A stretch of 64,000 bases of DNA from Selenomonas sp. Lineage in GTDB: Bacteria; Bacillota; Negativicutes; Selenomonadales; Selenomonadaceae. Below are positions 1 to 64,000 of this stretch, one piece after another; the stretch's first letter is position 1; the number at the start of each line of letters is the position of its first letter. The translations under genes and the position numbers were made by a program. The stretch is taken from the NCBI GenBank assembly GCA_022482925.1, contig JAKVOG010000002.1:1-64000 (forward strand), read 5' to 3'. The notes under the pieces were generated by a model. It saw only the letters and a list, made by a program, of their open reading frames with translations. It had not been told where the DNA came from and did no database searches.

Positions 1-1743
1 CAGAGGGCCAGCTGCTGTACGATGGCGGACTGTCTGATCCTTGTCTCCGGTCAGCGCATAGAGCATGGCGACTGCTACCCGCCAGCCTTCGATACTGGCT
101 TTATCGCCGCCGGCCTGCTGGAAGGGCTGGATATGTCCCAGCCGCGTGAAGCCGCTGTAGTCGGCCTGCAGGATTTCTCCGCCCCAGATGGTGCCATCGG
201 TGCCATAGCCGGTGCCGTCGAATGATACGCCGATGACCGGCGTATCCACGTCGTTCTCGGCCATGCAGGCAAGGATGTGGGCGTAGTGGTGCTGGACCGG
301 CAAAACCGGGAGCCCCAGCTCGCGGGCCACAGTCACGGTGTTGTAGCGCGGGTGCAGGTCACAGGCGACGATGGAAGGCTCTGCCTCGAGCAGCGTCGTG
401 AGGCGGCCTATCGTCTCTTTCAGGGCCTGGACCGTGCGCAGGTCGCTCATATCCCCGACATAAGGCGAGGGATAGAATAAGTTATTGCTGCCGACGCAGA
501 ACGTGTTCTTGAGCTCACCGCCGATGCCGAGGACCTGGCCGTGCCAGTCGTTCTTCAGCATGACCGGCAGCGGTGCGAAGCCACGGCTGCGGCGGATCAT
601 ATAGGGGCCTGCCATCCAGCCAGTCCATGACGGTGTCATCGGCCCGGATGCGGATCTTGCGGTTGTGGGACAGCATGAGATCGGTAAAGCCGCTGAGGGC
701 GTCGATGGCTCCCGCATCATCCCGGCAGATCGGAGCGCCCGCCGGATTGCCACTGGTCATGATGAGGGCATCCGGCATCGTCACACTGTCCGGATAGTCG
801 AACAGCAGCATCTGGACCGGTGCATAAGGGAGCATGATGCCAATCTTCGGGTTGCCCGGTGCGGCCAGTTCTGAGAGCTGGCCGGATGAACGGCGGCGGA
901 GCAGCAGGATCGGTTTCTGATGGCCGGTCAGCATGGCTTCCTCGCCCTTCATCCAGCTGGCATTCACGCCGGACGACCGTCATATCACGGGCCATGATTG
1001 CAAACGGTTTGACGGGCCGGTGCTTGAGCTGGCGCAGACGGGCAATGGCAGCAGTCATTGCTGGCATCGCAGCAGAGATGAAAGCCGCCGATGCCCTTGA
1101 TGGCGACAATGCCACCGTCCGCAATCGTCTGGCGGGTGCGGGTGATCGCAGCTGCACCGCGGACGTCCTCCTCACCGATGAGATATACTTCCGGACCGCA
1201 GGTATTGCAGCAGACCGGCTGCGCATCGTAGCGGCGTGTCTCAGGACTGACATATTCTTCGTGGCAGTCTTCACACATCGGGAACTCGCCCATGCTCGTG
1301 CGTTCGCGGTCATACGGCATCGAATCGAGAATCGTGAGGCGGGGGCCGCAGGCCGTGCAGTTGATGAACGGGTGCAGATAGCGGCGGTCCTTTGGATCGA
1401 AGAGTTCAGCCCGGCATTGATCGCAGGTGGCAATATCCGGCGAGACGAAGATGTCGCCACGCTCTTTGGCACTTTCAATGATATCGAACTGTGGATAGGT
1501 TTTCGTTTCAGCCATGGGCTCGGTGTCGACTTTGAGGATAGCAGACCGCTCCGGTGGCTCAGCTTCAAGGGCGGTAAAGAAACCGGCAGTATTGGCCTCG
1601 GTTCCCTGGGCGAATATCTCGACATAGGGGCCTTTGTTGCAGACGCTGCCGGTAATCCGGAACCGTGCCGCCAGCCGGGCCACGAAGGGCCGGAATCCGA
1701 CACCCTGGACGATGCCGTAGACTTTTGTATGATAAAGTGGCAT
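1..1743 (-). CDS. hypF: Carbamoyltransferase HypF (3' end beyond window, three apparent frameshifts)
   Basis: HypF makes the thiocarbamate/cyanide precursor on HypE for the Fe(CN)2CO centre of [NiFe] hydrogenases. Seen: an N-terminal acylphosphatase domain (VYGIVQGVGFRPFV), then paired zinc-finger motifs (CDQC, CTACG, CEDC, CNTCG), then a YrdC-like domain (IKGIGGFHLCCDA, MTSGNPAG, IRRSRGFAPLP) and the start of the Kae1-like domain (VACDLHPRYNT, QHHYAHI, GVSFDGTGYG). About 580 of a usual ~750 residues are visible. The reading frame changes near 1053, 946 and 605, each explained by one extra base, so these look like sequence errors. ATG at 1743 is chosen; an in-frame GTG at 1752 is possible. 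It follows the nitrogenase-like operon by about 40 bp in the same direction. Confidence 0.9.
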
Positions 1744-1783
1744 GATGCTCACTCGCTTTCAAGATGGATTTGGCCGCAGCCTA

Positions 1784-2853
1784 TCAATGGCTGCCGCCAG
1801 ATACCGCAAAATGCGGGAAGGGAAGCCAGCGTCCTGCATAGTCTCGCAGGGCACGGGCAAAGAGCGGGTCGGCAATGATCACATCAGGTGCCTGATCTGT
1901 GACGGCGGCAATCAGATCATCCTCCTCGCGGAGATGCAGATCACCGGGCTGCGTCAGAGCGGCATGCTGCTGGAACCAGGTGGCACACGTTATCTTACAA
2001 TCCGGATAAGCGGTCTTGATGGCTTCGCGCAGTGCATTGGCGGTGATCTGCTGATGGATGATCAGGATCGTATGTGCAGCTGCCAGCGTATTGGCTGCTG
2101 CGTCATCCTGGCTGGCCAGCCAGTCCGTCATCAGTGGATTGCCGATGGTATAGGGGAATCTGGAACGTCTTTTCCAGGTAGCGGGCAGCGGCCAGTCCGG
2201 CCGGGCTGACGACAAGGTTGCGCTCAATGGCGGCAGCTGATTCGTAGTCGTGCAGGCCGTTATCGGTGCCGTAGATCACGACATGACTGGCACCATGGTC
2301 CATCAGCAGGCGGCGCAGATCCTGACTGTCCTGACGGGTGAAATCCATCGGCGTAAGCCCGAGGACGCCGATGCTTTGCGGAATCGTGGCATCAAGCGGG
2401 CGGGTAAAGCGCTCGAAGAGTGCCAGCCAGGCTTTTTCTTCGCCCTTCGTCATAGAGCCGGGTGCCATCCGTATCTACGGTGAGCACTGGCAGGTTCAGC
2501 TGACGTTCTCCCCATGCGCTGCAGAGCCCGCAGGTCCGTGCCGATGACGGCCGGAACCGGCGTGCTGATGAGGGCAGGCAAAGCGGACCGGAATTTCCTG
2601 GCTGGCCTGCCGGATCTTCTGCAGCAGCCGGTCATCCCGGCCCATGATGGCATCCATATCCCGCAGACCGGCACTGAAGACTGCGCTGGCATTGCGTTCG
2701 TTTCTGCCAGCGTGGCTCATCGAAGCCACAGATGTTGCCGGCGCAGCCACCGGCATCGATGATGACAACCATCCCGCCAGCGGGATAGAAGACGCTGGCG
2801 GCGCCGCTCGTGTCCGGAGCAAATGGGGGCAGATACAGTCGTAGTCCCTTCAT
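1784..2853 (-). CDS. Nitrogenase component 1-like subunit, K-like (several frameshifts)
   Basis: The N-terminus ([31 protein letters not shown]) matches the nitrogenase component-1 oxidoreductase family found beside NifH-like reductases in anaerobic Firmicutes. Later pieces also belong to one protein: a middle segment with IGVLGLTPMDFTRQD and a C-terminal segment ending LPFPHFAVSGGSH, about 355 residues in all. The coding frame has to be changed at several points (roughly 2690, 2600, 2460 and 2170), so no single open frame covers it. Its ATG overlaps the stop of the D-like gene (ATGA), implying translational coupling. The Cys pair in GGCAGNIC is a candidate cluster ligand by analogy with NifK. 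It is not true NifK, which is longer and has different motifs. The substrate is unknown. Confidence 0.72.
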
Positions 2854-4143
2854 GCGAACGCCTCCTTCATGCGGATGAACAGGTCGCGGACGGCCTGATA
2901 GCCGAACGGCTGCTGCTCATCGTTCCAGATCACACTGCGGCAGTGCGGGTGATAATACGCGGCATCGGCACCCAGTACGAAATCGACCGGACTCTGGTCC
3001 TCCGTATAGTTGACCATGCTCGGGGAAAGGTTCATATAGAGCCGGGTATCCGGGCTGAGCTCAGCCAGCCGCTGGATATAGAAAAAGTCTGCTGGCTGGG
3101 GAATCGCATAGAGCTCAGCGACCGGCAGGCCATAGCGAACCATAGCGAGCGCCAGCTCAAACGGGTTGGCGTTCAGCCGGCTGCCGATACCCAGGGTGAT
3201 ATCCGGATGTGTCTTCGGTAAATGCTGTGACGGCAGACTGCGCTTCAGTCTGATAGGGTTCATCGATCAGCTTCGTACCCAGCACCTGTCCCAGGCCCTG
3301 GTACTGCCGGCTGATCTTGTCAAGCTGATAGAGGCCGTTTCAGTTCGATTGATGGGATCGAGAGCTGCTTTCTGGAACCAGTCCGCAGCCTCGCGGGCCT
3401 CAGGATTCAGGACCAGATTGAAATTTGCCTCGGCCAGCTGTTGATACTTGTCATAGGTATCACAGCGGGCAATCTCCCGATGGAGCGGATGCCCAGCGTG
3501 CCCGGAGCAGTGCATAGAGCTCACTGCCGGCCATCAACGGCGCGAAATGACCCAGCAGATTCACGGCAGTGGGATCTTTTGCCCGTGGCTCGAGCAGGCT
3601 GTAGATGGTCTGTCGGATTGCCGTCATCGGCGGCTTGCGGCTGTCACGGGTCAGCGCGTACATGTAGCTTGGCAGGACGGGCAGCCCGCAGGCCTCGCTG
3701 GCTTTGCGGCAGACCCGCTCCATATCGGTGCCGAGCAGGGCATCGACGCAGGTGATGCAGATCATGACGACCGAGGGAGGGAGACTGGCGGCTGGCAACG
3801 AATGCCCTTGACCGCTTCCGGTACCTTGGTCAGATGCCGGCCCTGTGACAATGTCGTTCTCGTCCAGCATGAAATAGGCAAAACGTTCGCCATAGTGATC
3901 GCAGCCTCGATGGCAGAGGTATTCCGTCCGCAGCAGCCGGGGGCCAGCAGCAGCATGATGCTGCCAGGGGATGGCAAGACCGGCCCGCTTGACGCCGAAT
4001 CCCTGTGCGCCCGGTGAATTGAAATCGAGGGCGGCCGGAGAATTGTAGATGAGCCCCGTGTCGGTCCGCAGCTCGCGGGGAATATGGTCACGGCCGGCCG
4101 CAGCCAGCTCGCGTATGGTGATGGAATATGGTTTATACGCCAT
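2850..4143 (-). CDS. Nitrogenase component 1-like subunit, D-like (several frameshifts)
   Basis: Assembled across frames, this is a nitrogenase component-1-like protein of about 430 residues. Recognisable segments in order: [20 protein letters not shown], a cysteine motif [13 protein letters not shown] in an alternate frame, [43 protein letters not shown], and a C-terminal part with [15 protein letters not shown] and [16 protein letters not shown]. The conserved-looking cysteines (GCC, CITC) are candidate metal-cluster ligands. At least five compensating indels are needed, which I attribute to sequence error. ATG 4143 follows a Shine-Dalgarno sequence inside the end of the NifH-like gene; ATG 4152 is an alternative. 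It is translationally coupled to both neighbours. Known nitrogenase relatives of this type include CfbD, BchN/B and the methylthio-alkane reductase, but nothing here assigns a substrate. Confidence 0.72.
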
Positions 4144-4898
4144 GATGTTCATCCTTCAGCAGATCCTGCGCCAGTTTGATGAAGCGCTGGCTGATCGGCA
4201 GGGACCGGTCACCTTCGATGACGGTCATGCCCTGCTCCTCGAACGTATTGATGGCATCGCTGCGGGGGATGTCGGCGACAATCTGCAGATTGCGCTGCCG
4301 GGCAAAGGCCTCGACTTTTTCCGTTTCCTGTGGGATATTGCGGCGGTTCAGGATGATGCCGCGCACCTTCGCATAGCCGCGATCGGCAAAATTATCAACG
4401 GCACTGGCAATGTTGTTGGCTGCATAAAGAGCCATTTTCTCACCGGACGTGACGATGAGTACATCCTCGGCATAGCCCTCGCGGATCGGTGCCGCGAAGC
4501 CGCCACAGACGACATCGCCCAGAACATCATACAGCACGATATCCGGCTGGAATGGTCTCAAAGAGCTCCAGGTCCTCGAGCAGACCAAAGGTGGCGATAA
4601 TACCACGGCCGGCACAGCCAAGGCCCGGCGTCGGGCCCCCCGTCTCGATGCAGAGCACACCGCCGAAGCCCGTCCGGGAGATCTGGTCCAGCTGATCCGG
4701 TTCTTTATCAAACTCTCTCATATAACTCATGACTGGCTGAAGCGGCTCGCCACCCAGCAGGTTTATAGTCGAATCCGCTTTCGGATCGCAGCCAATCTGG
4801 ATGACTTTCTTGCCCAGAGCGGCGAATGCAGCGGAGAGATTGCTGGTGATGGTGGACTTACCGATGCCACCTTTTCCGTAGATTGCGATTTTCTGCAT
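4133..4898 (-). CDS. NifH-like nitrogenase-family iron protein (one frameshift)
   Basis: This is an ATP-dependent electron donor of the NifH/BchL/CfbC family. Seen: the P-loop GKGGIGKST at residues 9-17, the switch region GCDPKADST, the first [4Fe-4S] ligand in GLGCAGRGI, and the second in [13 protein letters not shown], so both cysteines that bridge the homodimer are kept. Total length is about 255 residues, close to CfbC/NifH size. One extra base near 4553 breaks the frame between the two cysteine motifs. It is the first gene of a minus-strand operon with the two component-1-like subunits and then hypF. Absence of nifE, nifN or nifB in the window argues against nitrogen fixation, although the left side is not visible. 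Confidence 0.88.
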
Positions 4899-4932
4899 GA
4901 CAGAACCTCCATTAATAGAATAACTGTTTCTT

Positions 4933-4938
4933 ATTATA
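4933..4938 (-). promoter_or_regulatory. Candidate -10 box for the nitrogenase-like operon
   Basis: Read on the minus strand there is a perfect TATAAT about 35 bp upstream of the NifH-like ATG. No good -35 hexamer lies 16-18 bp further upstream, so a further activator or an imperfect -35 would be needed. The assignment rests on the -10 match and position only. Confidence 0.4.
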
Positions 4939-5113
4939 TCGTTTTTCAGTCGGTATTTCTATAGTTGAGAGAATTTTGTAAACCGATTTCCTTTTATTCA
5001 TGAATAGGCTTGCAGGCAAGTAAGCAGTTGTGAAAAAAAATATCAGGAAAAAGAAATTTTTATAAAAAAAAGAGTGATTTTTAAAAAGAAGTGTGTTAAA
5101 CTATAGTTGTCGA

Positions 5114-5298
5114 TAGGGGAGCGTAACCGAATATCCCATCGGTTTGCATTAGAACCTATCGGTCTCTTCTCTGGAAACTTATCCCAGTTTTCAGTATCCC
5201 ATTTCCTTACATCTTTTTTAGAAGAACCCGCAGTCAGTGGAGTGACACCGGTTCTTCGCATTTTAAGGGCATTCTCATTCAGGAGAATGCCCTTTTTG
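5114..5298 (+). ncRNA. Candidate small non-coding RNA of unknown class
   Basis: A -10-like TATAGT at 5102-5107 would start a transcript near 5114. The segment contains a short hairpin with ACCGA/TCGGT arms (about 5126-5144), a second hairpin GAAGAACC (5221-5228) with GGTTCTTC (5250-5257), and a strong intrinsic terminator at 5265-5297. The length of about 185 nt is close to 6S RNA and other stable RNAs, but I could not match it to a known family. The -35 is poor, so a promoter is only suggested. No convincing reading frame accounts for the structure. Confidence 0.4.
5265..5297 (+). terminator. Intrinsic terminator of the candidate small RNA
   Basis: Perfect 12-bp stem AAGGGCATTCTC (5265-5276) and GAGAATGCCCTT (5283-5294) with a 6-nt loop, followed by a T run. 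No annotated gene lies directly upstream on the plus strand, which is the main reason to suspect a non-coding transcript here. Confidence 0.75.
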
Positions 5299-5446
5299 TT
5301 ATGAAAGTTCGGAAAATCAAACCAGCAGGTGCACAATTATACATAAAATACTATGCGTAAAAAGTGCGGTTATCCCTGTATCTATGCGGTTTATAGCATA
5401 TCTGAAAAAAATCTGTAAAACTCATGGATTTTTAATCGAAAAACTA

Positions 5447-5475
5447 TTGTAAAGGGTCTCGGAATAGATTACAAT
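5447..5475 (+). promoter_or_regulatory. Promoter of the LysM gene
   Basis: TTGTAA (5447-5452), a 17-bp spacer and TACAAT (5470-5475) fit a housekeeping sigma promoter. The start point would lie near 5482, giving a leader of about 65 nt before the LysM ATG at 5546. Confidence 0.6.
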
Positions 5476-5545
5476 GAAGGCACAAATCAAGGATATTTGC
5501 ATTTATATTTTCTAATTATTTCATTCTTATCAGGAGGAAACCAAA

Positions 5546-5830
5546 ATGAAGAAGGCGCTGGTCATTCTCGTGGCTGCCGTGTTCGTCGGCTTTGCTGGCA
5601 TGGATTGCGAGGCAGCAGAGAAAAATTATGAACTCATTGAAACCACCTATACTGTACAGAAAGGCGATACGCTGAATCAAATTGCGCAAGTATATATGGC
5701 GAAGAACAACTATGGCCCGAGAGAGATCCGGGAATTTACCGCTGGCATCAAAGAAATCAACGATTGGCTGTTGAAACGCGATGTTAAGGCTGGTGATGAA
5801 CTGCATATCAACTATTGGATAAAAAAATAA
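5546..5830 (+). CDS. Small secreted LysM-domain protein
   Basis: A 94-residue protein with a Sec signal peptide (MKKALVILVAAVFVGFAG, probable cleavage after CEAA near residue 24) and then a single LysM domain (YTVQKGDTLNQIAQVYM, GDELHINYW). LysM domains bind the N-acetylglucosamine units of peptidoglycan, so it probably acts in the cell wall or periplasm. No catalytic domain is attached. A CAGGAGG ribosome-binding site precedes the ATG by about 8 nt. It is monocistronic, with its own promoter (5447-5475) and terminator (5841-5885). Confidence 0.88.
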   Translation: MKKALVILVAAVFVGFAGMDCEAAEKNYELIETTYTVQKGDTLNQIAQVYMAKNNYGPREIREFTAGIKEINDWLLKRDVKAGDELHINYWIKK

Positions 5831-5840
5831 GATCCGAAAG

Positions 5841-5885
5841 AAGCCTCCCATTGGCATGCAACTGCAGCCGGTGGGAGGCTTTTTT
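5841..5885 (+). terminator. Terminator after the LysM gene
   Basis: Arms AAGCCTCCCA (5841-5850) and TGGGAGGCTT (5872-5881) followed by a T run. Confidence 0.85.
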
Positions 5886-5972
5886 GATGGTGTGGTGATA
5901 TTACCCCCAAAAGGCAGGAATTTGGTTGATTTGATTGAAAAAAACAAAAAAGGGGAAAATTGTCCTAATTTA

Positions 5973-5981
5973 TGGTATAAT
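5973..5981 (+). promoter_or_regulatory. Extended -10 promoter of the small unknown gene
   Basis: TGG followed by a perfect TATAAT (5976-5981). No good -35 hexamer is present at 17 bp, as expected for an extended -10 promoter. The start point would lie near 5988, about 60 nt before the ATG at 6048. Confidence 0.55.
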
Positions 5982-6047
5982 AGTGGCGGCAGGTCGGAGC
6001 ACCTGCCGGATTGCCGGCCACCATTGGCAGTTGAGAGGGGTCCTGCC

Positions 6048-6254
6048 ATGAGATATGGTATAGTGTTGATGTCCAGGAATGAGTTGCTTTACGACTCAAG
6101 GACTAATCAGCCGGTCACTTTTGCGGATAAAAAGCTGGCTTGGAATGTGATAAGGGATTATGAATCAAGCGGAATGGACATGGTCGTGGTAGACATTGCT
6201 GAATGGAAAAAGCTATGTCAGGAATCTGCATTAACACCTGACTGGCAGCTGTAG
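6048..6254 (+). CDS. Small protein of unknown function
   Basis: A 68-residue protein (MRYGIVLMSRNELLYDS at the start, DIAEWKKLCQ near the end) that I do not recognise. It has no signal peptide, membrane segment or metal motif. The alternation of hydrophobic strands and acidic residues suggests a small soluble alpha/beta protein. The ATG is preceded by a GAGAGGGG-type ribosome-binding site. It has its own extended -10 promoter (5973-5981) and a strong terminator (6314-6348), so it is a monocistronic transcription unit rather than a random frame. Confidence 0.65.
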   Translation: MRYGIVLMSRNELLYDSRTNQPVTFADKKLAWNVIRDYESSGMDMVVVDIAEWKKLCQESALTPDWQL

Positions 6255-6567
6255 CCATTTGATAATGTTAGATTGAAGCTGTCAAGGGACGGGCAATCCG
6301 AATACAGCTAAGGCGCATCGCAGGTTATGCTCTGCGATGCGTTTTTTTAGCAGGCCTTTTTTCCTAGTAAACGATTTCTTTTGGCCTAAATCAGCCCTGA
6401 AATGTGCGCCATGGACGTACAGGTTCTGCCATTGGCTATGCAAGGAAGCTGTCTGTATAGCGTTAGCTGGCAATAATTTTGCAAGGCCTATGTCAAAATG
6501 GTATAATGTCTGAGATAAATGGTCATTTTTACACAGGCGGCAGTTGCCGCGTACAGGAGGTGTCATT
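6255..6567 (+). other. Intergenic and leader region upstream of pncB
   Basis: Holds the terminator of the preceding small gene, about 150 bp in which I see no gene or clear structure (6350-6490), then the pncB promoter and operator-like repeats. Confidence 0.6.
6314..6348 (+). terminator. Terminator after the small unknown gene
   Basis: Arms CGCATCGCAG (6314-6323) and CTGCGATGCG (6332-6341) with an 8-nt loop and a seven-T tail. Confidence 0.88.
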
Positions 6568-6576
6568 TTGACACAG
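6491..6576 (+). promoter_or_regulatory. pncB promoter with repeated operator-like sites
   Basis: An extended -10 (TGG then TATAAT at 6502-6507) drives pncB. Three related sites surround it: TGTCAAAATG (6491-6500) directly upstream of the -10, GTCATTTTTACACAG (6522-6536), and GTCATTTTGACACAG (6562-6576), the last being part of the palindrome TGTCA-TTT-TGACA that overlaps the TTG start. Between the last two is the hairpin GCGGCA/TGCCGC (6537-6550). The arrangement fits a repressor that responds to nicotinate or NAD, but the identity of the regulator is not established here. Confidence 0.5.
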
Positions 6577-8026
6577 TTTGATAAACGCAATATTACCATG
6601 ATGATGGATTTTTATGAACTGACGATGGCGAATGGTTATTTTCAGGATCATGATAAGGATGTTCAGGTTGCTTTCGATGTATTTTATCGGGCAAATCCGG
6701 ACAAGGGCGGTTTTGCTATCTTTGCCGGACTGGAGCAGGTTATTGAATATGTAGAGAATATGGAATTTTCGGCCGATGATGTTGAGTATTTCCGGCAGCA
6801 GCGGATGTTCTCCGAGGAATTCCTGCAGTATCTGGGAAACTTCCATTTTTCCGGAGATATCTATGCATTGCCAGAGGGAACCATCATGTACCCGAATGAG
6901 CCCTGCATTACGGTAGTGGCACCGCTGATCGATGCCCAACTGGTGGAGACGGCCATTTCTGGCACAGACGAATCATCAGTCCCTGATCGCGACCAAGGCC
7001 CGTCGTATTGTCCGGGCAGCAAATGGCCGGGCGGTATCGGATTTTGGTGCCCGTCGGGCACATAACATTGACGCAGCTACCTATGGCGCACGCGCAGCTT
7101 ATATTGGCGGCGTAGTAGGCACAGCTACCGTGTCAGCTGGTCAGCTGTTCAATATCCCCATCTCGGGGACAATGGCCCATAGCTGGGTCATGTTCTACGG
7201 CGATGAATTCATGGCATTCAAGAAATATGCAGAAACCTATCCGGATGCGACAGTGCTGCTGGTAGACACCTATGATGTCATCCATTCCGGCATCCCAAAT
7301 GCTATCCGTGTTGCGCATGAGGTACTCGAACCGATGGGGAAGCGTCTGGCAGGCATCCGTATCGACTCCGGCGATCTGGCCTACTTGTCCAAGCGGGTCC
7401 GCAAGATGCTGGATGCAGCGGACCTCAAGGACTGCAAGATTGTCGTATCAAACAGCCTCGATGAATTCACGGTTACTTCGTTGCTGGGCCAGGGGGCCTG
7501 CATCGATAGCTTTGGCATCGGTGAGCGCCTGATCACGGCCAAATCCGAGCCGGTATTTGGTGCAGTCTATAAGCTGGCGGCCGTAGGTGAGAATGGTGAG
7601 TTCGCTCCGCGGATCAAGGTATCGGAAAATGTAGAGAAAATCACGAATCCTGGTCTCAAGGATCTGTACCGTGTCTATGACAGCAATGGGCATGCTGTGG
7701 CCGATCTGCTGGCAACCTGCGGTGAGTCGTTGGATTTTTCCAAGTCATATCGCTATGTGGATCCGCAGAAACCATGGAAGAACCGCACCTTTGAAGGCTG
7801 CACGCTCAAAAATCTGCGTCGTCTCTATGTGCGTCAGGGCAAGCGCACCGAAAAACTGCCGACACTTGATGAGATTCGCAACTACGTGAAACATCAGCTG
7901 GACGATGAAATCTGGGAAGAAGAGCAGCGATTCGAAAATCCGCATCGGCATTATCTGGATATGACGCCAGCCTATTATGAGCTGAAGATGGAACTGCTCT
8001 CCAAGACCCGCGAAGCACACGCCTGA
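6568..8026 (+). CDS. pncB: Nicotinate phosphoribosyltransferase (one frameshift)
   Basis: Converts nicotinate and PRPP to nicotinate mononucleotide in NAD salvage. About 486 residues, the usual length. Conserved segments: YELTMANGYF near residue 15, then in the second frame TNHQSLIATKARRIV, GTMAHSWVMF with the catalytic-region histidine, TVLLVDTYDV, GIRIDSGDL and IVVSNSLDE. One extra T near 6958 shifts the frame, so two overlapping pieces appear. The TTG at 6568 is chosen because AGGAGGT ends 7 nt upstream. aroE follows after about 20 bp, so the two are probably cotranscribed. Confidence 0.93.
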
Positions 8027-8045
8027 GATAAGGAGGATGTGGACT

Positions 8046-8896
8046 ATGCTGACAGGCACAACGAAGAACCTCGGTGTGATGGGCTGGCCGATTGCTCACT
8101 CACTCTCACCGGTACTGCAGAATGCGGCCATTGCGAAAGCAGGACTGGACTATGTGTACACCTCGCTGCCGGTCCGGCCAGAGCAGCTGGCTGCGGCCGT
8201 GACCGGCCTAAAGGCCCTGCAGTTCCGTGGCTGGAATGTCACGATTCCGCACAAATCGGCCATCATGCCACTGCTTGATGCTATCGATGAAGATGCCCGG
8301 ATCATCGGGGCGGTCAATACCGTTGTCAACGACGGAGGAAAACTGACCGGCTATAATACGGACGTGATCGGATTCATCCAGGCGCTGTTGGACCGGGGAT
8401 TCGATCCGGCAGGCAAAGAAGTGGTTCTTCTCGGTGCTGGCGGGGCTGCCCGTGCAGTGGTCTGGGGACTCATCAAAGCCGGAACCAAAGTCATCCATAT
8501 CGGTGTGCGCAGCCCGAGAAGGTACAGCCATTGGTCGACGAATTTCAGACGTATGGTGCGCTGGATGTGTGCCATTGGGAAAGGGAACCCTTCCAGCAGC
8601 TGCTGGGGACAGCCGATCTGCTCGTCAATACGACCCCACTGGGCATGACGCCGCAGCTGGATGGCATGGCACCGGTTGACTGGTCAAAGGTCAAGGCCTC
8701 CGCATTTGTCTACGATATCATCTACACTCCGGCTGAGACCCGCTTCCTACGCGAAGCCCGTCAGCACGGGCATGCAACGCTCAACGGCGAAGCCATGCTG
8801 GCCGGCCAGGGCGCTGCTGCTTTCCAGAAATGGACCGGCATCCAGCCGGATCTCGCCCTCATGAAACAGAAACTGCGCGAAGCAGTCCAGTCCTAA
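8046..8896 (+). CDS. aroE: Shikimate dehydrogenase (one frameshift)
   Basis: Reduces 3-dehydroshikimate to shikimate with NADPH. About 284 residues. Seen: GWPIAHSLSPVLQNAAI with the substrate-binding serines, NVTIPHKSAI with the catalytic lysine, GAVNTVVN, YNTDVIGF, the Rossmann loop GAGGAARAVVW and, after the frame change, LLVNTTPLGMTP and LNGEAMLAGQGAAAFQ. The frame changes near 8515 where one base appears to be missing. The ATG at 8046 lies 9 nt after AGGAGG; the ATG at 8037 abuts it and is too close. It ends the unit, followed by a strong terminator. Confidence 0.93.
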
Positions 8897-8912
8897 TTAA
8901 ATAACAACATCC

Positions 8913-8989
8913 AATAGACTGTTGTACATAAGATTTTACTCATAAGTATGTATGAGTAAGATCTTCTAAGTGCAACAGTCTATTTTTTT
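8913..8989 (+). terminator. Long-stem terminator after aroE
   Basis: Long imperfect stem beginning AATAGACTGTTG (8913-8924) and closing with CAACAGTCTATT (8973-8984), followed by a T run to 8989. The arms extend inward about 30 bp. Confidence 0.85.
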
Positions 8990-8994
8990 ACCCC

Positions 8995-9040
8995 AAAAGC
9001 CCCGCTTACATGACGCATCGTTCACGTAAGCGGGGCTTTT
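8995..9040. terminator. Second, bidirectional terminator before the polysaccharide locus
   Basis: Perfect 15-bp stem AAAAGCCCCGCTTAC (8995-9009) and GTAAGCGGGGCTTTT (9026-9040), T-rich on one side for each strand. With the preceding hairpin it insulates the polysaccharide operon from aroE. Confidence 0.85.
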
Positions 9041-9469
9041 GACATATCAAAAAGTTTACCTTTTGATACCAATTATTGCAAGTCTCATTATAACAAAGTA
9101 GTGGCGCAATGTCTAATCTTTTGGTCCTTATATGTAGTAAAAAATCATATTTTTAGATCATTTGGTTTGTCCAGCGCAGACTAGGCACTTTTTGAGACAG
9201 TCTCTTTAGGTAAACCTTTTGATAAAAGTCCGTGCAAATTGTACGAACAATACCGAATGCAAAGTGGATATGCACAATTGGAAAGGAAACTGCGATGCAA
9301 TACCATCTATTGGTTCAGCTGACAGCAGACAAATGACATGGAGCAACGCCCGCAACTTTTGAGTACTCGCGAAGCAAGTGTCGGTTATAGCGCATTTTGA
9401 ATTGCACAACGCGTAATGTTGAGCAAATGGGAAGGTATGCTCATTTTTAGGTCATGGGGGGAGAAACGA
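9041..9469 (+). promoter_or_regulatory. Long leader of the polysaccharide operon with a distant inverted repeat
   Basis: Between the aroE terminators and the NusG-like gene are about 430 bp without a gene. A 16-bp element TATCAAAAAGTTTACC (9045-9060) recurs inverted with one mismatch as GGTAAACCTTTTGATA (9209-9224). The first copy also forms a local hairpin TATCAAAA/TTTTGATA (9045-9068). A further small stem GAGCA/TGCTC with following T residues lies at 9421-9450. No clear -35/-10 pair was found. NusG paralogues of the LoaP/UpxY type act through leader RNA elements, so this is where such an element would be expected; the assignment is inference. Confidence 0.4.
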
Positions 9470-10090
9470 TTGGACAAAGCAAGCATTTTTGCTATCTATA
9501 CACGTACGGGCGATGAAAGGATGCTGAAACATCTAATCTTGGAACGTTTGTCTAACTTTGAGCAAGCAGATCTGTTTGTCCCGCAAAAAGTAGTCTACAG
9601 CCGTATCCGGGGGCACTGGCGCAAAACAGTGAAGAATTTGTTCCCAGGCTATCTCTTTCTTCGCAGCAAAGACCCAGAACACATTTTCTTTGAGTTGAAA
9701 TCTGTTCCGAAGCTTTCTACCTTGCTGCATGATGGGGATTATAACTTTGTCCCTCTGAATGAGCCGGAAAAAAACTTCATGAATTTGATCTATAGTCTTA
9801 GTGTTCGCGAACTGTGGATAGATCATGATGCTCCAAGTAAACTAATCTTGCCGGCCAGTCTGGTCAGGGTTGTCCCGTGCGTTGAACTGCAGCCTGGCGA
9901 TGTATTCTTGCCGCGGGGTAAGCAGGACGAGGTTTTAAAGGTGATTAATGGGCCACTTCTGAAACTGGCATCCTATGTAAGCAAGGTAGACTATAGCAAC
10001 AGAAAGGTTGCATTGGATGTAGATGTATTTGGTGTGCATGAGCTTCATATAGGGATACGAATGCTCAATGATTTCGCTAAGATGTGCTAA
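9470..10090 (+). CDS. NusG-family transcription antiterminator (LoaP/UpxY-like)
   Basis: A 206-residue NusG paralogue: an N-terminal NGN-type domain (IFAIYTRTGDE, FVPQKVVYSRIRGHW, KNLFPGYLFLRS) and a C-terminal KOW-like domain (LQPGDVFLPRG, LDVDVFGVHELHIGI). Such paralogues sit first in long capsule, exopolysaccharide or antibiotic operons and let RNA polymerase read through internal terminators. TTG 9470 is chosen because GGGGGAG lies 7 nt upstream; in-frame ATGs at 9416 and 9437 have weaker sites. It heads the plus-strand polysaccharide locus ending near 33.1 kb, preceded by a long leader. It is not the general NusG, which is normally next to secE and rplK. Confidence 0.82.
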   Translation: MDKASIFAIYTRTGDERMLKHLILERLSNFEQADLFVPQKVVYSRIRGHWRKTVKNLFPGYLFLRSKDPEHIFFELKSVPKLSTLLHDGDYNFVPLNEPEKNFMNLIYSLSVRELWIDHDAPSKLILPASLVRVVPCVELQPGDVFLPRGKQDEVLKVINGPLLKLASYVSKVDYSNRKVALDVDVFGVHELHIGIRMLNDFAKMC

Positions 10091-10159
10091 TTTATAAGTC
10101 GTGGTTTAATACAATTATACCGCAAAATATGAGGTCTAATAGGAGAAGGTTATTTTTAT

Positions 10160-11017
10160 ATGCTTGAATTAATGTACATAACGAACAATCCCCAAATTGC
10201 ACAGGTTGCTGATAAAGCAGGGGTTGATAGAATATGGATTGATCTTGAGACAAAAGATAAAGAAAAACGTCAAAATGGATTGGATACTGTAAAATCACAT
10301 CATGATATTTCGGATATAAGCAAGATAAGACCTCTTTTGAAACATGCTCAAATGCAAGTACGCATTAATCATATAAATGTTGATTCAAAAGCTGAGATAG
10401 ATGCGGTATTGGCTGCTGGTGTAGATTATATCATGTTGCCATATTATAAAACAAATGAAGAAGTGAAGACTTTTATCAAATATGTCAATGGACGTGCGAT
10501 TACAATCTTATTATTAGAAACGAAAGAAGCAGTAGAAATTCTTGATGAAACACTTTTAATAGAGGGCGTCGATGAAATCCATATTGGTCTTAATGATTTG
10601 CATCTTTCATTAAATCAAAATTTCATGTTTGAGCCTGTAGCAGATGGTATGGTGGAGAATATTTGTCGAAAAATTCAGCTCGCTGGCAAGCCGTATGGCT
10701 TTGGTGGCATTGCCAGATTAGGCGAAGGAATGGTTTCGGCGGAGATGGTCATGGCTGAGCATTATCGTCTGAGGTCTACTCGAGTTATTTTGTCACGTTC
10801 CTTCTGTAAGCCTACCCCTGGGCAGAGTTTGACGGAAATCAGCAGACAGTTCAATCAGGATTTGCAGGCACTAAAGAGGTATGAAGACACTGTGACTGGA
10901 AAAGATATGAAATTTTTGGATCAGGAGCATCTGAAATTCCAGCAGTCAGTAGCTACTGTGGCTAATATGATGAGAAATAAGAAGCAGCAGAAGCTGCTTC
11001 AAAAAATGAAGGAGTAA
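10160..11017 (+). CDS. HpcH/HpaI-family aldolase or lyase-like protein
   Basis: A 285-residue TIM-barrel protein of the HpcH/HpaI (citrate lyase beta/pyruvate aldolase) superfamily. Seen: the N-terminal barrel strand GVDRIWIDLETKDK, MQVRIN (arginine that binds the oxo-acid), YIMLPYYKTNEEV, ILLLETKEAV (metal-ligand glutamate) and IHIGLNDLHLSL (metal-ligand aspartate). The C-terminal 70 residues are charged and helical (QHLKF-type, KKQQKLLQKM). The family makes or breaks C-C bonds next to a pyruvate or acyl-CoA unit; the substrate here is unknown. It ends 6 bp before the PLP decarboxylase gene, so the two are probably translated together. TTATTTTT then ATG with an AGGAGAAGG site. Confidence 0.78.
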   Translation: MLELMYITNNPQIAQVADKAGVDRIWIDLETKDKEKRQNGLDTVKSHHDISDISKIRPLLKHAQMQVRINHINVDSKAEIDAVLAAGVDYIMLPYYKTNEEVKTFIKYVNGRAITILLLETKEAVEILDETLLIEGVDEIHIGLNDLHLSLNQNFMFEPVADGMVENICRKIQLAGKPYGFGGIARLGEGMVSAEMVMAEHYRLRSTRVILSRSFCKPTPGQSLTEISRQFNQDLQALKRYEDTVTGKDMKFLDQEHLKFQQSVATVANMMRNKKQQKLLQKMKE

Positions 11018-11023
11018 TTATTC

Positions 11024-12250
11024 ATGAAGCTAGATAAGGAAAAACTTCAGGTGTTAAGTAAGACATATGGAGATGCATTCTATTTGCTGGATACTAGCCA
11101 GTTTCGCCGGAACTGCCAGGAGCTGTTGGCAGCTTTTCGGGCTATTTATCCCAAGTTCAATATTGCATATTCTTATAAGACAAACTATACACCTGCTTTG
11201 GTAAAGATTATTGATGAATTGGGCGGCTTTGCTGAGGTCGTGTCGGACATGGAGATGGAAATCGCCTTGCGTAGTGGCGTACGTCCGGAGAAAATTATCT
11301 TCAACGGTCCTTATAAAAATCCATCCAAAGTACGGGAATTGCTATTGCTAGGTGGTACAGTGAATCTTGATTCAGTTTATGAATTGGACCTTGTCAAGGA
11401 TTTGGCTGAATCCTATCCGGATCATAGATTTAACGTTGGTATTCGCGTAAATTTTGCTATTAATGACGGTGTGATTTCGCGCTTCGGTTTTGCTGTTGAG
11501 ACGCAGGAATTTCAGGAGGCACTAGCTCTGTTTAAAACCTATCCTAATTTGCATTTGGCAGAAATGCAACTACATTATGCTGCCAGGCAGTTGGATACAT
11601 GGCGTCCTCGGGCGGATGGCATGCTACATCTTTTAGATGAATATGGATTACAACCTGATCATGTGGATCTGGGGGGAGGCTTGTTCGGCAAAATGACCGA
11701 CAGTCTGAAAAAACAGTTTGATACGGATATTCCGACTTATGAGGATTATGCTGAGGCTGCAGCCAGACCTTTCGTAGAGCATTATGCTAGCATGCCTACA
11801 GATGAACAGCCAGAACTTTTTATTGAGCCTGGCAGTGCCGTGGTTGGGGACTGTATGTTTTTTGTTAGTCGGGTTATTGCTATTAAATCTGTGCGCGATA
11901 AGCAAATTGCTACACTTTTGGGATCTGTATATAACATCAATCCGACGTTGAATAAAAAAAATCCGCCTTTGGAAGTTTTTCTGACCGGTACAGATAAACA
12001 TCGGTTGTATGAAGATTTGGATTTTGGCGGTTTTACCTGCATTGAATCCGACTATGTGTATCGGAATTACAATGGGCCGCTGGCTGTGGGGGATTTTGTA
12101 GTTTTTGGTAATGCGGGCTCCTACAGTATTACACTGAAGCCACCGTTCATACTGCCAAATTTTCCTGTTTTGGATATCAGCGGCTATGAACCAAAAGTCA
12201 TCAAGCGCCAGGAACATTTCGACGATTTGTTTCATACGTATGCGTTTTGA
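11024..12250 (+). CDS. Fold-type III PLP-dependent decarboxylase (DapDC/ODC-like)
   Basis: A 408-residue alanine-racemase-fold PLP enzyme related to diaminopimelate, ornithine and carboxynorspermidine decarboxylases. Seen: PLP lysine in YSYKTNYTPA near residue 51, phosphate-loop glycines VDLGGGLFG, EPGSAVVGD (in place of the usual EPGR), the active-site cysteine motif FTCIESDYV, and the C-terminal NAGSYSITLKPPF. All catalytic elements are present. It lies inside a polysaccharide operon rather than with lysine genes, between an aldolase and a phosphoglycosyl transferase, so a dedicated role in making an amino building block is more likely than lysine biosynthesis. The substrate cannot be read from sequence. 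Confidence 0.82.
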   Translation: MKLDKEKLQVLSKTYGDAFYLLDTSQFRRNCQELLAAFRAIYPKFNIAYSYKTNYTPALVKIIDELGGFAEVVSDMEMEIALRSGVRPEKIIFNGPYKNPSKVRELLLLGGTVNLDSVYELDLVKDLAESYPDHRFNVGIRVNFAINDGVISRFGFAVETQEFQEALALFKTYPNLHLAEMQLHYAARQLDTWRPRADGMLHLLDEYGLQPDHVDLGGGLFGKMTDSLKKQFDTDIPTYEDYAEAAARPFVEHYASMPTDEQPELFIEPGSAVVGDCMFFVSRVIAIKSVRDKQIATLLGSVYNINPTLNKKNPPLEVFLTGTDKHRLYEDLDFGGFTCIESDYVYRNYNGPLAVGDFVVFGNAGSYSITLKPPFILPNFPVLDISGYEPKVIKRQEHFDDLFHTYAF

Positions 12251-12286
12251 TGAGCGAGTAACGGAAGGAACGTACTGATAAGAAAA

Positions 12287-13027
12287 ATGAGAATAAATCT
12301 ATTAATGAAGAGGCTGTTGGACCTTACAGGGGCTGGACTTGGATTGATAATTCTCTCGCCACTGTTCCTATTAGTGGCTTTTGCTATTCGCCAGGACTCA
12401 CCGGGACCTGTGTTGTTTCGGCAGCGTCGGTTGACGAAGGATGGCCGTTGTTTTGAAATGCTGAAATTTCGTTCGATGTATGTAGACTCAGAAAAACGGG
12501 GGACAGGACTTTTTAACTACAAAGATGATCCCCGAGTTACTCGGGTGGGCAGGAAACTCAGGGATAGTTCTATCGATGAACTACCGCAGCTTATCAATGT
12601 CCTTCGTGGTGAACTCTCACTGGTTGGGCCTAGGCCACCGGTAACTTATGAGTTAGGAAATTTTGCTACATTGAATATCATTTATAAGAAAAGGTTCCGT
12701 ATGAATGCCGGTATCACTGGGCTGGCACAGGTGGAAGGGCGAAATGATATTTCCTGGGATGAGAAGGTCCACTATGACAACGACTACATAGACGGGTTTC
12801 AAAGACAGGGCATTTGGCTTGATTTACAATTGCTACTTAAAACATTTTTTAATGTTTTTGCTAGTAAGAACATCTATGAGGAAAAATTTGATGATAGTAT
12901 GAGTTCTGAGGAAGCGGCTATGGTTGAAAATGAAGAGGTTATCAGAATAGCTCATCTTTCGGAGGAAGAATATAAACATTTCGAAGAGAAAAAGTATGGA
13001 GATAGATATCAATGCAAACAGATGTAA
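12287..13027 (+). CDS. Polyprenyl-phosphate sugar phosphotransferase (PglC/WcaJ-type)
   Basis: Monotopic phosphoglycosyl transferase that moves a sugar-1-phosphate from a nucleotide sugar to undecaprenyl phosphate, priming repeat-unit synthesis. Seen: the re-entrant helix near residues 8-32 (KRLLDLTGAGLGLIILSPLF), FRQRRLTKDG, EMLKFRSMYVDSE, the Asp-Glu catalytic pair in SSIDELPQLINVLRGELSLVG, and PRPP. At 246 residues it is longer at the C-terminus than PglC, with an acidic tail (EEAAMVENEEV). The start could be the ATG at 12287 or 12305. Its end overlaps the next gene by 16 bp. Confidence 0.9.
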   Translation: MRINLLMKRLLDLTGAGLGLIILSPLFLLVAFAIRQDSPGPVLFRQRRLTKDGRCFEMLKFRSMYVDSEKRGTGLFNYKDDPRVTRVGRKLRDSSIDELPQLINVLRGELSLVGPRPPVTYELGNFATLNIIYKKRFRMNAGITGLAQVEGRNDISWDEKVHYDNDYIDGFQRQGIWLDLQLLLKTFFNVFASKNIYEEKFDDSMSSEEAAMVENEEVIRIAHLSEEEYKHFEEKKYGDRYQCKQM

Positions 13028-13953
13028 ACAATAGGAAAATTTGGTTGGATGGTCAGATCATGAATGTCAATGATGCCAAGATTAATGTATTGGCTCCGAC
13101 CGCGCAATTCGGATTGAATGTTTTTGAGGGCATACGTTGCTACTGGAATGATGAAAAACAGCAGTTGTATGTTTTTCGCATGAAAGACCACTATCAAAGG
13201 TTACTGCGTTCCATTAAGCTGCTGGAATTGGATTGTCCATATACAGAGTCGGAGATGCGACAGGCTTTGCTGGATACTGTGCGAGGTAATGAATATCGGG
13301 AAGACATCGCTGTACGTCAAACTATCTTTGCAAAGGGATTTGGTTCTTGGGGGTCATCGGGACCCGTAGGTATGTTCGTTTCGCCTATTCCTAAAGCCAA
13401 GTCCAGTGCGGAATACAATAAAAAAGGACTGCACTGTTGTGTCAGTTCTTGGCGACGTATATCCGATGATGTATTGAGCCCACGTATTAAATGCGGTGCA
13501 AACTATATCAATAGTCGCATGGCCCAACGTGAGGCATTGCGAAATGGATATGATACGACTATTTTTTTAAACGAATTGGGAAAAGTTGCAGAGGGACCAG
13601 GTAGTTGCTTGTTTATAGTGCGCGACGGGATATTGATAACTCCGCAACTGACAGATAGTGTGTTGGAATCTATTACAAGAGATACAGTTATTAAAATAGC
13701 TAAAGATATGGGAATTGAAGTTCAGGAAAGAAGCGTAGATCGAACAGAATTGTATATAGCAGATGAGGCATTTTTATGTGGATCGGCTATGGAAATTACT
13801 CCAGTTTATAGTGTTGACAAGCATTTATTAACAGATTTTGAAGGAGAAATAACAAAAAAAGTTCATACGAAATATTTAGAAACGATAATTGGAAAGTGTG
13901 AAGAGTATAGCCAATGGCTTACACCTGTTTATATATGTAATGTATACAAATAA
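13012..13953 (+). CDS. Branched-chain-type (fold IV) aminotransferase
   Basis: A 313-residue fold-IV PLP aminotransferase resembling IlvE: LAPTAQFGLNVFEGIRCYW, FRMKDHYQRLLRS, PRIKCGANYINSRMAQREA with the PLP lysine, FLNELGKVAEGPGSCLF, ESITRDTVIKIA and FLCGSAMEITPV. The family transfers amino groups between glutamate and 2-oxo acids such as those of Leu, Ile and Val. It overlaps the phosphoglycosyl transferase by 16 bp, so it belongs to the polysaccharide operon rather than to an ilv operon. It may act with the aldolase and PLP decarboxylase on a dedicated substrate, although a general IlvE role is not excluded. Confidence 0.88.
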   Translation: MQTDVNNRKIWLDGQIMNVNDAKINVLAPTAQFGLNVFEGIRCYWNDEKQQLYVFRMKDHYQRLLRSIKLLELDCPYTESEMRQALLDTVRGNEYREDIAVRQTIFAKGFGSWGSSGPVGMFVSPIPKAKSSAEYNKKGLHCCVSSWRRISDDVLSPRIKCGANYINSRMAQREALRNGYDTTIFLNELGKVAEGPGSCLFIVRDGILITPQLTDSVLESITRDTVIKIAKDMGIEVQERSVDRTELYIADEAFLCGSAMEITPVYSVDKHLLTDFEGEITKKVHTKYLETIIGKCEEYSQWLTPVYICNVYK

Positions 13954-13988
13954 ATAATCATATCAAAATCAAATGAGAGGCGCGTCTT

Positions 13989-14744
13989 ATGTATGATAAT
14001 GAGATAGTTTCTGTAATTACGCCAGTATATAATGCTGAAAAATTTATTAAAGATACAGTTTTATCTGCGGTTAGACAAACCTATAGAAATATGGAAATTG
14101 TTCTTGTCGATGATAAATCGACAGATACATCTGCACAGATTATTAAGAAATTGCAGGACATGTATCCTAATATCATTTATCATTTGCAGCGTGCGAATGG
14201 TGGCGCAGGGATTGCACGTAATGTTGCTTTAGATATAGCTAGAGGAAGATATGTTGCTTTTCTTGATTCTGATGATATATGGGTACCGCAAAAAACTGAA
14301 CTTCAGATAAAGTTAATGAGGGAAGAAAACGCATTTTTTTCATATACTGCAATCGAGATGATTGATGAAGAAGGGAAAACGAAAAAAATGCATAATATTA
14401 AGGAAAAAGTAACTTATGAATTCTTACTTAAAAATACAATAATCGCGACATCTACAGTTATTATCGATAGAAAAAAAACGGGGAAATTTCATATGCATTT
14501 GCGTCGCGGAGGTCAAGATTACGCAACTTGGCTTAAATTATTAAGAAATGGTAGAACGGCGTATGGTATTAATAAAGCATTGACGCAATATCGGGTTAGA
14601 AAGGATTCACTCAGTGCTAATAAAATGGATAGCATTCGTCAAGTCTATGAAGTGCAAACGATTGATGAAGGAATAAATGAGATAATCGGTGCAAGAAATA
14701 CGCTATACTTTGCAATTAATGCTATAAAAAAACATTGGTTTTAA
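13989..14744 (+). CDS. Family 2 glycosyltransferase
   Basis: A 251-residue GT-A-fold transferase. Seen: VSVITPVYNAEKFIKDTV, VDDKSTDTSAQII, GGAGIARNVALDIARGRYVAFLDSDD with the metal-binding DSDD near residue 95, and RRGGQDYATWLKLL in the acceptor region. It probably adds one sugar to the lipid-linked repeat unit on the cytoplasmic face. ATG 13989 follows a GAGAGGCGCG site. GC content falls sharply from here. Confidence 0.88.
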   Translation: MYDNEIVSVITPVYNAEKFIKDTVLSAVRQTYRNMEIVLVDDKSTDTSAQIIKKLQDMYPNIIYHLQRANGGAGIARNVALDIARGRYVAFLDSDDIWVPQKTELQIKLMREENAFFSYTAIEMIDEEGKTKKMHNIKEKVTYEFLLKNTIIATSTVIIDRKKTGKFHMHLRRGGQDYATWLKLLRNGRTAYGINKALTQYRVRKDSLSANKMDSIRQVYEVQTIDEGINEIIGARNTLYFAINAIKKHWF

Positions 14745-14905
14745 GTGAAAAATAAAGGGATTTAATACGTCATAATTTTCTATATACCGTATTATTTATG
14801 TTTGAGTATAGTGCGTGATATTGCAACATATAGTGCTGTGTTTATTCTTGGGGCTGGGATTTGATGTGATGACGTTATTACTACGTTAATGGGGAGAAAA
14901 TCATA

Positions 14906-15682
14906 GTGAATGAGTTAGCAATATTAGTTCTGTCATGTGATAAGTATGCGTTTATATGGAAGCCCTATTTCCAAAATCTAAAAATGATGTGGCCGGATTG
15001 TCCTTATAAAATATATTTATTAACAAATAATAAAAAATATATAGCACAGAATGTTACATCTTTGTGTGTGGGAAATGATACAATGTGGGGAGAAAATCTT
15101 ACTAAGGCATTGAAAAAAATAACGGAAAATTATGTTCTTACAACTTTTGATGATCTTTTTTTTACTTCGAATATTAATACAAATAAAATCTATAGACTTT
15201 TTGAGCTGTTTAAGGAAAAGAATATGAATTATTTGAAATTGAATTATCCGAGGAAGTATGATCTTAAGAGTATTGAAAATCATACTCAAATAGGAGAAAT
15301 TCCACGAGGGATAAGCTACAGATCATCTGCAGTTGCTACAATTTGGAAGAAAGCAGTTTTACTAGATATAAACGATAATGCGTATTCAGCCTGGGATTTT
15401 GAAATAAAAGGTTCTAATAGAACAAATAAGTATGATAAATGGTATGGTAGTTTGGTACAGGATATGCCATTTTTAAATTTGATAATTAAGGGGAAGTGCG
15501 ATCCTAACGTTTATAAATATTTTAAAGAGAAGGGGATAGATTTATCGGATGATAGATTGGTTATTATGAATTATAAGGATCAAATTAGATATGAGCTTAG
15601 GAAAAAATGTTCAGCCTTATTTCATAGATTAGTGCCAAATAAGAAGGGCGCTAGAATTAGAGAAAAATTCCATTTGGTGTAA
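14906..15682 (+). CDS. Probable glycosyltransferase of unassigned family
   Basis: A 258-residue soluble protein (LAILVLSCDKYAFIWKPYF at the start, YKIYLLTNN, ENYVLTTFDDLFFT near residue 90, YRSSAVATIWKKAVL, SAWDFEIKGS). The order beta-strand, acceptor-type helices and a DDxFF motif resembles GT-A glycosyltransferases found in capsule loci, but I cannot place it in a numbered family. The start is the GTG/ATG region at 14906 after GGGGAG. It is AT-rich like its neighbours, consistent with transfer as part of the serotype-specific cassette. Confidence 0.6.
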   Translation: MNELAILVLSCDKYAFIWKPYFQNLKMMWPDCPYKIYLLTNNKKYIAQNVTSLCVGNDTMWGENLTKALKKITENYVLTTFDDLFFTSNINTNKIYRLFELFKEKNMNYLKLNYPRKYDLKSIENHTQIGEIPRGISYRSSAVATIWKKAVLLDINDNAYSAWDFEIKGSNRTNKYDKWYGSLVQDMPFLNLIIKGKCDPNVYKYFKEKGIDLSDDRLVIMNYKDQIRYELRKKCSALFHRLVPNKKGARIREKFHLV

Positions 15683-16036
15683 AAATAAATATTCAACAAA
15701 ATAATAATTAAAATACTGATTCATGTGGCTAGTTTATATATTTTATAGATGAAAGTAGACAATGACTTAATGACAAAAATGAATTTACATTATGCTAACT
15801 AAGAGGCATTATCTAGACTGGGCAATTAGTTGTGATCGATATGGTTGGATGGTTTAGTCGGTTCCTTTTGTATTTTACAAGATTTTATAAACTGACACTT
15901 CTTTAGTTAGTGTAATGATTGATTAATTTTTTGTTTGGAATATAATTTTGTGTTACTCATTATGAGACCACTTACATGAACTACATGGATAGATTAATTA
16001 AATATTTATGTAAAGGGATAAAAGAGTAGATGAAAT
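15683..16036. other. AT-rich gap between two glycosyltransferase genes
   Basis: A 354-bp gap with no supported gene. A short coding-like stretch starts at an ATG near 15793 and is closed by a stop after about 21 codons, continuing in the same frame for another 14, which may be a decayed fragment. I see no terminator with a T run and no clear promoter. Confidence 0.45.
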
Positions 16037-16903
16037 ATGGAAAATGAAAAGAATAAGCTGAAAGAATTTTCAGTATTAATGTCGGTTTATAAAAACGACA
16101 TTGTTGATTTTTTTGAAGAAGCTTTAAAAAGTGTAACAGTAAAACAAAAATTAAAACCGGCTCAAGTCGTAATTGTTAAAGATGGACCAGTAATTAACAA
16201 TATAGATAAAATAATCGTTAGAATAAGAGAAGAAGAACCTGACATAGAGATAACAATTTGTGAAAATTCAACAAATAAAGGATTGGCAGCATCATTGAAT
16301 AAAGGAATAGCGGCATGTAAATATGAATATATTGCTAGAATGGATGCGGATGATATTTCGACGCCAGATCGGTTTTATATTCAAAGAAAATTTTGTGTAG
16401 AAAATCCAAGCTATGGATTGATAGGATCATATATATCGGAGTTTAATTATAAAATTAATGATATAAATTCATTGCGAAAGGTTCCAATAGAACAAGAAAA
16501 AATTGTTGAAATGATGAAAACAAGGAATCCGTTTAATCATATGTCTGTGATGTATAAAAAATCGGATGTAATTAAAGCAGGGGGATATAGTGAAAATATC
16601 GGCAAATTAGAAGACTATAAGTTGTGGATAGATATGGCATTGAATGGTACAAATTTGCATAACATTCCAGCTGTTTTGGTTAATGTAAGAGTAGGAAATG
16701 GTTTTATTAAACGAAGAAGTAGCAGAGAAGAAATAGTAGACTGGGATGATTTGCAGAATTATTTATTACAGAATAGGATAATAGGAATTTATAAATCATA
16801 TATTAATAAGGCATATATAAGGATGTTTACATATACTCCGGATTATATAAAGATAATATTTTATAAATATGTTTTACGGCAAAAAAATAATAAAGATGTT
16901 TGA
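16037..16903 (+). CDS. Family 2 glycosyltransferase
   Basis: A 288-residue GT2 enzyme. Seen: FSVLMSVYKNDIVDFFEEAL, PAQVVIVKDGPV, NKGLAASLNKGIAACKYEYI and ARMDADDIS with the metal-binding DADD near residue 100, then a helical C-terminus. This pattern is common among amylovoran/rhamnan-type and galactosyl transferases of capsule loci. It probably acts on the growing lipid-linked oligosaccharide; donor and linkage cannot be assigned. AT-rich codon use matches the surrounding cassette. Confidence 0.88.
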   Translation: MENEKNKLKEFSVLMSVYKNDIVDFFEEALKSVTVKQKLKPAQVVIVKDGPVINNIDKIIVRIREEEPDIEITICENSTNKGLAASLNKGIAACKYEYIARMDADDISTPDRFYIQRKFCVENPSYGLIGSYISEFNYKINDINSLRKVPIEQEKIVEMMKTRNPFNHMSVMYKKSDVIKAGGYSENIGKLEDYKLWIDMALNGTNLHNIPAVLVNVRVGNGFIKRRSSREEIVDWDDLQNYLLQNRIIGIYKSYINKAYIRMFTYTPDYIKIIFYKYVLRQKNNKDV

Positions 16904-17364
16904 TAGTATAGAAATCTAGATTACATAAAGATAATATTAAATTTAGATAGACTAGAGCGTTTAGTTGAGAAGGAATTGAATAAAGCTCACATAAGATATC
17001 AGCATGTGAGTTAAAAATAAAGAAGGACTGCGTATTGATGGCAAATGGATCAAAGATATGAAGTGGATGTTACAAGCAATAGTGGAGCAGAATTTAGATG
17101 GCTTTATGGAGGCAATGAAAGAGGATGAAGACAAGGTACAAGGTGATTTTACATTGCGATCTATCAGAATCAATATGAACTTGTCAATTGTAGGAAAGTT
17201 CATTACATATGGCGACGTAGACACGTAATTGATTCTTTATAATATGTTATATTGTCGCATATGTGAGAATGATATTAAACCTATTGTATTTGTATGTTCT
17301 TACCTTGAAATCAAATTTATAAAATTATTTAAGAAGATGAGAGAAGTAAGAAAAAGGAGAGAAA
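16904..17364. other. Gap with a possible decayed gene remnant
   Basis: About 460 bp between a glycosyltransferase and the fucosyltransferase. A coding-like frame from about 17010 to 17228 reads GLRIDGKWIKDMKWMLQAIV, then NLDGFMEAMKEDED, with no start site; it faintly recalls the N-terminus of mutator-type transposases but is too short and diverged to call. The rest is AT-rich and featureless. A GGAGAG site just before 17365 belongs to the next gene. Confidence 0.4.
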
Positions 17365-18246
17365 ATGCGTGTTGTAAAAATGAAAGGCGGATTGGGAAAT
17401 CAGTTATTTCAGTATGCTTTTGGCTTAAACTTGCAAAATGAATATAATGATCAGGTTAAATACGATTTTTCTGCGTATAAGTGGAGGATGGATGATCTAA
17501 TACGACAGCCTAGAATATTGAATTTTGATTGTTCTATTGACACTGCAACAGAAACCGAATTATCTGATATATGTATAATTAAACATAGGGGAGATATATT
17601 ATCAAAGTCATATAAGTTCGGAATCCTAATAGAATGCCTATTAAATAAAAGGTATTTATTTAGTAGGTCATGTGAATATATTCCTTTGGATAAAATAAAA
17701 AAATATAATTTTTTTGATGGGTATTGGCAATCTTGGAGATATGCTTATGCTGTAGAAAGTATATTGAGAAAGAACCTAGAAAATAAAAAGATATCAATCA
17801 GTACAAAAAAAATAGCTAAACAAATGAATAAAGAGGAATCGGTTTTTATTGGAATTAGGCGCGGAGATTATATTAATGATTCAAAGAATAGAAAAAAATA
17901 TGGGTTAATGGAGAATGAATACTATCTTAATGCAATGAAGTACATATCAGATAGAATTGATAATCCGGTTTTTTATATATTTTCAAATGATATATGCTGG
18001 GTTAAAAAAAATGTTAATTTTAGAAAATATAATATAAAATATAGGGAAAAAGAATTACAGATAAATGATTTTGAAGAATTTATTCTTATGTCAAATTGTA
18101 GGCATGCAATTATAGCAAATAGCACCTATTATTGGTGGGGAGCATGGATGATAGAGAATAAAGGTAAAATTATTATTGCGCCTAAACATTGGTTCGCAGA
18201 TGGCACATCGGATGATTTAGTTCCCCCTGAGTGGATAAAATTATAA
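17365..18246 (+). CDS. Alpha-1,2-fucosyltransferase (GT11 family)
   Basis: Transfers L-fucose from GDP-fucose. GT11 signatures in order: MKGGLGNQLFQYAFGLNL at residues 5-22, VFIGIRRGDYIND near residue 165 (the HxRRGDY-type donor motif) and IANSTYYWWGAWM near residue 250. The length of 293 residues is normal. The donor can be made by manC, gmd and fcl 5-9 kb downstream, which supports the call. The strict 1,2 linkage is family knowledge, not shown here. Very AT-rich. Confidence 0.92.
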   Translation: MRVVKMKGGLGNQLFQYAFGLNLQNEYNDQVKYDFSAYKWRMDDLIRQPRILNFDCSIDTATETELSDICIIKHRGDILSKSYKFGILIECLLNKRYLFSRSCEYIPLDKIKKYNFFDGYWQSWRYAYAVESILRKNLENKKISISTKKIAKQMNKEESVFIGIRRGDYINDSKNRKKYGLMENEYYLNAMKYISDRIDNPVFYIFSNDICWVKKNVNFRKYNIKYREKELQINDFEEFILMSNCRHAIIANSTYYWWGAWMIENKGKIIIAPKHWFADGTSDDLVPPEWIKL

Positions 18247-18393
18247 AATCATAAATTATGATAAAATGCCTTGAAATTTTCTTTAAAATTAACGAGATAG
18301 AACAGAGAGATTCTATTTAATAATAAGAATATCAATGGCTAGTTGGTGATTAGCAAAATAAGACGTGTATTTTTATTGATACTATAGGGGAAT

Positions 18394-19329
18394 ATGGAAA
18401 TGATTTGCGTGATGATGTCAACATACAATGGGGAAAAATATATTTATGAACAAATTGATTCAATTATTAATCAAAAAGCAGAAGACATATTACTTCTAAT
18501 TAGAGATGATGGATCAGTCGATAGAACGAAAGAAATTATAAATTCGTTTATTGGTAATTTGCCTAATAAAAGGGAGATTATATTATTAGAAGGCGATAAT
18601 ATCGGCGTAGAACGTAGTTTTTATGAACTTATATATTATGCAAAGAGAAAAATAAAAAAGTGCCAATATTATGCCTTCGCTGATCAAGATGATGTTTGGA
18701 ATGAGAATAAATTATTAGTTGCAAGCAAAATATTGGGTACAATGTCATACAATGATCCTAATTTATATTTTTCCAATTTGAAAGTTGTAGATGAAAATTT
18801 AAAATTTATGGGATATAAGTTTAAAAGGGGGTATGTGAAAAATAGCAAAGAATTTATAGTATCGGAAATGTGTGCCTGGGGTTGTACTTGTGTTTTTAAC
18901 TATATGGCATTAAAGGAAATTAGCAGAATTCAGTATTCGTATTTTTTAGCACATGATAACTGGATTTTATGGGTATGTGCATTTTGTGGAAATTTACATT
19001 ATGATTACAATTCATATATACTATATAGACAACATAAAGATAATGCGAGTGGTCAAATTGTATTTGGAGTAAAAAAAATATTAAATGATATAAATAAAGT
19101 GTGTAATATATCTAATATGAGACCTGAGTGTGAGTTGAGAGCCAAACTTATCTTTGATATGTACAATGATAAATTGTCTTTTGCGGATAGAAATTTAATT
19201 AAAAAAATTGCGTTTTATAAAAAAACACCAATAAACCGAATAAAATTGCTGTTTGATTTAAATATTACTTCTGGGCATATAAGAAAAGAGATAGGACGCA
19301 GAATAAGAATAATGATTGGAGCAATTTAG
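18394..19329 (+). CDS. Family 2 glycosyltransferase (rhamnosyltransferase-like)
   Basis: A 311-residue GT2 enzyme. Seen: ICVMMSTYNGEKYIYEQIDS, LLIRDDGSVDRTKEII, NIGVERSFYELIYYA, YYAFADQDDVWNENKL with DQDD near residue 97, and FLAHDNWILWVCAF. The STYNG and ADQDDVW motifs are typical of WbbL/RgpB-type rhamnosyltransferases and relatives. No dTDP-rhamnose genes are in the window, so another donor is possible. It is followed by the GT4 gene after 2 bp. Confidence 0.87.
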   Translation: MEMICVMMSTYNGEKYIYEQIDSIINQKAEDILLLIRDDGSVDRTKEIINSFIGNLPNKREIILLEGDNIGVERSFYELIYYAKRKIKKCQYYAFADQDDVWNENKLLVASKILGTMSYNDPNLYFSNLKVVDENLKFMGYKFKRGYVKNSKEFIVSEMCAWGCTCVFNYMALKEISRIQYSYFLAHDNWILWVCAFCGNLHYDYNSYILYRQHKDNASGQIVFGVKKILNDINKVCNISNMRPECELRAKLIFDMYNDKLSFADRNLIKKIAFYKKTPINRIKLLFDLNITSGHIRKEIGRRIRIMIGAI

Positions 19330-19331
19330 CA

Positions 19332-20459
19332 ATGAAAGTTGTAGCGGTATTTCATGATAATGATATATATAGTGGGGCAACTAGATCATTTCTTAGTATT
19401 ATTGAATATTTTATAGAAAGTGGCATAGAAATTATAGCTATAGTTCCTCATAAATCTGGTGATTTGACTTATTATTTAAAAAAAAATGGCATAGAAGTTG
19501 TACAGGGAGTTTATGGTGGGGCGACGTTTCAAAAAGGAGTTGGCCTTCAAACATTTACTAATTATTTTATTAGTATAATGAAAATGATAATATCTGCATT
19601 ATGGTGCGTAAAAATATATTTTAAGTTGCGGAAAGAAAACATTGATTGGATATATACTAATACATCAACATTATATGTAGGCGCATGGCTGTCTATCATT
19701 TTAGGAGCTAAACATATTTGGCATTTTAGAGAATTTGGATTGTTAGATCAAAATTTCAATAGGATATTTCCTAGTATGTTTATTTATTTAGCAAAAAAAT
19801 CTAGTTATGTCATTGTTATTTCTAATGCATTAAAAGCGTTTTATAAAGAAAAATATCATATTAATAAAAATGTATTGATGTTATACAATGATATTAGTAA
19901 AATGGACGAAATAGAACATAAAAGTCATAAGGGATTGAATATATTAATTACTGGTACAATATCAGAAGGGAAAGGTCAGAAAATAGCAATTGACGCTATG
20001 AAAAAAATAGATGATGATGAAATTAGACTTTATATTGCAGGTAAAATAAATAGATATGCTAGGCAGTTGATGTCCTATGTTAATAAAGAAAATATAAATA
20101 ATATTGAGTTCTGTGGATTTGTTAAAGATATGCATTTGCTCAGACGTAATATAGATATCTCGGTAGTGTGTTCGGCAAGTGAAGCATTTGGACGAACTAT
20201 TATAGAAGATATGTTATCTGGTATATTAGTTATAGGAAACAATGCTGGTGCAGTACCCGAGCTTTTAGAAAATAATCATGGTGTGATTTTTCAATACAAT
20301 GACGCTGATAAACTTGCAAAAGAAATAATTAATATTAAAGATAACTGGTCTAGTATGGGTCGTATGATTGATGGTGCTCGTAGTTATGCAAATAAGTTCA
20401 CAAGTAAATGCACTGCAAAAAAAATATGTAAATTGATATTATCGGAGGCAGAAGTGTGA
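19332..20459 (+). CDS. Family 4 glycosyltransferase
   Basis: A 375-residue GT-B-fold retaining transferase. The N-terminal half starts VFHDNDIYSGATRSFLSI and contains HIWHFREFGL; the C-terminal half has LITGTISEGKGQKIAIDAM, IEFCGFVKDM and the donor motif SASEAFGRTIIEDMLSG with the E-x7-E pair, then NNAGAVPELLE. Donors of this family are usually NDP-sugars with retention of configuration. It overlaps the Wzy gene by 4 bp (GTGA). Confidence 0.9.
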   Translation: MKVVAVFHDNDIYSGATRSFLSIIEYFIESGIEIIAIVPHKSGDLTYYLKKNGIEVVQGVYGGATFQKGVGLQTFTNYFISIMKMIISALWCVKIYFKLRKENIDWIYTNTSTLYVGAWLSIILGAKHIWHFREFGLLDQNFNRIFPSMFIYLAKKSSYVIVISNALKAFYKEKYHINKNVLMLYNDISKMDEIEHKSHKGLNILITGTISEGKGQKIAIDAMKKIDDDEIRLYIAGKINRYARQLMSYVNKENINNIEFCGFVKDMHLLRRNIDISVVCSASEAFGRTIIEDMLSGILVIGNNAGAVPELLENNHGVIFQYNDADKLAKEIINIKDNWSSMGRMIDGARSYANKFTSKCTAKKICKLILSEAEV

Positions 20460-21787
20460 ACATTGTAATTATTATATTGACAAGTATCTTGTGTATATTT
20501 TGTTATAGACAAGATACTTGTGTTTATAATCCAGCTGGAGTGTATTCGTTATTTTGGTTAATGATGATGATTTTAGCATCATTTCAGTTTTATGATATAT
20601 ATGCTATTAGCGATGAGACATATATGCTTTCAGTTCTTAGCGTATGCTCTTTTATTGTTGGATATCACTTAAGAAAGATAATAAGATTCACGAGTGATGA
20701 AAATGATCAAATTAAATCCAGGCCAAGTGAAATTAATATAAAAAGATATTATATATTACTTGTTACTTGTTTAGTTTCAGTTTGGCAAAATTATGTTTTG
20801 ATTGGAGTGGTTTATTCACAAGGATTAAATATAGGGGCAGCATATCAGCTGATGGCTAGAGCTGTAACCGGACAGGCGGAAGAACTAGCAGATATTTATA
20901 CAGATATTGGGTCTCAGGTTCAACAATATATTGGATATCCGTTATTGTATTTATTAATTCCTATTTCAATATTATTATATTATAAAACTTTAAAAAAAAG
21001 GTATGTACTAATTGTATTATTGTTATTCTTGATAAGGTTTTTAGCCGATTTTAAGCGTACAATTTTGGTATTTATTATATTATTTTTTGCGTTTTATGCA
21101 GTGCTACTAAGAAAAAAAATTATGGTGATGGCACGAGAAAATCCATTGGTAAAAAGGAAACTAAAATATTTATCAGTTGCTTTATCTGCATTACTGTTAT
21201 TGACATTTGTTATTATTTCCGCTTTTCGAAGTGATGAAGTTGGCGAGTCATATAGTGTCTTTCAAAATTTCTATTATTATTATATTGGCTGTTTTAAACT
21301 GTTGGATATTCGAGTCGAAGAATGGGATTTGTTAAATATTGACCATACATTGGGGTTTACTACGTTTAGAGGAGTGATTGCACCATTTTTTGCTGGACTT
21401 AAATTGTTAACAGGTGTAGATGCATCAGGTGTGTTTGCTGATGCAACGTATTTGGTTAATTCATTACATAATTATGTAGTTTATATTTCTTCTGGTCATT
21501 TATATAATACATATACTACCAATATATTCCAATTCTATTGTGATGGTGGCTTACTAGGAGTTTGCGTTTTATCAATGATTTATGGATGGATATCATCTGC
21601 CTATTATAAAAAATATCGTGAAATAGGTGATGTACGAAGTATATTTAATTTTGGCTATTTTTTTTGCATATTTATTTTATTTACGAATATGCATATAAAT
21701 TCAATCGTTATATGTTACGTATGGCCGCTGATTTTGGAAAGGTTTATTTTTAAAAAAATAAGTGATGTAAATATGAAAAATAAATGA
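20456..21787 (+). CDS. wzy: O-antigen/capsule polymerase Wzy
   Basis: A 443-residue very hydrophobic protein with about 10-12 predicted membrane helices and a periplasmic loop near residues 270-350, the topology of Wzy polymerases. Wzy proteins share almost no sequence, so the call rests on topology, size and position between glycosyltransferase genes and Wzx/Wzz. A charged central segment (RSDEVGESYSVF) and the late LHNYVVYISSGHLYNTYTTN region are typical. It joins repeat units at the outer face of the membrane. GTG start overlapping the GT4 stop. Confidence 0.8.
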   Translation: MNIVIIILTSILCIFCYRQDTCVYNPAGVYSLFWLMMMILASFQFYDIYAISDETYMLSVLSVCSFIVGYHLRKIIRFTSDENDQIKSRPSEINIKRYYILLVTCLVSVWQNYVLIGVVYSQGLNIGAAYQLMARAVTGQAEELADIYTDIGSQVQQYIGYPLLYLLIPISILLYYKTLKKRYVLIVLLLFLIRFLADFKRTILVFIILFFAFYAVLLRKKIMVMARENPLVKRKLKYLSVALSALLLLTFVIISAFRSDEVGESYSVFQNFYYYYIGCFKLLDIRVEEWDLLNIDHTLGFTTFRGVIAPFFAGLKLLTGVDASGVFADATYLVNSLHNYVVYISSGHLYNTYTTNIFQFYCDGGLLGVCVLSMIYGWISSAYYKKYREIGDVRSIFNFGYFFCIFILFTNMHINSIVICYVWPLILERFIFKKISDVNMKNK

Positions 21788-21938
21788 TAGATTTAAGGCG
21801 TATTGGTGTGGTGTTTATGAAAATGATTTAATTCATAGAATAACTCCGTTAAATATTTCTACCAATATTAATTGTGATGCATTATAGTTTTACGATCAAT
21901 ATAGAAATGAGTAGTATTATATTAAATAAAATTTCTTC

Positions 21939-21970
21939 AAAACTTATAAAAATAAATTTTTATAAGTTTT
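21939..21970 (+). terminator. Hairpin downstream of wzy
   Basis: Perfect 14-bp stem AAAACTTATAAAAA (21939-21952) and TTTTTATAAGTTTT (21957-21970) with a 4-nt loop. It is AT-only in large part and lacks a separate T tail, so it may be a weak terminator that an antiterminator would override, or an element end. Confidence 0.5.
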
Positions 21971-22025
21971 CCGAATATCTACTACCATTGCCTTATTCCT
22001 ATCCTGTTATCAGAATTGTGTACTA

Positions 22026-22086
22026 ACTATAGGACGTTATAAGAATAGAATGTTAAAAAGATTTTATTCTTATAACGTCCTATAGT
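22026..22086. repeat. 21-bp perfect inverted repeat
   Basis: ACTATAGGACGTTATAAGAAT at 22026-22046 is repeated exactly in inverse orientation at 22066-22086 (20 of the 21 bases are ACTATAGGACGTTATAAGAA), with a 19-nt loop. There is no T run after it. It may be a structured RNA, a terminator without U tail or the end of a small mobile element. Confidence 0.7.
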
Positions 22087-22355
22087 ATATCTAATAAATT
22101 AAGGCATATTATATATATTATCATTTGCACGAATCGGTAGCTGTACATAATTGTTTTTAATTTATTATTATCAATTATGCCATATAAGATAATGAATGAT
22201 CTATTCAATATTAGCTTTTTTAAAATATTGGACGCTTATTAGGAATTGGTGGATTGCGCTTATATAGTATATATGTATTTTGTCGATTTTTGGAATGACT
22301 CAATATAAATGCTTTATATACAGGATACTAGTATACCTAACGGGGACACGTTGGC

Positions 22356-22794
22356 ATGCAGTATGAAGATAAAAGTGATGTTTTTTATAGTGAAAACTTG
22401 CTAATATTTAGATCGGTATCAATTTTATTGTCTAGTTTATGGTCGCATATGCGTATTTTACCTAATGGTTACAGGCAATATTTGTCATTCGGAAATTCAT
22501 TATCGTACTATATAGTTAGGAATATATGTGCTTTAATTGTAGTTATACTCATCATGGATTTGCTAATCATAAAAAACACATGACATATTATGCCTTTATG
22601 TATGATGCTGATTTTTCTATTTTTTTAAGCTGATTATTCTAGATGTGGTGCGTGATGGTCTTATCAGCGATTTTATGATTGTTATGTTGACGACGATTCT
22701 TGTGATTTGCATAGCTGAGTTTATTAGTTATTATTTTATCAATATTGGGGAAACCGTTAAATGGTTGACGACAATAAAGAAGGAGAGAAAATTT
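22356..22794 (+). pseudogene. Remnant of a membrane protein, possibly an acyltransferase
   Basis: Two open stretches of hydrophobic, protein-like sequence sit one after the other but out of frame and without a credible start: the first holds SILLSSLWSHMRILPNGYR and a helix ICALIVVILIMDLLI, the second holds [19 protein letters not shown] and runs in frame into gmd. The order helix-loop-helix with a basic tail resembles the C-terminus of O-acyltransferases, but the similarity is weak. The gmd start is set downstream at a proper ribosome-binding site, which leaves this as leftover sequence. Confidence 0.35.
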
Positions 22795-23874
22795 GTGTTG
22801 AGTAAAGCATTAATTACTGGTGTTACTGGTCAAGATGGTAGCTATCTTTCAGAGTTTTTACTTAAGAAAGGATATGAAGTTCACGGCATTATTCGTCGTT
22901 CATCGGTTACCTATCGGGAACGTATAACTCATCTAGAAGATAATCCACATTTTCATTTACACTATGGTGATTTGGGCGATTCGATGTCGTTGGTAAATAT
23001 CGTAGCAAGGGTTAAGCCAAATGAAATTTATAATCTTGCAGCGCAATCTCATGTGCAAGTTTCCTTTGATGTACCTGAGTTTACGGCAGATATTGATGCG
23101 ACTGGTGTGTTACGAGTGCTGGAGGCAGTGCGGCTGACAGGTCTTGCTAATAGGTGTCGTATCTATCAGGCATCGACATCTGAACTTTATGGTAAAGTTG
23201 AGGAAGTGCCGCAGAATGAGAATACTCCGTTTCATCCATATTCTCCATATGCGGTAGCGAAGCAGTATGGCTTTTGGATTACGAAGGAATATCGTGAAGC
23301 ATATGGAATGTTCGCGTGCTCGGGGATTCTTTTTAATCATGAGAGCGAACGTCGTGGAGAGACTTTTGTTACACGAAAGATCTCTTTGGCGGCGACGCGT
23401 ATTGCACGGGGAATGCAGGAAAAAGTATATCTTGGAAACCTAGATAGTTTACGTGATTGGGGCTATGCGAAGGACTACGTGGAGTGTATGTGGCTGATCT
23501 TACAGCATAAAAAGCCAGAAGATTTTGTTATTGCGACGGGTGTTCAGCACAGCGTACGTGAGTTTTGTCAACTGGCATTTCATTATGTGGGCATTGAACT
23601 TGAGTTCAAGGGTAAGGGGATGGATGAGAAAGGTTATGATAGGTCATCTGGCAAGATTCTAGTCGAGGTCAGTCCAGATTTTTATCGTCCAACAGATGTA
23701 GTTAATCTTTGGGGCGATCCAACAAAAGCAAAGACGGAACTGGGGTGGAATCCGATTAAGACTAGTTTTGAGGAACTAGTGCGTATTATGGTTGAGCATG
23801 ATATGCAGAAGGTAGATGTAGAGTGTGTCAAGAAGAACATTAAAGACAATTGTGAAAAATATATTGTGAAATAA
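22795..23874 (+). CDS. gmd: GDP-mannose 4,6-dehydratase
   Basis: First step from GDP-mannose to GDP-L-fucose. A 359-residue extended short-chain dehydrogenase: NAD-binding [50 protein letters not shown], the catalytic S/T and E in [10 protein letters not shown], and the YxxxK motif in [31 protein letters not shown] is also diagnostic. GTG 22795 (or TTG 22798) follows AGGAGAG, so the frame upstream is excluded. GC is higher than in the preceding cassette. Confidence 0.95.
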
Positions 23875-23890
23875 AAAGAGGCAAATCATT

Positions 23891-24835
23891 ATGATGGAAA
23901 AGAATTCAAAGATCTATGTGGCTGGTCATCGCGGTATGGTTGGATCGGCTATTTGTCGTGAGTTGGAACGTCAGGGATATCATAATATCATTACACGTAC
24001 ACATAGGGAAATGGATCTTACACGACAAGAAGCTGTGGAAAAGTTCTTTGCAGAGGAGAAGCCGGAATATGTGTTTTTGGCTGCAGCAAAGGTAGGTGGC
24101 ATTATGGGCAATGCGACCGCCAAGGCGGATTTTATGTATGATAATATGATATTGGAGATGAATGTTATCCATGCGGCTTGGCTGAATGGTTGCAAAAAGT
24201 TGGAATTTCTAGGTAGTTCATGCATCTATCCACGGTTTGCTGAGCAACCGATGAAAGAGGAATGTCTGCTAACTTCCGCGTTAGAGCAGACAAATGAAGC
24301 TTATGCGTTAGCAAAAATCAGTGGATTAAAATACTGTGAATACCTGAATGGTCAGTATGGTACGGACTATATCTCTGTGATGCCGACAAACCTTTATGGG
24401 CCGAATGATAATTATCATCCGATACATAGTCATGTATTACCAGCTCTGATTCGTCGGTTTCATGAGGCAAAAGAACAAGGATTGACTTCGGTTACTTGTT
24501 GGGGCGATGGTTCGCCATTGCGTGAGTTTCTGTATGTTGATGACCTGGCTAATCTTTGTGTATTCTTAATGAATAGTTACAGTGGTAACGAGACTGTGAA
24601 TGCGGGTACTGGTAAGGAACTAACTATTAAGAAATTGACTGAAATTGTAGCAAAGATTGTGGGTTACAGAGGTAAAATCATCTGGGATCTATCGAAGCCA
24701 AATGGTACGCCACGAAAGCTTCTTGATGTGTCAAAGGCTGTGAAGTTAGGTTGGAAATATAGAACCAAATTGGAAGATGGTATCCGCTTAACTTATGATG
24801 ATTTTTTGCGGAACCCGATGCGGGCGGAGAGATGA
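23891..24835 (+). CDS. fcl: GDP-L-fucose synthase
   Basis: Epimerises and reduces GDP-4-keto-6-deoxymannose to GDP-L-fucose with NADPH. A 314-residue SDR: IYVAGHRGMVGSAICRELE, FLAAAKVGGIMGN, LEFLGSSCIYPRFAEQPMKE with the catalytic serine, YALAKISGLKYCE with YxxxK, and REFLYVDDLANLC. It follows gmd after 16 bp. Two adjacent ATGs (23891 and 23894) are possible starts. Confidence 0.95.
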   Translation: MMEKNSKIYVAGHRGMVGSAICRELERQGYHNIITRTHREMDLTRQEAVEKFFAEEKPEYVFLAAAKVGGIMGNATAKADFMYDNMILEMNVIHAAWLNGCKKLEFLGSSCIYPRFAEQPMKEECLLTSALEQTNEAYALAKISGLKYCEYLNGQYGTDYISVMPTNLYGPNDNYHPIHSHVLPALIRRFHEAKEQGLTSVTCWGDGSPLREFLYVDDLANLCVFLMNSYSGNETVNAGTGKELTIKKLTEIVAKIVGYRGKIIWDLSKPNGTPRKLLDVSKAVKLGWKYRTKLEDGIRLTYDDFLRNPMRAER

Positions 24836-24866
24836 TTGAGAGGTTTGATAGGAGGATTTGATATAG

Positions 24867-26222
24867 ATGAATCTGGTGCTTTTATCTGGTGGATCTGGTA
24901 AGCGACTCTGGCCGCTATCTAATGACGTACGCTCTAAGCAGTTTATCAAGATTTTTCATAAGGAGCAGATTGGTGCTAATGGCGAGTTGTATGAGTCGAT
25001 GGTGCAACGGATGTATCATCAGATAAAAAAGTTCGATGTTAATGCACAGGTGACGGTGGCAACCTCAAAGTCTCAGGTATCAACTATTAACAGTCAGATT
25101 GGTAAAAAGATCGGCATCTCTGTGGAACCGTGTTGTCGTGATACGTTTCCTGCAATCGCCCTTGCTGCGGCTTATTTGCATGATATTCAAGGTGTGAACT
25201 TGGATGAGTCTGTGGTAGTCTGCCCGGTTGACCCTTATGTTGAGGATGATTATTTTCTTGCGTTGCAGCAGTTGGGGAAGTTGGCTGAACAAGGAGAGGT
25301 AAATCTCTCATTGATGGGAATCCGGCCTACCTACCCATCAGAAAAATATGGCTATATTATACCGAAAACGAAAGATCGTGTGTCTATGGTTCGAGCTTTT
25401 GAAGAAAAGCCGAATGTTGAAACTGCGCAAGCGTATATCGCACAAGGAGCACTTTGGAATGGAGGTATCTTTGCGTGTCGGCTGAGGTATTTGTTGCATT
25501 GTGCACATGAGTTGCTGGATTTTGTTGATTATCAAGATTTATTCGCAAAATATGATACGGTGGAAAAAATTAGTTTTGACTATGCGGTGGTGGAGAAGGA
25601 ACCAGAAATTCAGGTCATGCGTTTTAATGGTATGTGGAAGGATCTTGGTACATGGAATACACTGACCGAGGCTATGGAGGAAAAATTTATTGGTCAAGTT
25701 CATTTGAATGAGGATTGCGAGAATACTCATGTAGTCAATGAGATGGATGTCCCGATTATTTGTATGGGCCTGAAAAATATTGTCGTGGCTGCAAGTCCGG
25801 AAGGCGTATTAGTCGCGGACAAGAAACAAAGTTCTTATATTAAGCCCTTGGTTGATAGGATTAATCAGCAGATTATGTTTGCTGAAAAATCGTGGGGAAG
25901 GTTTAGGGTTTTGGATGTGGAAGATGATAGTTTGACAATCAAGATTACGCTTCAGGCTGGACATCGGATGAATTATCATAGTCATGAGCGGCGTGATGAG
26001 GTTTGGAACGTTGTTTCTGGACAAGGGATGGTTATTGTCAATGATGAAAAACGTCAAGTGAGGTCTGGGGATGTAGTTAAACTTCCACAGGGGTGTCGAC
26101 ATATGCTGGTGGCAAAGACAGAATTGCAAGTTATTGAGGTGCAAATGGGTCAGGATATTGATGTACATGATAAACGTAAGTACCAACTGTGTTTTGATGA
26201 ATCTTTAACAATCAAATGTTGA
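24867..26222 (+). CDS. manC: Mannose-1-phosphate guanylyltransferase / mannose-6-phosphate isomerase
   Basis: Makes GDP-mannose for gmd. A 451-residue type II PMI-GMP: the N-terminal nucleotidyltransferase domain has LLSGGSGKRLWPLSNDVRSK, VCPVDPYVED, and FEEKPN/GALWNGGIFA; the C-terminal cupin domain has ITLQAGHRMNYHSHERRDE and GDVVKLPQGCRHML with metal-binding histidines. The two domains allow fructose-6-P-derived mannose-6-P and GDP-mannose synthesis, but the phosphomannomutase needed in between is not in the window. GGAGGATTTG precedes the ATG. Confidence 0.94.
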   Translation: MNLVLLSGGSGKRLWPLSNDVRSKQFIKIFHKEQIGANGELYESMVQRMYHQIKKFDVNAQVTVATSKSQVSTINSQIGKKIGISVEPCCRDTFPAIALAAAYLHDIQGVNLDESVVVCPVDPYVEDDYFLALQQLGKLAEQGEVNLSLMGIRPTYPSEKYGYIIPKTKDRVSMVRAFEEKPNVETAQAYIAQGALWNGGIFACRLRYLLHCAHELLDFVDYQDLFAKYDTVEKISFDYAVVEKEPEIQVMRFNGMWKDLGTWNTLTEAMEEKFIGQVHLNEDCENTHVVNEMDVPIICMGLKNIVVAASPEGVLVADKKQSSYIKPLVDRINQQIMFAEKSWGRFRVLDVEDDSLTIKITLQAGHRMNYHSHERRDEVWNVVSGQGMVIVNDEKRQVRSGDVVKLPQGCRHMLVAKTELQVIEVQMGQDIDVHDKRKYQLCFDESLTIKC

Positions 26223-26237
26223 TAGAGAGGGATTGAG

Positions 26238-27770
26238 TTGAGTCGAACAAGGAATGCTTGGCGCAATGTAATATGGGGTATGGTTAATCGTATAGTAAAG
26301 TTGCTTATACCATTTTTATTACGTACACTAATTATTTTTGAGATTGGAATTGAATATTTGGGCTTGGATGGCTTGTTTGTGTCTGTTTTACAAGTTCTCA
26401 ATATAGCAGAGTTGGGTTTTTCGTCAGCAATTGTTTTTAGTATGTATAAGCCTTTAGCGGATAAAGATACTAAAACCATTTGTGCGTTATTATTATTTTA
26501 CAAGAAATCTTATCATTTTATTGGATATATAGTTCTAGTGTTAGGACTAATTATAATACCTTTCTTGCCTAAATTAGTGGCTGGTTCGATACCGACTGAC
26601 ATAAATATATATATATTATATGCTATTTATTTAGGGAATGCGGTCTTAGGATATTTTTTTTATGCATACAATAATTCGTTGTTAATAGCTGATCAGAGAA
26701 ATGACGTGCTTAGTAATTTGGATAGTATGTTACAGATATTAAAATGTATTATACAAATATTTCTCGTTTTTTTTCTACACGATTATTATGCATATATAAT
26801 CGTGCTGCCAATATTTACTGTCATCAATAATTTGCTAGTTAAGTATATAACAAGCAAAAATTATCCAATGTATATTTGTGCAGGAGAACTTGCCAAAGAT
26901 TTATCTTTAGACATAAAGAAGAGAGTAGCTGGGCTTATGATTTACAGGTTTTGCAGTGTGAGTCGTAATGGTTTTGATAATATGTTTTTATCAGCGTATT
27001 TAGGATTATCTACGGTAGCTATTTATAATAACTACTATTTAGTTTTAACGGGACTTACAAGCGTGATGGGGGTGGTATCTCAGTCAATTAGTGCAAGTGT
27101 TGGCAATAGTATTGCAACTGAAAGTGTAGAAAAAAATTATGCTGATTTTGAATTGCTTAATTTTATTTACATGTTAATAGCAGGCGGGATGACAATTTTG
27201 TTATTTATACTATATCAACCTTTTATATTGTTGTGGTTGGGAAAGGCGTATGTTTTACCATTGTCCGTGGTAATTGTTTTGAGCATATACTTTTTTGTTC
27301 TTAAGATGGGAGACGTTAGAGGTATATATAATGATGCAGCTGGACTTTGGTGGGAGCAGAGATATCGGACGATAATTGAAGCTGTTGCTAATGTGGTGCT
27401 AAACTTTGTTTTAATAAATAAATTTGGAGTAATGGGAGTAGTATTAGCAAGCTTAATTTCATTGTTTGTAGTGGGGGTCATTGGGTCGGCTTATGTTACA
27501 TTTAAATGTTATTTCGGATATGATAAATTATGGGAGTATTTGTGGGCTCAAATGTCGTACTTGGGGAGCACAATAATATTGACAGGTTTAGGATATTTTA
27601 TAATTGAAATGATTTCCCCTAGCGTTTCATTTATAGGCATTGGAATTAGAATTTTTATTTGCTTCATTGTTTATATAATCGGTACATGGTTAGTGTGGCA
27701 TCATACGAATTTATATAGTCAATCACAAAAATTTATGAGAAAGTCATTTATGTTAATTAAGAATAGATAA
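26238..27770 (+). CDS. wzx: Wzx-type polysaccharide flippase
   Basis: A 510-residue protein with 12-14 predicted membrane helices of the MATE/MOP polysaccharide transporter family. The N-terminus RTRNAWRNVIWGMVNRIVKL and LGLDGLFVSVLQVLNIAELG matches family members that flip undecaprenyl-linked repeat units across the inner membrane. SSAIVFSMYKPLADKDTK is a further typical segment. TTG start at 26238 after GAGAGGG. AT-rich compared with manC and ugd, so it may belong to the transferred serotype cassette. Confidence 0.92.
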   Translation: MSRTRNAWRNVIWGMVNRIVKLLIPFLLRTLIIFEIGIEYLGLDGLFVSVLQVLNIAELGFSSAIVFSMYKPLADKDTKTICALLLFYKKSYHFIGYIVLVLGLIIIPFLPKLVAGSIPTDINIYILYAIYLGNAVLGYFFYAYNNSLLIADQRNDVLSNLDSMLQILKCIIQIFLVFFLHDYYAYIIVLPIFTVINNLLVKYITSKNYPMYICAGELAKDLSLDIKKRVAGLMIYRFCSVSRNGFDNMFLSAYLGLSTVAIYNNYYLVLTGLTSVMGVVSQSISASVGNSIATESVEKNYADFELLNFIYMLIAGGMTILLFILYQPFILLWLGKAYVLPLSVVIVLSIYFFVLKMGDVRGIYNDAAGLWWEQRYRTIIEAVANVVLNFVLINKFGVMGVVLASLISLFVVGVIGSAYVTFKCYFGYDKLWEYLWAQMSYLGSTIILTGLGYFIIEMISPSVSFIGIGIRIFICFIVYIIGTWLVWHHTNLYSQSQKFMRKSFMLIKNR

Positions 27771-27913
27771 ATTTATCGTGTGATGGTATACTTGTGCGTT
27801 TTTAGATTGATATGTCATCGTTTGCGCCGGATAAATTTTTTATAAAAATATGAAAATACTAGTATATTAAGATGATGGTTACAGGATAAGTGTTGATGTT
27901 GGAGGCTATTGAG

Positions 27914-29233
27914 ATGATTAATCCAGTAACAGAAAAGAAATATAGAATTGCAGTGGCAGGGACAGGCTATGTTGGGCTGTCTTTAGCTACATTGCTATCG
28001 CAGCATAACCAAGTGACAGCCGTAGATATTGTGCCAGAAAAGGTGAAGAAGCTAAATCGGCATGAGTCGCCTATTCAGGATGATTATATTGAAAGGTACT
28101 TGAGTGGCTATGATTTTGATGGCAACGTTGTATCTTTGAATCTGACGGCTACGCTCGATGGAACAGTAGCCTATGTAGGGGTTGATTTCGTAATTGTGGC
28201 AACACCAACGAATTATGATCCTAAGAAAAATTCTTTCAATACTACGGCTGTGGAGGCGGCGATAGATCTAGTGCTAGCTTCAAATGCCGACAGAAGCAGG
28301 TCGGATGCTCCCGTGATTGTCATTAAGTCGACGATACCAGTGGGGTATACGCGTCGCATCCGGGCTGAATATATGAAAAAGTATGGCGAACTTGGTCGGA
28401 ACATTATGTTTGCACCGGAGTTTTTGCGTGAGTCGAAAGCTCTTTATGATAACCTTTATCCATCTCGTATTATTGTAGGTCATGACTCGGACGATACTTT
28501 ACTAGCTGAGCGGGCAAGGGCGTTTGCTCAGTTACTTCAGGAGGGGGCAATGAAAAAGGACATTCCAACGCTTTTTATGGAGACAACCGAAGCGGAATCA
28601 GTGAAGCTTTTTGCCAATACCTATCTTGCTATGCGCGTAGCTTATTTTAACGAACTGGATACCTATGCGGAGAGTAAAGAGCTGGATACAAAAGCCATAA
28701 TTGAAGGTGTATGTTTAGATCCGCGGGTGGGAGATTTCTACAATAATCCAAGTATGGGATATGGCGGATATTGTTTGCCGAAGGATTCAAAGCAGACATT
28801 AGCATCTTTTGCAGATGTCCCGGAAAATCTGATGGAGGCTATTGTGGAGTCGAACCGTACGCGTAAAGATTTTATTGCAGACCAAGTGTTGAAGAAGGTG
28901 TCCTACTATGATGAGAATAGTTATTATGATAAGAAGCGCGAGAAGCGGGTCGTGGTGGGAATCTATCGTTTGACGATGAAGAGTAATAGCGACAATTTCC
29001 GTCAGTCTGCCATTCAAGGGATTATGAAACGAGTGAAGGGCAAAGGAGCATTGTGCATCATATATGAGCCAAACATTGAAAATGGCACAACATTTTTTGG
29101 TTCGCTGGTAGTCAATGATTTGCAACAGTTTTGTAAGGAGAGCGATGTAGTGGTAGCAAATCGCGTAGATGACGAGGTTATACAATTGGCTGGAGATAAA
29201 CTGTATACTAGAGATTTATACAGGAACAACTAA
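27914..29233 (+). CDS. ugd: UDP-glucose 6-dehydrogenase
   Basis: Oxidises UDP-glucose to UDP-glucuronate with two NAD. Seen: the Rossmann motif [41 protein letters not shown]-type [54 protein letters not shown], the catalytic cysteine in [14 protein letters not shown] and a C-terminal UDP-binding domain. Length 439 residues. ATG 27914 is chosen because GGAGG lies 8 nt upstream; GTG 27890 and ATG 27896 are in frame but without a good site. Confidence 0.95.
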
Positions 29234-29265
29234 ACGGACCTTGGTTGTAGTTTAGGGGAGAGATC

Positions 29266-31128
29266 ATGCAGAAGAATAAATGGCGAATCAAGGCTTGCCT
29301 GCTTGGACTGATGGACGTATTTTTATTGGTAATAGCATATGGTATCAGCTTGCTAGCACGGTTTGATTTTCAGTTATCACATATTGATGCGAAGTATATG
29401 GCGGGATTCGGTTATCTGCTGCCTGTGTTTATTGTGTTGACAGTAGCAGTGTTTTGGTATTTTCGGTTATATCATTCTATCTGGGAATTTGCTTCGGTTA
29501 GTGAACTTTATCGGCTGGGAAAGGCTTGGCTGATCTTACAATTTCTGGTGCTGATGGTGTACTTTGTATCGGATATGACGATGCCGCGGACGTTCTTGTT
29601 TTTGGGGACGTTTCTGGCGTTTGTATTTACAACGGCTCTTCGTTTCAGTTATCGCACACTTCGGATGTTGCTGATTATGAGGGAGAGTGGCGGTCGTGAC
29701 ACAGAGCGGGTGATGGTGATTGGTGCTGGTGCCGCTGGCAAGGTTATCATCCATGAATATATGACGAGTGCGAAATTGCAGACAAAAGTTTGTTGTGTGA
29801 TTGATGATGATCAGGGGAAGGTGGGACGCTATATTGATGGTGTTCCTATTATTGGCGGGCGAGGGAGTATCGTTCGGGCTGTAGGTGAGTATGATATCAG
29901 TAAGATTGTCGTAGCCCTTCCTGGAGCGCCAACACAGCAGCGGCGGGAAATCATTAATAGCTGTAGTGAGACGGACTGCAAGGTACAGACAGTGCCTGGT
30001 ATCTACCAACTAGTGGATGGTGAGGTCAGTGTATCGAAACTGCGGGATGTGCAGATTGAGGATTTGCTGGGCCGTGATCAGATCGATGTTAGTATGGAGG
30101 AAATCAAAGGTTTTCTTTTAGATAAGGTTATTCTGGTAACAGGCGGAGGTGGATCGATCGGTTCGGAGCTTTGCCGACAGATTGCTGATTGTCATCCCCG
30201 GCAGTTGATCATCTTTGATATCTATGAAAATAATGCCTATTCTATCCAACAGGAATTATTGCGTCATTATGGTGATAAAGGCTCTTTAGTTACATTGATT
30301 GGGTCGGTGCGTGATGAACGTCGGTTGGAAAGTGTTTTTGCGCAGTACAAGCCGGATTTGGTATTCCATGCTGCAGCTCATAAACATGTGCCGCTAATGG
30401 AGGAGTCACCGGATGAAGCAATCAAGAACAATGTGTTTGGTACGTATAATGTGGCCCGGATGGCTGCGAAGTATGGGACCGCCCGCTTTGTGCTGATCAG
30501 CACGGACAAGGCAGTGAATCCAACCAACATCATGGGGGCCAGCAAGCGGCTCTGCGAGATGGTCATCCAGATGATGGCGCGAAAGTCGGAGAAAACCGAA
30601 TTTGTAGCTACGCGATTTGGCAATGTGCTAGGGTCTAATGGATCGGTTATTCCTCTGTTCAAGAAGCAGATTCAGGAGGGAGGTCCAGTGACAATTACGG
30701 ATAAACGGATCATTCGCTATTTCATGACTATTCCGGAGGCGGTAAGTCTCGTCCTGCAGGCGGCCTGCTATGCACATGGTGGCGAGATTTTTATTCTGGA
30801 TATGGGTGAGCCAGTGAAAATCGATGATATGGCTCGTAAGCTGATTCGTTTGTCTGGTTATGTGCCTGATGTAGATATTCCGGTAGTCTATACTGGCCTG
30901 CGCCCCGGGGAAAAACTCTTCGAGGAAATGCTGATGGATGAGGAAGGACTACAGGAAACTCCGAATCATCTCATAAAAATTGGTCAGCCTATTGATTTTG
31001 ATGATGACGAATTTTTGACTACACTGCAGAAATTGGACGAAGCCTGTCACCAAGAAGTTTCTGATATCAAAGAAATTGTGGCATCAGTAGTGGAAACTTA
31101 CAAGCCGGATTTAGGGGAGAGACACTGA
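29266..31128 (+). CDS. Membrane UDP-GlcNAc 4,6-dehydratase-type (PglF/WbpM/CapD family)
   Basis: A 620-residue protein: four N-terminal membrane helices (residues about 10-110), a first Rossmann domain (MVIGAGAAGKVII) that is usually degenerate in function, and a second SDR domain from about residue 285 (VTGGGGSIGSELCRQI, FHAAAHKHVPLMEESP, LISTDKAVNPTNIMGASKRL, TRFGNVLGSNGSVIPLF). The S/T-D-K and MxxxK motif replaces the usual YxxxK, as in PglF and WbpM. The product UDP-4-keto-6-deoxy sugar feeds aminodeoxy sugars such as bacillosamine or QuiNAc/FucNAc; which one is not determined. Confidence 0.92.
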   Translation: MQKNKWRIKACLLGLMDVFLLVIAYGISLLARFDFQLSHIDAKYMAGFGYLLPVFIVLTVAVFWYFRLYHSIWEFASVSELYRLGKAWLILQFLVLMVYFVSDMTMPRTFLFLGTFLAFVFTTALRFSYRTLRMLLIMRESGGRDTERVMVIGAGAAGKVIIHEYMTSAKLQTKVCCVIDDDQGKVGRYIDGVPIIGGRGSIVRAVGEYDISKIVVALPGAPTQQRREIINSCSETDCKVQTVPGIYQLVDGEVSVSKLRDVQIEDLLGRDQIDVSMEEIKGFLLDKVILVTGGGGSIGSELCRQIADCHPRQLIIFDIYENNAYSIQQELLRHYGDKGSLVTLIGSVRDERRLESVFAQYKPDLVFHAAAHKHVPLMEESPDEAIKNNVFGTYNVARMAAKYGTARFVLISTDKAVNPTNIMGASKRLCEMVIQMMARKSEKTEFVATRFGNVLGSNGSVIPLFKKQIQEGGPVTITDKRIIRYFMTIPEAVSLVLQAACYAHGGEIFILDMGEPVKIDDMARKLIRLSGYVPDVDIPVVYTGLRPGEKLFEEMLMDEEGLQETPNHLIKIGQPIDFDDDEFLTTLQKLDEACHQEVSDIKEIVASVVETYKPDLGERH

Positions 31129-31182
31129 ACAATCGATGTTTAAAAATTTTCAGAATGTATAGAATGACGAGGAGCGAAATAA

Positions 31183-32535
31183 ATGGAAAATGAAGAAGTG
31201 ACAATCGATCTTGGCCGTGTTGCCATAATCATGTGGGTTAAGAAAAAATTAATAGCAGGCATTATTGTGTCTTGCACCGTGACTGCGATAATTGTTGCTT
31301 TTCTGTTGCCCAAACAGTATGAGTCGACAACATTGGTGCAGACTCGCAGCGCAGGTGAAAATGGCGGTGGTGCAGCTGCAATGTCAGCTGCAATGGGAGT
31401 AGATGTGGGGAGTTCATCGAAAAATTCACCGCTTAACTATATGGAATTGATGAAATCCCGGACTGTTCTACAGCCAATTATTGACAATATAGAATGGCCA
31501 GATGAAAAAAAGAAACCAGAGCCTAAAGATTTTGCGAAGGATGTGCTAAAAATTGAAAACACTAAACAGACAAATTTAATTATGGTTACGGCAAAAGGGA
31601 AGACACCGGAGGAAGCACGGCAGATATCACAAAGTGTTGTGGATAATTTTCTTCTTATGCAGACTGATAAGAATCAGCAGACACAGAGTTTATTGATCAA
31701 GTTTCTTAATGACCGTATTGCAGAAACAAAGAAAGATGCGGAAGACGCTAGCCAAAAGTTTGCGGATTATCAACGAGAGCATAAGATTTATAGTCCGGAG
31801 GAGCAGGCTAAGTCTGTTGTTAGTCAGCTGAACGCCTTTGATAATGCGATTGGAGATATGCAGGTTCAGTTACAAGCATCGCAGGCCAAAATGGATAGTG
31901 TCAACGCACAACTAGGTGGGATAAAATCGAATAGCATGAATTTTCAGATTAACGACAATGGCAATATTCAGACGTTGCGTAAGCAAATTGTAGATGCAGA
32001 GGTAGCTTTAGTTGATTTGCATCAGCATTATACAGACGAAAATCCTTCTGTAATCGATGCACAGACACATTTGGCAGAGTTGCGGCAGAAATTGGCTGAT
32101 GAAGTTAACACAGTCGTTGCTTCAGATGTAGCAACGGTGAATCCTGCCCAAATGAAGCTTATCCAGGACCGTGCACAGGCTGAGGCTGGGATTGCCGTAG
32201 CACAGGCCAGTGAGGCAGCGGTGAAGAGTCGTCGAGAGGCCAAGGAGAAGGAACTGGGCAGTTTTCCAGATGATATGTTGGAATATATGAACTTGCAGCG
32301 GGATGCGTCCATTAAGAATGAAATTTATGTAAATCTGGTCAAGCAGTGTGAGCAGGATAAGATCCAGGAAGCGATGGAGTCTATGGACATCCAAGTTATT
32401 GATCCGGCAAATTTGCCGGATGAGGATCGGCCGTCTTTTCCCAAGAAGAAAATATTTGCGGCAGTAGGTATGTTAATCGGATTCTTTGTATCTTTCGGAT
32501 ATGCGTTCATGATCTACCGGAAAGAAATGGAATAA
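31183..32535 (+). CDS. wzz: Wzz-type chain-length determinant / polysaccharide co-polymerase
   Basis: A 450-residue protein with two membrane helices (about residues 20-40 and 425-445) flanking a periplasmic domain that contains long coiled-coil segments (roughly residues 180-370). Seen: VTIDLGRVAIIMWVKKKLIAG, LLPKQYESTTLVQTRS, NPLNYMELMKSRTVL-type, and the proline-rich IDPANLPDEDRPSFPKKKIFA just before the second helix, a Wzz hallmark. It sets chain length with Wzy. No tyrosine kinase domain is attached, and no separate kinase or phosphatase gene is in the window. Confidence 0.92.
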   Translation: MENEEVTIDLGRVAIIMWVKKKLIAGIIVSCTVTAIIVAFLLPKQYESTTLVQTRSAGENGGGAAAMSAAMGVDVGSSSKNSPLNYMELMKSRTVLQPIIDNIEWPDEKKKPEPKDFAKDVLKIENTKQTNLIMVTAKGKTPEEARQISQSVVDNFLLMQTDKNQQTQSLLIKFLNDRIAETKKDAEDASQKFADYQREHKIYSPEEQAKSVVSQLNAFDNAIGDMQVQLQASQAKMDSVNAQLGGIKSNSMNFQINDNGNIQTLRKQIVDAEVALVDLHQHYTDENPSVIDAQTHLAELRQKLADEVNTVVASDVATVNPAQMKLIQDRAQAEAGIAVAQASEAAVKSRREAKEKELGSFPDDMLEYMNLQRDASIKNEIYVNLVKQCEQDKIQEAMESMDIQVIDPANLPDEDRPSFPKKKIFAAVGMLIGFFVSFGYAFMIYRKEME

Positions 32536-32563
32536 GCTGGAGCTACAGGAGAAGTGCTGCGCT

Positions 32564-32893
32564 ATGAAGTTAGTGAATTTACGATATTTGAGAACAAAAT
32601 ATGGATATTCACAGACGGAGATAGCAAGTCGGCTGGGGATTACACGGGCGGCTTATACGAACTATGAGAGTGGGTCGCGTCAGCCGGGATTGAGGGTGCT
32701 GTCTCAGCTGGCAGATCTTTATTCGGTTTCTTTGGATGAGCTGGTGGGGCGTATACCTGCAGCGGATCATGAGGTATTGATGCCGATTGAGCATGAGGTC
32801 ATCGAGCATTATCGACAGCTTACGCCAGCAGGGCGGCTGCGTGTGATGAATCAGATGAACTTTGAGTTGGCTTTAAATAGGAAAGAAGTGTGA
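32564..32893 (+). CDS. XRE-family helix-turn-helix regulator
   Basis: A 109-residue protein with an N-terminal HTH_3 domain (YLRTKYGYSQTEIASRLGIT, AAYTNYESGSRQPGL, LADLYSVSLDELVG), then an alpha-helical tail. This architecture is like SinR or Xre. It follows wzz after 28 bp in the same direction, so it may be read as part of the polysaccharide operon and feed back on it. Targets are unknown. Confidence 0.88.
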   Translation: MKLVNLRYLRTKYGYSQTEIASRLGITRAAYTNYESGSRQPGLRVLSQLADLYSVSLDELVGRIPAADHEVLMPIEHEVIEHYRQLTPAGRLRVMNQMNFELALNRKEV

Positions 32894-32897
32894 TTGC

Positions 32898-33089
32898 ATG
32901 TTTGTTGTGAAGAATACTCCGGAAATGATAAGCAAGACGTTCCGCCTGTCAGCAGACCTGGTGGATAAGCTGGATGAGGTTGCAAGGTCACAGGGGATTT
33001 CGATGAATAATCTGGTGCAGCAGTGCTGTGAGTATGCATTGAGCGATTTGCCGTCCGGGATGAATCAGCAACGGAAAAAAGAATCATGA
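32898..33089 (+). CDS. Small ribbon-helix-helix protein
   Basis: A 63-residue protein with an Arc/MetJ-type ribbon-helix-helix signature (KTFRLSADLVDKLDEVARSQ, SMNNLVQQCCEYALSDL). Such proteins dimerise and bind operators or act as antitoxins; no toxin gene is adjacent. It starts 5 bp after the XRE gene, so the two regulators are probably translated together. It is the last gene before the terminator at 33097. Confidence 0.78.
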   Translation: MFVVKNTPEMISKTFRLSADLVDKLDEVARSQGISMNNLVQQCCEYALSDLPSGMNQQRKKES

Positions 33090-33096
33090 AGAAAAT

Positions 33097-33139
33097 AAGC
33101 AGGCCTCGTATCGATATCCGGTACGAGGCCTGCTTTTTT
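33097..33139 (+). terminator. Terminator closing the polysaccharide operon
   Basis: Perfect 14-bp stem AAGCAGGCCTCGTA (33097-33110) and TACGAGGCCTGCTT (33122-33135) with an 11-nt loop and T run. It marks the right end of the locus. Confidence 0.9.
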
Positions 33140-33155
33140 GCGAACGTGAATGCAG

Positions 33156-33977
33156 TTAAAGAAGGTTGTGTTCCTTGGCGATTTCCAGGATGCGTGCTTC
33201 GGGGAGGTCGGTGAATTTTTTGATTACGTCAATGGGCAGTTGATCCGTGAGCATTTTTAAAGCAATTTTTTCTGCGCGGCGTACTTCACCCTCTTCACGA
33301 CCTTCTGCGCGGCCTTCTTCACGTTCTTCGTTGAGTTTCATTTCAAAGGTCATATAGTTCAGCCTCTCTTCCTCGTTTTGTTTCAGTTGTTGGATTGTGG
33401 TGGCAATCTCCTGGACGAATTTGTCGTTGCTGGGCGTGCCGTTCATATAGGACAGGAAATTCGCTACGTCAGGGGAGACATCGTCCATGGTGCCTTTTGA
33501 GCTCAGGAACATCTTGGTGGCTCCGTCGTTCAGGTCGAGTGCGGGATCCTGCAGGCAGCGGTTCCGATAGGTGTAGATATGCCGCAGGCCGTCGAACAGG
33601 GGGAACGGGCACAGGAAGATGATGAAGGATTGATTCAACTGCTTGTAGGAAGCGCCTTCCTGCAGCAGGTCGAGATCGATCATTGCCTGATAGTAGCGGG
33701 TACGTTTAGCCAGGCTGTCGTCGTATGGTTTGCGTACCTGCATTTCGATGTCATAGACGGTGTTCTGGTCATCTTCGACGTAGACGTCGAGACGGACGCC
33801 CTTGCTGTCGTATTGATGCTTGATGGTCTTTTCTTCTTCGATGTAGCGGAGGTCCCGGATCTTGATCTGCAGGATCTTTTCAATCATGCTTTTGCAGATA
33901 TGCTTGTGTTTCATGACGAGCTTGAATAAATAATCATCAGTGATGTCCAGCTCATCCCAGGTCTTACGTGCAGCCAT
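33156..33977 (-). CDS. Rpn-family PD-(D/E)XK nuclease / putative transposase
   Basis: A 273-residue protein of the Rpn/PDDEXK_2 family, which promotes recombination and is often called a transposase without terminal repeats. Seen: TDDYLFKLVMKHKHICK near residue 12, a D-x(n)-E-x-Q active site in LDVYVEDDQ and VYDIEMQVR, ITRTRYYQAMID-type segment AKRTRYYQAMIDLDLL, and a C-terminal charged repeat (EEGRAEGREEGE) followed by helices typical of the family. The ATG at 33977 follows AGGAGG. It sits alone, opposite in direction to its neighbours, at the junction of the polysaccharide locus and the tgt cluster. Confidence 0.85.
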   Translation of the reverse strand: MAARKTWDELDITDDYLFKLVMKHKHICKSMIEKILQIKIRDLRYIEEEKTIKHQYDSKGVRLDVYVEDDQNTVYDIEMQVRKPYDDSLAKRTRYYQAMIDLDLLQEGASYKQLNQSFIIFLCPFPLFDGLRHIYTYRNRCLQDPALDLNDGATKMFLSSKGTMDDVSPDVANFLSYMNGTPSNDKFVQEIATTIQQLKQNEEERLNYMTFEMKLNEEREEGRAEGREEGEVRRAEKIALKMLTDQLPIDVIKKFTDLPEARILEIAKEHNLL

Positions 33978-34163
33978 TGTTTTTCCTCCTTTATTATACC
34001 ATGAAATATAGGGATAGATAATGAGAAAATATGTTCTACTTAGTTTATTATATAACATATGTTCTATAAAGCAAATAGGGAAGGCATGTATACATCTTGT
34101 TTGACACAGATAGGGCGGTTGTGCCTGCTTTGCGCTTTTATTTCGGCGGCATTTATGATATGA

Positions 34164-35354
<1,191 letters not shown>

Positions 35355-35380
35355 TACCAACAATATAAGGAGTGGATCTT

Positions 35381-35668
35381 ATGAGTCCGGAAACTATGGC
35401 TGCCCTGGGAACCTGGGGCCCAATCATCATCATGGTACTGATTTTCTATTTTCTGTTGTATCGTCCACAGAAATCGGCCCAGAAACGCCGTCGCAGCATG
35501 CTCGATACCTTGCAGAAGGAGAATCGGGTCATGACGATCGGTGGTATCTATGGCACAATTGTCGATATCGACGAGAAGACCGTAAAGCTCAAGATTGCCG
35601 AGCATACGGTCATTGAGGTGGCTCGTTCATCGATCAATGCCAATATCTCCCAGGATAAGCAGGCCTGA
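35381..35668 (+). CDS. yajC: Preprotein translocase subunit YajC
   Basis: A 95-residue protein with one N-terminal membrane helix (GPIIIMVLIFYFLLYRPQKS) and a small cytoplasmic domain (MTIGGIYGTIVDIDEKTVKL). YajC associates with SecDF, whose genes lie 1.8 kb downstream, and with tgt upstream as in many bacteria. ATG 35381 lies 9 nt after AAGGAG; the GTG nine bases upstream is too close to the site. Confidence 0.93.
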   Translation: MSPETMAALGTWGPIIIMVLIFYFLLYRPQKSAQKRRRSMLDTLQKENRVMTIGGIYGTIVDIDEKTVKLKIAEHTVIEVARSSINANISQDKQA

Positions 35669-36261
35669 TGATGCAGGATTCTGCAGTAGGTGCCGCAAAA
35701 CAGGCTCTGCGGCGGAAAACGACAGCTGCGCGCAAGGCATTGACCGCCGGGTACCGGCAGTCAGCTAGTGCGAAGATGTTGACAATGCTTTATGCGCAGC
35801 CAGCATTTGAGACCGCACAGACTATTTTCCTGTACGCATCGATGGCGGATGAAGTCCAGCTTGATGCGCTTATGGAGCGTTGCCTGGCACTGGGCAAGAT
35901 GGTCTGTCTGCCGCTGATTACTGGTCCTGGTACGATGGAGGCGGCCGTGCTGCCTTCCATGGCTGCACTGGTTACTGGCAAGTTCGGGATACGGACCATC
36001 GATCCGGCCTGCCGTCAGGTACTGGATGCCCGGACAATCGATCTGATCATTGTGCCGGGGGCAGCTTTTGATGCAGCCGGACGGCGTCTTGGTCTGGGGG
36101 CTGGTTACTATGACCGGTTCATGGCCGAGCGGGCACCGCAGGCATCGCGTATTGCGCTGACTTTTGACTGTCAAATGGTGGATGAGGTGCCAGTGGAACC
36201 TCATGATCAGATGGTCAATCTGGTGATTACAGAGACTAAGCTCCTTAAAGTGAGTGATTGA
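35668..36261 (+). CDS. 5-formyltetrahydrofolate cyclo-ligase family protein
   Basis: A 197-residue protein of the MTHFS family, which converts 5-formyl-THF to 5,10-methenyl-THF using ATP. Seen: RRKTTAARKALTAGYRQS near the start, IFLYASMADEV, GKMVCLPLITG, LIIVPGAAFD and the ATP-binding RLGLGAGYYDRFMA near residue 150. It begins at the yajC stop (ATGATG overlap) and its stop overlaps the next start region, so it is in one operon with its neighbours. Confidence 0.92.
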   Translation: MMQDSAVGAAKQALRRKTTAARKALTAGYRQSASAKMLTMLYAQPAFETAQTIFLYASMADEVQLDALMERCLALGKMVCLPLITGPGTMEAAVLPSMAALVTGKFGIRTIDPACRQVLDARTIDLIIVPGAAFDAAGRRLGLGAGYYDRFMAERAPQASRIALTFDCQMVDEVPVEPHDQMVNLVITETKLLKVSD

Positions 36262-36263
36262 AT

Positions 36264-36974
36264 ATGGAGATAAAGATTGGTTTAGCAAAGACCTCAAAGT
36301 ATGCGATGGAGGTCTGTGGGGATACCTGTGATATCGTCGAGCGTCCGCATGGTGGAATATCGGCGGTTATCGCTGATGGCCAGGGCAATGGTCTGGCGGC
36401 TCATCATACCAGCAGCTGGGTTGTCAACAAGGCGGTCCAGCTCATATCGGATGGGGCCCGCGATGGAGCTGTGGCCCGGGCAGTACACGATTACCTTTAT
36501 GCGATGAAGGATAAGAAAGTATCCTGTACGCTGACGGTCGTGAGTGCCGATCTGGATACCGAGACCATGGTCATCAGCCGCAACTCGAACTGCCCGGTCA
36601 TTGTCCGGACGGAGGAATACGAGACGGTCTATGATGAGAATGTGGAGCCGATCGGTGTCAACCGGCACATGAAGCCGCTGATGTATGAGATCCCGCTGAC
36701 AGCGGGGATGCTGATCGTATCCTATACGGATGGCATTGCTCATGCGGGCAAGAAACGCACGGGGCATCCGGCCGAGTTCGAGAAGATCATGGCAATCATC
36801 CGGGCCAATGAGGCAGAAGATGTTTCGTTCATTGCCAAGAGTATCATGGACTATGCGTTGACGCTTGATGCGGACAAGGCATCGGATGATATGACTGTTC
36901 TGGTTATGGGCATCACAGAGGGCTCAGCTGCCTCACCTAAAATCGAGCAGCTGGAAGTTACATATCCGTATTGA
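36264..36974 (+). CDS. SpoIIE/PP2C-type protein serine phosphatase-like
   Basis: A 236-residue single-domain PPM phosphatase of the SpoIIE group. Seen: the metal motif AVIADGQGNG near residue 35, the central CTLTVVSADLDTETM, SRNSNCPVIV, IVSYTDGIAHAG and the late DKASDDMTVLVMG with the DD metal pair. Regulatory partners of this group are usually anti-sigma factor antagonists, none of which is adjacent. The nearby small P-loop protein may be functionally linked. ATG 36264 is preferred over TTG 36258. Confidence 0.82.
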   Translation: MEIKIGLAKTSKYAMEVCGDTCDIVERPHGGISAVIADGQGNGLAAHHTSSWVVNKAVQLISDGARDGAVARAVHDYLYAMKDKKVSCTLTVVSADLDTETMVISRNSNCPVIVRTEEYETVYDENVEPIGVNRHMKPLMYEIPLTAGMLIVSYTDGIAHAGKKRTGHPAEFEKIMAIIRANEAEDVSFIAKSIMDYALTLDADKASDDMTVLVMGITEGSAASPKIEQLEVTYPY

Positions 36975-36984
36975 CGGAGTCAGA

Positions 36985-37362
36985 ATGGAGCTGGGTACTA
37001 TGAAAATCGCAATCGTCGGTGTCTGTGCCTCAGGTAAGACCACGCTGGTGGCTGGCCTTAAAGCTGCAGGCTATGGGGCCTATAATGTGGCACAGGAGCA
37101 TTCCTGCATTCATAATTTTTGGGCAAAACATCATCCGGACCTACTCGTGATGATTGATGCAACCATGCCGGCCATTCATAAACGACGGGTCGTCTACTGG
37201 GATGAGAACCGGCTGGCAACCCAGCATAAGCGTCTGGCTGATGCCCGCGCGCATGCGAACCTCTATATTCAGACGGATAACTTCACGGCCGATCAGGTTC
37301 GGGAACAGGTCATCACATTCATTAAGGATTGGGAAGCACAACAGGCAGAGCATTCTGCCTGA
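36985..37362 (+). CDS. Small P-loop nucleotide-binding protein
   Basis: A 125-residue protein with a Walker A motif GVCASGKTTLVAGL near residue 13 and a short P-loop core, then HSCIHNFWAKHHPDLLVMID, which could supply a Walker B. It is shorter than any known kinase family of this kind and I cannot assign a function. It follows the SpoIIE-like phosphatase after 10 bp and precedes secD. ATG 36985 or 37000 could be the start. Confidence 0.75.
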   Translation: MELGTMKIAIVGVCASGKTTLVAGLKAAGYGAYNVAQEHSCIHNFWAKHHPDLLVMIDATMPAIHKRRVVYWDENRLATQHKRLADARAHANLYIQTDNFTADQVREQVITFIKDWEAQQAEHSA

Positions 37363-37436
37363 CCGCTTTTTATCATATACCGGATGCAGTGGAATGCATC
37401 CCGGGTTATACGAAACCATAGAAAGGGTTGAATTCA

Positions 37437-38690
37437 TTGAGAAAAGACAGTCTCATGAAACTGATTGTCTGCGTCGTCGCCATCATCGGCATTTTCGTCG
37501 CCTTCGTCAAACCACTGGCATTTTCCATTCGCCAGGGACTTGATCTGCAGGGTGGTACGCATGTTGTGCTGGAGGCTGAAGATACAGACATCGCAAAAGT
37601 AAACGATGATGCCATGAATCGTGTGGTTACCATCATGGAGAAGCGTGTAAACGCACTCGGCCTTACGGAGCCAATCATCCAGCGTGAGGGCGAGCGCCGT
37701 GTCATCATTGAGCTGCCGGGCGTAAAAGATCCGGATGCAGCCATCAAGACAATCGGCAAGACCGCTATGCTCGAATTCAAGGATGAGGAGGGCAATACGG
37801 TCCTTACTGGTACGGATCTGAAGGATGCGCAGGCCGCTACGAACCAGCAGAATGGGCAGAATGTTGTCAACCTGGAATTTAGCGATGAGGGAGCAAAGAA
37901 ATTTGCGGATCTCACGACGAAGAACGTAGGCCGCACGATTGCTATCCTGTTGGATGGTGAGGTGCTGACGGCACCGAATGTCCGCGAGCCGATTCTCGGC
38001 GGCAAGGCTGAGATCTCTGGTCAGAAGTCACTGGAAGAAGCACAGAACCTGGCTGTTGTCCTGCGCAGCGGTGCACTGCCGGTAAAGGTCAATATCATCG
38101 AGACGCGTACGGTTGGCCCGTCCCTGGGACAGGATTCCAAGGATAAGTCGGAAATGGCGTTTGCTATCGGTATCGGCGCAGTTCTGGTATTCATGCTGCT
38201 GTTCTACCGCATGGCAGGTTTCATTGCCGATATCGCACTGATGGCCTATACGGTCATGCTGCTAGGCCTGTTGTATGTCATGGATGCAACACTTACTTTG
38301 CCTGGCGTAGCCGGTATCATCCTGACTATTGGTATGGCGGTTGATGCCAACGTGCTGATATTCGAACATTTCAAAGAGGAGCATCAGATTCAGGGCAAGT
38401 CGTTGCGGCTGGCAATGGACTCTGGTTTTAAGCGTGCATTCACGACCATCTTTGACTCCAATATCACGACGATTATCGCTGCGGGTGTGCTGTTCTTCCT
38501 GGGAACGGGTACAATCCGTGGTTTCGCGATTACGCTGGGACTGGGGACTATGCTCTCCATGTTCACGGCTATCACGTTGTCGCAGTTCATGTTGAAGCTT
38601 ATGATTAACTCCAAGATATTCGACAATCCGAATGCCTATGGTGCCAATGGCTTCATGCTTTGGGGAAAGGAGGATATGAAGAATGAATAA
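37437..38690 (+). CDS. secD: Protein translocase subunit SecD
   Basis: A membrane protein of about 417 residues that uses the proton-motive force to aid Sec export. Seen: an N-terminal membrane helix (MKLIVCVVAIIGIFVAFV), then RQGLDLQGGTHVVLE, the P1-type periplasmic domain with VKDPDAAIKTIGKTAMLEF and KFADLTTKNVGRTIAILLDG, and five C-terminal helices starting MAFAIGIGAVLVFMLLFYRM and containing DANVLIFEHFKEE. TTG 37437 after GAAAGGG is chosen; TTG 37428 is in frame. It overlaps secF by 8 bp. Confidence 0.95.
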   Translation: MRKDSLMKLIVCVVAIIGIFVAFVKPLAFSIRQGLDLQGGTHVVLEAEDTDIAKVNDDAMNRVVTIMEKRVNALGLTEPIIQREGERRVIIELPGVKDPDAAIKTIGKTAMLEFKDEEGNTVLTGTDLKDAQAATNQQNGQNVVNLEFSDEGAKKFADLTTKNVGRTIAILLDGEVLTAPNVREPILGGKAEISGQKSLEEAQNLAVVLRSGALPVKVNIIETRTVGPSLGQDSKDKSEMAFAIGIGAVLVFMLLFYRMAGFIADIALMAYTVMLLGLLYVMDATLTLPGVAGIILTIGMAVDANVLIFEHFKEEHQIQGKSLRLAMDSGFKRAFTTIFDSNITTIIAAGVLFFLGTGTIRGFAITLGLGTMLSMFTAITLSQFMLKLMINSKIFDNPNAYGANGFMLWGKEDMKNE

Positions 38691-39600
38691 GCTTAACATT
38701 GCCGGCCACACAAAACTGTGGTTCATTATGTCGCTGATCGTCATCATTCCGGGTATCTTCTGCATGTTCACCAAGGGATTCAACTTTGGTATCGATTTTA
38801 CAGGCGGTACGATTATCGATATGAAATTCGAACAGCCGGTTACCATTTCACAGGTCCGTACAAGTCTGGCAAAGTATGGCCTGGATGGTGCGACCATCCA
38901 GTTGTCCGGTGCACAGTCAGACGTTATGGAGTCTCAGGACGTCATGATCCGTGCAACGGATATGGAAGAGGATCAGCGCAAGGAAGTCATGGCGAGCCTC
39001 AAGACCGATGTAGGTGACTATCAGGTCCTGCGTGAGGAGAAGGTCGGTGCGACTATTGGTGGTGAGCTCATCACCAATGCTGTTCTGGCTCTGGTGGTTT
39101 CATGGATTCTCATCATCGCGTATGTTGCGTATCGTTTTGAGTGGCGCTTCGGTGTAGCTGCCGTGCTGGCATTGATTCATGATATTCTGATCGTCTTGTC
39201 GGTGTTCTCACTGACGGGGCGGCAGGTGGATTCGTCCTTCATTGCAGCGCTGCTGACAATCGTTGGTTACTCCATCAATGATACGATCGTTATCTTCGAT
39301 CGTATCCGTGAGAACCTGAAGCTGCATTTCCGTCGCGGTGGCGATATTGCGCAGTTGGTCAATACATCGATTCTGCAGACCCTGACCCGTTCGCTCTATA
39401 CGGTGTTCACGGTACTCTTCACGACGATGGCATTGTACCTGTTTGGCGGCGATACGACAAAGGATTTCGCTTTCGCTCTGCTGATCGGTTTTGCCTGCGG
39501 CTGCTATTCTTCCATCTTCATTGCCAGTCCGTTGTGGATTGTATTCCGCAAATGGGGTGACAAGCATAAAGCCCAGCCGAAGGTTGCTGAAGCAAAATAA
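38683..39600 (+). CDS. secF: Protein translocase subunit SecF
   Basis: A 305-residue six-helix partner of SecD. Seen: GFNFGIDFTGGTIIDMKFE near residue 28, VGATIGGELITNAVLALVVS, and YSINDTIVIFDRIRENLKL near residue 195, the standard SecF motif. AGGAGG lies ahead of the overlapping ATG. A terminator follows at 39619-39649. Confidence 0.95.
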   Translation: MNKLNIAGHTKLWFIMSLIVIIPGIFCMFTKGFNFGIDFTGGTIIDMKFEQPVTISQVRTSLAKYGLDGATIQLSGAQSDVMESQDVMIRATDMEEDQRKEVMASLKTDVGDYQVLREEKVGATIGGELITNAVLALVVSWILIIAYVAYRFEWRFGVAAVLALIHDILIVLSVFSLTGRQVDSSFIAALLTIVGYSINDTIVIFDRIRENLKLHFRRGGDIAQLVNTSILQTLTRSLYTVFTVLFTTMALYLFGGDTTKDFAFALLIGFACGCYSSIFIASPLWIVFRKWGDKHKAQPKVAEAK

Positions 39601-39618
39601 CGTAAAATACCTAACGAG

Positions 39619-39649
39619 GTCCATCCGGAAAACGGATGGGCCTTTTTTT
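39619..39649 (+). terminator. Terminator after secF
   Basis: Stem GGTCCATCCG with CGGATGGGCC around a short A loop, followed by seven T. Confidence 0.87.
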
Positions 39650-39731
39650 GCCGTGGAGGAGATAAGAAGAAAATTTTCGGTTTACGACGATTGGATTTTC
39701 ATGTAAGATAGTATCCAGGAGTTGTAAACAA

Positions 39732-41702
39732 ATGTTAAAACAATGGAAACTTTATGATACAGTGCCAGATGTCTCTGAGCTGGCCGAAAAATTAGGAATC
39801 ACAGAGATGGTAGCTGGTATCCTGTGGCATCGGGGATTGAAGACTGTAGCGGAGGCAGAGACATTTCTGCATCCGGAGCAGCAGCCGTTCCATGATCCGC
39901 TGCTGATGAAGGATATGGATCAGGCGGTGGCCAGGATCCGACGGGCAATCGAGCTCGAAGAGAAGATCACGGTCTATGGGGACTATGATGTGGACGGCAT
40001 GACGGCGACGTCACTGCTGCTGCATAATCTGCGGGCGCTGGGCGCACAGGCGGACTTTTATATCCCGGAGCGTCAGAAGGAAGGGTATGGCTTCAATCTG
40101 CCTGCTCTGCAGAAACTGGCGGTTGAGGGGACGAAGCTGCTGGTTTCGGTGGACTGTGGTATTGCTTCGGTAGCCGATGTTGCTGCCATGCAGGGGAAAC
40201 TGGATATTATTATTACTGATCATCATTTGCCGGGGGAGACTTTGCCGTCGGCATTGGCTGTTGTCAATCCGCATCGTGCGGACTGCTCGTATCCGGATAA
40301 GAATCTGGCTGGTGTTGGCGTGGCTTTTAAACTTTGCCAGGCACTCTGGCAGGCGCTTGAGGGAGAATCGTATAGTCAGGATCTTGAGCTGGTGGCACTC
40401 GGTACAGTGGCGGATATTGTACCGCTGATCGGCGAGAACCGCAAGATCGTGAAGCTGGGACTGGAACAGATGAGGGCTTCGGCATTTGCCGGGATCCGGG
40501 CACTGGTGGAAGTGGCGGATATCGGCGATCAGAAACTGAATGCCGGCCATATTGGCTTCCGGCTGGCACCACGTCTCAATGCAGCCGGTCGTATCGGCTC
40601 TGCCCGCAAAGGGGTACAACTGCTTTTATCCAAGGATAAGGCAGAGGCTGATAATCTGGCGATGGAGCTGGATATGCTCAACAGTCAGCGTCAGGCTATT
40701 GAGCAGGAAATCCTGCAGAAAGCGGAGGACTCGCTGGCGGGGCAGGATCCGGAAAATATGCCGGCTATTGTTGTGGCTGGTGAGAACTGGAATCTGGGCG
40801 TTATTGGCATCGTGGCATCGCGGCTGGTGGAGCACTACTATAAGCCGACGATTGTCCTTTCGATTCAACCGGATGGTATCTGCAAGGGGTCCTGTCGCAG
40901 CATCGAGGGCCTGCATATGTATGAGACACTCAAACTGTGTCAGGAGCATATCCTTCAGTTTGGTGGTCATGCACAGGCAGCGGGGCTGTCGGTGAAGCTG
41001 GAGGAACTGCCTGCTTTCCGGACAGATTTCCAGCAGGCGGCCGAGGCAACGCTTTCGGAGGAGGATTATATTCCGAAGGTGGCCGTGGAATTTGAGCTGG
41101 CACCAGAGAACGTGACATTTCAGCTGGTCGAGGAACTTGAGACGCTGGAACCGTACGGTATGGGGAATCCGAAGCCGCTGTTCGGCTGCCGGAATATCCG
41201 GGGGATGGGGGCATCCGCAATCGGCCGTGACCGTCAGCATTTGCGTTTCCAGGTGGGGACCAGGGAGAATCCGCTTAACGCATTGCTCTGGAACAAGAGT
41301 GAATATGTGGGCATTGTGAATGCCGAAGCCATCGATATGGTTTATTCTCCGGCAATCAATGAGTGGCAGGGAAACCGCAGTCTGCAGTGCATGGTCGATT
41401 CACTGGGGCCGGCGGATCGGGAAAAGGTATTTCCTGAGCGGGATACACTGGCCGCAATTTATCGTTTCCTTTATCGGATCCAGCAGCAGGACGGGCGTAT
41501 CCCCTATACTGCTGCGGAATTGACCGTGCAGTTCGGGCAGCAGGAGCAGCACATCTCATTCTATACGATGTGCACCGGGCTCCGTGTTTTTCAGGAGTTG
41601 AATCTGCTGCACCTGAATCTGGAAGAGAACAATTATTATCTGCCGAAGGTTTCGGCCCGGATGGAGCTCTCGGGCTCTCCAACATTCCGACGGCACCACT
41701 GA
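39732..41702 (+). CDS. recJ: Single-stranded-DNA-specific exonuclease RecJ
   Basis: A 656-residue 5'-3' exonuclease of the DHH family, used in recombination and mismatch repair. Seen: ITVYGDYDVDGMTATSLLL near residue 75, VSVDCGIASV, IIITDHHLPGETLP with the DHH motif near residue 155, NLAGVGVAFKLCQAL, ALGTVADIVPL, and in the DHHA1 domain WNLGVIGIVASRLVE and FGGHAQAAGLSV. ATG 39732 follows CAGGAG. It ends 14 bp before relA. Confidence 0.95.
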   Translation: MLKQWKLYDTVPDVSELAEKLGITEMVAGILWHRGLKTVAEAETFLHPEQQPFHDPLLMKDMDQAVARIRRAIELEEKITVYGDYDVDGMTATSLLLHNLRALGAQADFYIPERQKEGYGFNLPALQKLAVEGTKLLVSVDCGIASVADVAAMQGKLDIIITDHHLPGETLPSALAVVNPHRADCSYPDKNLAGVGVAFKLCQALWQALEGESYSQDLELVALGTVADIVPLIGENRKIVKLGLEQMRASAFAGIRALVEVADIGDQKLNAGHIGFRLAPRLNAAGRIGSARKGVQLLLSKDKAEADNLAMELDMLNSQRQAIEQEILQKAEDSLAGQDPENMPAIVVAGENWNLGVIGIVASRLVEHYYKPTIVLSIQPDGICKGSCRSIEGLHMYETLKLCQEHILQFGGHAQAAGLSVKLEELPAFRTDFQQAAEATLSEEDYIPKVAVEFELAPENVTFQLVEELETLEPYGMGNPKPLFGCRNIRGMGASAIGRDRQHLRFQVGTRENPLNALLWNKSEYVGIVNAEAIDMVYSPAINEWQGNRSLQCMVDSLGPADREKVFPERDTLAAIYRFLYRIQQQDGRIPYTAAELTVQFGQQEQHISFYTMCTGLRVFQELNLLHLNLEENNYYLPKVSARMELSGSPTFRRHH

Positions 41703-41716
41703 GAAGGGAATAGATT

Positions 41717-43939
41717 ATGAATGATAAAGGGAAAGCACCGGTGACAATCGAGTCGATCATCGAGAAGGTGAAGACGTATGAGCCGGGTGCTGATATACAG
41801 ATGATCCAACGGGCCTATGACCTGGCCAGTGCTGCGCATAAAGGGCAGACGCGCGTTTCGGGGGAGGAGTATATTATCCATCCGCTGCACGTGGCTCAGA
41901 TCCTGACGGAGCTTCACATCGACGATGTGACGATCAGTGCATCGCTGCTGCATGATGTGGTAGAGGATACAATCTATACAAAAGAGCAGATTGAGGAGAT
42001 GTTCGGCGAAGAAGTGGCGATGATCGTCGACGGCGTCACGAAACTGGGACGGATCCAGTACAAGTCGAAAGAGGAAGTCCAGCTGGAGAACTACCGGAAG
42101 ATGTTCCTAGCTATGGCCAAGGACATCCGTGTCATCATGGTGAAGCTGGCGGATCGTCTGCATAATATGCGTACGCTTAAAGTACATGCGCGAGGATAAG
42201 CAGCGCCGTATCGCCAAGGAGACGATCGAGATCTATGCGCCGCTGGCGAATCGGCTGGGTATTTCCAACATCAAATGGGAACTGGAAGACCTCTTGCCTG
42301 CGCTATCTTGAGCCGGAGACCTACTACGAGCTGGTCGAGAATGTGAAGCAGAAGCGCAAGGAACGCCAGGCGTTCATCGAGACGGCCATTCCAGCAGATC
42401 ACTGAGAAGCTGGATGAATCCCACATCCAGGCGGACATCAAGGGCCGGGCCAAGCATTTCTACAGCATCTATAAGAAGATGAAGCGGGATCATAAGGACA
42501 TCAGCGAGATCTACGATCTGTCGGCTGTCCGGGTTCTGGTCGAATCTGTTAAGGACTGCTACGGGGTACTGGGCGTTATCCATGCAATGTGGAAACCGAT
42601 CCCGGGCCGGTTCAAGGATTATATCGCGATGCCGAAATCCAATGGCTATCAGTCGCTGCATACGACGGTCATGACGCGGGGCTATCCGCTTGAGATTCAG
42701 ATTCGTACGTTCCAGATGCATCAGGTCTCGGAGTATGGTGTTGCAGCGCATTGGAAGTATAAAGAAGCCGGCAAAGGTGCCACGGCCGGCAATGCAATGG
42801 ATCAGAAGATGAACTGGCTGCGTCAGATGGTCAGCCTGCAGCAGGAACTCAGCGATCCTAAGGAGTACTTTGAAGCACTCAAGGTGGATATCTTCTCGGA
42901 TGAGGTCTTTGTCTTCACGCCGAAGGGCGATGTGGTGGATCTGCCGAAGGGATCGATCCCGATTGACTTTGCCTATCGTATTCATACAGAGGTCGGGCAT
43001 CACTGCGTTGGTGCCAAAGTTAACGGCAAACTGGTTCCGCTGGAGCACAAGCTTAAGAATGGTGATATCGTCTCAGTTATCACCAATAAGGCCAATAATG
43101 GTCCGAGCCGTGACTGGCTTAATATTGTGGCCTCGTCAGAGACCCGCAGTAAGATCCGCTCGTGGTTCAAGAGGGAGAAGCGTGAGGAGAATATCGAGCG
43201 TGGTCTTGAACTTATCAAGGATGAGGCGAAGCGACTCGGGTATGCACCAAAGGACCTGCTGAAGGAAGGACGACTGCTTGAGGTCGCGAAGAAACTGAAT
43301 ATCCTGACGGAAGAGGATCTGCTGGCGGCTCTCGGCTATGGCGGCGTGGTCATCCATGGCATCATGACGAAGCTCATCGAGCTGCACAAAAAAGAGGTCA
43401 AGCAGAATACACCGCCGGATGTGTCGAAGATGCTCTTGGAGCTCAAGCATCCGCAGCAGAATGGTCAGAAATCGAAGTCCAGTCATGGTGTGCTGGTTGA
43501 GGGCGAAAGCGGGCTCATGGTTCGCCTGGCCCGTTGCTGCAATCCAATCCCGGGCGATCCGATTACGGGCTATATCACTCGTGGCCGCGGTGTGTCGGTG
43601 CATCGTTCGGACTGTCCGAATATCCTTAACGATACGGATTTCTCCCGGATGATCGAGGTAAGCTGGGATATCGGTCTCGATAAGCAGTATACGGTTGAGC
43701 TGGAGATTGTCTGCAACGACAAGAGCGGTATTCTGGCCAATATCCTGGCGGTGCCGACGGAGATGAAGATCAATATCCGCAGCATCAACGCGAATCCGAA
43801 CCGCAGCAACCGTACGTCGACGATGCTGCTCGGGCTGGATGTGCACAGTGCAACCCAGGTGACGCAGATCGTGACGAAGCTGCGCCGGCTCAAGGATGTA
43901 TACAGTGTGGCCCGTAAAATGGGAAGCAGCGTAAACTGA
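41717..43939 (+). CDS. relA: Bifunctional (p)ppGpp synthetase/hydrolase (three apparent insertions)
   Basis: Stringent-response enzyme of the RelA/SpoT (Rel) type, about 739 residues. Seen: the HD hydrolase domain ([42 protein letters not shown]), the synthetase domain ([45 protein letters not shown]), the TGS domain ([20 protein letters not shown]), and a C-terminal ACT domain ([18 protein letters not shown]). Single extra bases near 42181, 42294 and 42389 each break the frame; removing them restores the standard sequence between the HD and synthetase domains. Three hits in 210 bp of an important gene point to sequence error. Confidence 0.94.
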
Positions 43940-43957
43940 TTGGGCCAGTGGCGATGT

Positions 43958-43986
43958 TTGTATTATGGCTGTAATTTTGTTATAAT
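43958..43986 (+). promoter_or_regulatory. Promoter of the fur-hemZ-hisS-aspS unit
   Basis: TTGTAT (43958-43963), a 17-bp spacer and TATAAT (43981-43986), about 85 bp before the fur-type ATG. It lies directly after the relA stop. Confidence 0.65.
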
Positions 43987-44069
43987 AGGTATATTTGAAT
44001 GAAACGTTCAATCTTGGGTGATGTATGACGGAATATAAGCCACATGATTGAGGCAGGGAGGTTGAAATT

Positions 44070-44528
44070 ATGGCACAAACATTTACCATGGGGGATCTGA
44101 AGCAGCGTCTGCAGTCGCGTCAGCATAAGATGACTCCGCAGCGTCAGACGGTCCTGCAGGTGTTCCTGGATCATCCGGGCGAGCATCTTTCGGCTGAGGA
44201 CGTGCATGGTATCCTGCGTCAGGGACAGTCAGAGATCGGTCTGGCTACGGTCTATCGCAGCCTGGAACTGCTTTCGGAGCTCGGAATCCTGCAGAAGGTG
44301 GAATTCGGCGATGGCTGCAGCCGCTATGAAGTCAACACAACGGATCCGTCAGAGCATCATCATCATCATCTGATCTGCACGAAGTGTGGTAAGGTAACGG
44401 AGTTCGAGGACGACCTGCTGGAGAACCTTGAGACCGATATCCATGATAAGCTGGGCTTCCGGGTGGAGAATCATCAGGTGAAGTTCTATGGTGTATGCAA
44501 GGAGTGTCAGCAGACTTTTGAAGGTTAA
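44070..44528 (+). CDS. Fur-family metal-responsive regulator
   Basis: A 152-residue ferric-uptake-regulator family protein. Seen: a winged helix (KMTPQRQTVLQVFLDHPGEH, GLATVYRSLELLSELGIL), a histidine run in DPSEHHHHHLICTKCGK and the two structural zinc pairs CTKC and CKEC. It could be Fur or PerR; the residues that decide between iron and peroxide sensing cannot be told apart here. Position before hemZ is suggestive of haem/iron control. Its end overlaps the hemZ start. Confidence 0.9.
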   Translation: MAQTFTMGDLKQRLQSRQHKMTPQRQTVLQVFLDHPGEHLSAEDVHGILRQGQSEIGLATVYRSLELLSELGILQKVEFGDGCSRYEVNTTDPSEHHHHHLICTKCGKVTEFEDDLLENLETDIHDKLGFRVENHQVKFYGVCKECQQTFEG

Positions 44529-46068
44529 TGTATTTACGCTTAATACGAAGAAGGAGATTATCTCCAAGATCACGCGTGAAGTCCTGAATCTGTTCAAGGT
44601 GGAGATCACCGGACGGCGGGGCGAAGCGGATTATGTGCAGCTGTCCATTGTGAATCACCGGCTGCCGCTGACGGCTGATGAGCAGGCCGTGGCGCATGAG
44701 GGTTCACTGGTTCGGATGAAGACGACGCTGATGCTGTTCCATACGGATGGTACGTGCGATCAGTGGAGCCGGGTAGAAGCCGGCAAGCCGGACGAACTGG
44801 AGCGGGCGGCAGTTAATCGTGCCATCAAGCTCAATCTCTATCATATCTTCCGTCAAGAACTTGGAATGCCCCAGGCGCCCTGGGGCATTCTGCATGGTGT
44901 GCGTCCGACCAAGATCGTGCATCGCTGGATTACGTACGGGATGGATGAGGAGAGCATTGTGGCGCGGCTGATGCGCGATTTTGCCTGCAGCGAGGAGAAG
45001 GCGCGTGTCATTACGCCGATGGCGTTCCGGCAACTGCCATTCCTGCAGACATCGGATGAGAAGACAATCAGCATCTATGTGGGCATTCCATTCTGTCTGA
45101 CCCGCTGTCTGTATTGCTCATTTCCCTCCAATATTCTGCCACCTGATAAGACACTGAAAAAGTTCATGACGGTGCTGCAAAAAGATCTGGAAGCGGCCAA
45201 AGAGGCTGTAACCCATTATGGCTTCACGGTACAGAATATTTATGTGGGCGGTGGTACGCCTACGGCACTGCCGGATACCTATTTTGCAACTATGCTGCAG
45301 ATGGTATATAATGCATTCTATGGACCGCAGATTGCAGAGTTTACAGTTGAAGCCGGCCGTCCGGACAGCATTACGCCGGCGAAAATCGCGACGATGAAAC
45401 GATTGTCCGTCAGCCGGGTCAGTGTGAATCCACAGACCATGCAGGAGCGGACACTAAAGGTCATTGGCCGCCAGCATACGCCGGAAGACGTAGTGACGAT
45501 GTATCAGGCACTGCGCAAGGCCGGCATCCCGCATATCAATATGGATCTGATCCTGGGGCTGCCGGGCGAGACGGCCGAGGATGTCCGCGATACCATGGAA
45601 AAGGTTACGGCGCTGGCTCCGGATGATATTACGCTGCATGCACTTGCGCTCAAGCGTGGTTCACGTCTGCGTCTCATCATGGAAGAGCGTCATGTGGATC
45701 TGCCCGGCAGCGAGGAAACGCGCCGGATGTCTGAGATTGCTATGGACTACATTGCGAAGAATGGTCTTAAACCGTACTATCTCTATCGTCAGGGCTATAT
45801 GTCCGGCGATCTGGAAAATGTTGGCTGCTGCCGTCCGGGTGCTGAAGGGATGTATAACATCCAGATTATGGAAGAGCATCAGACGATCATCGGGATTGGC
45901 GGGTCGGCAACGACGAAGGTGGTGGATTTCAGACGGAAACGGATGAAGTCATCCTTCAATGCCAAGGACCTGGTGACCTATCTGCGTGATGTGGATCTCT
46001 ATATAGAAAAACGTAGGAACCTCTTGGAGGAAGCCTATGGAAAACAGGGGGAAATCGACGAATGTTAA
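44518..46068 (+). CDS. hemZ: Coproporphyrinogen III dehydrogenase HemZ (radical SAM)
   Basis: Anaerobic coproporphyrinogen III oxidation-type enzyme of the HemZ group. About 516 residues. Seen: an N-terminal extension of some 170 residues with WGILHGVRPTKIVHRWI, then the radical SAM motif GIPFCLTRCLYCSFPSN (C-x3-C-x2-C), YVGGGTPTALPD, FTVEAGRPDSITPAK, RVSVNPQTMQERTL and LDLILGLPGETAED-type NMDLILGLPGETAEDV. TTG 44518 lies inside the fur end, 11 nt after AAGGAGTG; ATG 44488 further up is less likely. Overlaps hisS by 7 bp. Confidence 0.9.
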   Translation: MKVNVFTLNTKKEIISKITREVLNLFKVEITGRRGEADYVQLSIVNHRLPLTADEQAVAHEGSLVRMKTTLMLFHTDGTCDQWSRVEAGKPDELERAAVNRAIKLNLYHIFRQELGMPQAPWGILHGVRPTKIVHRWITYGMDEESIVARLMRDFACSEEKARVITPMAFRQLPFLQTSDEKTISIYVGIPFCLTRCLYCSFPSNILPPDKTLKKFMTVLQKDLEAAKEAVTHYGFTVQNIYVGGGTPTALPDTYFATMLQMVYNAFYGPQIAEFTVEAGRPDSITPAKIATMKRLSVSRVSVNPQTMQERTLKVIGRQHTPEDVVTMYQALRKAGIPHINMDLILGLPGETAEDVRDTMEKVTALAPDDITLHALALKRGSRLRLIMEERHVDLPGSEETRRMSEIAMDYIAKNGLKPYYLYRQGYMSGDLENVGCCRPGAEGMYNIQIMEEHQTIIGIGGSATTKVVDFRRKRMKSSFNAKDLVTYLRDVDLYIEKRRNLLEEAYGKQGEIDEC

Positions 46069-47327
46069 CCAATGCCCCACGGGGAACCAAGGACATTCTG
46101 CCCGACACAGTCGGTGAATGGACTTATGTAGAAGCGAAAATCCGTGACCTGTGCAGCCGCTATGGCTACCAGGAAATCCGTACACCGATGTTTGAGCATA
46201 CGGAGCTCTTTCATCGTGGCATCGGTGAAGGCACCGACGTGGTCGACAAGGAAATGTATACTTTCACGGACCGCGGTGACCGCAGCATTACGCTGCGTCC
46301 GGAGAATACGGCTTCGGCTGTACGGGCCTATCTGCAGAACAAGCTCTATGGCGATGGCAGCCTGACCAAGCTCTTCTATATTGGCTCGATGTTCCGCTAT
46401 GACCGCCCTCAGGCTGGCCGCATGCGGGAGTTCCATCAGTTCGGTGTTGAGGCACTGGGCGAGGAGAATCCGGCAGTGGATGCTGAGATCATCATGCTGG
46501 CTATGGATTTCCTGCAGTCGCTGGGGCTCAAGGACCTGAAGCTTTCCTTGAATTCCGTTGGCTGTCCGAAATGCCGTCCGGTCTACCGTAAAGTCCTGCA
46601 GGATTTCTTCCGGGACAAGCTGGATGAGCTCTGTGATGATTGCAAGGACCGCTTTGAACGCAGCCCGCTCCGCATCCTTGACTGCAAGGCAGATGCGGAC
46701 AAGCCGTTCATGGCCGATGCACCGAAGATCACGGACTGCCTCTGCGAAGAGTGTCAGGATCACTTCCACAAGGTTCAGGATTATCTGACGCAGGCTGGTA
46801 TCGACTTTGAGCTGGATGCCCGTCTGGTCCGTGGTCTGGATTATTATACGAAGACCGCTTTTGAGGTCAAGTATGCACCTCTGGGGGCCCAGAGTGCGGT
46901 CGCTGGCGGTGGACGCTATGATGGCCTTGTCGAGGAGATGGGCGGCAAGCCGACACCGGCTGTCGGGTTTGCGACTGGTCTGGAGCGTGTTCTGTTGGCA
47001 CTGGAGAAACAGGAGCTTCTGCCGGCTATGGACAAGCAGACGGATGCGTTCGTCGTGGCGCTCGGCGAAGCAGCTCAGGGACCGGCTTTCCAGCTCCTGA
47101 CCAGGCTTCGCCAGGCAGGGCTCAAGGCTGGTATGGACTATGCCGGCCGGAGCATGAAGGCCCAGATGAAACAGGCAAATAAGGCAGGTGCCCGTTTTGC
47201 GCTGATCATCGGTGAAGATGAAGTCAAGGAAGCCTGTGTGCAGCTCAAAGACATGGAAAAGAGCGAGCAGCAGAAGGTTTCTTTTGATAATATAATTGAC
47301 AAGCTATGTGCTGAGGTGAAAGGTTAA
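46062..47327 (+). CDS. hisS: Histidine-tRNA ligase
   Basis: 421-residue class II synthetase. Seen: APRGTKDILP, the motif 2 region FYIGSMFRYDRPQAGRMREF, the histidine-specific RGLDYYTKTAFEV and AGGRYDGLVEEMGGKPTPAV, and a C-terminal anticodon domain (ALGEAAQGPAFQLLTRLRQ). It overlaps hemZ by 7 bp and ends at the first base of the aspS start. Confidence 0.96.
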   Translation: MLTNAPRGTKDILPDTVGEWTYVEAKIRDLCSRYGYQEIRTPMFEHTELFHRGIGEGTDVVDKEMYTFTDRGDRSITLRPENTASAVRAYLQNKLYGDGSLTKLFYIGSMFRYDRPQAGRMREFHQFGVEALGEENPAVDAEIIMLAMDFLQSLGLKDLKLSLNSVGCPKCRPVYRKVLQDFFRDKLDELCDDCKDRFERSPLRILDCKADADKPFMADAPKITDCLCEECQDHFHKVQDYLTQAGIDFELDARLVRGLDYYTKTAFEVKYAPLGAQSAVAGGGRYDGLVEEMGGKPTPAVGFATGLERVLLALEKQELLPAMDKQTDAFVVALGEAAQGPAFQLLTRLRQAGLKAGMDYAGRSMKAQMKQANKAGARFALIIGEDEVKEACVQLKDMEKSEQQKVSFDNIIDKLCAEVKG

Positions 47328-49135
47328 TGGAAACATTACAAGGAATGAAGCGCGACCATCATTGTGGCGAGCTTCGCAAAGCAGACGTTGGCCAGGAAGT
47401 CGTACTCTGCGGCTGGGTATCCCGCCGTCGTGACCATGGTGGACTGATCTTCGTTGATATGCGTGACCGTTCCGGTTTTGCGCAGGTTGTCTTTGATGAG
47501 GCATCCATGAGTGAGGGAACATTCCACAAGGCAGAGTCCCTGCGCAACGAGTTCTGCATCGCAGTTCGCGGCACGGTTCGTGCCCGCAGTGCGGAGACCG
47601 TCAACGAAAATATCGAGACGGGTGAGATTGAGGTTGTCTGCGCAGAGTTGCGTGTCCTGAATAAGGCAAAGACGCCGCCATTCTACATCCAGGATGATGT
47701 AGATGTTGATGAGATGGTACGTATGAAATACCGTTATCTCGATCTGCGCCGTCCGGAAATGCAGAAGAACATCATCCTTCGTCATCGTGTGACGAAGATC
47801 ATGCGTGATTTCTTCGATCGCAATGGTTTCCTCGAAATCGAGACGCCGATGCTTTGCAAGAGCACGCCGGAAGGTGCGCGTGACTTCCTCGTACCGAGCC
47901 GTGTGAACCCGGGCGAGTTCTATGCGCTGCCGCAGTCCCCACAGATCTTCAAGCAGATCCTGCAGGTTGCCGGTTTTGAGAAGTATTTCCAGATCGTCCG
48001 CTGCTTCCGTGATGAGGATCTGCGTGCAGACCGTCAGCCGGAGTTCACGCAGCTGGATATCGAGATGTCCTTCATGAACCAGCAGGATATCCTGACGCTC
48101 ATGGAATCCATGACGAAGGAGCTCTTCGAGAAGGCTATCGGCGCCAAGGTAGAGACGCCGTTTGAGCGCATGGAATGGGATACGGCGATGGATAAATATG
48201 GCTCCGATAAGCCGGATCTCCGCTTTGATATGCCGCTCATGGATATCTCTGACTACGTACAGGGATCAGAGTTCAAGGTGTTCAACGCTGTAATCGCCAA
48301 TGGCGGTATGGTTAAGTGCATCAAGGTTGACGGCTATGCCGACATCCCGCGCCGTCGTCTGGACGATCTCGTCAAGTTTGTTCAGATTTATGGTGCCAAG
48401 GGGCTGGCCTGGATCCAGTATACGGCTGATGGCATCAAGAGTCCGTTCAAGAAGTTCTACAGCGATGAGACCTTTGCTAAGATTGCTGAGGCTACGGGTG
48501 CCAAGACTGGTGACCTGCTGCTGGTAGTTGCCGATAAGCGTCTGGTTGTTGATACGGCTCTTGGTCAGCTCCGTCTGGAGATGGGCAAAGAGCGTAACCT
48601 CATCGATCCGGATGCACTGCGCTTCCTGTGGGTTGTTGATTTCCCGATGTACGAATGGAGCGATGAAGAGAAGCGCTGGAAGGCCATGCATCATCCGTTC
48701 ACGGCACCGCGTGACGAGGATATCCAGTATCTGCAGTCTGATCCGGGCCGCGTTAAGGCTAATGCCTATGACATGGTTCTCAACGGTGTTGAGGTCGGCG
48801 GTGGTTCCCTGCGTATCTATAACGCAGAGCTGCAGGAAAAGGTATTCGAGTCGCTGGGACTTACGCCGGAAGAAGCCCATCAGAAGTTCGGCTTCATGAT
48901 GGATGCCTTCGAGTATGGCACGCCACCACATGGCGGTCTGGCATTTGGTCTGGACCGTCTGGTTATGCTCATGGCAAAGCGCGACTCGATCCGCGATGTC
49001 ATTGCGTTCCCGAAGAACCAGAGTGCACGCGACGTGATGTCCAATGCACCGTCTCCGGTAGACGACAAGCAGCTGCGTGAGCTGTCCATTCGTACGGCAG
49101 TCAAGAAAAAAGAGAATAAGCAGGAAAACCAGTAA
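47327..49135 (+). CDS. aspS: Aspartate-tRNA ligase
   Basis: 602-residue class II synthetase of the bacterial type with GAD insertion. Seen: the N-terminal OB anticodon domain (VVLCGWVSRRRDHGGLIFVD), FLEIETPMLCKSTPEGARDF, FYALPQSPQIFKQILQVAG, CFRDEDLRADRQPEFTQLD, and the C-terminal GLAFGLDRLVMLMAKRDSIR. It probably charges tRNA-Asp; whether it also charges tRNA-Asn cannot be said. Paired with hisS as in many Firmicutes. A terminator follows at 49157. Confidence 0.96.
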   Translation: METLQGMKRDHHCGELRKADVGQEVVLCGWVSRRRDHGGLIFVDMRDRSGFAQVVFDEASMSEGTFHKAESLRNEFCIAVRGTVRARSAETVNENIETGEIEVVCAELRVLNKAKTPPFYIQDDVDVDEMVRMKYRYLDLRRPEMQKNIILRHRVTKIMRDFFDRNGFLEIETPMLCKSTPEGARDFLVPSRVNPGEFYALPQSPQIFKQILQVAGFEKYFQIVRCFRDEDLRADRQPEFTQLDIEMSFMNQQDILTLMESMTKELFEKAIGAKVETPFERMEWDTAMDKYGSDKPDLRFDMPLMDISDYVQGSEFKVFNAVIANGGMVKCIKVDGYADIPRRRLDDLVKFVQIYGAKGLAWIQYTADGIKSPFKKFYSDETFAKIAEATGAKTGDLLLVVADKRLVVDTALGQLRLEMGKERNLIDPDALRFLWVVDFPMYEWSDEEKRWKAMHHPFTAPRDEDIQYLQSDPGRVKANAYDMVLNGVEVGGGSLRIYNAELQEKVFESLGLTPEEAHQKFGFMMDAFEYGTPPHGGLAFGLDRLVMLMAKRDSIRDVIAFPKNQSARDVMSNAPSPVDDKQLRELSIRTAVKKKENKQENQ

Positions 49136-49156
49136 GGGTTTCTGTTATCTTTAGGG

Positions 49157-49192
49157 AAGAGGAACGTCATGCATTGACGCTCCTCTTTTTTT
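49157..49192 (+). terminator. Terminator after aspS
   Basis: Arms AGAGGAACGTCA and TGACGCTCCTCT (49158-49169, 49175-49186) with a long T run. Confidence 0.88.
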
Positions 49193-49243
49193 GTAGTAAA
49201 CTAATTCAATATGGGTATTTATGAAATTACTGGAGGGAACAGT

Positions 49244-49968
49244 GTGTCCAATAAGGTAGAGATCCTGGGAGTAGCGGTGGATTCAGTCACGATGGATGAG
49301 GCCGTAGCTCAGGTGGAGAACTATATGGATGAGCGGGCTGGTGTGCTCATCGCTACCGCAAATGCGGAGATGATCATGCGGGCGACTCATGATCAGGAGC
49401 TTATGAAGATCCTGAATGAGGCTGCACTGGTCGTGCCGGATGGTGCCGGTACAGTATGGGCTGCCCGTCATCTGGGGCATGCGATGCCGGAGCGTGTAGC
49501 CGGCTATGATATGGCACAGGAGCTTATGAAGCGGGCGCCTCAGAACCATCGTCGTGTTTTCTTCTTCGGCTCGGCACCGGGCGTGGCAGATAAGGCCAAA
49601 GCTAAGGCCGAGGCACTTTATCCGGGTATCGAGATCGTAGGGACGCGCAATGGATTCTTTACGGAAAAGGATGAGCCGGAGATCATTGCGGAGATCCGGG
49701 CAGCAAAGCCGGATCTGCTGCTCGCGGCACTGGGCGTGCCAAAGCAGGAGAAGTGGCTCTATAAGCATCAGGCAGAGCTGGGGGTGCCTGTCGCCATCGG
49801 GGTCGGCGGCACACTGGATGTTATGGCCGGTGTCATGAAACGCGCACCACGCTGGATGCAGAAAGCCAAGCTGGAATGGCTGTTCCGGGGATGCTGCAGC
49901 CGAAGCGTGCCGGTCGTCTGCTGGCATTGCCGAAGTTCGTGCTGGAGGTCCATCATTCGCGAAAATAA
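49244..49968 (+). CDS. WecG/TagA/CpsF-family glycosyltransferase (frameshift near the end)
   Basis: GT26-type transferase that adds a ManNAc-type sugar to a lipid-linked acceptor. About 241 residues. Seen: VEILGVAVDSVTMDEAVAQV, TANAEMIMRA, VVPDGAGTVWAARHL, ERVAGYDMAQELM, FFFGSAPGVADKAKA, LLAALGVPKQEKWLYKHQ and GVGGTLDVMAGVMKRAPRWM. Near 49888 the frame must shift to read MLQPKRAGRLLALPKFVLEV, the normal family C-terminus, stopping at 49968; the unshifted frame gives a cysteine-rich tail to 50008 that does not fit the family. GTG 49244 follows GGAGGG. Confidence 0.88.
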
Positions 49969-50086
49969 CCGGGTGAATCATGGACAAAGACTGGTGCATC
50001 GTCTATAATAATGAAGGGTCAGTCTGTGCTGACCCGTTTATCGTGCAATCATAAGTTCAAAAATACAAGAATCAGGAGGTGGGGGC

Positions 50087-50719
50087 TTGACTCCTATTAT
50101 TTCCGAAGGGTATCCGTTCATTGGCGGCTGTGCTATACTGGCTGTGATCCTTGGCTGGTCGGTTCATCCGTATGCAGCGGTGGTGCCTTTCGTGCTGATG
50201 CTTTACTTCTGCTATTTCTTCCGCAATCCGAACCGTCAGATCGAGATGGATGATTCGGTGGTTTTATCGCCGGCGGATGGTACGGTTACGGATATCATTC
50301 CGATGGAGACGGATGAGTTCGTCAAGGAGCCGTGCAATAAGGTGATCATATTCATGTCGGTCTTTAACGTGCATGTGAACCGCAGCCCGATTCAGGGGCA
50401 GATCAAGCTTCAGAAATATTTCTGCGGGCGTTTCCGGCCTGCCTATAAAGACACGGTAGGGTTCGAGAATGAACATCATCTTCTCGGCATCGAGAATGAG
50501 CGGATACGCATCAGCGTCAAGCAGATTGCCGGCATCCTGGCCCGTCGTATCGTATCGTATGTAACCCTGGATGACGAGCTCAGACAGGGCGAGCTTTATG
50601 GCATGATCAAATTTGGCTCCTGCCTTGAGGTAGTGATGCCGCGTGACGTTGAGATTGCCGTGACAAAAGGACAGAAGGTCGTAGGCGGCCAAACCATACT
50701 CGGGAGGATTAAAGACTGA
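50087..50719 (+). CDS. psd: Phosphatidylserine decarboxylase (short type)
   Basis: A 210-residue membrane-bound decarboxylase making phosphatidylethanolamine. Seen: two N-terminal hydrophobic helices, FFRNPNRQIEMDD, LSPADGTVTDI, FMSVFNVHVNRSPI, ENEHHLLGIENERIRI, and the autocleavage site with the pyruvoyl serine in MIKFGSCLEVV. TTG 50087 follows AGGAGGTGG. The stop overlaps the pssA start by one base. Confidence 0.94.
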   Translation: MTPIISEGYPFIGGCAILAVILGWSVHPYAAVVPFVLMLYFCYFFRNPNRQIEMDDSVVLSPADGTVTDIIPMETDEFVKEPCNKVIIFMSVFNVHVNRSPIQGQIKLQKYFCGRFRPAYKDTVGFENEHHLLGIENERIRISVKQIAGILARRIVSYVTLDDELRQGELYGMIKFGSCLEVVMPRDVEIAVTKGQKVVGGQTILGRIKD

Positions 50720-51429
50720 TGGATTATCGACGTTTTTTACCGAATCTGTGCACATCTATGAACCTGGTTTTTGGTATGTGCTCAATTCTTTCTACGTACA
50801 GCGGAGACCTCGTCTGGGGCTCTATCTTTATTTTACTGGCACTGGTCGCTGATGGTTTAGACGGGCGTACTGCGCGCTTTTTCGGCGTATCCAGTGAGAT
50901 GGGTAAGGAGATGGACTCCTTATGCGATCTGGGGTCTTTCGGTATTGCACCGGGATTCCTGGCCTGGGCATTTGTGCTGCATAACTATGGCCTGTTGGGC
51001 GTAGTAGTTGTTATCCTGTTTGCGGTCTGCGGCATGTGGCGTCTGGCCCGGTTTAATGTCAATGCCAGCGTAGTCCATGGTTACTTCATGGGGCTCGCTA
51101 TTCCGGCAGGCGGCAATATTGTGGCGATGACAACCCTGCTGTTTGTGACGATGGGGGTCAATCCGCTGTCGTTCGGCCTGGCTTATCCGATCATTATGGC
51201 GATCGTTGGCTATTTGATGGTCAGCCATGTTCATTATCCGAATTTCAAGGGAGATGGCGGGGAGCCGTTCTATCTGGTCTCCAAGGCATTTGCTGTGCTG
51301 ATGTTTGCCGGAATTCTCTGGTTCGGTCAGGCATCTCTGTTGCCGGCACTGGCAGTAGCCGTGTTCTGCACGTATGCTGCGGCTGGTATCCTCAATACGA
51401 TTGTTGCTTTGTTTGCAAAGGAAGGCTGA
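50719..51429 (+). CDS. pssA: CDP-diacylglycerol-serine O-phosphatidyltransferase
   Basis: A 236-residue membrane enzyme with about 6-8 helices and the CDP-alcohol phosphatidyltransferase motif DGLDGRTARFFGVSSEMGKE followed by MDSLCD. It makes phosphatidylserine, the substrate of the overlapping psd gene. The two form the phosphatidylethanolamine pathway of this organism. Confidence 0.94.
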   Translation: MDYRRFLPNLCTSMNLVFGMCSILSTYSGDLVWGSIFILLALVADGLDGRTARFFGVSSEMGKEMDSLCDLGSFGIAPGFLAWAFVLHNYGLLGVVVVILFAVCGMWRLARFNVNASVVHGYFMGLAIPAGGNIVAMTTLLFVTMGVNPLSFGLAYPIIMAIVGYLMVSHVHYPNFKGDGGEPFYLVSKAFAVLMFAGILWFGQASLLPALAVAVFCTYAAAGILNTIVALFAKEG

Positions 51430-51435
51430 TGATTT

Positions 51436-52704
51436 TTGACACATCCATTTGACATCATCATGGTGCCGATGCAGATTTTGATTTTCTTGTTTACCTTGTA
51501 TTTCTTTATCATTGGTTTCTGCGGCATGTGGCGGCGGAAAGAAAATAAGATCAAGACGCCGAAGAAAACCTTCGCACTGGTTGTGGCTGCACATAATGAG
51601 CATGCGGTCATTGGGCAGTTGGTTCAGAACTTGAAACAGCTGAACTATCCGAAGGATATGTATGATATTCATGTAATCGCGGATAATTGCGCGGATAATA
51701 CGGCCGAGATTGCCCGTAATGCCGGGGCACTGGTTCATGAGCGTACCCATCCGACCAAGAAGAGCAAAGGCTATGCGCTGGACTGGATGTTCGACCGTCT
51801 CTTCAAGCAGGAGAAGCAGTACGATGCCGTCTGCGTATTCGACGCGGATAATCTCGTGCACCCGCAGTTCCTCATGGAGATGAATAATCGTCTCTGTAAG
51901 GGCGATAAGGTCATCCAGGGCTATATGGATGCGAAGAATCCGTATGATACCTGGGTTTCGGGGACATTTGCCATCGCATTCTGGGTCATCTGTCATATCT
52001 CGCATCTGGCCAAGTCCAATATCGGCTTGTCCGCCTGCCTTGGCGGCACGGGCATGTGCTTTGATACCGAGATTCTGAAGCGTCATGGCTGGCAGGCAAC
52101 GTGCCTGACTGAGGACATGGAGTTCACTATGAAATGCATGGCCGAGGGAATCAAGACCAGCTGGGCACATGATGCCATCATCTATGATGAAAAGCCGCTG
52201 ACCTTCAAGCAGTCCTGGAACCAGCGACGTCGCTGGGCACAGGGGCAGTTCGATGTCGGCAACCGCTTTATTCCGAAAATGCTGGTAGCTGGCTGGAAGC
52301 ACAAGGACATCCGCATGTGGGATGAATGTATCTATCTGATGCAGCCGCATTTCCTGATGATCTCGACGATCTTCATCATTATCAGCTATCTGCAGCTGGC
52401 TTTTGAGCCGTTCTATACGAACATCTATAATTTCATGCCATCGCAGCTTATGACGGCGATCATGCTGGGACAGTATATCCTGCCGATGATCATCCTCATC
52501 AAGATCCGTGCCAAGTGGAAATCCTGGTTATACATGCTGCTGTATCCGGTGTTCATCTATTCCTGGATACCAATCATTTTCCTGGGCTTCATTCACCGCA
52601 ATGAACATGAATGGAGTCATACGCAGCATACCCGGGCCATGAGTATGGACGATATCGTAGGGAATGTAAAGAATACGAAGACGATCGATCGCGCAGACCG
52701 ATAA
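51436..52704 (+). CDS. Membrane-bound processive family 2 glycosyltransferase
   Basis: A 422-residue enzyme with one N-terminal membrane helix, a cytoplasmic GT-A domain (FALVVAAHNEHAVIGQLVQN, VIADNCADNTAEIAR, AVCVFDADNLVHPQFL, CLGGTGMCFDTEIL, CLTEDMEFTMKCM) and three or more C-terminal helices. The QRRRWAQGQ motif at about residue 258 marks the processive BcsA/HAS/IcaA class. Its product is unknown; a free-standing glycan or glycolipid is possible. It sits 6 bp after pssA. A terminator follows. Confidence 0.87.
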   Translation: MTHPFDIIMVPMQILIFLFTLYFFIIGFCGMWRRKENKIKTPKKTFALVVAAHNEHAVIGQLVQNLKQLNYPKDMYDIHVIADNCADNTAEIARNAGALVHERTHPTKKSKGYALDWMFDRLFKQEKQYDAVCVFDADNLVHPQFLMEMNNRLCKGDKVIQGYMDAKNPYDTWVSGTFAIAFWVICHISHLAKSNIGLSACLGGTGMCFDTEILKRHGWQATCLTEDMEFTMKCMAEGIKTSWAHDAIIYDEKPLTFKQSWNQRRRWAQGQFDVGNRFIPKMLVAGWKHKDIRMWDECIYLMQPHFLMISTIFIIISYLQLAFEPFYTNIYNFMPSQLMTAIMLGQYILPMIILIKIRAKWKSWLYMLLYPVFIYSWIPIIFLGFIHRNEHEWSHTQHTRAMSMDDIVGNVKNTKTIDRADR

Positions 52705-52705
52705 G

Positions 52706-52734
52706 AAAAAACCTCCCTCATCGAGGGAGGTTTT
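52706..52734 (+). terminator. Terminator after the processive glycosyltransferase
   Basis: Stem AAAACCTCCCT (52708-52718) and AGGGAGGTTTT (52724-52734) with a short loop. Confidence 0.8.
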
Positions 52735-52766
52735 GCGTTAGAAGCTATGAAGTGAAGGAGCAATAT

Positions 52767-53144
52767 ATGTATACATTGAAAGTAGAGGGCGCTTTCGAAG
52801 CGGCCCATCAGATTGAAGGCTACCCTGGGAAATGTGCCCGCCTGCATGGACATAACTGGGTGGTAGAAGCGGTCGTGAAGGGAAATGAGCTGGATGAGCT
52901 GGGCATGCTGGTGGATTTCAAGGCGATCAAGAAGGCATTGAATGAGGTGCTGGACCGTCTGGATCATCGGTATCTCAATGAGCTGGAGCCGTTCTGCAGC
53001 GGTACGAATCCAACGGCAGAGAATCTGGCCCGGGTACTGTTTGAGGAACTGGCTGGTCATGCTGTTTTCGAGCGTGACAGCCAGCTGGCTGCGATCACGG
53101 TTTTTGAGTCGCCGAAGTCCAGCGTGACCTATACGAAGGATTGA
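52767..53144 (+). CDS. queD: 6-carboxy-tetrahydropterin synthase QueD
   Basis: Second step of queuosine/7-deazapurine synthesis from GTP. A 125-residue T-fold protein: FEAAHQIEGYPGKCARLHGH with zinc histidines and the catalytic Cys, ELGMLVDFKAIK, LDHRYLNEL, GTNPTAENLARVL and the final SPKSSVTYT. ATG 52767 follows GAAGGAG; the open frame upstream is read-through. queE starts a few bases later and tgt lies at 34 kb. Confidence 0.94.
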   Translation: MYTLKVEGAFEAAHQIEGYPGKCARLHGHNWVVEAVVKGNELDELGMLVDFKAIKKALNEVLDRLDHRYLNELEPFCSGTNPTAENLARVLFEELAGHAVFERDSQLAAITVFESPKSSVTYTKD

Positions 53145-53149
53145 GGTCC

Positions 53150-53885
53150 ATGATGAAAGAGAATTTGATTGAGATCTTCTCGTCCATTCAGGGCGAGGGA
53201 AAATATGTTGGCTGTCGTCAGGTGTTTGTGCGTTTTGAAGGCTGCAACCTGGACTGTCGTTACTGTGATACCGAGAATACGCCGGGCAGTCATGCAGTCT
53301 GTCAGTCTGAGACCCACGCAGGCAGCCGTGAGTTCATCGAGCTGCCCAATCCGCTGACCGTGGAGACGGTGGCGGCAAAAATCAACGCCATGCTGCAGGA
53401 GGTGCCGCATCAGGCCATCAGCTTTACTGGTGGGGAACCGTTGCTGCATGCCGATTTCATCAAGGCACTGGCGGGGCGGGTACAGTCGAAGTTTTTCTGG
53501 AGACGAATGGTACGCTGGATCAGCAGCTGGCGGACGTGTATTGATGTCTGTGACATCATCAGCATGGATATCAAGCTGCCCAGCTGTCGTGAGTCAGTCT
53601 CAGTGGGAGGCGCATCGCCGCTTCATTGCGATTGCCCGGCAGAAGGACTTGTATATCAAGCTGGTCGTGGCAGCTGAGACGACGATGGCTGAGTTCCGTC
53701 AGGCCGTCAATCTGGTGGCGGAGACGGCACCGGAGACACTGTTCATCATCCAGCCGGTTACGCCGTTTGGCGGCTGCCAGGCGGCCAGCCCGGAGCAGAT
53801 TCTTCAGTGCCAGAACTATGCCTTATCGAAACTCGCGGATGTCCGCGTGATTCCGCAGACGCATAAGATGATCGGCCAGATCTGA
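53150..53885 (+). CDS. queE: 7-carboxy-7-deazaguanine synthase QueE (three apparent indels)
   Basis: Radical SAM enzyme that makes CDG from the QueD product. About 244 residues. Seen: EIFSSIQGEGKYVGCRQVFV, the cluster motif CNLDCRYCD, HQAISFTGGEPLLHADFIK, then after frame changes VFLETNGTLDQQLAD-type and IDVCDIISMDIKLPS, and WEAHRRFIAIARQKDLYIK to a C-terminal DVRVIPQTHKMIGQI. Single-base changes near 53491 (missing), 53539 and 53584 (extra) repair it to the standard sequence. It follows queD directly. Confidence 0.9.
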
Positions 53886-53928
53886 CCGCCCATTGGTCAT
53901 TGTTGTCAGAAAGCGAATATAGCAATAA

Positions 53929-53954
53929 AAAAGCTCCGCAATAGCGGAGCTTTT
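53929..53954. terminator. Bidirectional terminator between queE and the carboxyltransferase gene
   Basis: AAAAGCTCCGC (53929-53939) and GCGGAGCTTTT (53944-53954); with flanking A and T runs it can serve both converging units. Confidence 0.85.
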
Positions 53955-53985
53955 CTTGACTTGGGGGTATAACAGGAAGTCTTGA

Positions 53986-55376
53986 TTATGCTTTTTTGTA
54001 AGCCGTGACTTTCTGATAATGGTTCTGGAAGAACTCTTCAGCAACCTGCGGGAACAGGGCATAGAGAGAACATCCTCTTCCGTCGGGTTCAGGAAACCTT
54101 TTTCCTTGAGCTCGGCTTCGAATTCTGCGAAGGTCTCAGCCTTGGCATCTTCGATGGAGCAGTCTTTGATGATCTCATCATCAGGAATGCCCAGCGTCTT
54201 CGTGAGGAAGTCGTGGTCAATCTCAACCGGCGTACGGCCAAATTTGCCGCGAGCCAGATCTTTGAACTCTTTCGGAACCATCTTATAACGCTCACCGGAC
54301 ATGACATTGAACGTAGCCATGGTGCCGACGATCTGGGAAGACGGCGTAACGAGTGGCGGATAACCGAGGTCTTTACGGACGCGCGGCATCTCGTCGAGGA
54401 GATCCTGATATTTGTCTTCCATGCCGGCTTCTTTGAGCTGGTTAGCCAGGTTCGAGAGCATGCCGCCCGGAATCTGGAAGTCGATGACGTTCGGGTTGAT
54501 ATCGAAGTAACCCTTGAGGTTGAATTCGTTGATGATGCGTTTCTTCACGGAGAGGAAATGCTTGGAGATCGGCGTAAGTGCCTTGACGTCGATGCCCGTG
54601 TCATACTCAGTGCCTTCCAGTGCACGGACCATCGTCTCGGTGCATGGCTGGGAAGTATCGGAAGAGAACGGAGCCAGAGCCGTATCGATGACATCGACAC
54701 CAGCCTCAACAGCCTTGAGATACGTTGCATGACCGAAACCGGACGTGCAGTGCGTATGGAGCTCAACCGGGATATCGAGTGCAGCCTTGAGCTTCTTGAC
54801 GAGATCCTCAGCGACAAAAGGCTTCAGCAGGCCGGACATATCCTTGATGCAGATGGAGTGGCAGCCCATAGACTGCAGCTCTTTAGCCAGCTCAACGAAT
54901 TTCTCATTCGTGTGGACCGGGCTCAGCGTGTAGACGAGGCAGCCCTGTACTTCTGGTTTTTCCGGGCAGGCGAGTGCTGCTTTGATGGCAACTTTCAGGT
55001 TGCGGACATCATTAAGAGCATCGAAGATACGGAATACGCCAACGCCATGAGCGGAAGCTTTCTGGACGAACTTCTCAACGACATCGTTGGAGTAGTGGTT
55101 ATAGCCCAGGAGGTTCTGACCACGGAGCAGCATCTGGATCGGGGTCTTCAGGTTTGCTTTCAGCGTGTCAAGACGCTGCCCATGGATCCTCACCCAGGAA
55201 ACGAAGGCAGGTATCGAACGTTGCGCCACCCCAGGCTTCCAATTGCCTTGTAGCCGACAGCGTCGAGAGCCTCGAGCTGTGGGAGCATATCCTCGATACG
55301 CATGCGCGTTGCACACAAAGACTGATGACCGTCACGCAGGACCGGTCTCCATAATCTTTACTGATTTCTTTGCCAT
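53986..55376 (-). CDS. Biotin-dependent carboxyltransferase, oxaloacetate decarboxylase alpha / pyruvate carboxylase B type (indels)
   Basis: Carboxyltransferase subunit acting on oxaloacetate/pyruvate; about 462 residues. Seen: [18 protein letters not shown] with the metal-binding motif, [60 protein letters not shown] with the carboxylated-lysine region, [11 protein letters not shown] and [12 protein letters not shown]. No biotin-carrier lysine domain is attached: it ends [11 protein letters not shown], so a separate carrier is expected. Extra bases near 55343, 55240 and 55180 and a missing base near 54066 break the frame; corrected, both ends match the family. Own promoter at 55526-55554. 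Confidence 0.9.
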
Positions 55377-55525
55377 AAATAACACTCTCCTCTGAGTTAT
55401 TGATACATAAGCACAACTTATGAATACTAACGTGCATATGTTGCGAAAACTGGAAGTAAAAACAGCTGTAAGGCCGCGTAGTTACTGGCTTTTTCACAAT
55501 TAGATGAAATTTACATCACAAGAAT

Positions 55526-55554
55526 AGTATAGGTACTAAAAAGCGCTTTGTCAA
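55526..55554 (-). promoter_or_regulatory. Promoter of the carboxyltransferase gene
   Basis: On the minus strand TTGACA (55554-55549), a 17-bp spacer and TATACT (55531-55526). The leader would be about 145 nt. This is a near-consensus strong promoter. Confidence 0.75.
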
Positions 55555-55641
55555 TGGAAGTCGTGATTTTTTTCTCATGCTATAACTAATTTGAATCATA
55601 GACGGCATTTATTATTGTATTTATGTTATCGTTGGTATAAC

Positions 55642-55671
55642 CAAAAAGAATAGCCTGCATAAGCAGGCTAT
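55642..55671 (-). terminator. Terminator after dat
   Basis: Stem TAGCCTGC (55651-55658) and GCAGGCTA (55663-55670); on the minus strand a T-rich tail follows (to about 55642). Confidence 0.82.
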
Positions 55672-55702
55672 GAATTGGATGAAAACGGAGTTCGTTTCTT
55701 AT

Positions 55703-56557
55703 TTATTTACATTCCTTGGCTACTAGTTCATGATACGCCTTGAGTAGAGCGCAGCTGATGCTGCCGGGAGCTCCCGTACCGATGGTATGCCCATCGATAT
55801 CGACAACCGGTGTGACCTCCAGGCTGGTGCTGGTAGCGAATGCTTCGTCGGCTGTCAGCGCAAATTCCGGCGTGAAGGCTTTCTCGACGACGGTATAACC
55901 AAGTTTTGGGATAAGCTCATCCATCAGGATGGAGCGGGTGACACCTTTTAGAATATACTCATTAGTGGGATGTGTCCAGATGATGTCATCTTTTACAATG
56001 AAGAAGTTGCTGCTGGACCCCTCGGTGATGAGATTCTGGTCCTTGCGGTACTGGATGGTGCCCTGGACGCCTTTGTCATGAGCTGCCTGCTTGGCCAGTA
56101 CGTTGCCCAGGAGATTCAGACTCTTTATATCACAGCGCAGCCAGCGGATATCCTCAGCCAGGATACAGTGGATGCCATTTTCCTGCTGGTCGGCATCCGG
56201 TGCTGATTCACGGATGGTCATGGACAGCAGCGGGACGGTCTGATCCGGGAAGGCATGAGAGCGCGGAGCGCAGCCACGGGTGATCTGGAAGTAGATGGCG
56301 CCGTTCCTGATTCCGCTTTTTTTGATCAGGTCGTTGTGGATGGCGGTGAGTTCTTCATCCATATAGGTAATCGGGATGCGCAGCTCGCGCAGCGAACGGC
56401 GGCAGCGTTCGAGATGACGCGTCAGGGCAAAAGGTTTCCCGTTATATATGCGTGTTACCTCGTAGATTCCGTCGCCAAACTGGTAGCCACGGTCTTCAAG
56501 CTGTACTTTCGGTTCATCCAGGGAGATGAACTCGCCATCAAAAAATCCATAATCCAT
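55703..56557 (-). CDS. dat: D-amino-acid transaminase
   Basis: A 284-residue fold-IV aminotransferase that makes D-glutamate/D-alanine for the cell wall. Seen: FFDGEFISLDEPKVQLEDRG, YQFGDGIYEVTRIYNGK, CAPRSHAFPD, CDIKSLNLLGNVLAKQAAHD with the PLP lysine, ITEGSSSNFFIV and FATSTSLEVTPVVDIDG. These match D-aminotransferase rather than IlvE. It is monocistronic on the minus strand and convergent with nothing close; terminator at 55642-55671. Confidence 0.9.
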   Translation of the reverse strand: MDYGFFDGEFISLDEPKVQLEDRGYQFGDGIYEVTRIYNGKPFALTRHLERCRRSLRELRIPITYMDEELTAIHNDLIKKSGIRNGAIYFQITRGCAPRSHAFPDQTVPLLSMTIRESAPDADQQENGIHCILAEDIRWLRCDIKSLNLLGNVLAKQAAHDKGVQGTIQYRKDQNLITEGSSSNFFIVKDDIIWTHPTNEYILKGVTRSILMDELIPKLGYTVVEKAFTPEFALTADEAFATSTSLEVTPVVDIDGHTIGTGAPGSISCALLKAYHELVAKECK

Positions 56558-56660
56558 AACAACAGCTCCTTTATTTCGTCAGATTCGTTATCCAATACGA
56601 TTATTATACCGAAAAAAAGGACAGTTGACACGGATTTTCGAAAGAATTGTTGTTTGCATA

Positions 56661-56689
56661 TTGGTTTTTCAGCGTTCCCTTGGTATAAT
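56661..56689 (+). promoter_or_regulatory. Promoter of the ACT-UPF0210 unit
   Basis: TTGGTT (56661-56666), 17-bp spacer, TATAAT (56684-56689), also with an upstream TG (TGG) that makes an extended -10. The leader to ATG 56775 is about 80 nt. Confidence 0.65.
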
Positions 56690-56774
56690 GAAATAAGCTG
56701 ATTTGTGTCGACACACTGTATTCTATGTTACACAATGAGCAGACAATATCGGATTTAAAAGGAGAAATGTGTAA

Positions 56775-57044
56775 ATGAAACTTGTAGTGACCGTAGTAGG
56801 TAAAGACCGGGTCGGCATCATTGCGATGGTCAGCCAGATCCTGGCTGAGAACAATGTCAATATCCTCTCCATCAATCAGAATATCCTCGACGGGTATTTC
56901 AACATGATCCTGATCGCGGAGATCAGCGGGAGCAAGATCCAACTGGTGGATCTGCAGCAGAAGCTCAAGGAGAGCGGCGAGGAAATCAATGTAGATATCA
57001 AGGCACAGCACGAAGATATCTTCAATGTCATGCATAATATCTGA
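56775..57044 (+). CDS. Small ACT-domain protein
   Basis: An 89-residue single ACT domain (KLVVTVVGKDRVGIIAMVSQ, ENNVNILSINQNILDGYFNM), known as the UPF0237/GcvR-like family. ACT domains bind amino acids and regulate partner enzymes. It starts a two-gene unit with the UPF0210 gene 21 bp downstream; the pair is common in Firmicutes and archaea, suggesting a shared role that is not established. Confidence 0.9.
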   Translation: MKLVVTVVGKDRVGIIAMVSQILAENNVNILSINQNILDGYFNMILIAEISGSKIQLVDLQQKLKESGEEINVDIKAQHEDIFNVMHNI

Positions 57045-57065
57045 CATTCTTAGGAGGAAAATTCT

Positions 57066-58427
57066 TTGATCACTATAGATGATATTTTAGAAACCAATGC
57101 GATGATCACAGAGAACAAGCTCGATGTGCGTACGATCACGATGGGCATCTCGCTTCGCGATTGTGCTCACCCGAATATCAATCAGTTCTGCCAGAATATT
57201 TATGATAAGATCACGCGATCGGCAGAGTTCCTGGTGAAGACCGGTGAGGACATCGAGGCTGAATACGGTATTCCAATCATTCACAAACGTGTTTCGGTTA
57301 CACCGATTGCGATTGCTGCCGATGCCTGTAAGACGGATTCGTATGTACCGGTAGCTGAGGCGATGGACCGGGCGGCCAAGGAAGTTGGCGTCAACTTTAT
57401 CGGCGGGTTCTCGGCATTGGTCGAGAAGGGCTTCACCAATGGTGACCGCATTCTCATCAATTCGATTCCACAAGCGCTGGCTTCGACGGACCTTGTCTGC
57501 TCCTCCGTCAATCTGGGCACTACGAAGACTGGCATTAATATGGACTGCGTCAGGGAAATGGGCGAGGTCATCAAACGAACGGCGGAATTGACCCGCGATC
57601 AGGAAGCGCTGGGCTGTGCCAAGCTCGTCGTATTCTGTAATGCGCCGGGCGATAATCCGTTTATGGCGGGTGCCTTCCATGGCGTCAGCGAGGCTGACAA
57701 GGTGGTCAGTGTTGGTGTCAGCGGACCTGGCGTTGTCAAGCATGCACTGGAAGATCTGAAAGGTGCAGATTTCACGCAGGTTGCAGAGACCATCAAGAAG
57801 ACTGCTTTCAAGATCACGCGTGTAGGTCAGCTGGTAGCCCGCGAGGCTTCCAAGCGCCTGGGCGTGCCGTTCGGCATCATCGACCTGTCACTGGCACCAA
57901 CGCCGGCGGTAGGCGACAGCGTGGCCCGTATCATCGAGGAAATGGGCATAGAGAGCTGCGGCGCACCGGGAACGACGGCTGCGCTGGCACTCCTGAATGA
58001 TGCAGTCAAGAAGGGCGGCCTCATGGCTTCGTCCCATGTCGGCGGCCTGTCTGGTGCATTTATTCCGGTCAGCGAGGACGAGGGCATGATCCACGCGGTT
58101 GCTACGGGCAGTCTCTCGATCGAGAAGCTTGAGGCAATGACCTGTGTCTGCTCGGTCGGCCTGGATATGATCGCAATCGAGGGCGATACGTCTGCGGCTA
58201 CGATTTCCGGCATCATTGCGGATGAAGCGGCAATCGGTATGATCAACAATAAGACCACGGCTGTCCGTGTCATCCCGGTTCCGGGCAAGAAGGTGGGCGA
58301 TACGGTTGAGTTCGGTGGCCTGTTGGGCTACTGCCCGATCGTGCCGGTGCGCAACCAGTACAGCTCTGAGGCATTCATCGCGCGTGGCGGTCGTATTCCG
58401 GCGCCAATCCGCAGCCTGACGAACTAA
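57066..58427 (+). CDS. UPF0210 (DUF711) family protein
   Basis: A 453-residue soluble protein of the UPF0210/DUF711 family, related in fold to pyruvate formate-lyase-like proteins in older annotations. Seen: [90 protein letters not shown] and [20 protein letters not shown]-type [19 protein letters not shown]. The enzymatic role is unknown. TTG start after AGGAGG. It is paired with the ACT-domain gene. Confidence 0.9.
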
Positions 58428-58465
58428 GGTACATTGATGCAGTGCAGTTTCTGCCTGTGTTTGTA

Positions 58466-58505
58466 GAGCGGCCTTCCTCGTGCTGAGGAAGGCTGTTCTG
58501 TTATT
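58466..58505 (+). terminator. Hairpin between UPF0210 and nth
   Basis: Stem GCCTTCCTC with GAGGAAGGC around a short loop, with a weak T-rich tail (TTCTGTTATTAT). Probably a modest terminator. Confidence 0.6.
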
Positions 58506-58528
58506 ATAAGACCGGTGAGGTGAAATGA

Positions 58529-59167
58529 ATGCGTGTAACAAAGAAGATCAAGGAAGAACAGATTGCCATCCTGCAGGAAACCTATCGGGGTGTGAAACCG
58601 GCATTGATTTTCCGTAATCCATTTGAATTGCTGATTGCAGTCATTCTGTCGGCACAGTGCACGGATAAGCGGGTAAATGTGACGACGGCCCGGTTGTTTC
58701 AGCGGGCAGCGACGCCGGAAGCAATTCTGGAAATGGGTCTGTCGGCGCTCGAAGATGAGATTCGGGACTGTGGCTTGTTTCGCAATAAGGCAAAGAATAT
58801 CCTGGCAACCTGCCAGCTGTTGTGCGAACGCTATGGCGGCGAGGTACCGGATGACTTCGAGGCACTGCAGACGCTGCCTGGCGTAGGTCGTAAGACGGCC
58901 AATGTAGTGGAGAGCGTGGGCTTTCATCATCCGGCGATTGCTGTAGATACTCATGTCTTCCGGGTGTCAAACCGGCTGAAACTGGCTGTGGGCAGCACGC
59001 CGCTGGAAGTAGAACAGGGGCTGCGCAAGACGATTCCGCGGGAGCAGTGGTCGGATGCCCATCACTGGCTGATCTGGCATGGACGGCAGCTTTGCAAGGC
59101 CCGCAAACCATTATGCAGTCAGTGTCCACTGGCTCCGGTCTGTCCGAGTGCTGAGCCGGTTGCCTGA
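58529..59167 (+). CDS. nth: Endonuclease III
   Basis: A 212-residue DNA glycosylase/AP lyase for oxidised pyrimidines. Seen: NPFELLIAVILSAQCTDKRV, the helix-hairpin-helix LPGVGRKTANVV with the catalytic lysine near residue 120, AIAVDTHVFRVSNRL with the catalytic aspartate, and the C-terminal [4Fe-4S] motif CKARKPLCSQCPLAPVC. ATG 58529 follows GGTGAGGTG. Confidence 0.96.
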   Translation: MRVTKKIKEEQIAILQETYRGVKPALIFRNPFELLIAVILSAQCTDKRVNVTTARLFQRAATPEAILEMGLSALEDEIRDCGLFRNKAKNILATCQLLCERYGGEVPDDFEALQTLPGVGRKTANVVESVGFHHPAIAVDTHVFRVSNRLKLAVGSTPLEVEQGLRKTIPREQWSDAHHWLIWHGRQLCKARKPLCSQCPLAPVCPSAEPVA

Positions 59168-59207
59168 TGGCGATGAGATTTACAGTGAATGAAATGAGAT
59201 GAGAGCA

Positions 59208-59660
59208 ATGATTTATCGGAAAGCAACTTTTGAAGATATCGAAGCGATATTCAAGCTGGTGACCGACTATGCGGCGGATGGTGTCATGCTGGCCCGTTCC
59301 CGTAATACACTTTATGAGACCTTGCGTGATATGATCGTGGCGGTGACCGATGAAGGTGAAATCGTCGGTGTTGGCGGCTTGCATATCATCTGGGACCGGC
59401 TGGCGGAGGTCCGTACGATGGCTGTTTCTCCAAAGATGACCCGTCAGGGGATCGGCGCTGAGATCGTGCGCCGACTGATCCGCGAGGGGGAACATCTTGG
59501 TGTGGAGAAGGTATTCACACTGACCTATAAGCCTGGTTTCTTTCAGACGCTCGGATTTCAGACCATTACGAAGGAAGAATTGCCGCATAAGGTGTGGAAG
59601 GAATGCATTGACTGTCCGAAATTCCCGAACTGCGATGAAATTGCCATGGTAAAGGTCTGA
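59208..59660 (+). CDS. GNAT N-acetyltransferase, short ArgA-like
   Basis: A 150-residue GNAT protein. Seen: YRKATFEDIEAIFKLVTDYA near the start, GEIVGVGGLHIIWDRLAEVR, the acetyl-CoA motif RTMAVSPKMTRQGIGAEIVR and a cysteine motif CIDCPKFPNCDEIAMV at the C-terminus. The latter is typical of short N-acetylglutamate-synthase-like enzymes, but no arg genes are adjacent. ATG 59208 preferred over 59199. Confidence 0.8.
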   Translation: MIYRKATFEDIEAIFKLVTDYAADGVMLARSRNTLYETLRDMIVAVTDEGEIVGVGGLHIIWDRLAEVRTMAVSPKMTRQGIGAEIVRRLIREGEHLGVEKVFTLTYKPGFFQTLGFQTITKEELPHKVWKECIDCPKFPNCDEIAMVKV

Positions 59661-59740
59661 CTGGACGGGGAATAATCGGACTGTCTCAGATAAAAGTACG
59701 TTTGAGGCGGAACTGTATGATTAAAAAATTACAAAAACGA

Positions 59741-59769
59741 TTGACAATCACCTGGTAAACTGGTATAGT
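59741..59769 (+). promoter_or_regulatory. Promoter of the aroF-tyrA unit
   Basis: TTGACA (59741-59746), 17-bp spacer, TATAGT (59764-59769). The T-box leader begins near 59776. Confidence 0.8.
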
Positions 59770-59775
59770 ATCAAT

Positions 59776-60040
59776 CAATAAGACAAAATGCCGAGATGGA
59801 GAGAAGTAAATCACGGGAATCTGGTAGAGAGCGATGGGGTGGTGAAACATCGTAGAGGAACGGATTGAAATACACTCCTGAGCAGCAGGCTGAATGAGCA
59901 TCATGCAGTAGGCCTTGCCGGATTGCCACCGTTACCACAGGCTAGGATATGTCAGTATCCGAAATGAGAGGCTTGCTTTGGCAAGCAGGGTGGTACCACG
60001 GGTATATCAGCTCGTCCCTGTAGAGGGGCGGGCTTTTTTT
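59776..60040 (+). promoter_or_regulatory. Tyrosine-type T-box riboswitch upstream of aroF
   Basis: T-box leader: stem I region with AGAGAGCGATGGGGTGGTGA (59826-59845), specifier region GGATTGAAATACACTCCTGA (59862-59881) where UAC (Tyr) at 59871-59873 is followed by A as usual, the T-box core AGGGTGGTACCACGG (59987-60001) and an intrinsic terminator with stem GCTCGTCCCT/AGGGGCGGGC (60010-60033) plus T run to 60040. Uncharged tRNA-Tyr would pair with the specifier and antiterminator and allow transcription of aroF-tyrA, coupling tyrosine supply to the pathway. UAC as specifier is read by eye. Confidence 0.88.
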
Positions 60041-60091
60041 GTTTGGATGATTATATTCATGTTTTTTTTGCTTCTATGTGGAGGGAATGCT

Positions 60092-61105
60092 ATGATTATT
60101 GTAATGAGCCCAAGCGCAACCAAAGAGAATATCCAGAAAGTAATTGAGAAAGTTGAGGCTGCCGGCCTCAGAGTACATACCTCGGAAGGAGAGGAAGTTA
60201 CGATCGTTGGTGTAATCGGCGATAAGAAAAAGATCGCCAATCTTGAAATGAATATGATGGATGGTGTGGAAAAAACGGTCCGCATCACCGAGAAATATAA
60301 GCTGGTCAGCCGAAACTTCCATCCGGAAAATACGGTGGTGGATGTTGATGGTGTCAAGATCGGCGGTAAGCAGATCGTGGTTATGGCCGGTCCGTGCTCG
60401 GTAGAGAGCATTGACCAGCTGCGTGAAGCGGCCAAGGCAGTCAAGGCGGGGGGCGCACAGTTCCTGCGTGGCGGTGCCTTCAAGCCGCGTACGAGCCCGT
60501 ATGATTTCCAGGGACTGGCCGAGGATGGACTTAAGATGCTGCGCAAGGTAGCGGATGAGGAAGGGCTCAAGGTCGTCACGGAGATCGTCGACAAGGATGA
60601 TATCGATGTCGTCGGCAGGTATGCAGATATCTACCAGGTTGGTGCCCGCAACATGCAGAACTTCCAGATGCTCAAGGCGCTGGGCAAGGCCGATAAGCCG
60701 GTCATGCTCAAGCGCGGTCTGTCGGCAACAATCAGCGAGTGGCTCAATGCTGCCGAGTACATCATGGCTGGTGGCAATGAGCGTGTCATCCTGTGTGAGC
60801 GCGGCATCCGTACCTATGAGACCTTTACGCGCAATACGCTGGATCTCAGCGCGGTGGCGGCGGTCAAAGAGCTCTCACATCTGCCGATCATTGTTGATCC
60901 GAGTCATGGAACCGGCCGCTGGCAGATGGTACGGCCGATGGCCCGTGCGGCGGTGGCTGCCGGCTGTGATGGCCTCATCATTGAGGTTCATCCGCATCCG
61001 GAGATCGCACTTTCTGATGGCGATCAGAGCCTGACCCCGAAGAATTTTGAGCAGCTCATGGATGAGCTGGGGCGGATCGCTGCTGTGATGGACCGGTCGC
61101 TATGA
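60092..61105 (+). CDS. aroF: 3-deoxy-7-phosphoheptulonate synthase (DAHP synthase)
   Basis: First enzyme of the shikimate pathway. A 337-residue Thermotoga-type DAHP synthase with an N-terminal ferredoxin-like regulatory domain (residues 1-70, [35 protein letters not shown]) before the catalytic TIM barrel ([97 protein letters not shown]). The N-terminal domain gives feedback by aromatic amino acids in related enzymes. ATG 60092 follows GGAGGGA; the upstream in-frame extension is the T-box leader. Confidence 0.95.
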
Positions 61106-61998
61106 GCAGGGCCGCAATGAATCTGGCTATCATTGGCGTTGGCCTCATTGGCGGTTCGCTGGGGCTTTGCCTCAAGGATAAGCTGGGGGATGCCATCCAT
61201 ATTACGGGCCTTTGCCGGACACAGCGGTCGATGGATAAAGCTATGGAGCTGGGAGCCGTTGATTTTGCAGCTGCCGATATCGAGGCCGTGGTAAAGGATG
61301 CGGATATTGTTTTTCTGAGCCCGCCGGTTTTGCAGATCGTTCCTATGGTGGAGAAAATCCTGCCTTATCTGAAGAAAGGAACAATCATCACGGATGCCGG
61401 CAGCACGAAGCAGTATATCTGGCAGCATCTGCAGAAGATCCTGCCGCCGGATATCTATTATATTGCCGGCCATCCCATGACGGGGCGTGAGAAAAGCGGT
61501 GTAGAAGCGGCGACCAGGGACCTGTTTGTCGGCAAAGCCTATGTTATCGTGGAAGACACCGGTGCACCGCAGGCAGCTCATGAGAAGCTCATGCGTGTGC
61601 TGAAGCATACCGGGGCGAATTTCACGACACTCGATATTGCCAAGCATGACCGCTGCGCCTCTGTCATCAGCCATGTACCGCATGTGACGGCTGCTGCGCT
61701 CGTGACGCTGCTGAATCGTTCCGGTGATGATATGGACTCCTGTATCAAGCTGATCGGCGGTGGTTTCAAGGATACGACGCGCATTGCTTCGTCAAATGCC
61801 GATATGTGGGCCGATATCTGTATGACAAATTCAGACGCTATTGTGGGCAATCTGAAAACGTTGCAGGATATCCTGGGAGAGGTTATCACGGCCTGTGAGA
61901 ATCACGACCGGCAGGCCGTCTATGACTACTTCACGGCCTCCAGAGAACGTCGTGACAGCATTCTGGAACATGTGGTAAAGGAATTCGATCCGAACTGA
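61102..61998 (+). CDS. tyrA: Prephenate dehydrogenase
   Basis: Oxidatively decarboxylates prephenate to 4-hydroxyphenylpyruvate, the tyrosine branch. 298 residues. Seen: [88 protein letters not shown] and [15 protein letters not shown]. No ACT domain is attached. It overlaps aroF by 4 bp (ATGA), so both share the tyrosine T-box. Confidence 0.95.
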
Positions 61999-62024
61999 AG
62001 CATGGCCGGATTATACGACAAAAT

Positions 62025-62063
62025 AAAGCAAGTCTGTCTCGTATGAGTCAGACTTGCTTTTTG
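62025..62063 (+). terminator. Terminator after tyrA
   Basis: AAAGCAAGTCTG (62025-62036) and CAGACTTGCTTT (62049-62060) with T run. Confidence 0.87.
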
Positions 62064-62111
62064 CGTAAAGATGCGAGAAAATAGAGGGGAATGGATTACG
62101 GAGGATAACGA

Positions 62112-62525
62112 ATGAAAATCAGATTGAATGAACTGGCTGACGCACTGGCTCAATCAGACGTACGCCAGGCCTATGTTGATATTGCCCATGGCAAAGTAGT
62201 CGTGATGCAGGAAGACATGAACGAAGAAGAAGCACTCGATCATGTCTTTGATATCGAGGAAGACTGGGAGCATTATATCCCTTTGCCGAATATCATTGAT
62301 GGTGAAGAACGTGAGGTCATGCGGTCGTTTGCAGAAACTCAGCAGCGGGCCGATATAAAAGAGCGGCTGTTGGCCGTCCTTACGGGGGCTGGAGCTGCGT
62401 CCCGTTTCCAGCGTGAGGTTCGTCATCTGCTGTTGAAGCCGGCCTGGGAGAATTATCTCCAGGCGCACTTCATTGAGGCGGCACGTGACTGGTGCGAGGA
62501 AAATGCACTGGAATATGAAGAATAA
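62112..62525 (+). CDS. UPF0158 family protein
   Basis: A 137-residue acidic, alpha-helical protein of the UPF0158 family (LNELADALAQSDVRQAYVDI, DWEHYIPLPNIIDGEEREVM, LLLKPAWENYLQAHFIEAAR). The function is unknown. GGAGGA lies before the ATG. It is followed by a bidirectional terminator. Confidence 0.88.
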   Translation: MKIRLNELADALAQSDVRQAYVDIAHGKVVVMQEDMNEEEALDHVFDIEEDWEHYIPLPNIIDGEEREVMRSFAETQQRADIKERLLAVLTGAGAASRFQREVRHLLLKPAWENYLQAHFIEAARDWCEENALEYEE

Positions 62526-62597
62526 CAGGCAGAAGGAAAATCCGGGAGCAATCGAGCAGATCCTGGCAATTCCGGTTAAGTAAGCGCATAGAATAGG

Positions 62598-62643
62598 AAA
62601 ATCCCCCAGAGGCTGTTTGGGAAAGCAGTCCCTGGGGGATTTT
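62598..62643. terminator. Bidirectional terminator between UPF0158 gene and MFS gene
   Basis: AAAATCCCCCAG (62598-62609) and CTGGGGGATTTT (62632-62643). Confidence 0.87.
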
Positions 62644-62650
62644 TTATGAC

Positions 62651-63823
62651 TCAGCTTCGTTTCGGTTGTGGCAGCAGGAAGGTAGCGGCTGCACAGCAGG
62701 CTGCGATGATCAGGATGAGTACCATGACGGCATTGATGCCGAAATGGTCGGCGTACCAGCCCAGTGACGGTACGATGATACCGCCCATGCTGAATGAGAG
62801 CCCCAGCGTGACGCCGGAGGCAAAGCCAACGCTTTTTGCCAGGTAGCTCTGTCCCAGTACGACGAAGGCCGCATAAGGGCCCTGCATGGCGAAGCTCATC
62901 GGGATCAGCATGGCAAAGACGGCCCAGATGTTATGGGCGAAGGCGACGACCGCCAGGCATGGGACCAGCAGGCAGCAGCCGTAGCGCAGCGTATGGACAT
63001 AGCCTTTGCGGTCAGCCAGCCAGCCGCCGACCAGCGTTGCCAGGACGCCGACGATGGAGATGATGGACAGCGTAGCACTGCCGATGGCTGGTGTTGCACC
63101 GAGAGACTGGATGCAGAATAGCGGCAGGAAACTGCTGATGGCCGTGAAAGCCGTCGAGCGGAACACGATGACCAGGAAGAGGCGGCCGAAGGCGGCCCAG
63201 TCGTTCTGCTGGGGGCTGGCAGCAGCAGAGCCAACCGGGCGATCCTGCTGACTGGCAATCCGGCTGGCTTCAGCCGCCCGACGGATTGACGGGGCAGCCA
63301 GGAACAGCAGTGAGGACATGATGATGGCCGTAAAGCCGTAGAAAGCAGTGCCCTTCATGCCGAAGGTTGTGATGAGGAATACAGCCAGCAGCGGTCCAAA
63401 GCCGAAACCGGCATTGCCACCGACACTGAATATGCTCATGCCCTGACCTTTTCGGGTACCGGCGATTGCATTGACGTTGCGGGCTCCTTCCGGGTGGAAG
63501 ATCGAGCTGCCGATGCCCATGATCGTGACGGCTGCGAAGATAGACCAGTAGTCCGTGACAAAACCGGTAAGTGCGAGTGACAGGCCCGTCATGAGTACAC
63601 CAAGTCCCATGAACCACTGTCTGGACCCTTTGTCAGCCAGCCAGCCGAATAGTGGCTGGATTATGGATGACAGGAATGAGGAGGCAAACATGAGCCCGGC
63701 AATCGAGGTATAATCCATGCCGTATTCACTTACGAAGAATGGCAGGATGGCCGGCAGCGAGCCGCTGTTGATATCGACGCTCAGATGACCGGTTGACAGG
63801 ATATATAAATATTTCTTATTCAT
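62651..63823 (-). CDS. MFS transporter, fosmidomycin-resistance (Fsr) type
   Basis: A 390-residue major facilitator protein with 12 predicted helices. Seen: STGHLSVDINSGSLPAILPF at the N-terminus, typical of Fsr-like proteins, PLFGWLADKGSRQWFMGLG (motif A between helices 2 and 3), IFHPEGARNVNAIAG-type GIGSSIFHPEGARNVNAIAG, GFGFGPLLAVFLI and GGWLADRKGYVHTLRYG in the second half. Members export fosmidomycin or similar compounds, but the true substrate is not known. ATG 63823 with AGGAAGG-type site. Confidence 0.88.
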   Translation of the reverse strand: MNKKYLYILSTGHLSVDINSGSLPAILPFFVSEYGMDYTSIAGLMFASSFLSSIIQPLFGWLADKGSRQWFMGLGVLMTGLSLALTGFVTDYWSIFAAVTIMGIGSSIFHPEGARNVNAIAGTRKGQGMSIFSVGGNAGFGFGPLLAVFLITTFGMKGTAFYGFTAIIMSSLLFLAAPSIRRAAEASRIASQQDRPVGSAAASPQQNDWAAFGRLFLVIVFRSTAFTAISSFLPLFCIQSLGATPAIGSATLSIISIVGVLATLVGGWLADRKGYVHTLRYGCCLLVPCLAVVAFAHNIWAVFAMLIPMSFAMQGPYAAFVVLGQSYLAKSVGFASGVTLGLSFSMGGIIVPSLGWYADHFGINAVMVLILIIAACCAAATFLLPQPKRS

Positions 63824-63934
63824 CAGTAAAAGTCCTTCCTTGTGTGAGTCAGTACTTCAATTCTAGCACGCGGGTCAGGTCCGCGCAAATCTGCTGGCAG
63901 TGGTCAGCGATTGGATGAAAATTGAATAAAATAT

Positions 63935-63963
63935 TTGACAAGGATAGATATGATTGATATAAT
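63935..63963 (+). promoter_or_regulatory. Consensus promoter reading off the right edge
   Basis: TTGACA (63935-63940), 17-bp spacer and TATAAT (63958-63963), a perfect sigma70/sigmaA match on the plus strand. Its gene lies beyond the window. Confidence 0.8.
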
Positions 63964-64000
63964 GTTACCTGTTAATGACGCGATTATGATGTCATTCGCC

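Follow-up and report, generated by a model that had tools for sequence, protein, structure and literature searches.

The window, i.e. the whole 64,000-nucleotide stretch of DNA that was analysed, is the end of a contig (C2), and the coordinates of its first genes therefore start at base 1. The genes of interest are the following:

4133..4898, minus strand: H (H1), a NifH-like ATP-dependent reductase, partner of D1K1 (PF00142 in two pieces)
2850..4152, minus strand: D1, a nitrogenase component-1-like subunit with several apparent assembly indels (PF00148 piece just below the cut-off)
1784..2853, minus strand: K1, a nitrogenase component-1-like subunit (PF00148, 32.9 bits; alignment with relatives)
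1..1752, minus strand: hypF (carbamoyltransferase), 3' part missing at the contig end (TIGR00143 in two pieces)

The start of K1 overlaps the stop of D1 as ATGA (2853-2850), and hypF starts 31 bp (GTG at 1752) or 40 bp (ATG at 1743) beyond the stop of K1 at 1784. The preliminary description had reported two coupled component-1-like subunits with hypF about 40 bp downstream on the same strand, and this arrangement holds. The truncated hypF resumes on contig C10 (locus L030, G000:C10), whose end overlaps that of C2 by 675 bp at 96.4% identity. On C10, outside the window, come hypC, hypD and hypE, and then D2 and K2, a second component-1 pair. Together these genes form a nine-gene operon, H-D1-K1-hypF-hypC-hypD-hypE-D2-K2, of which the window holds the first half. 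The idea that hypF points to Fe(CN)/CO chemistry is supported. The idea of a stand-alone reductase is not: H-D1-K1 is part of a larger set of nine genes that also includes hypCDE and a further component-1 pair.

Two pieces of H in the window match PF00142, with 138.8 and 141.9 bits, and both cluster cysteines are there, as the preliminary description had it. H is split by an indel near 4547-4556, and its pieces share 94 and 97% identity with the unbroken copy of the relative G015. In the indel-ridden window copies, the D1 piece scores 26.8 bits against PF00148 (cut-off 28.6) and the K1 piece 32.9 bits. The motifs GCCGRNTS, CITC and GGCAGNIC are present, and their cysteines are invariant in nine of nine intact relatives. 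Intact D1 orthologs occur in nine relatives, eight of them 50–59% identical to the ninth (L037). D1 and K1 form a single open frame in 11 of the 92 loci having a D1 match; a predicted model of such a natural fusion (pTM 0.58) is given no weight. Compared with G015 over ungapped pieces of at least 70% identity, each of the nine cluster genes differs by 3–12% at codon positions 1 and 2 and by 30–42% at position 3. A stricter pass, at 80% identity or more, gives differences of 6.9, 5.4 and 35.1% at codon positions 1, 2 and 3 (2,426 codons) and covers H, HypF, HypC, HypD, HypE and D2 only, because the D1, K1 and K2 pieces fall below 80% and are dropped. Pseudogenes are rejected since the differences are concentrated at codon position 3 in all nine genes, and the indels look like assembly errors.

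Intact H scores below the cut-offs for NifH (306.5 bits, cut-off 394.35), CfbC (295.9, cut-off 402), BchL (208.7, cut-off 345) and BchX (196.5, cut-off 331). In trees, H, D1 and K1 group apart from the Nif and Bch references, with BchL, BchN and BchB on long branches; the trees include no CfbC/CfbD, MarHDK or BchXYZ rows (and the H tree leaves out an H row containing a stop), so that profile scores alone speak to CfbC/CfbD and MarHDK. The best PDB profile match of D1, K1, D2 and K2 is NifE or a NifE-containing fusion; for D1, NifE is matched at 3e-14 and the MAR chains 9d9u and 9fmg more weakly, at 2e-6. The predicted model of D2 shares its fold with MAR and DPOR chains, a likeness to the BchLNB, CfbCD and MarHDK systems. 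The cluster resembles the FeMo-cofactor scaffold NifEN with NifH in its component-1 fold, in its NifE matches and in pairing a reductase with a two-subunit partner, but it forms separate clades. Furthermore, a cofactor-site cysteine common to NifD and NifE is replaced by N, D, S or T in nine of nine D1 rows; in D2 the residues are mixed at this position, with cysteine in 2 of 12 rows. Judged by the score of H, the position in the trees and the missing cysteine, a nitrogen-fixation operon is rejected, in line with the preliminary description, in which the D-like and K-like motifs did not match nitrogenase proper.

The lineage occurs in 490 stretches of a collection with one genome per species. 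Many of the cluster-bearing bacteria are of animal gut origin, and isolates include Blautia massiliensis, Anaerobutyricum hallii, Megasphaera massiliensis and Clostridium luticellarii. hypF adjoins the nitrogenase-like genes in 70 of 80 fetched loci, and the other ten stop just past the last cluster gene. Adjacency is therefore conserved in relatives, and chance, which the preliminary description had left open, is rejected as its cause.

The neighbouring genes connect the cluster with [FeFe]-hydrogenase maturation. hydE, hydF, aspA or TM1266 is present in 46 of the 80 loci (47 if one were to count L123, whose HydA-like match is weak at 161 bits against a cut-off of 450) and in 36 of the 48 complete loci. 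TM1266 occurs in 30 of the 80, and AspA is linked in a few. For example, hydE-hydF separates D1 from K1 in both L098 and L107, and L170 reads hydA-H-D1-K1-hypFCDE-TM1266-D2-K2-hydF on one strand, the sole locus with a direct hydA link. Upstream of hydA, L170 has a gene that is not hydB; by Pfam it encodes an NADH_4Fe-4S plus Pyr_redox_2 protein. A HydF-like match in L158 (31%) is given no weight. As a control, none of ten [NiFe]-linked Hyp loci of 11–15 kb holds hydE, hydF, aspA or TM1266. The remaining 34 loci have no hyd gene in the stretch read, many being cut by contig ends; the same is true of the fetched stretches of the window's own cluster, and among the related loci L031-L039 only two of nine have one. 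Where the preliminary description considered a nearby hydrogenase, the tie is to [FeFe]-hydrogenase maturation and not to a neighbouring [NiFe]-hydrogenase.

A variant of the cluster without hyp genes nearby has H-D2-K2 with hydE, hydF or TM1266. H-D2-K2 without nearby hyp genes also stands with a FecBCD-type importer, a hint that an iron compound may be taken up as a precursor. Eight plain H-D-K-transporter loci cannot be used as a control because they were chosen for the absence of hyd genes.

At the level of whole genomes, bacteria with the cluster also carry HydA, usually HydE and HydF as well, and in two samples never HydG. HydA is present in ten of ten cluster genomes and in all 50 of a further sample from the genomes of the 80 loci (picked for longer contigs or isolates; the two samples share at least G015 and G039). 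HydE and HydF are each present in nine of the ten; the exception is G032, which has the cluster and HydA. The HydE of the window genome is of a lower-scoring class (355 bits, cut-off 255). HydG (TIGR03955) is found in none of the ten cluster genomes and in 39 of 50 other relatives (p 4.7e-6), or, among HydA-positive genomes, in 0/10 versus 39/46 (p 5.5e-7). In Clostridia, by a list compared by eye, the figures are 0/17 and 232/375 (p 1.4e-7), with 14 genomes of weaker matches (137–234 bits; six with HydG, eight without) not counted as cluster; none of these p values takes account of shared ancestry. No HydG match above 100 bits occurs in 90 cluster loci. Seven of the 60 genomes are HydA-positive with neither HydG nor the cluster (G021, which is 82% complete, G030, G034, G042, G050, G055 and G057), and therefore the absence of HydG has other answers too. 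In G030 hypF adjoins hydABC, and in G034 hypCDE does; the stretches fetched from these two, which are parts of genomes, contain no D1, D2, K1 or K2 match.

The link of the cluster to H-cluster assembly is strong. It is reasoned that the nine-gene operon replaces the radical-SAM enzyme HydG, which normally makes the carbon monoxide and cyanide ligands of the active site, in [FeFe]-hydrogenase maturation, a reading to which we assign a probability of about 0.78. Like HydEFG maturation, it would serve HydA, as judged by genome evidence, along with HydE and HydF (each in nine of ten genomes), TM1266 and, in a few loci, AspA; unlike it, HydG is missing and nine other genes are present instead. The cluster would supply the CO and CN ligands of the [2Fe] subcluster in place of HydG. 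HypF and HypE would convert carbamoyl phosphate to cyanide, and the short dedicated HypC with HypD would carry an Fe-cyanide/CO unit. The HypF, HypC, HypD and HypE proteins of L037 score above the NCBIfam cut-offs, and catalytic residues are kept across the cluster loci (HypE PRIC in 71/72, HypC Met-Cys in 77/77), as in HypCDEF maturation of [NiFe] enzymes; in contrast to that system, the cluster HypC is shorter (62–75 versus 76–96 aa). Two ATP-driven nitrogenase-like complexes, D1K1 with H and D2K2 with H or H2, would provide low-potential electrons, used most simply to reduce CO2 to CO or to convert a Hyp-type Fe(CN)2CO unit to the Fe(CO)2(CN) unit used by HydE. Construction of the two-iron cluster and its insertion into HydA would then fall to HydE and HydF. 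That nitrogenase-like complexes may form CO from CO2 is proposed by analogy; in an aerobic [NiFe] system, added CO2 was excluded by labelling as a direct CO source (PMC12134894). This second H-cluster route in full, with iron-bound cyanide from [NiFe]-type Hyp proteins, nitrogenase-like reductases making CO from CO2 or converting Fe(CN)2CO to the HydE substrate, and HydE and HydF finishing the cluster, is put forward tentatively, at somewhat less than even odds.

A competing reading, still short of probable but a serious contender, accepts the role in H-cluster maturation and not the making of CO: the nitrogenase-like complexes would reduce an iron synthon on HypCD or HydE, or assemble it there, in the manner of NifEN and NifH when the FeMo-cofactor is made. 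The top profile matches to NifE agree with it, and so does the variant that retains H-D2-K2 with hydE, hydF or TM1266 without hyp genes nearby. However, the NifD/NifE cysteine is replaced in D1 and mostly in D2, and the source of CO is left unexplained. It is unlikely that the product of the cluster is an Fe(CN)/CO cofactor of a different, unknown enzyme, the HydA link and HydG absence being by-products of lifestyle. The tie to HydA comes from genome evidence, and the 34 loci and the window locus without a hyd gene in the stretch read would fit such a role, but hydE-hydF inside the operon, hydA and hydF flanking it in L170, the frequency of TM1266 and the exclusion with HydG in two samples speak against it.

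Very improbable is the explanation that the Hyp genes serve a [NiFe]-hydrogenase and adjoin an unrelated nitrogenase-like reductase by chance. In its favour, 57 of 60 relatives have a PF00374 match, full-length in nine of the ten cluster genomes, and in G023, whose cluster is without hypD, hypE and a nearby H, the only HypD found adjoins [NiFe] genes and could serve both. Against it, besides the conserved hypF adjacency, the Hyp genes of the cluster are an additional, diverged set in eight of the ten cluster genomes: of the nine with a [NiFe] large subunit, eight have a further Hyp set beside it. The [NiFe]-linked HypC/D/E of these eight genomes are 36–46% identical to the cluster reference L037, and the cluster copies 53–76%. 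In G039, where a [NiFe] large subunit is missing, the full cluster Hyp set is present.

The lack of hydG in acetogens has been noted as a puzzle: one survey reports hydG undetected in five of eight Clostridium species and HypCDEF without HypAB in five; it offers no straightforward explanation for the missing hydG, its hypotheses including an atypical HydG-like gene (PMC9431212). The same survey reports that C. autoethanogenum, C. drakei and C. scatologenes have both HydG and hypFCDE (PMC9431212); these are possible counterexamples to the exclusion of HydG. For [NiFe] maturation, another article names the origin of the CO ligand under anaerobic conditions as the most pressing open question (PMC12134894). 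A search of the open PMC literature found no description of this system. The cluster may join two puzzles, the missing hydG of acetogens and the anaerobic CO source in [NiFe] maturation. If the proposed replacement of HydG is true, it would open a new way of building or engineering [FeFe]-hydrogenases and give a function to a lineage of nitrogenase-like proteins that is so far uncharacterised.

A nine-gene set, H-D1-K1-hypF-hypC-hypD-hypE-D2-K2, in which H is a NifH-like reductase and D1/K1 and D2/K2 are nitrogenase component-1-like pairs, probably (about 0.8) acts in H-cluster maturation of [FeFe]-hydrogenase (HydA) in place of HydG. The preliminary description had read the start of the window as an operon of a NifH-like gene, two component-1-like genes and hypF, and this reading is borne out:

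4898 to 1, minus strand: H, D1, K1 and a truncated hypF, in that order

The window makes up the opening 64 kb of contig C2, which shares with contig C10 of the same genome a 675-bp overlap at the contig ends, inside hypF (96.4% identity). Beyond hypF, C10 continues with hypC, hypD and hypE, which had been raised as possible neighbours, and then with D2 and K2. Many cluster reading frames in the window are broken as judged by eye. Compared with the relative G015, each of the nine genes differs by 3–12% at codon positions 1 and 2 and by 30–42% at position 3, and this predominance of third-position differences speaks for functional genes whose broken frames would be assembly errors. Frameshift-like breaks are also visible by eye in unrelated window genes at 6544–8026 and 8037–8896, consistent with indel errors across the whole assembly. 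Elsewhere in the window, G+C is ~28–31% at 14001–22000 versus ~50–60% across much of it, and this low stretch begins, by eye, near a glycosyltransferase-like gene.

The gene set is conserved. With a D1 piece as query (E 0.001), 17 of 60 relatives' genomes, the window's own included, gave a match, strong (E below 1e-60) in ten. D1-K1-hypF-hypC and D2-K2 occur in all nine other strongly matching genomes read, and the complete order from H to K2 in eight; the exception, G023, has neither hypD nor hypE, nor an H close by. Scanning a collection of one genome per species with a D1 profile gave 490 encoding stretches; the best 80 were retained, and their titles assign them to Bacillota, to Coriobacteriaceae and further actinobacteria, and to Lentisphaeria. 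In these best 80 of 490 loci, tblastn detects H in 77, D1 in 80, K1 in 76, HypF in 70, HypC in 64, HypD in 64, HypE in 62, D2 in 58 and K2 in 53. HypF is missing from ten because the contig ends, the sequence in all ten stopping at most ~260 bp past the last cluster gene; the hypF adjacency, once thought possibly fortuitous, is thus conserved.

The proteins had also been described as not nitrogenase proper, and this holds. H scores under the NifH, CfbC, BchL and BchX cut-offs. In a 67-row component-1 tree (SH-aLRT support from a short search without bootstrap; the long Bch and Sporomusa rows are unsure in placement), D1 and K1 form clades with support 99 and 100. All the lineage's D-type proteins, and likewise all its K-type proteins, counting those of importer-linked relatives, fall into a clade separate from the Nif and Bch references (support 100 each). 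The proposed separation from known clades therefore stands for Nif and Bch, the tree having no CfbD or MarDK rows. The predicted D2 model (pLDDT 91.9, pTM 0.90) has a component-1 fold and resembles Nif, NifEN, MAR and DPOR chains alike (TM 0.59–0.70 among the 50 rows listed). Two of the three first-half cysteines shared by NifD and NifE align in D1 and D2, whereas the one at what we take to be the cofactor site, on our assumed assignment of what each cysteine binds, does not. This argues for an iron-sulfur reductase that works on a bound substrate, and against a FeMo-cofactor enzyme. A distant relative lies on a Sporomusa termitida plasmid (L140, 9074–15273), where iron ABC transporter genes precede a NifH-like gene, whose product shares 56.6% identity with H, and a pair of component-1 genes.

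Among the 60 relatives, HydG is over cut-off in 39 and HydA is present in 56; the ten cluster genomes all have HydA and none has HydG (Fisher p 4.7e-6; 5.5e-7 among HydA-positive genomes; these values, like the next, ignore shared ancestry). A second sample, 392 genomes drawn evenly from Clostridia, the class to which Blautia massiliensis belongs (completeness >=95 requested), has cluster-type D1 (over 540 bits) in 17, HydG in 232 and both in none (p 1.4e-7, from lists compared by eye and covering all genomes drawn, HydA-positive or not). HydA is present in 50/50 cluster genomes drawn from the 80 loci, a set overlapping the other samples in a few (G015, G039, G083, G095, G096, G104), and no HydG gene lies within 90 cluster loci. 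HydE and HydF each occur in nine of the ten cluster genomes, G032 having neither. Seven HydA-positive relatives lack both HydG and the cluster. Two relatives that have neither HydG nor the cluster carry hyp genes adjoining hydABC: hypF directly behind it in G030 (L052, 7944–13744) and hypCDE in G034 (L043, 7556–13554). For several acetogens of the genus Clostridium, PMC9431212 gives hypF, C, D and E as consecutive locus tags and neither hypA nor hypB; hydG was undetectable in most of these species, and we infer that this is the same cluster. The same survey reports HydG with hypFCDE in three species, C. autoethanogenum, C. drakei and C. scatologenes; these could be counterexamples to the exclusion.

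A tie to maturation of [FeFe]-hydrogenase is visible in gene neighbourhoods. HydF is found in 30 and HydE in 14 of the best 80 loci, and the sole further gene present in more than 14 encodes an 80–90 aa protein, whose representative scores 109.6 bits (cut-off 60.8) with the TM1266 iron-only-hydrogenase regulator model (30/80 loci by blastp, 37/80 by tblastn). At least one of HydE, HydF, AspA and TM1266 occurs in 46/80 loci and in 36/48 complete ones. Two loci (L098, L107) have hydE-hydF between D1 and K1. In another (L170), one strand carries an oxidoreductase gene (NADH_4Fe-4S/Pyr_redox_2), a gene for a full-length [FeFe]-hydrogenase (776 bits with NF040763, cut-off 765), the complete cluster including TM1266, and hydF, which runs off the end of the sequence retrieved. 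In control [NiFe]-linked Hyp loci (11–15 kb each), HydE, HydF, TM1266, HydA, AspA or HydG occurs in 0/10. Against linkage, none of these genes appears in the locus formed by the window and L030 on C10, and of nine related loci (L031–L039) only L034 and L039 have any.

Eight of the ten cluster genomes have two HypD copies, one beside [NiFe] genes and the other in the cluster; in G023 the [NiFe]-linked copy stands alone, and G039, which has no [NiFe] large subunit, has just the cluster copy. Cluster HypC/D/E copies are 53–76% identical to those of the reference locus L037, and the [NiFe]-linked copies of those eight genomes 36–46%. The HypE PRIC motif is kept in 71/72 and the HypC Met-Cys in 77/77 scored copies; cluster HypC measures 62–75 aa, versus 76–96 aa. 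Since G023 retained the cluster hypF and hypC, and not hypD or hypE, it appears that HypC may set the destination.

No description of this system was found in the open-access PMC literature. According to PMC9431212, PMC12134894 and PMC9571451 taken together, HydG derives CO and CN from tyrosine and forms an Fe(CO)2(CN) unit, the cyanide made by Hyp proteins comes from carbamoyl phosphate, and nitrogenase Fe proteins are able to convert CO2 to CO by reduction. The cluster Hyp set would place cyanide on iron, the nitrogenase-like reductases would supply CO or rework the iron unit, and HydE and HydF would carry out the final steps; CO formation by the reductases is a tentative element of this scheme.

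Fourteen Clostridia with weaker matches to A1, a D1-type profile, split into six and eight. The six (G166, G223, G285, G347, G388, G441) have no HydG and carry cluster-type H-D2-K2 with FecBCD-type importer genes and hydE, hydF or TM1266; no D1K1 or Hyp match occurs in the stretches read. The other eight loci (L156, L157, L158, L162, L166, L167, L168, L169) have H-D-K beside FecBCD-type importer genes and no hyd genes (L157, starting near a contig end, has no H match); six of these eight genomes have HydG, and the genes may serve uptake and reduction of some iron or tetrapyrrole compound. Five variant rows of the H tree join, with support 99, the second H of most full clusters, the Megasphaera second H falling among first-H rows. 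Given the variant H-D2-K2 and this grouping, both forms may share D2K2 as their core, the precursor coming from Hyp plus D1K1 in one form and through an importer in the other.
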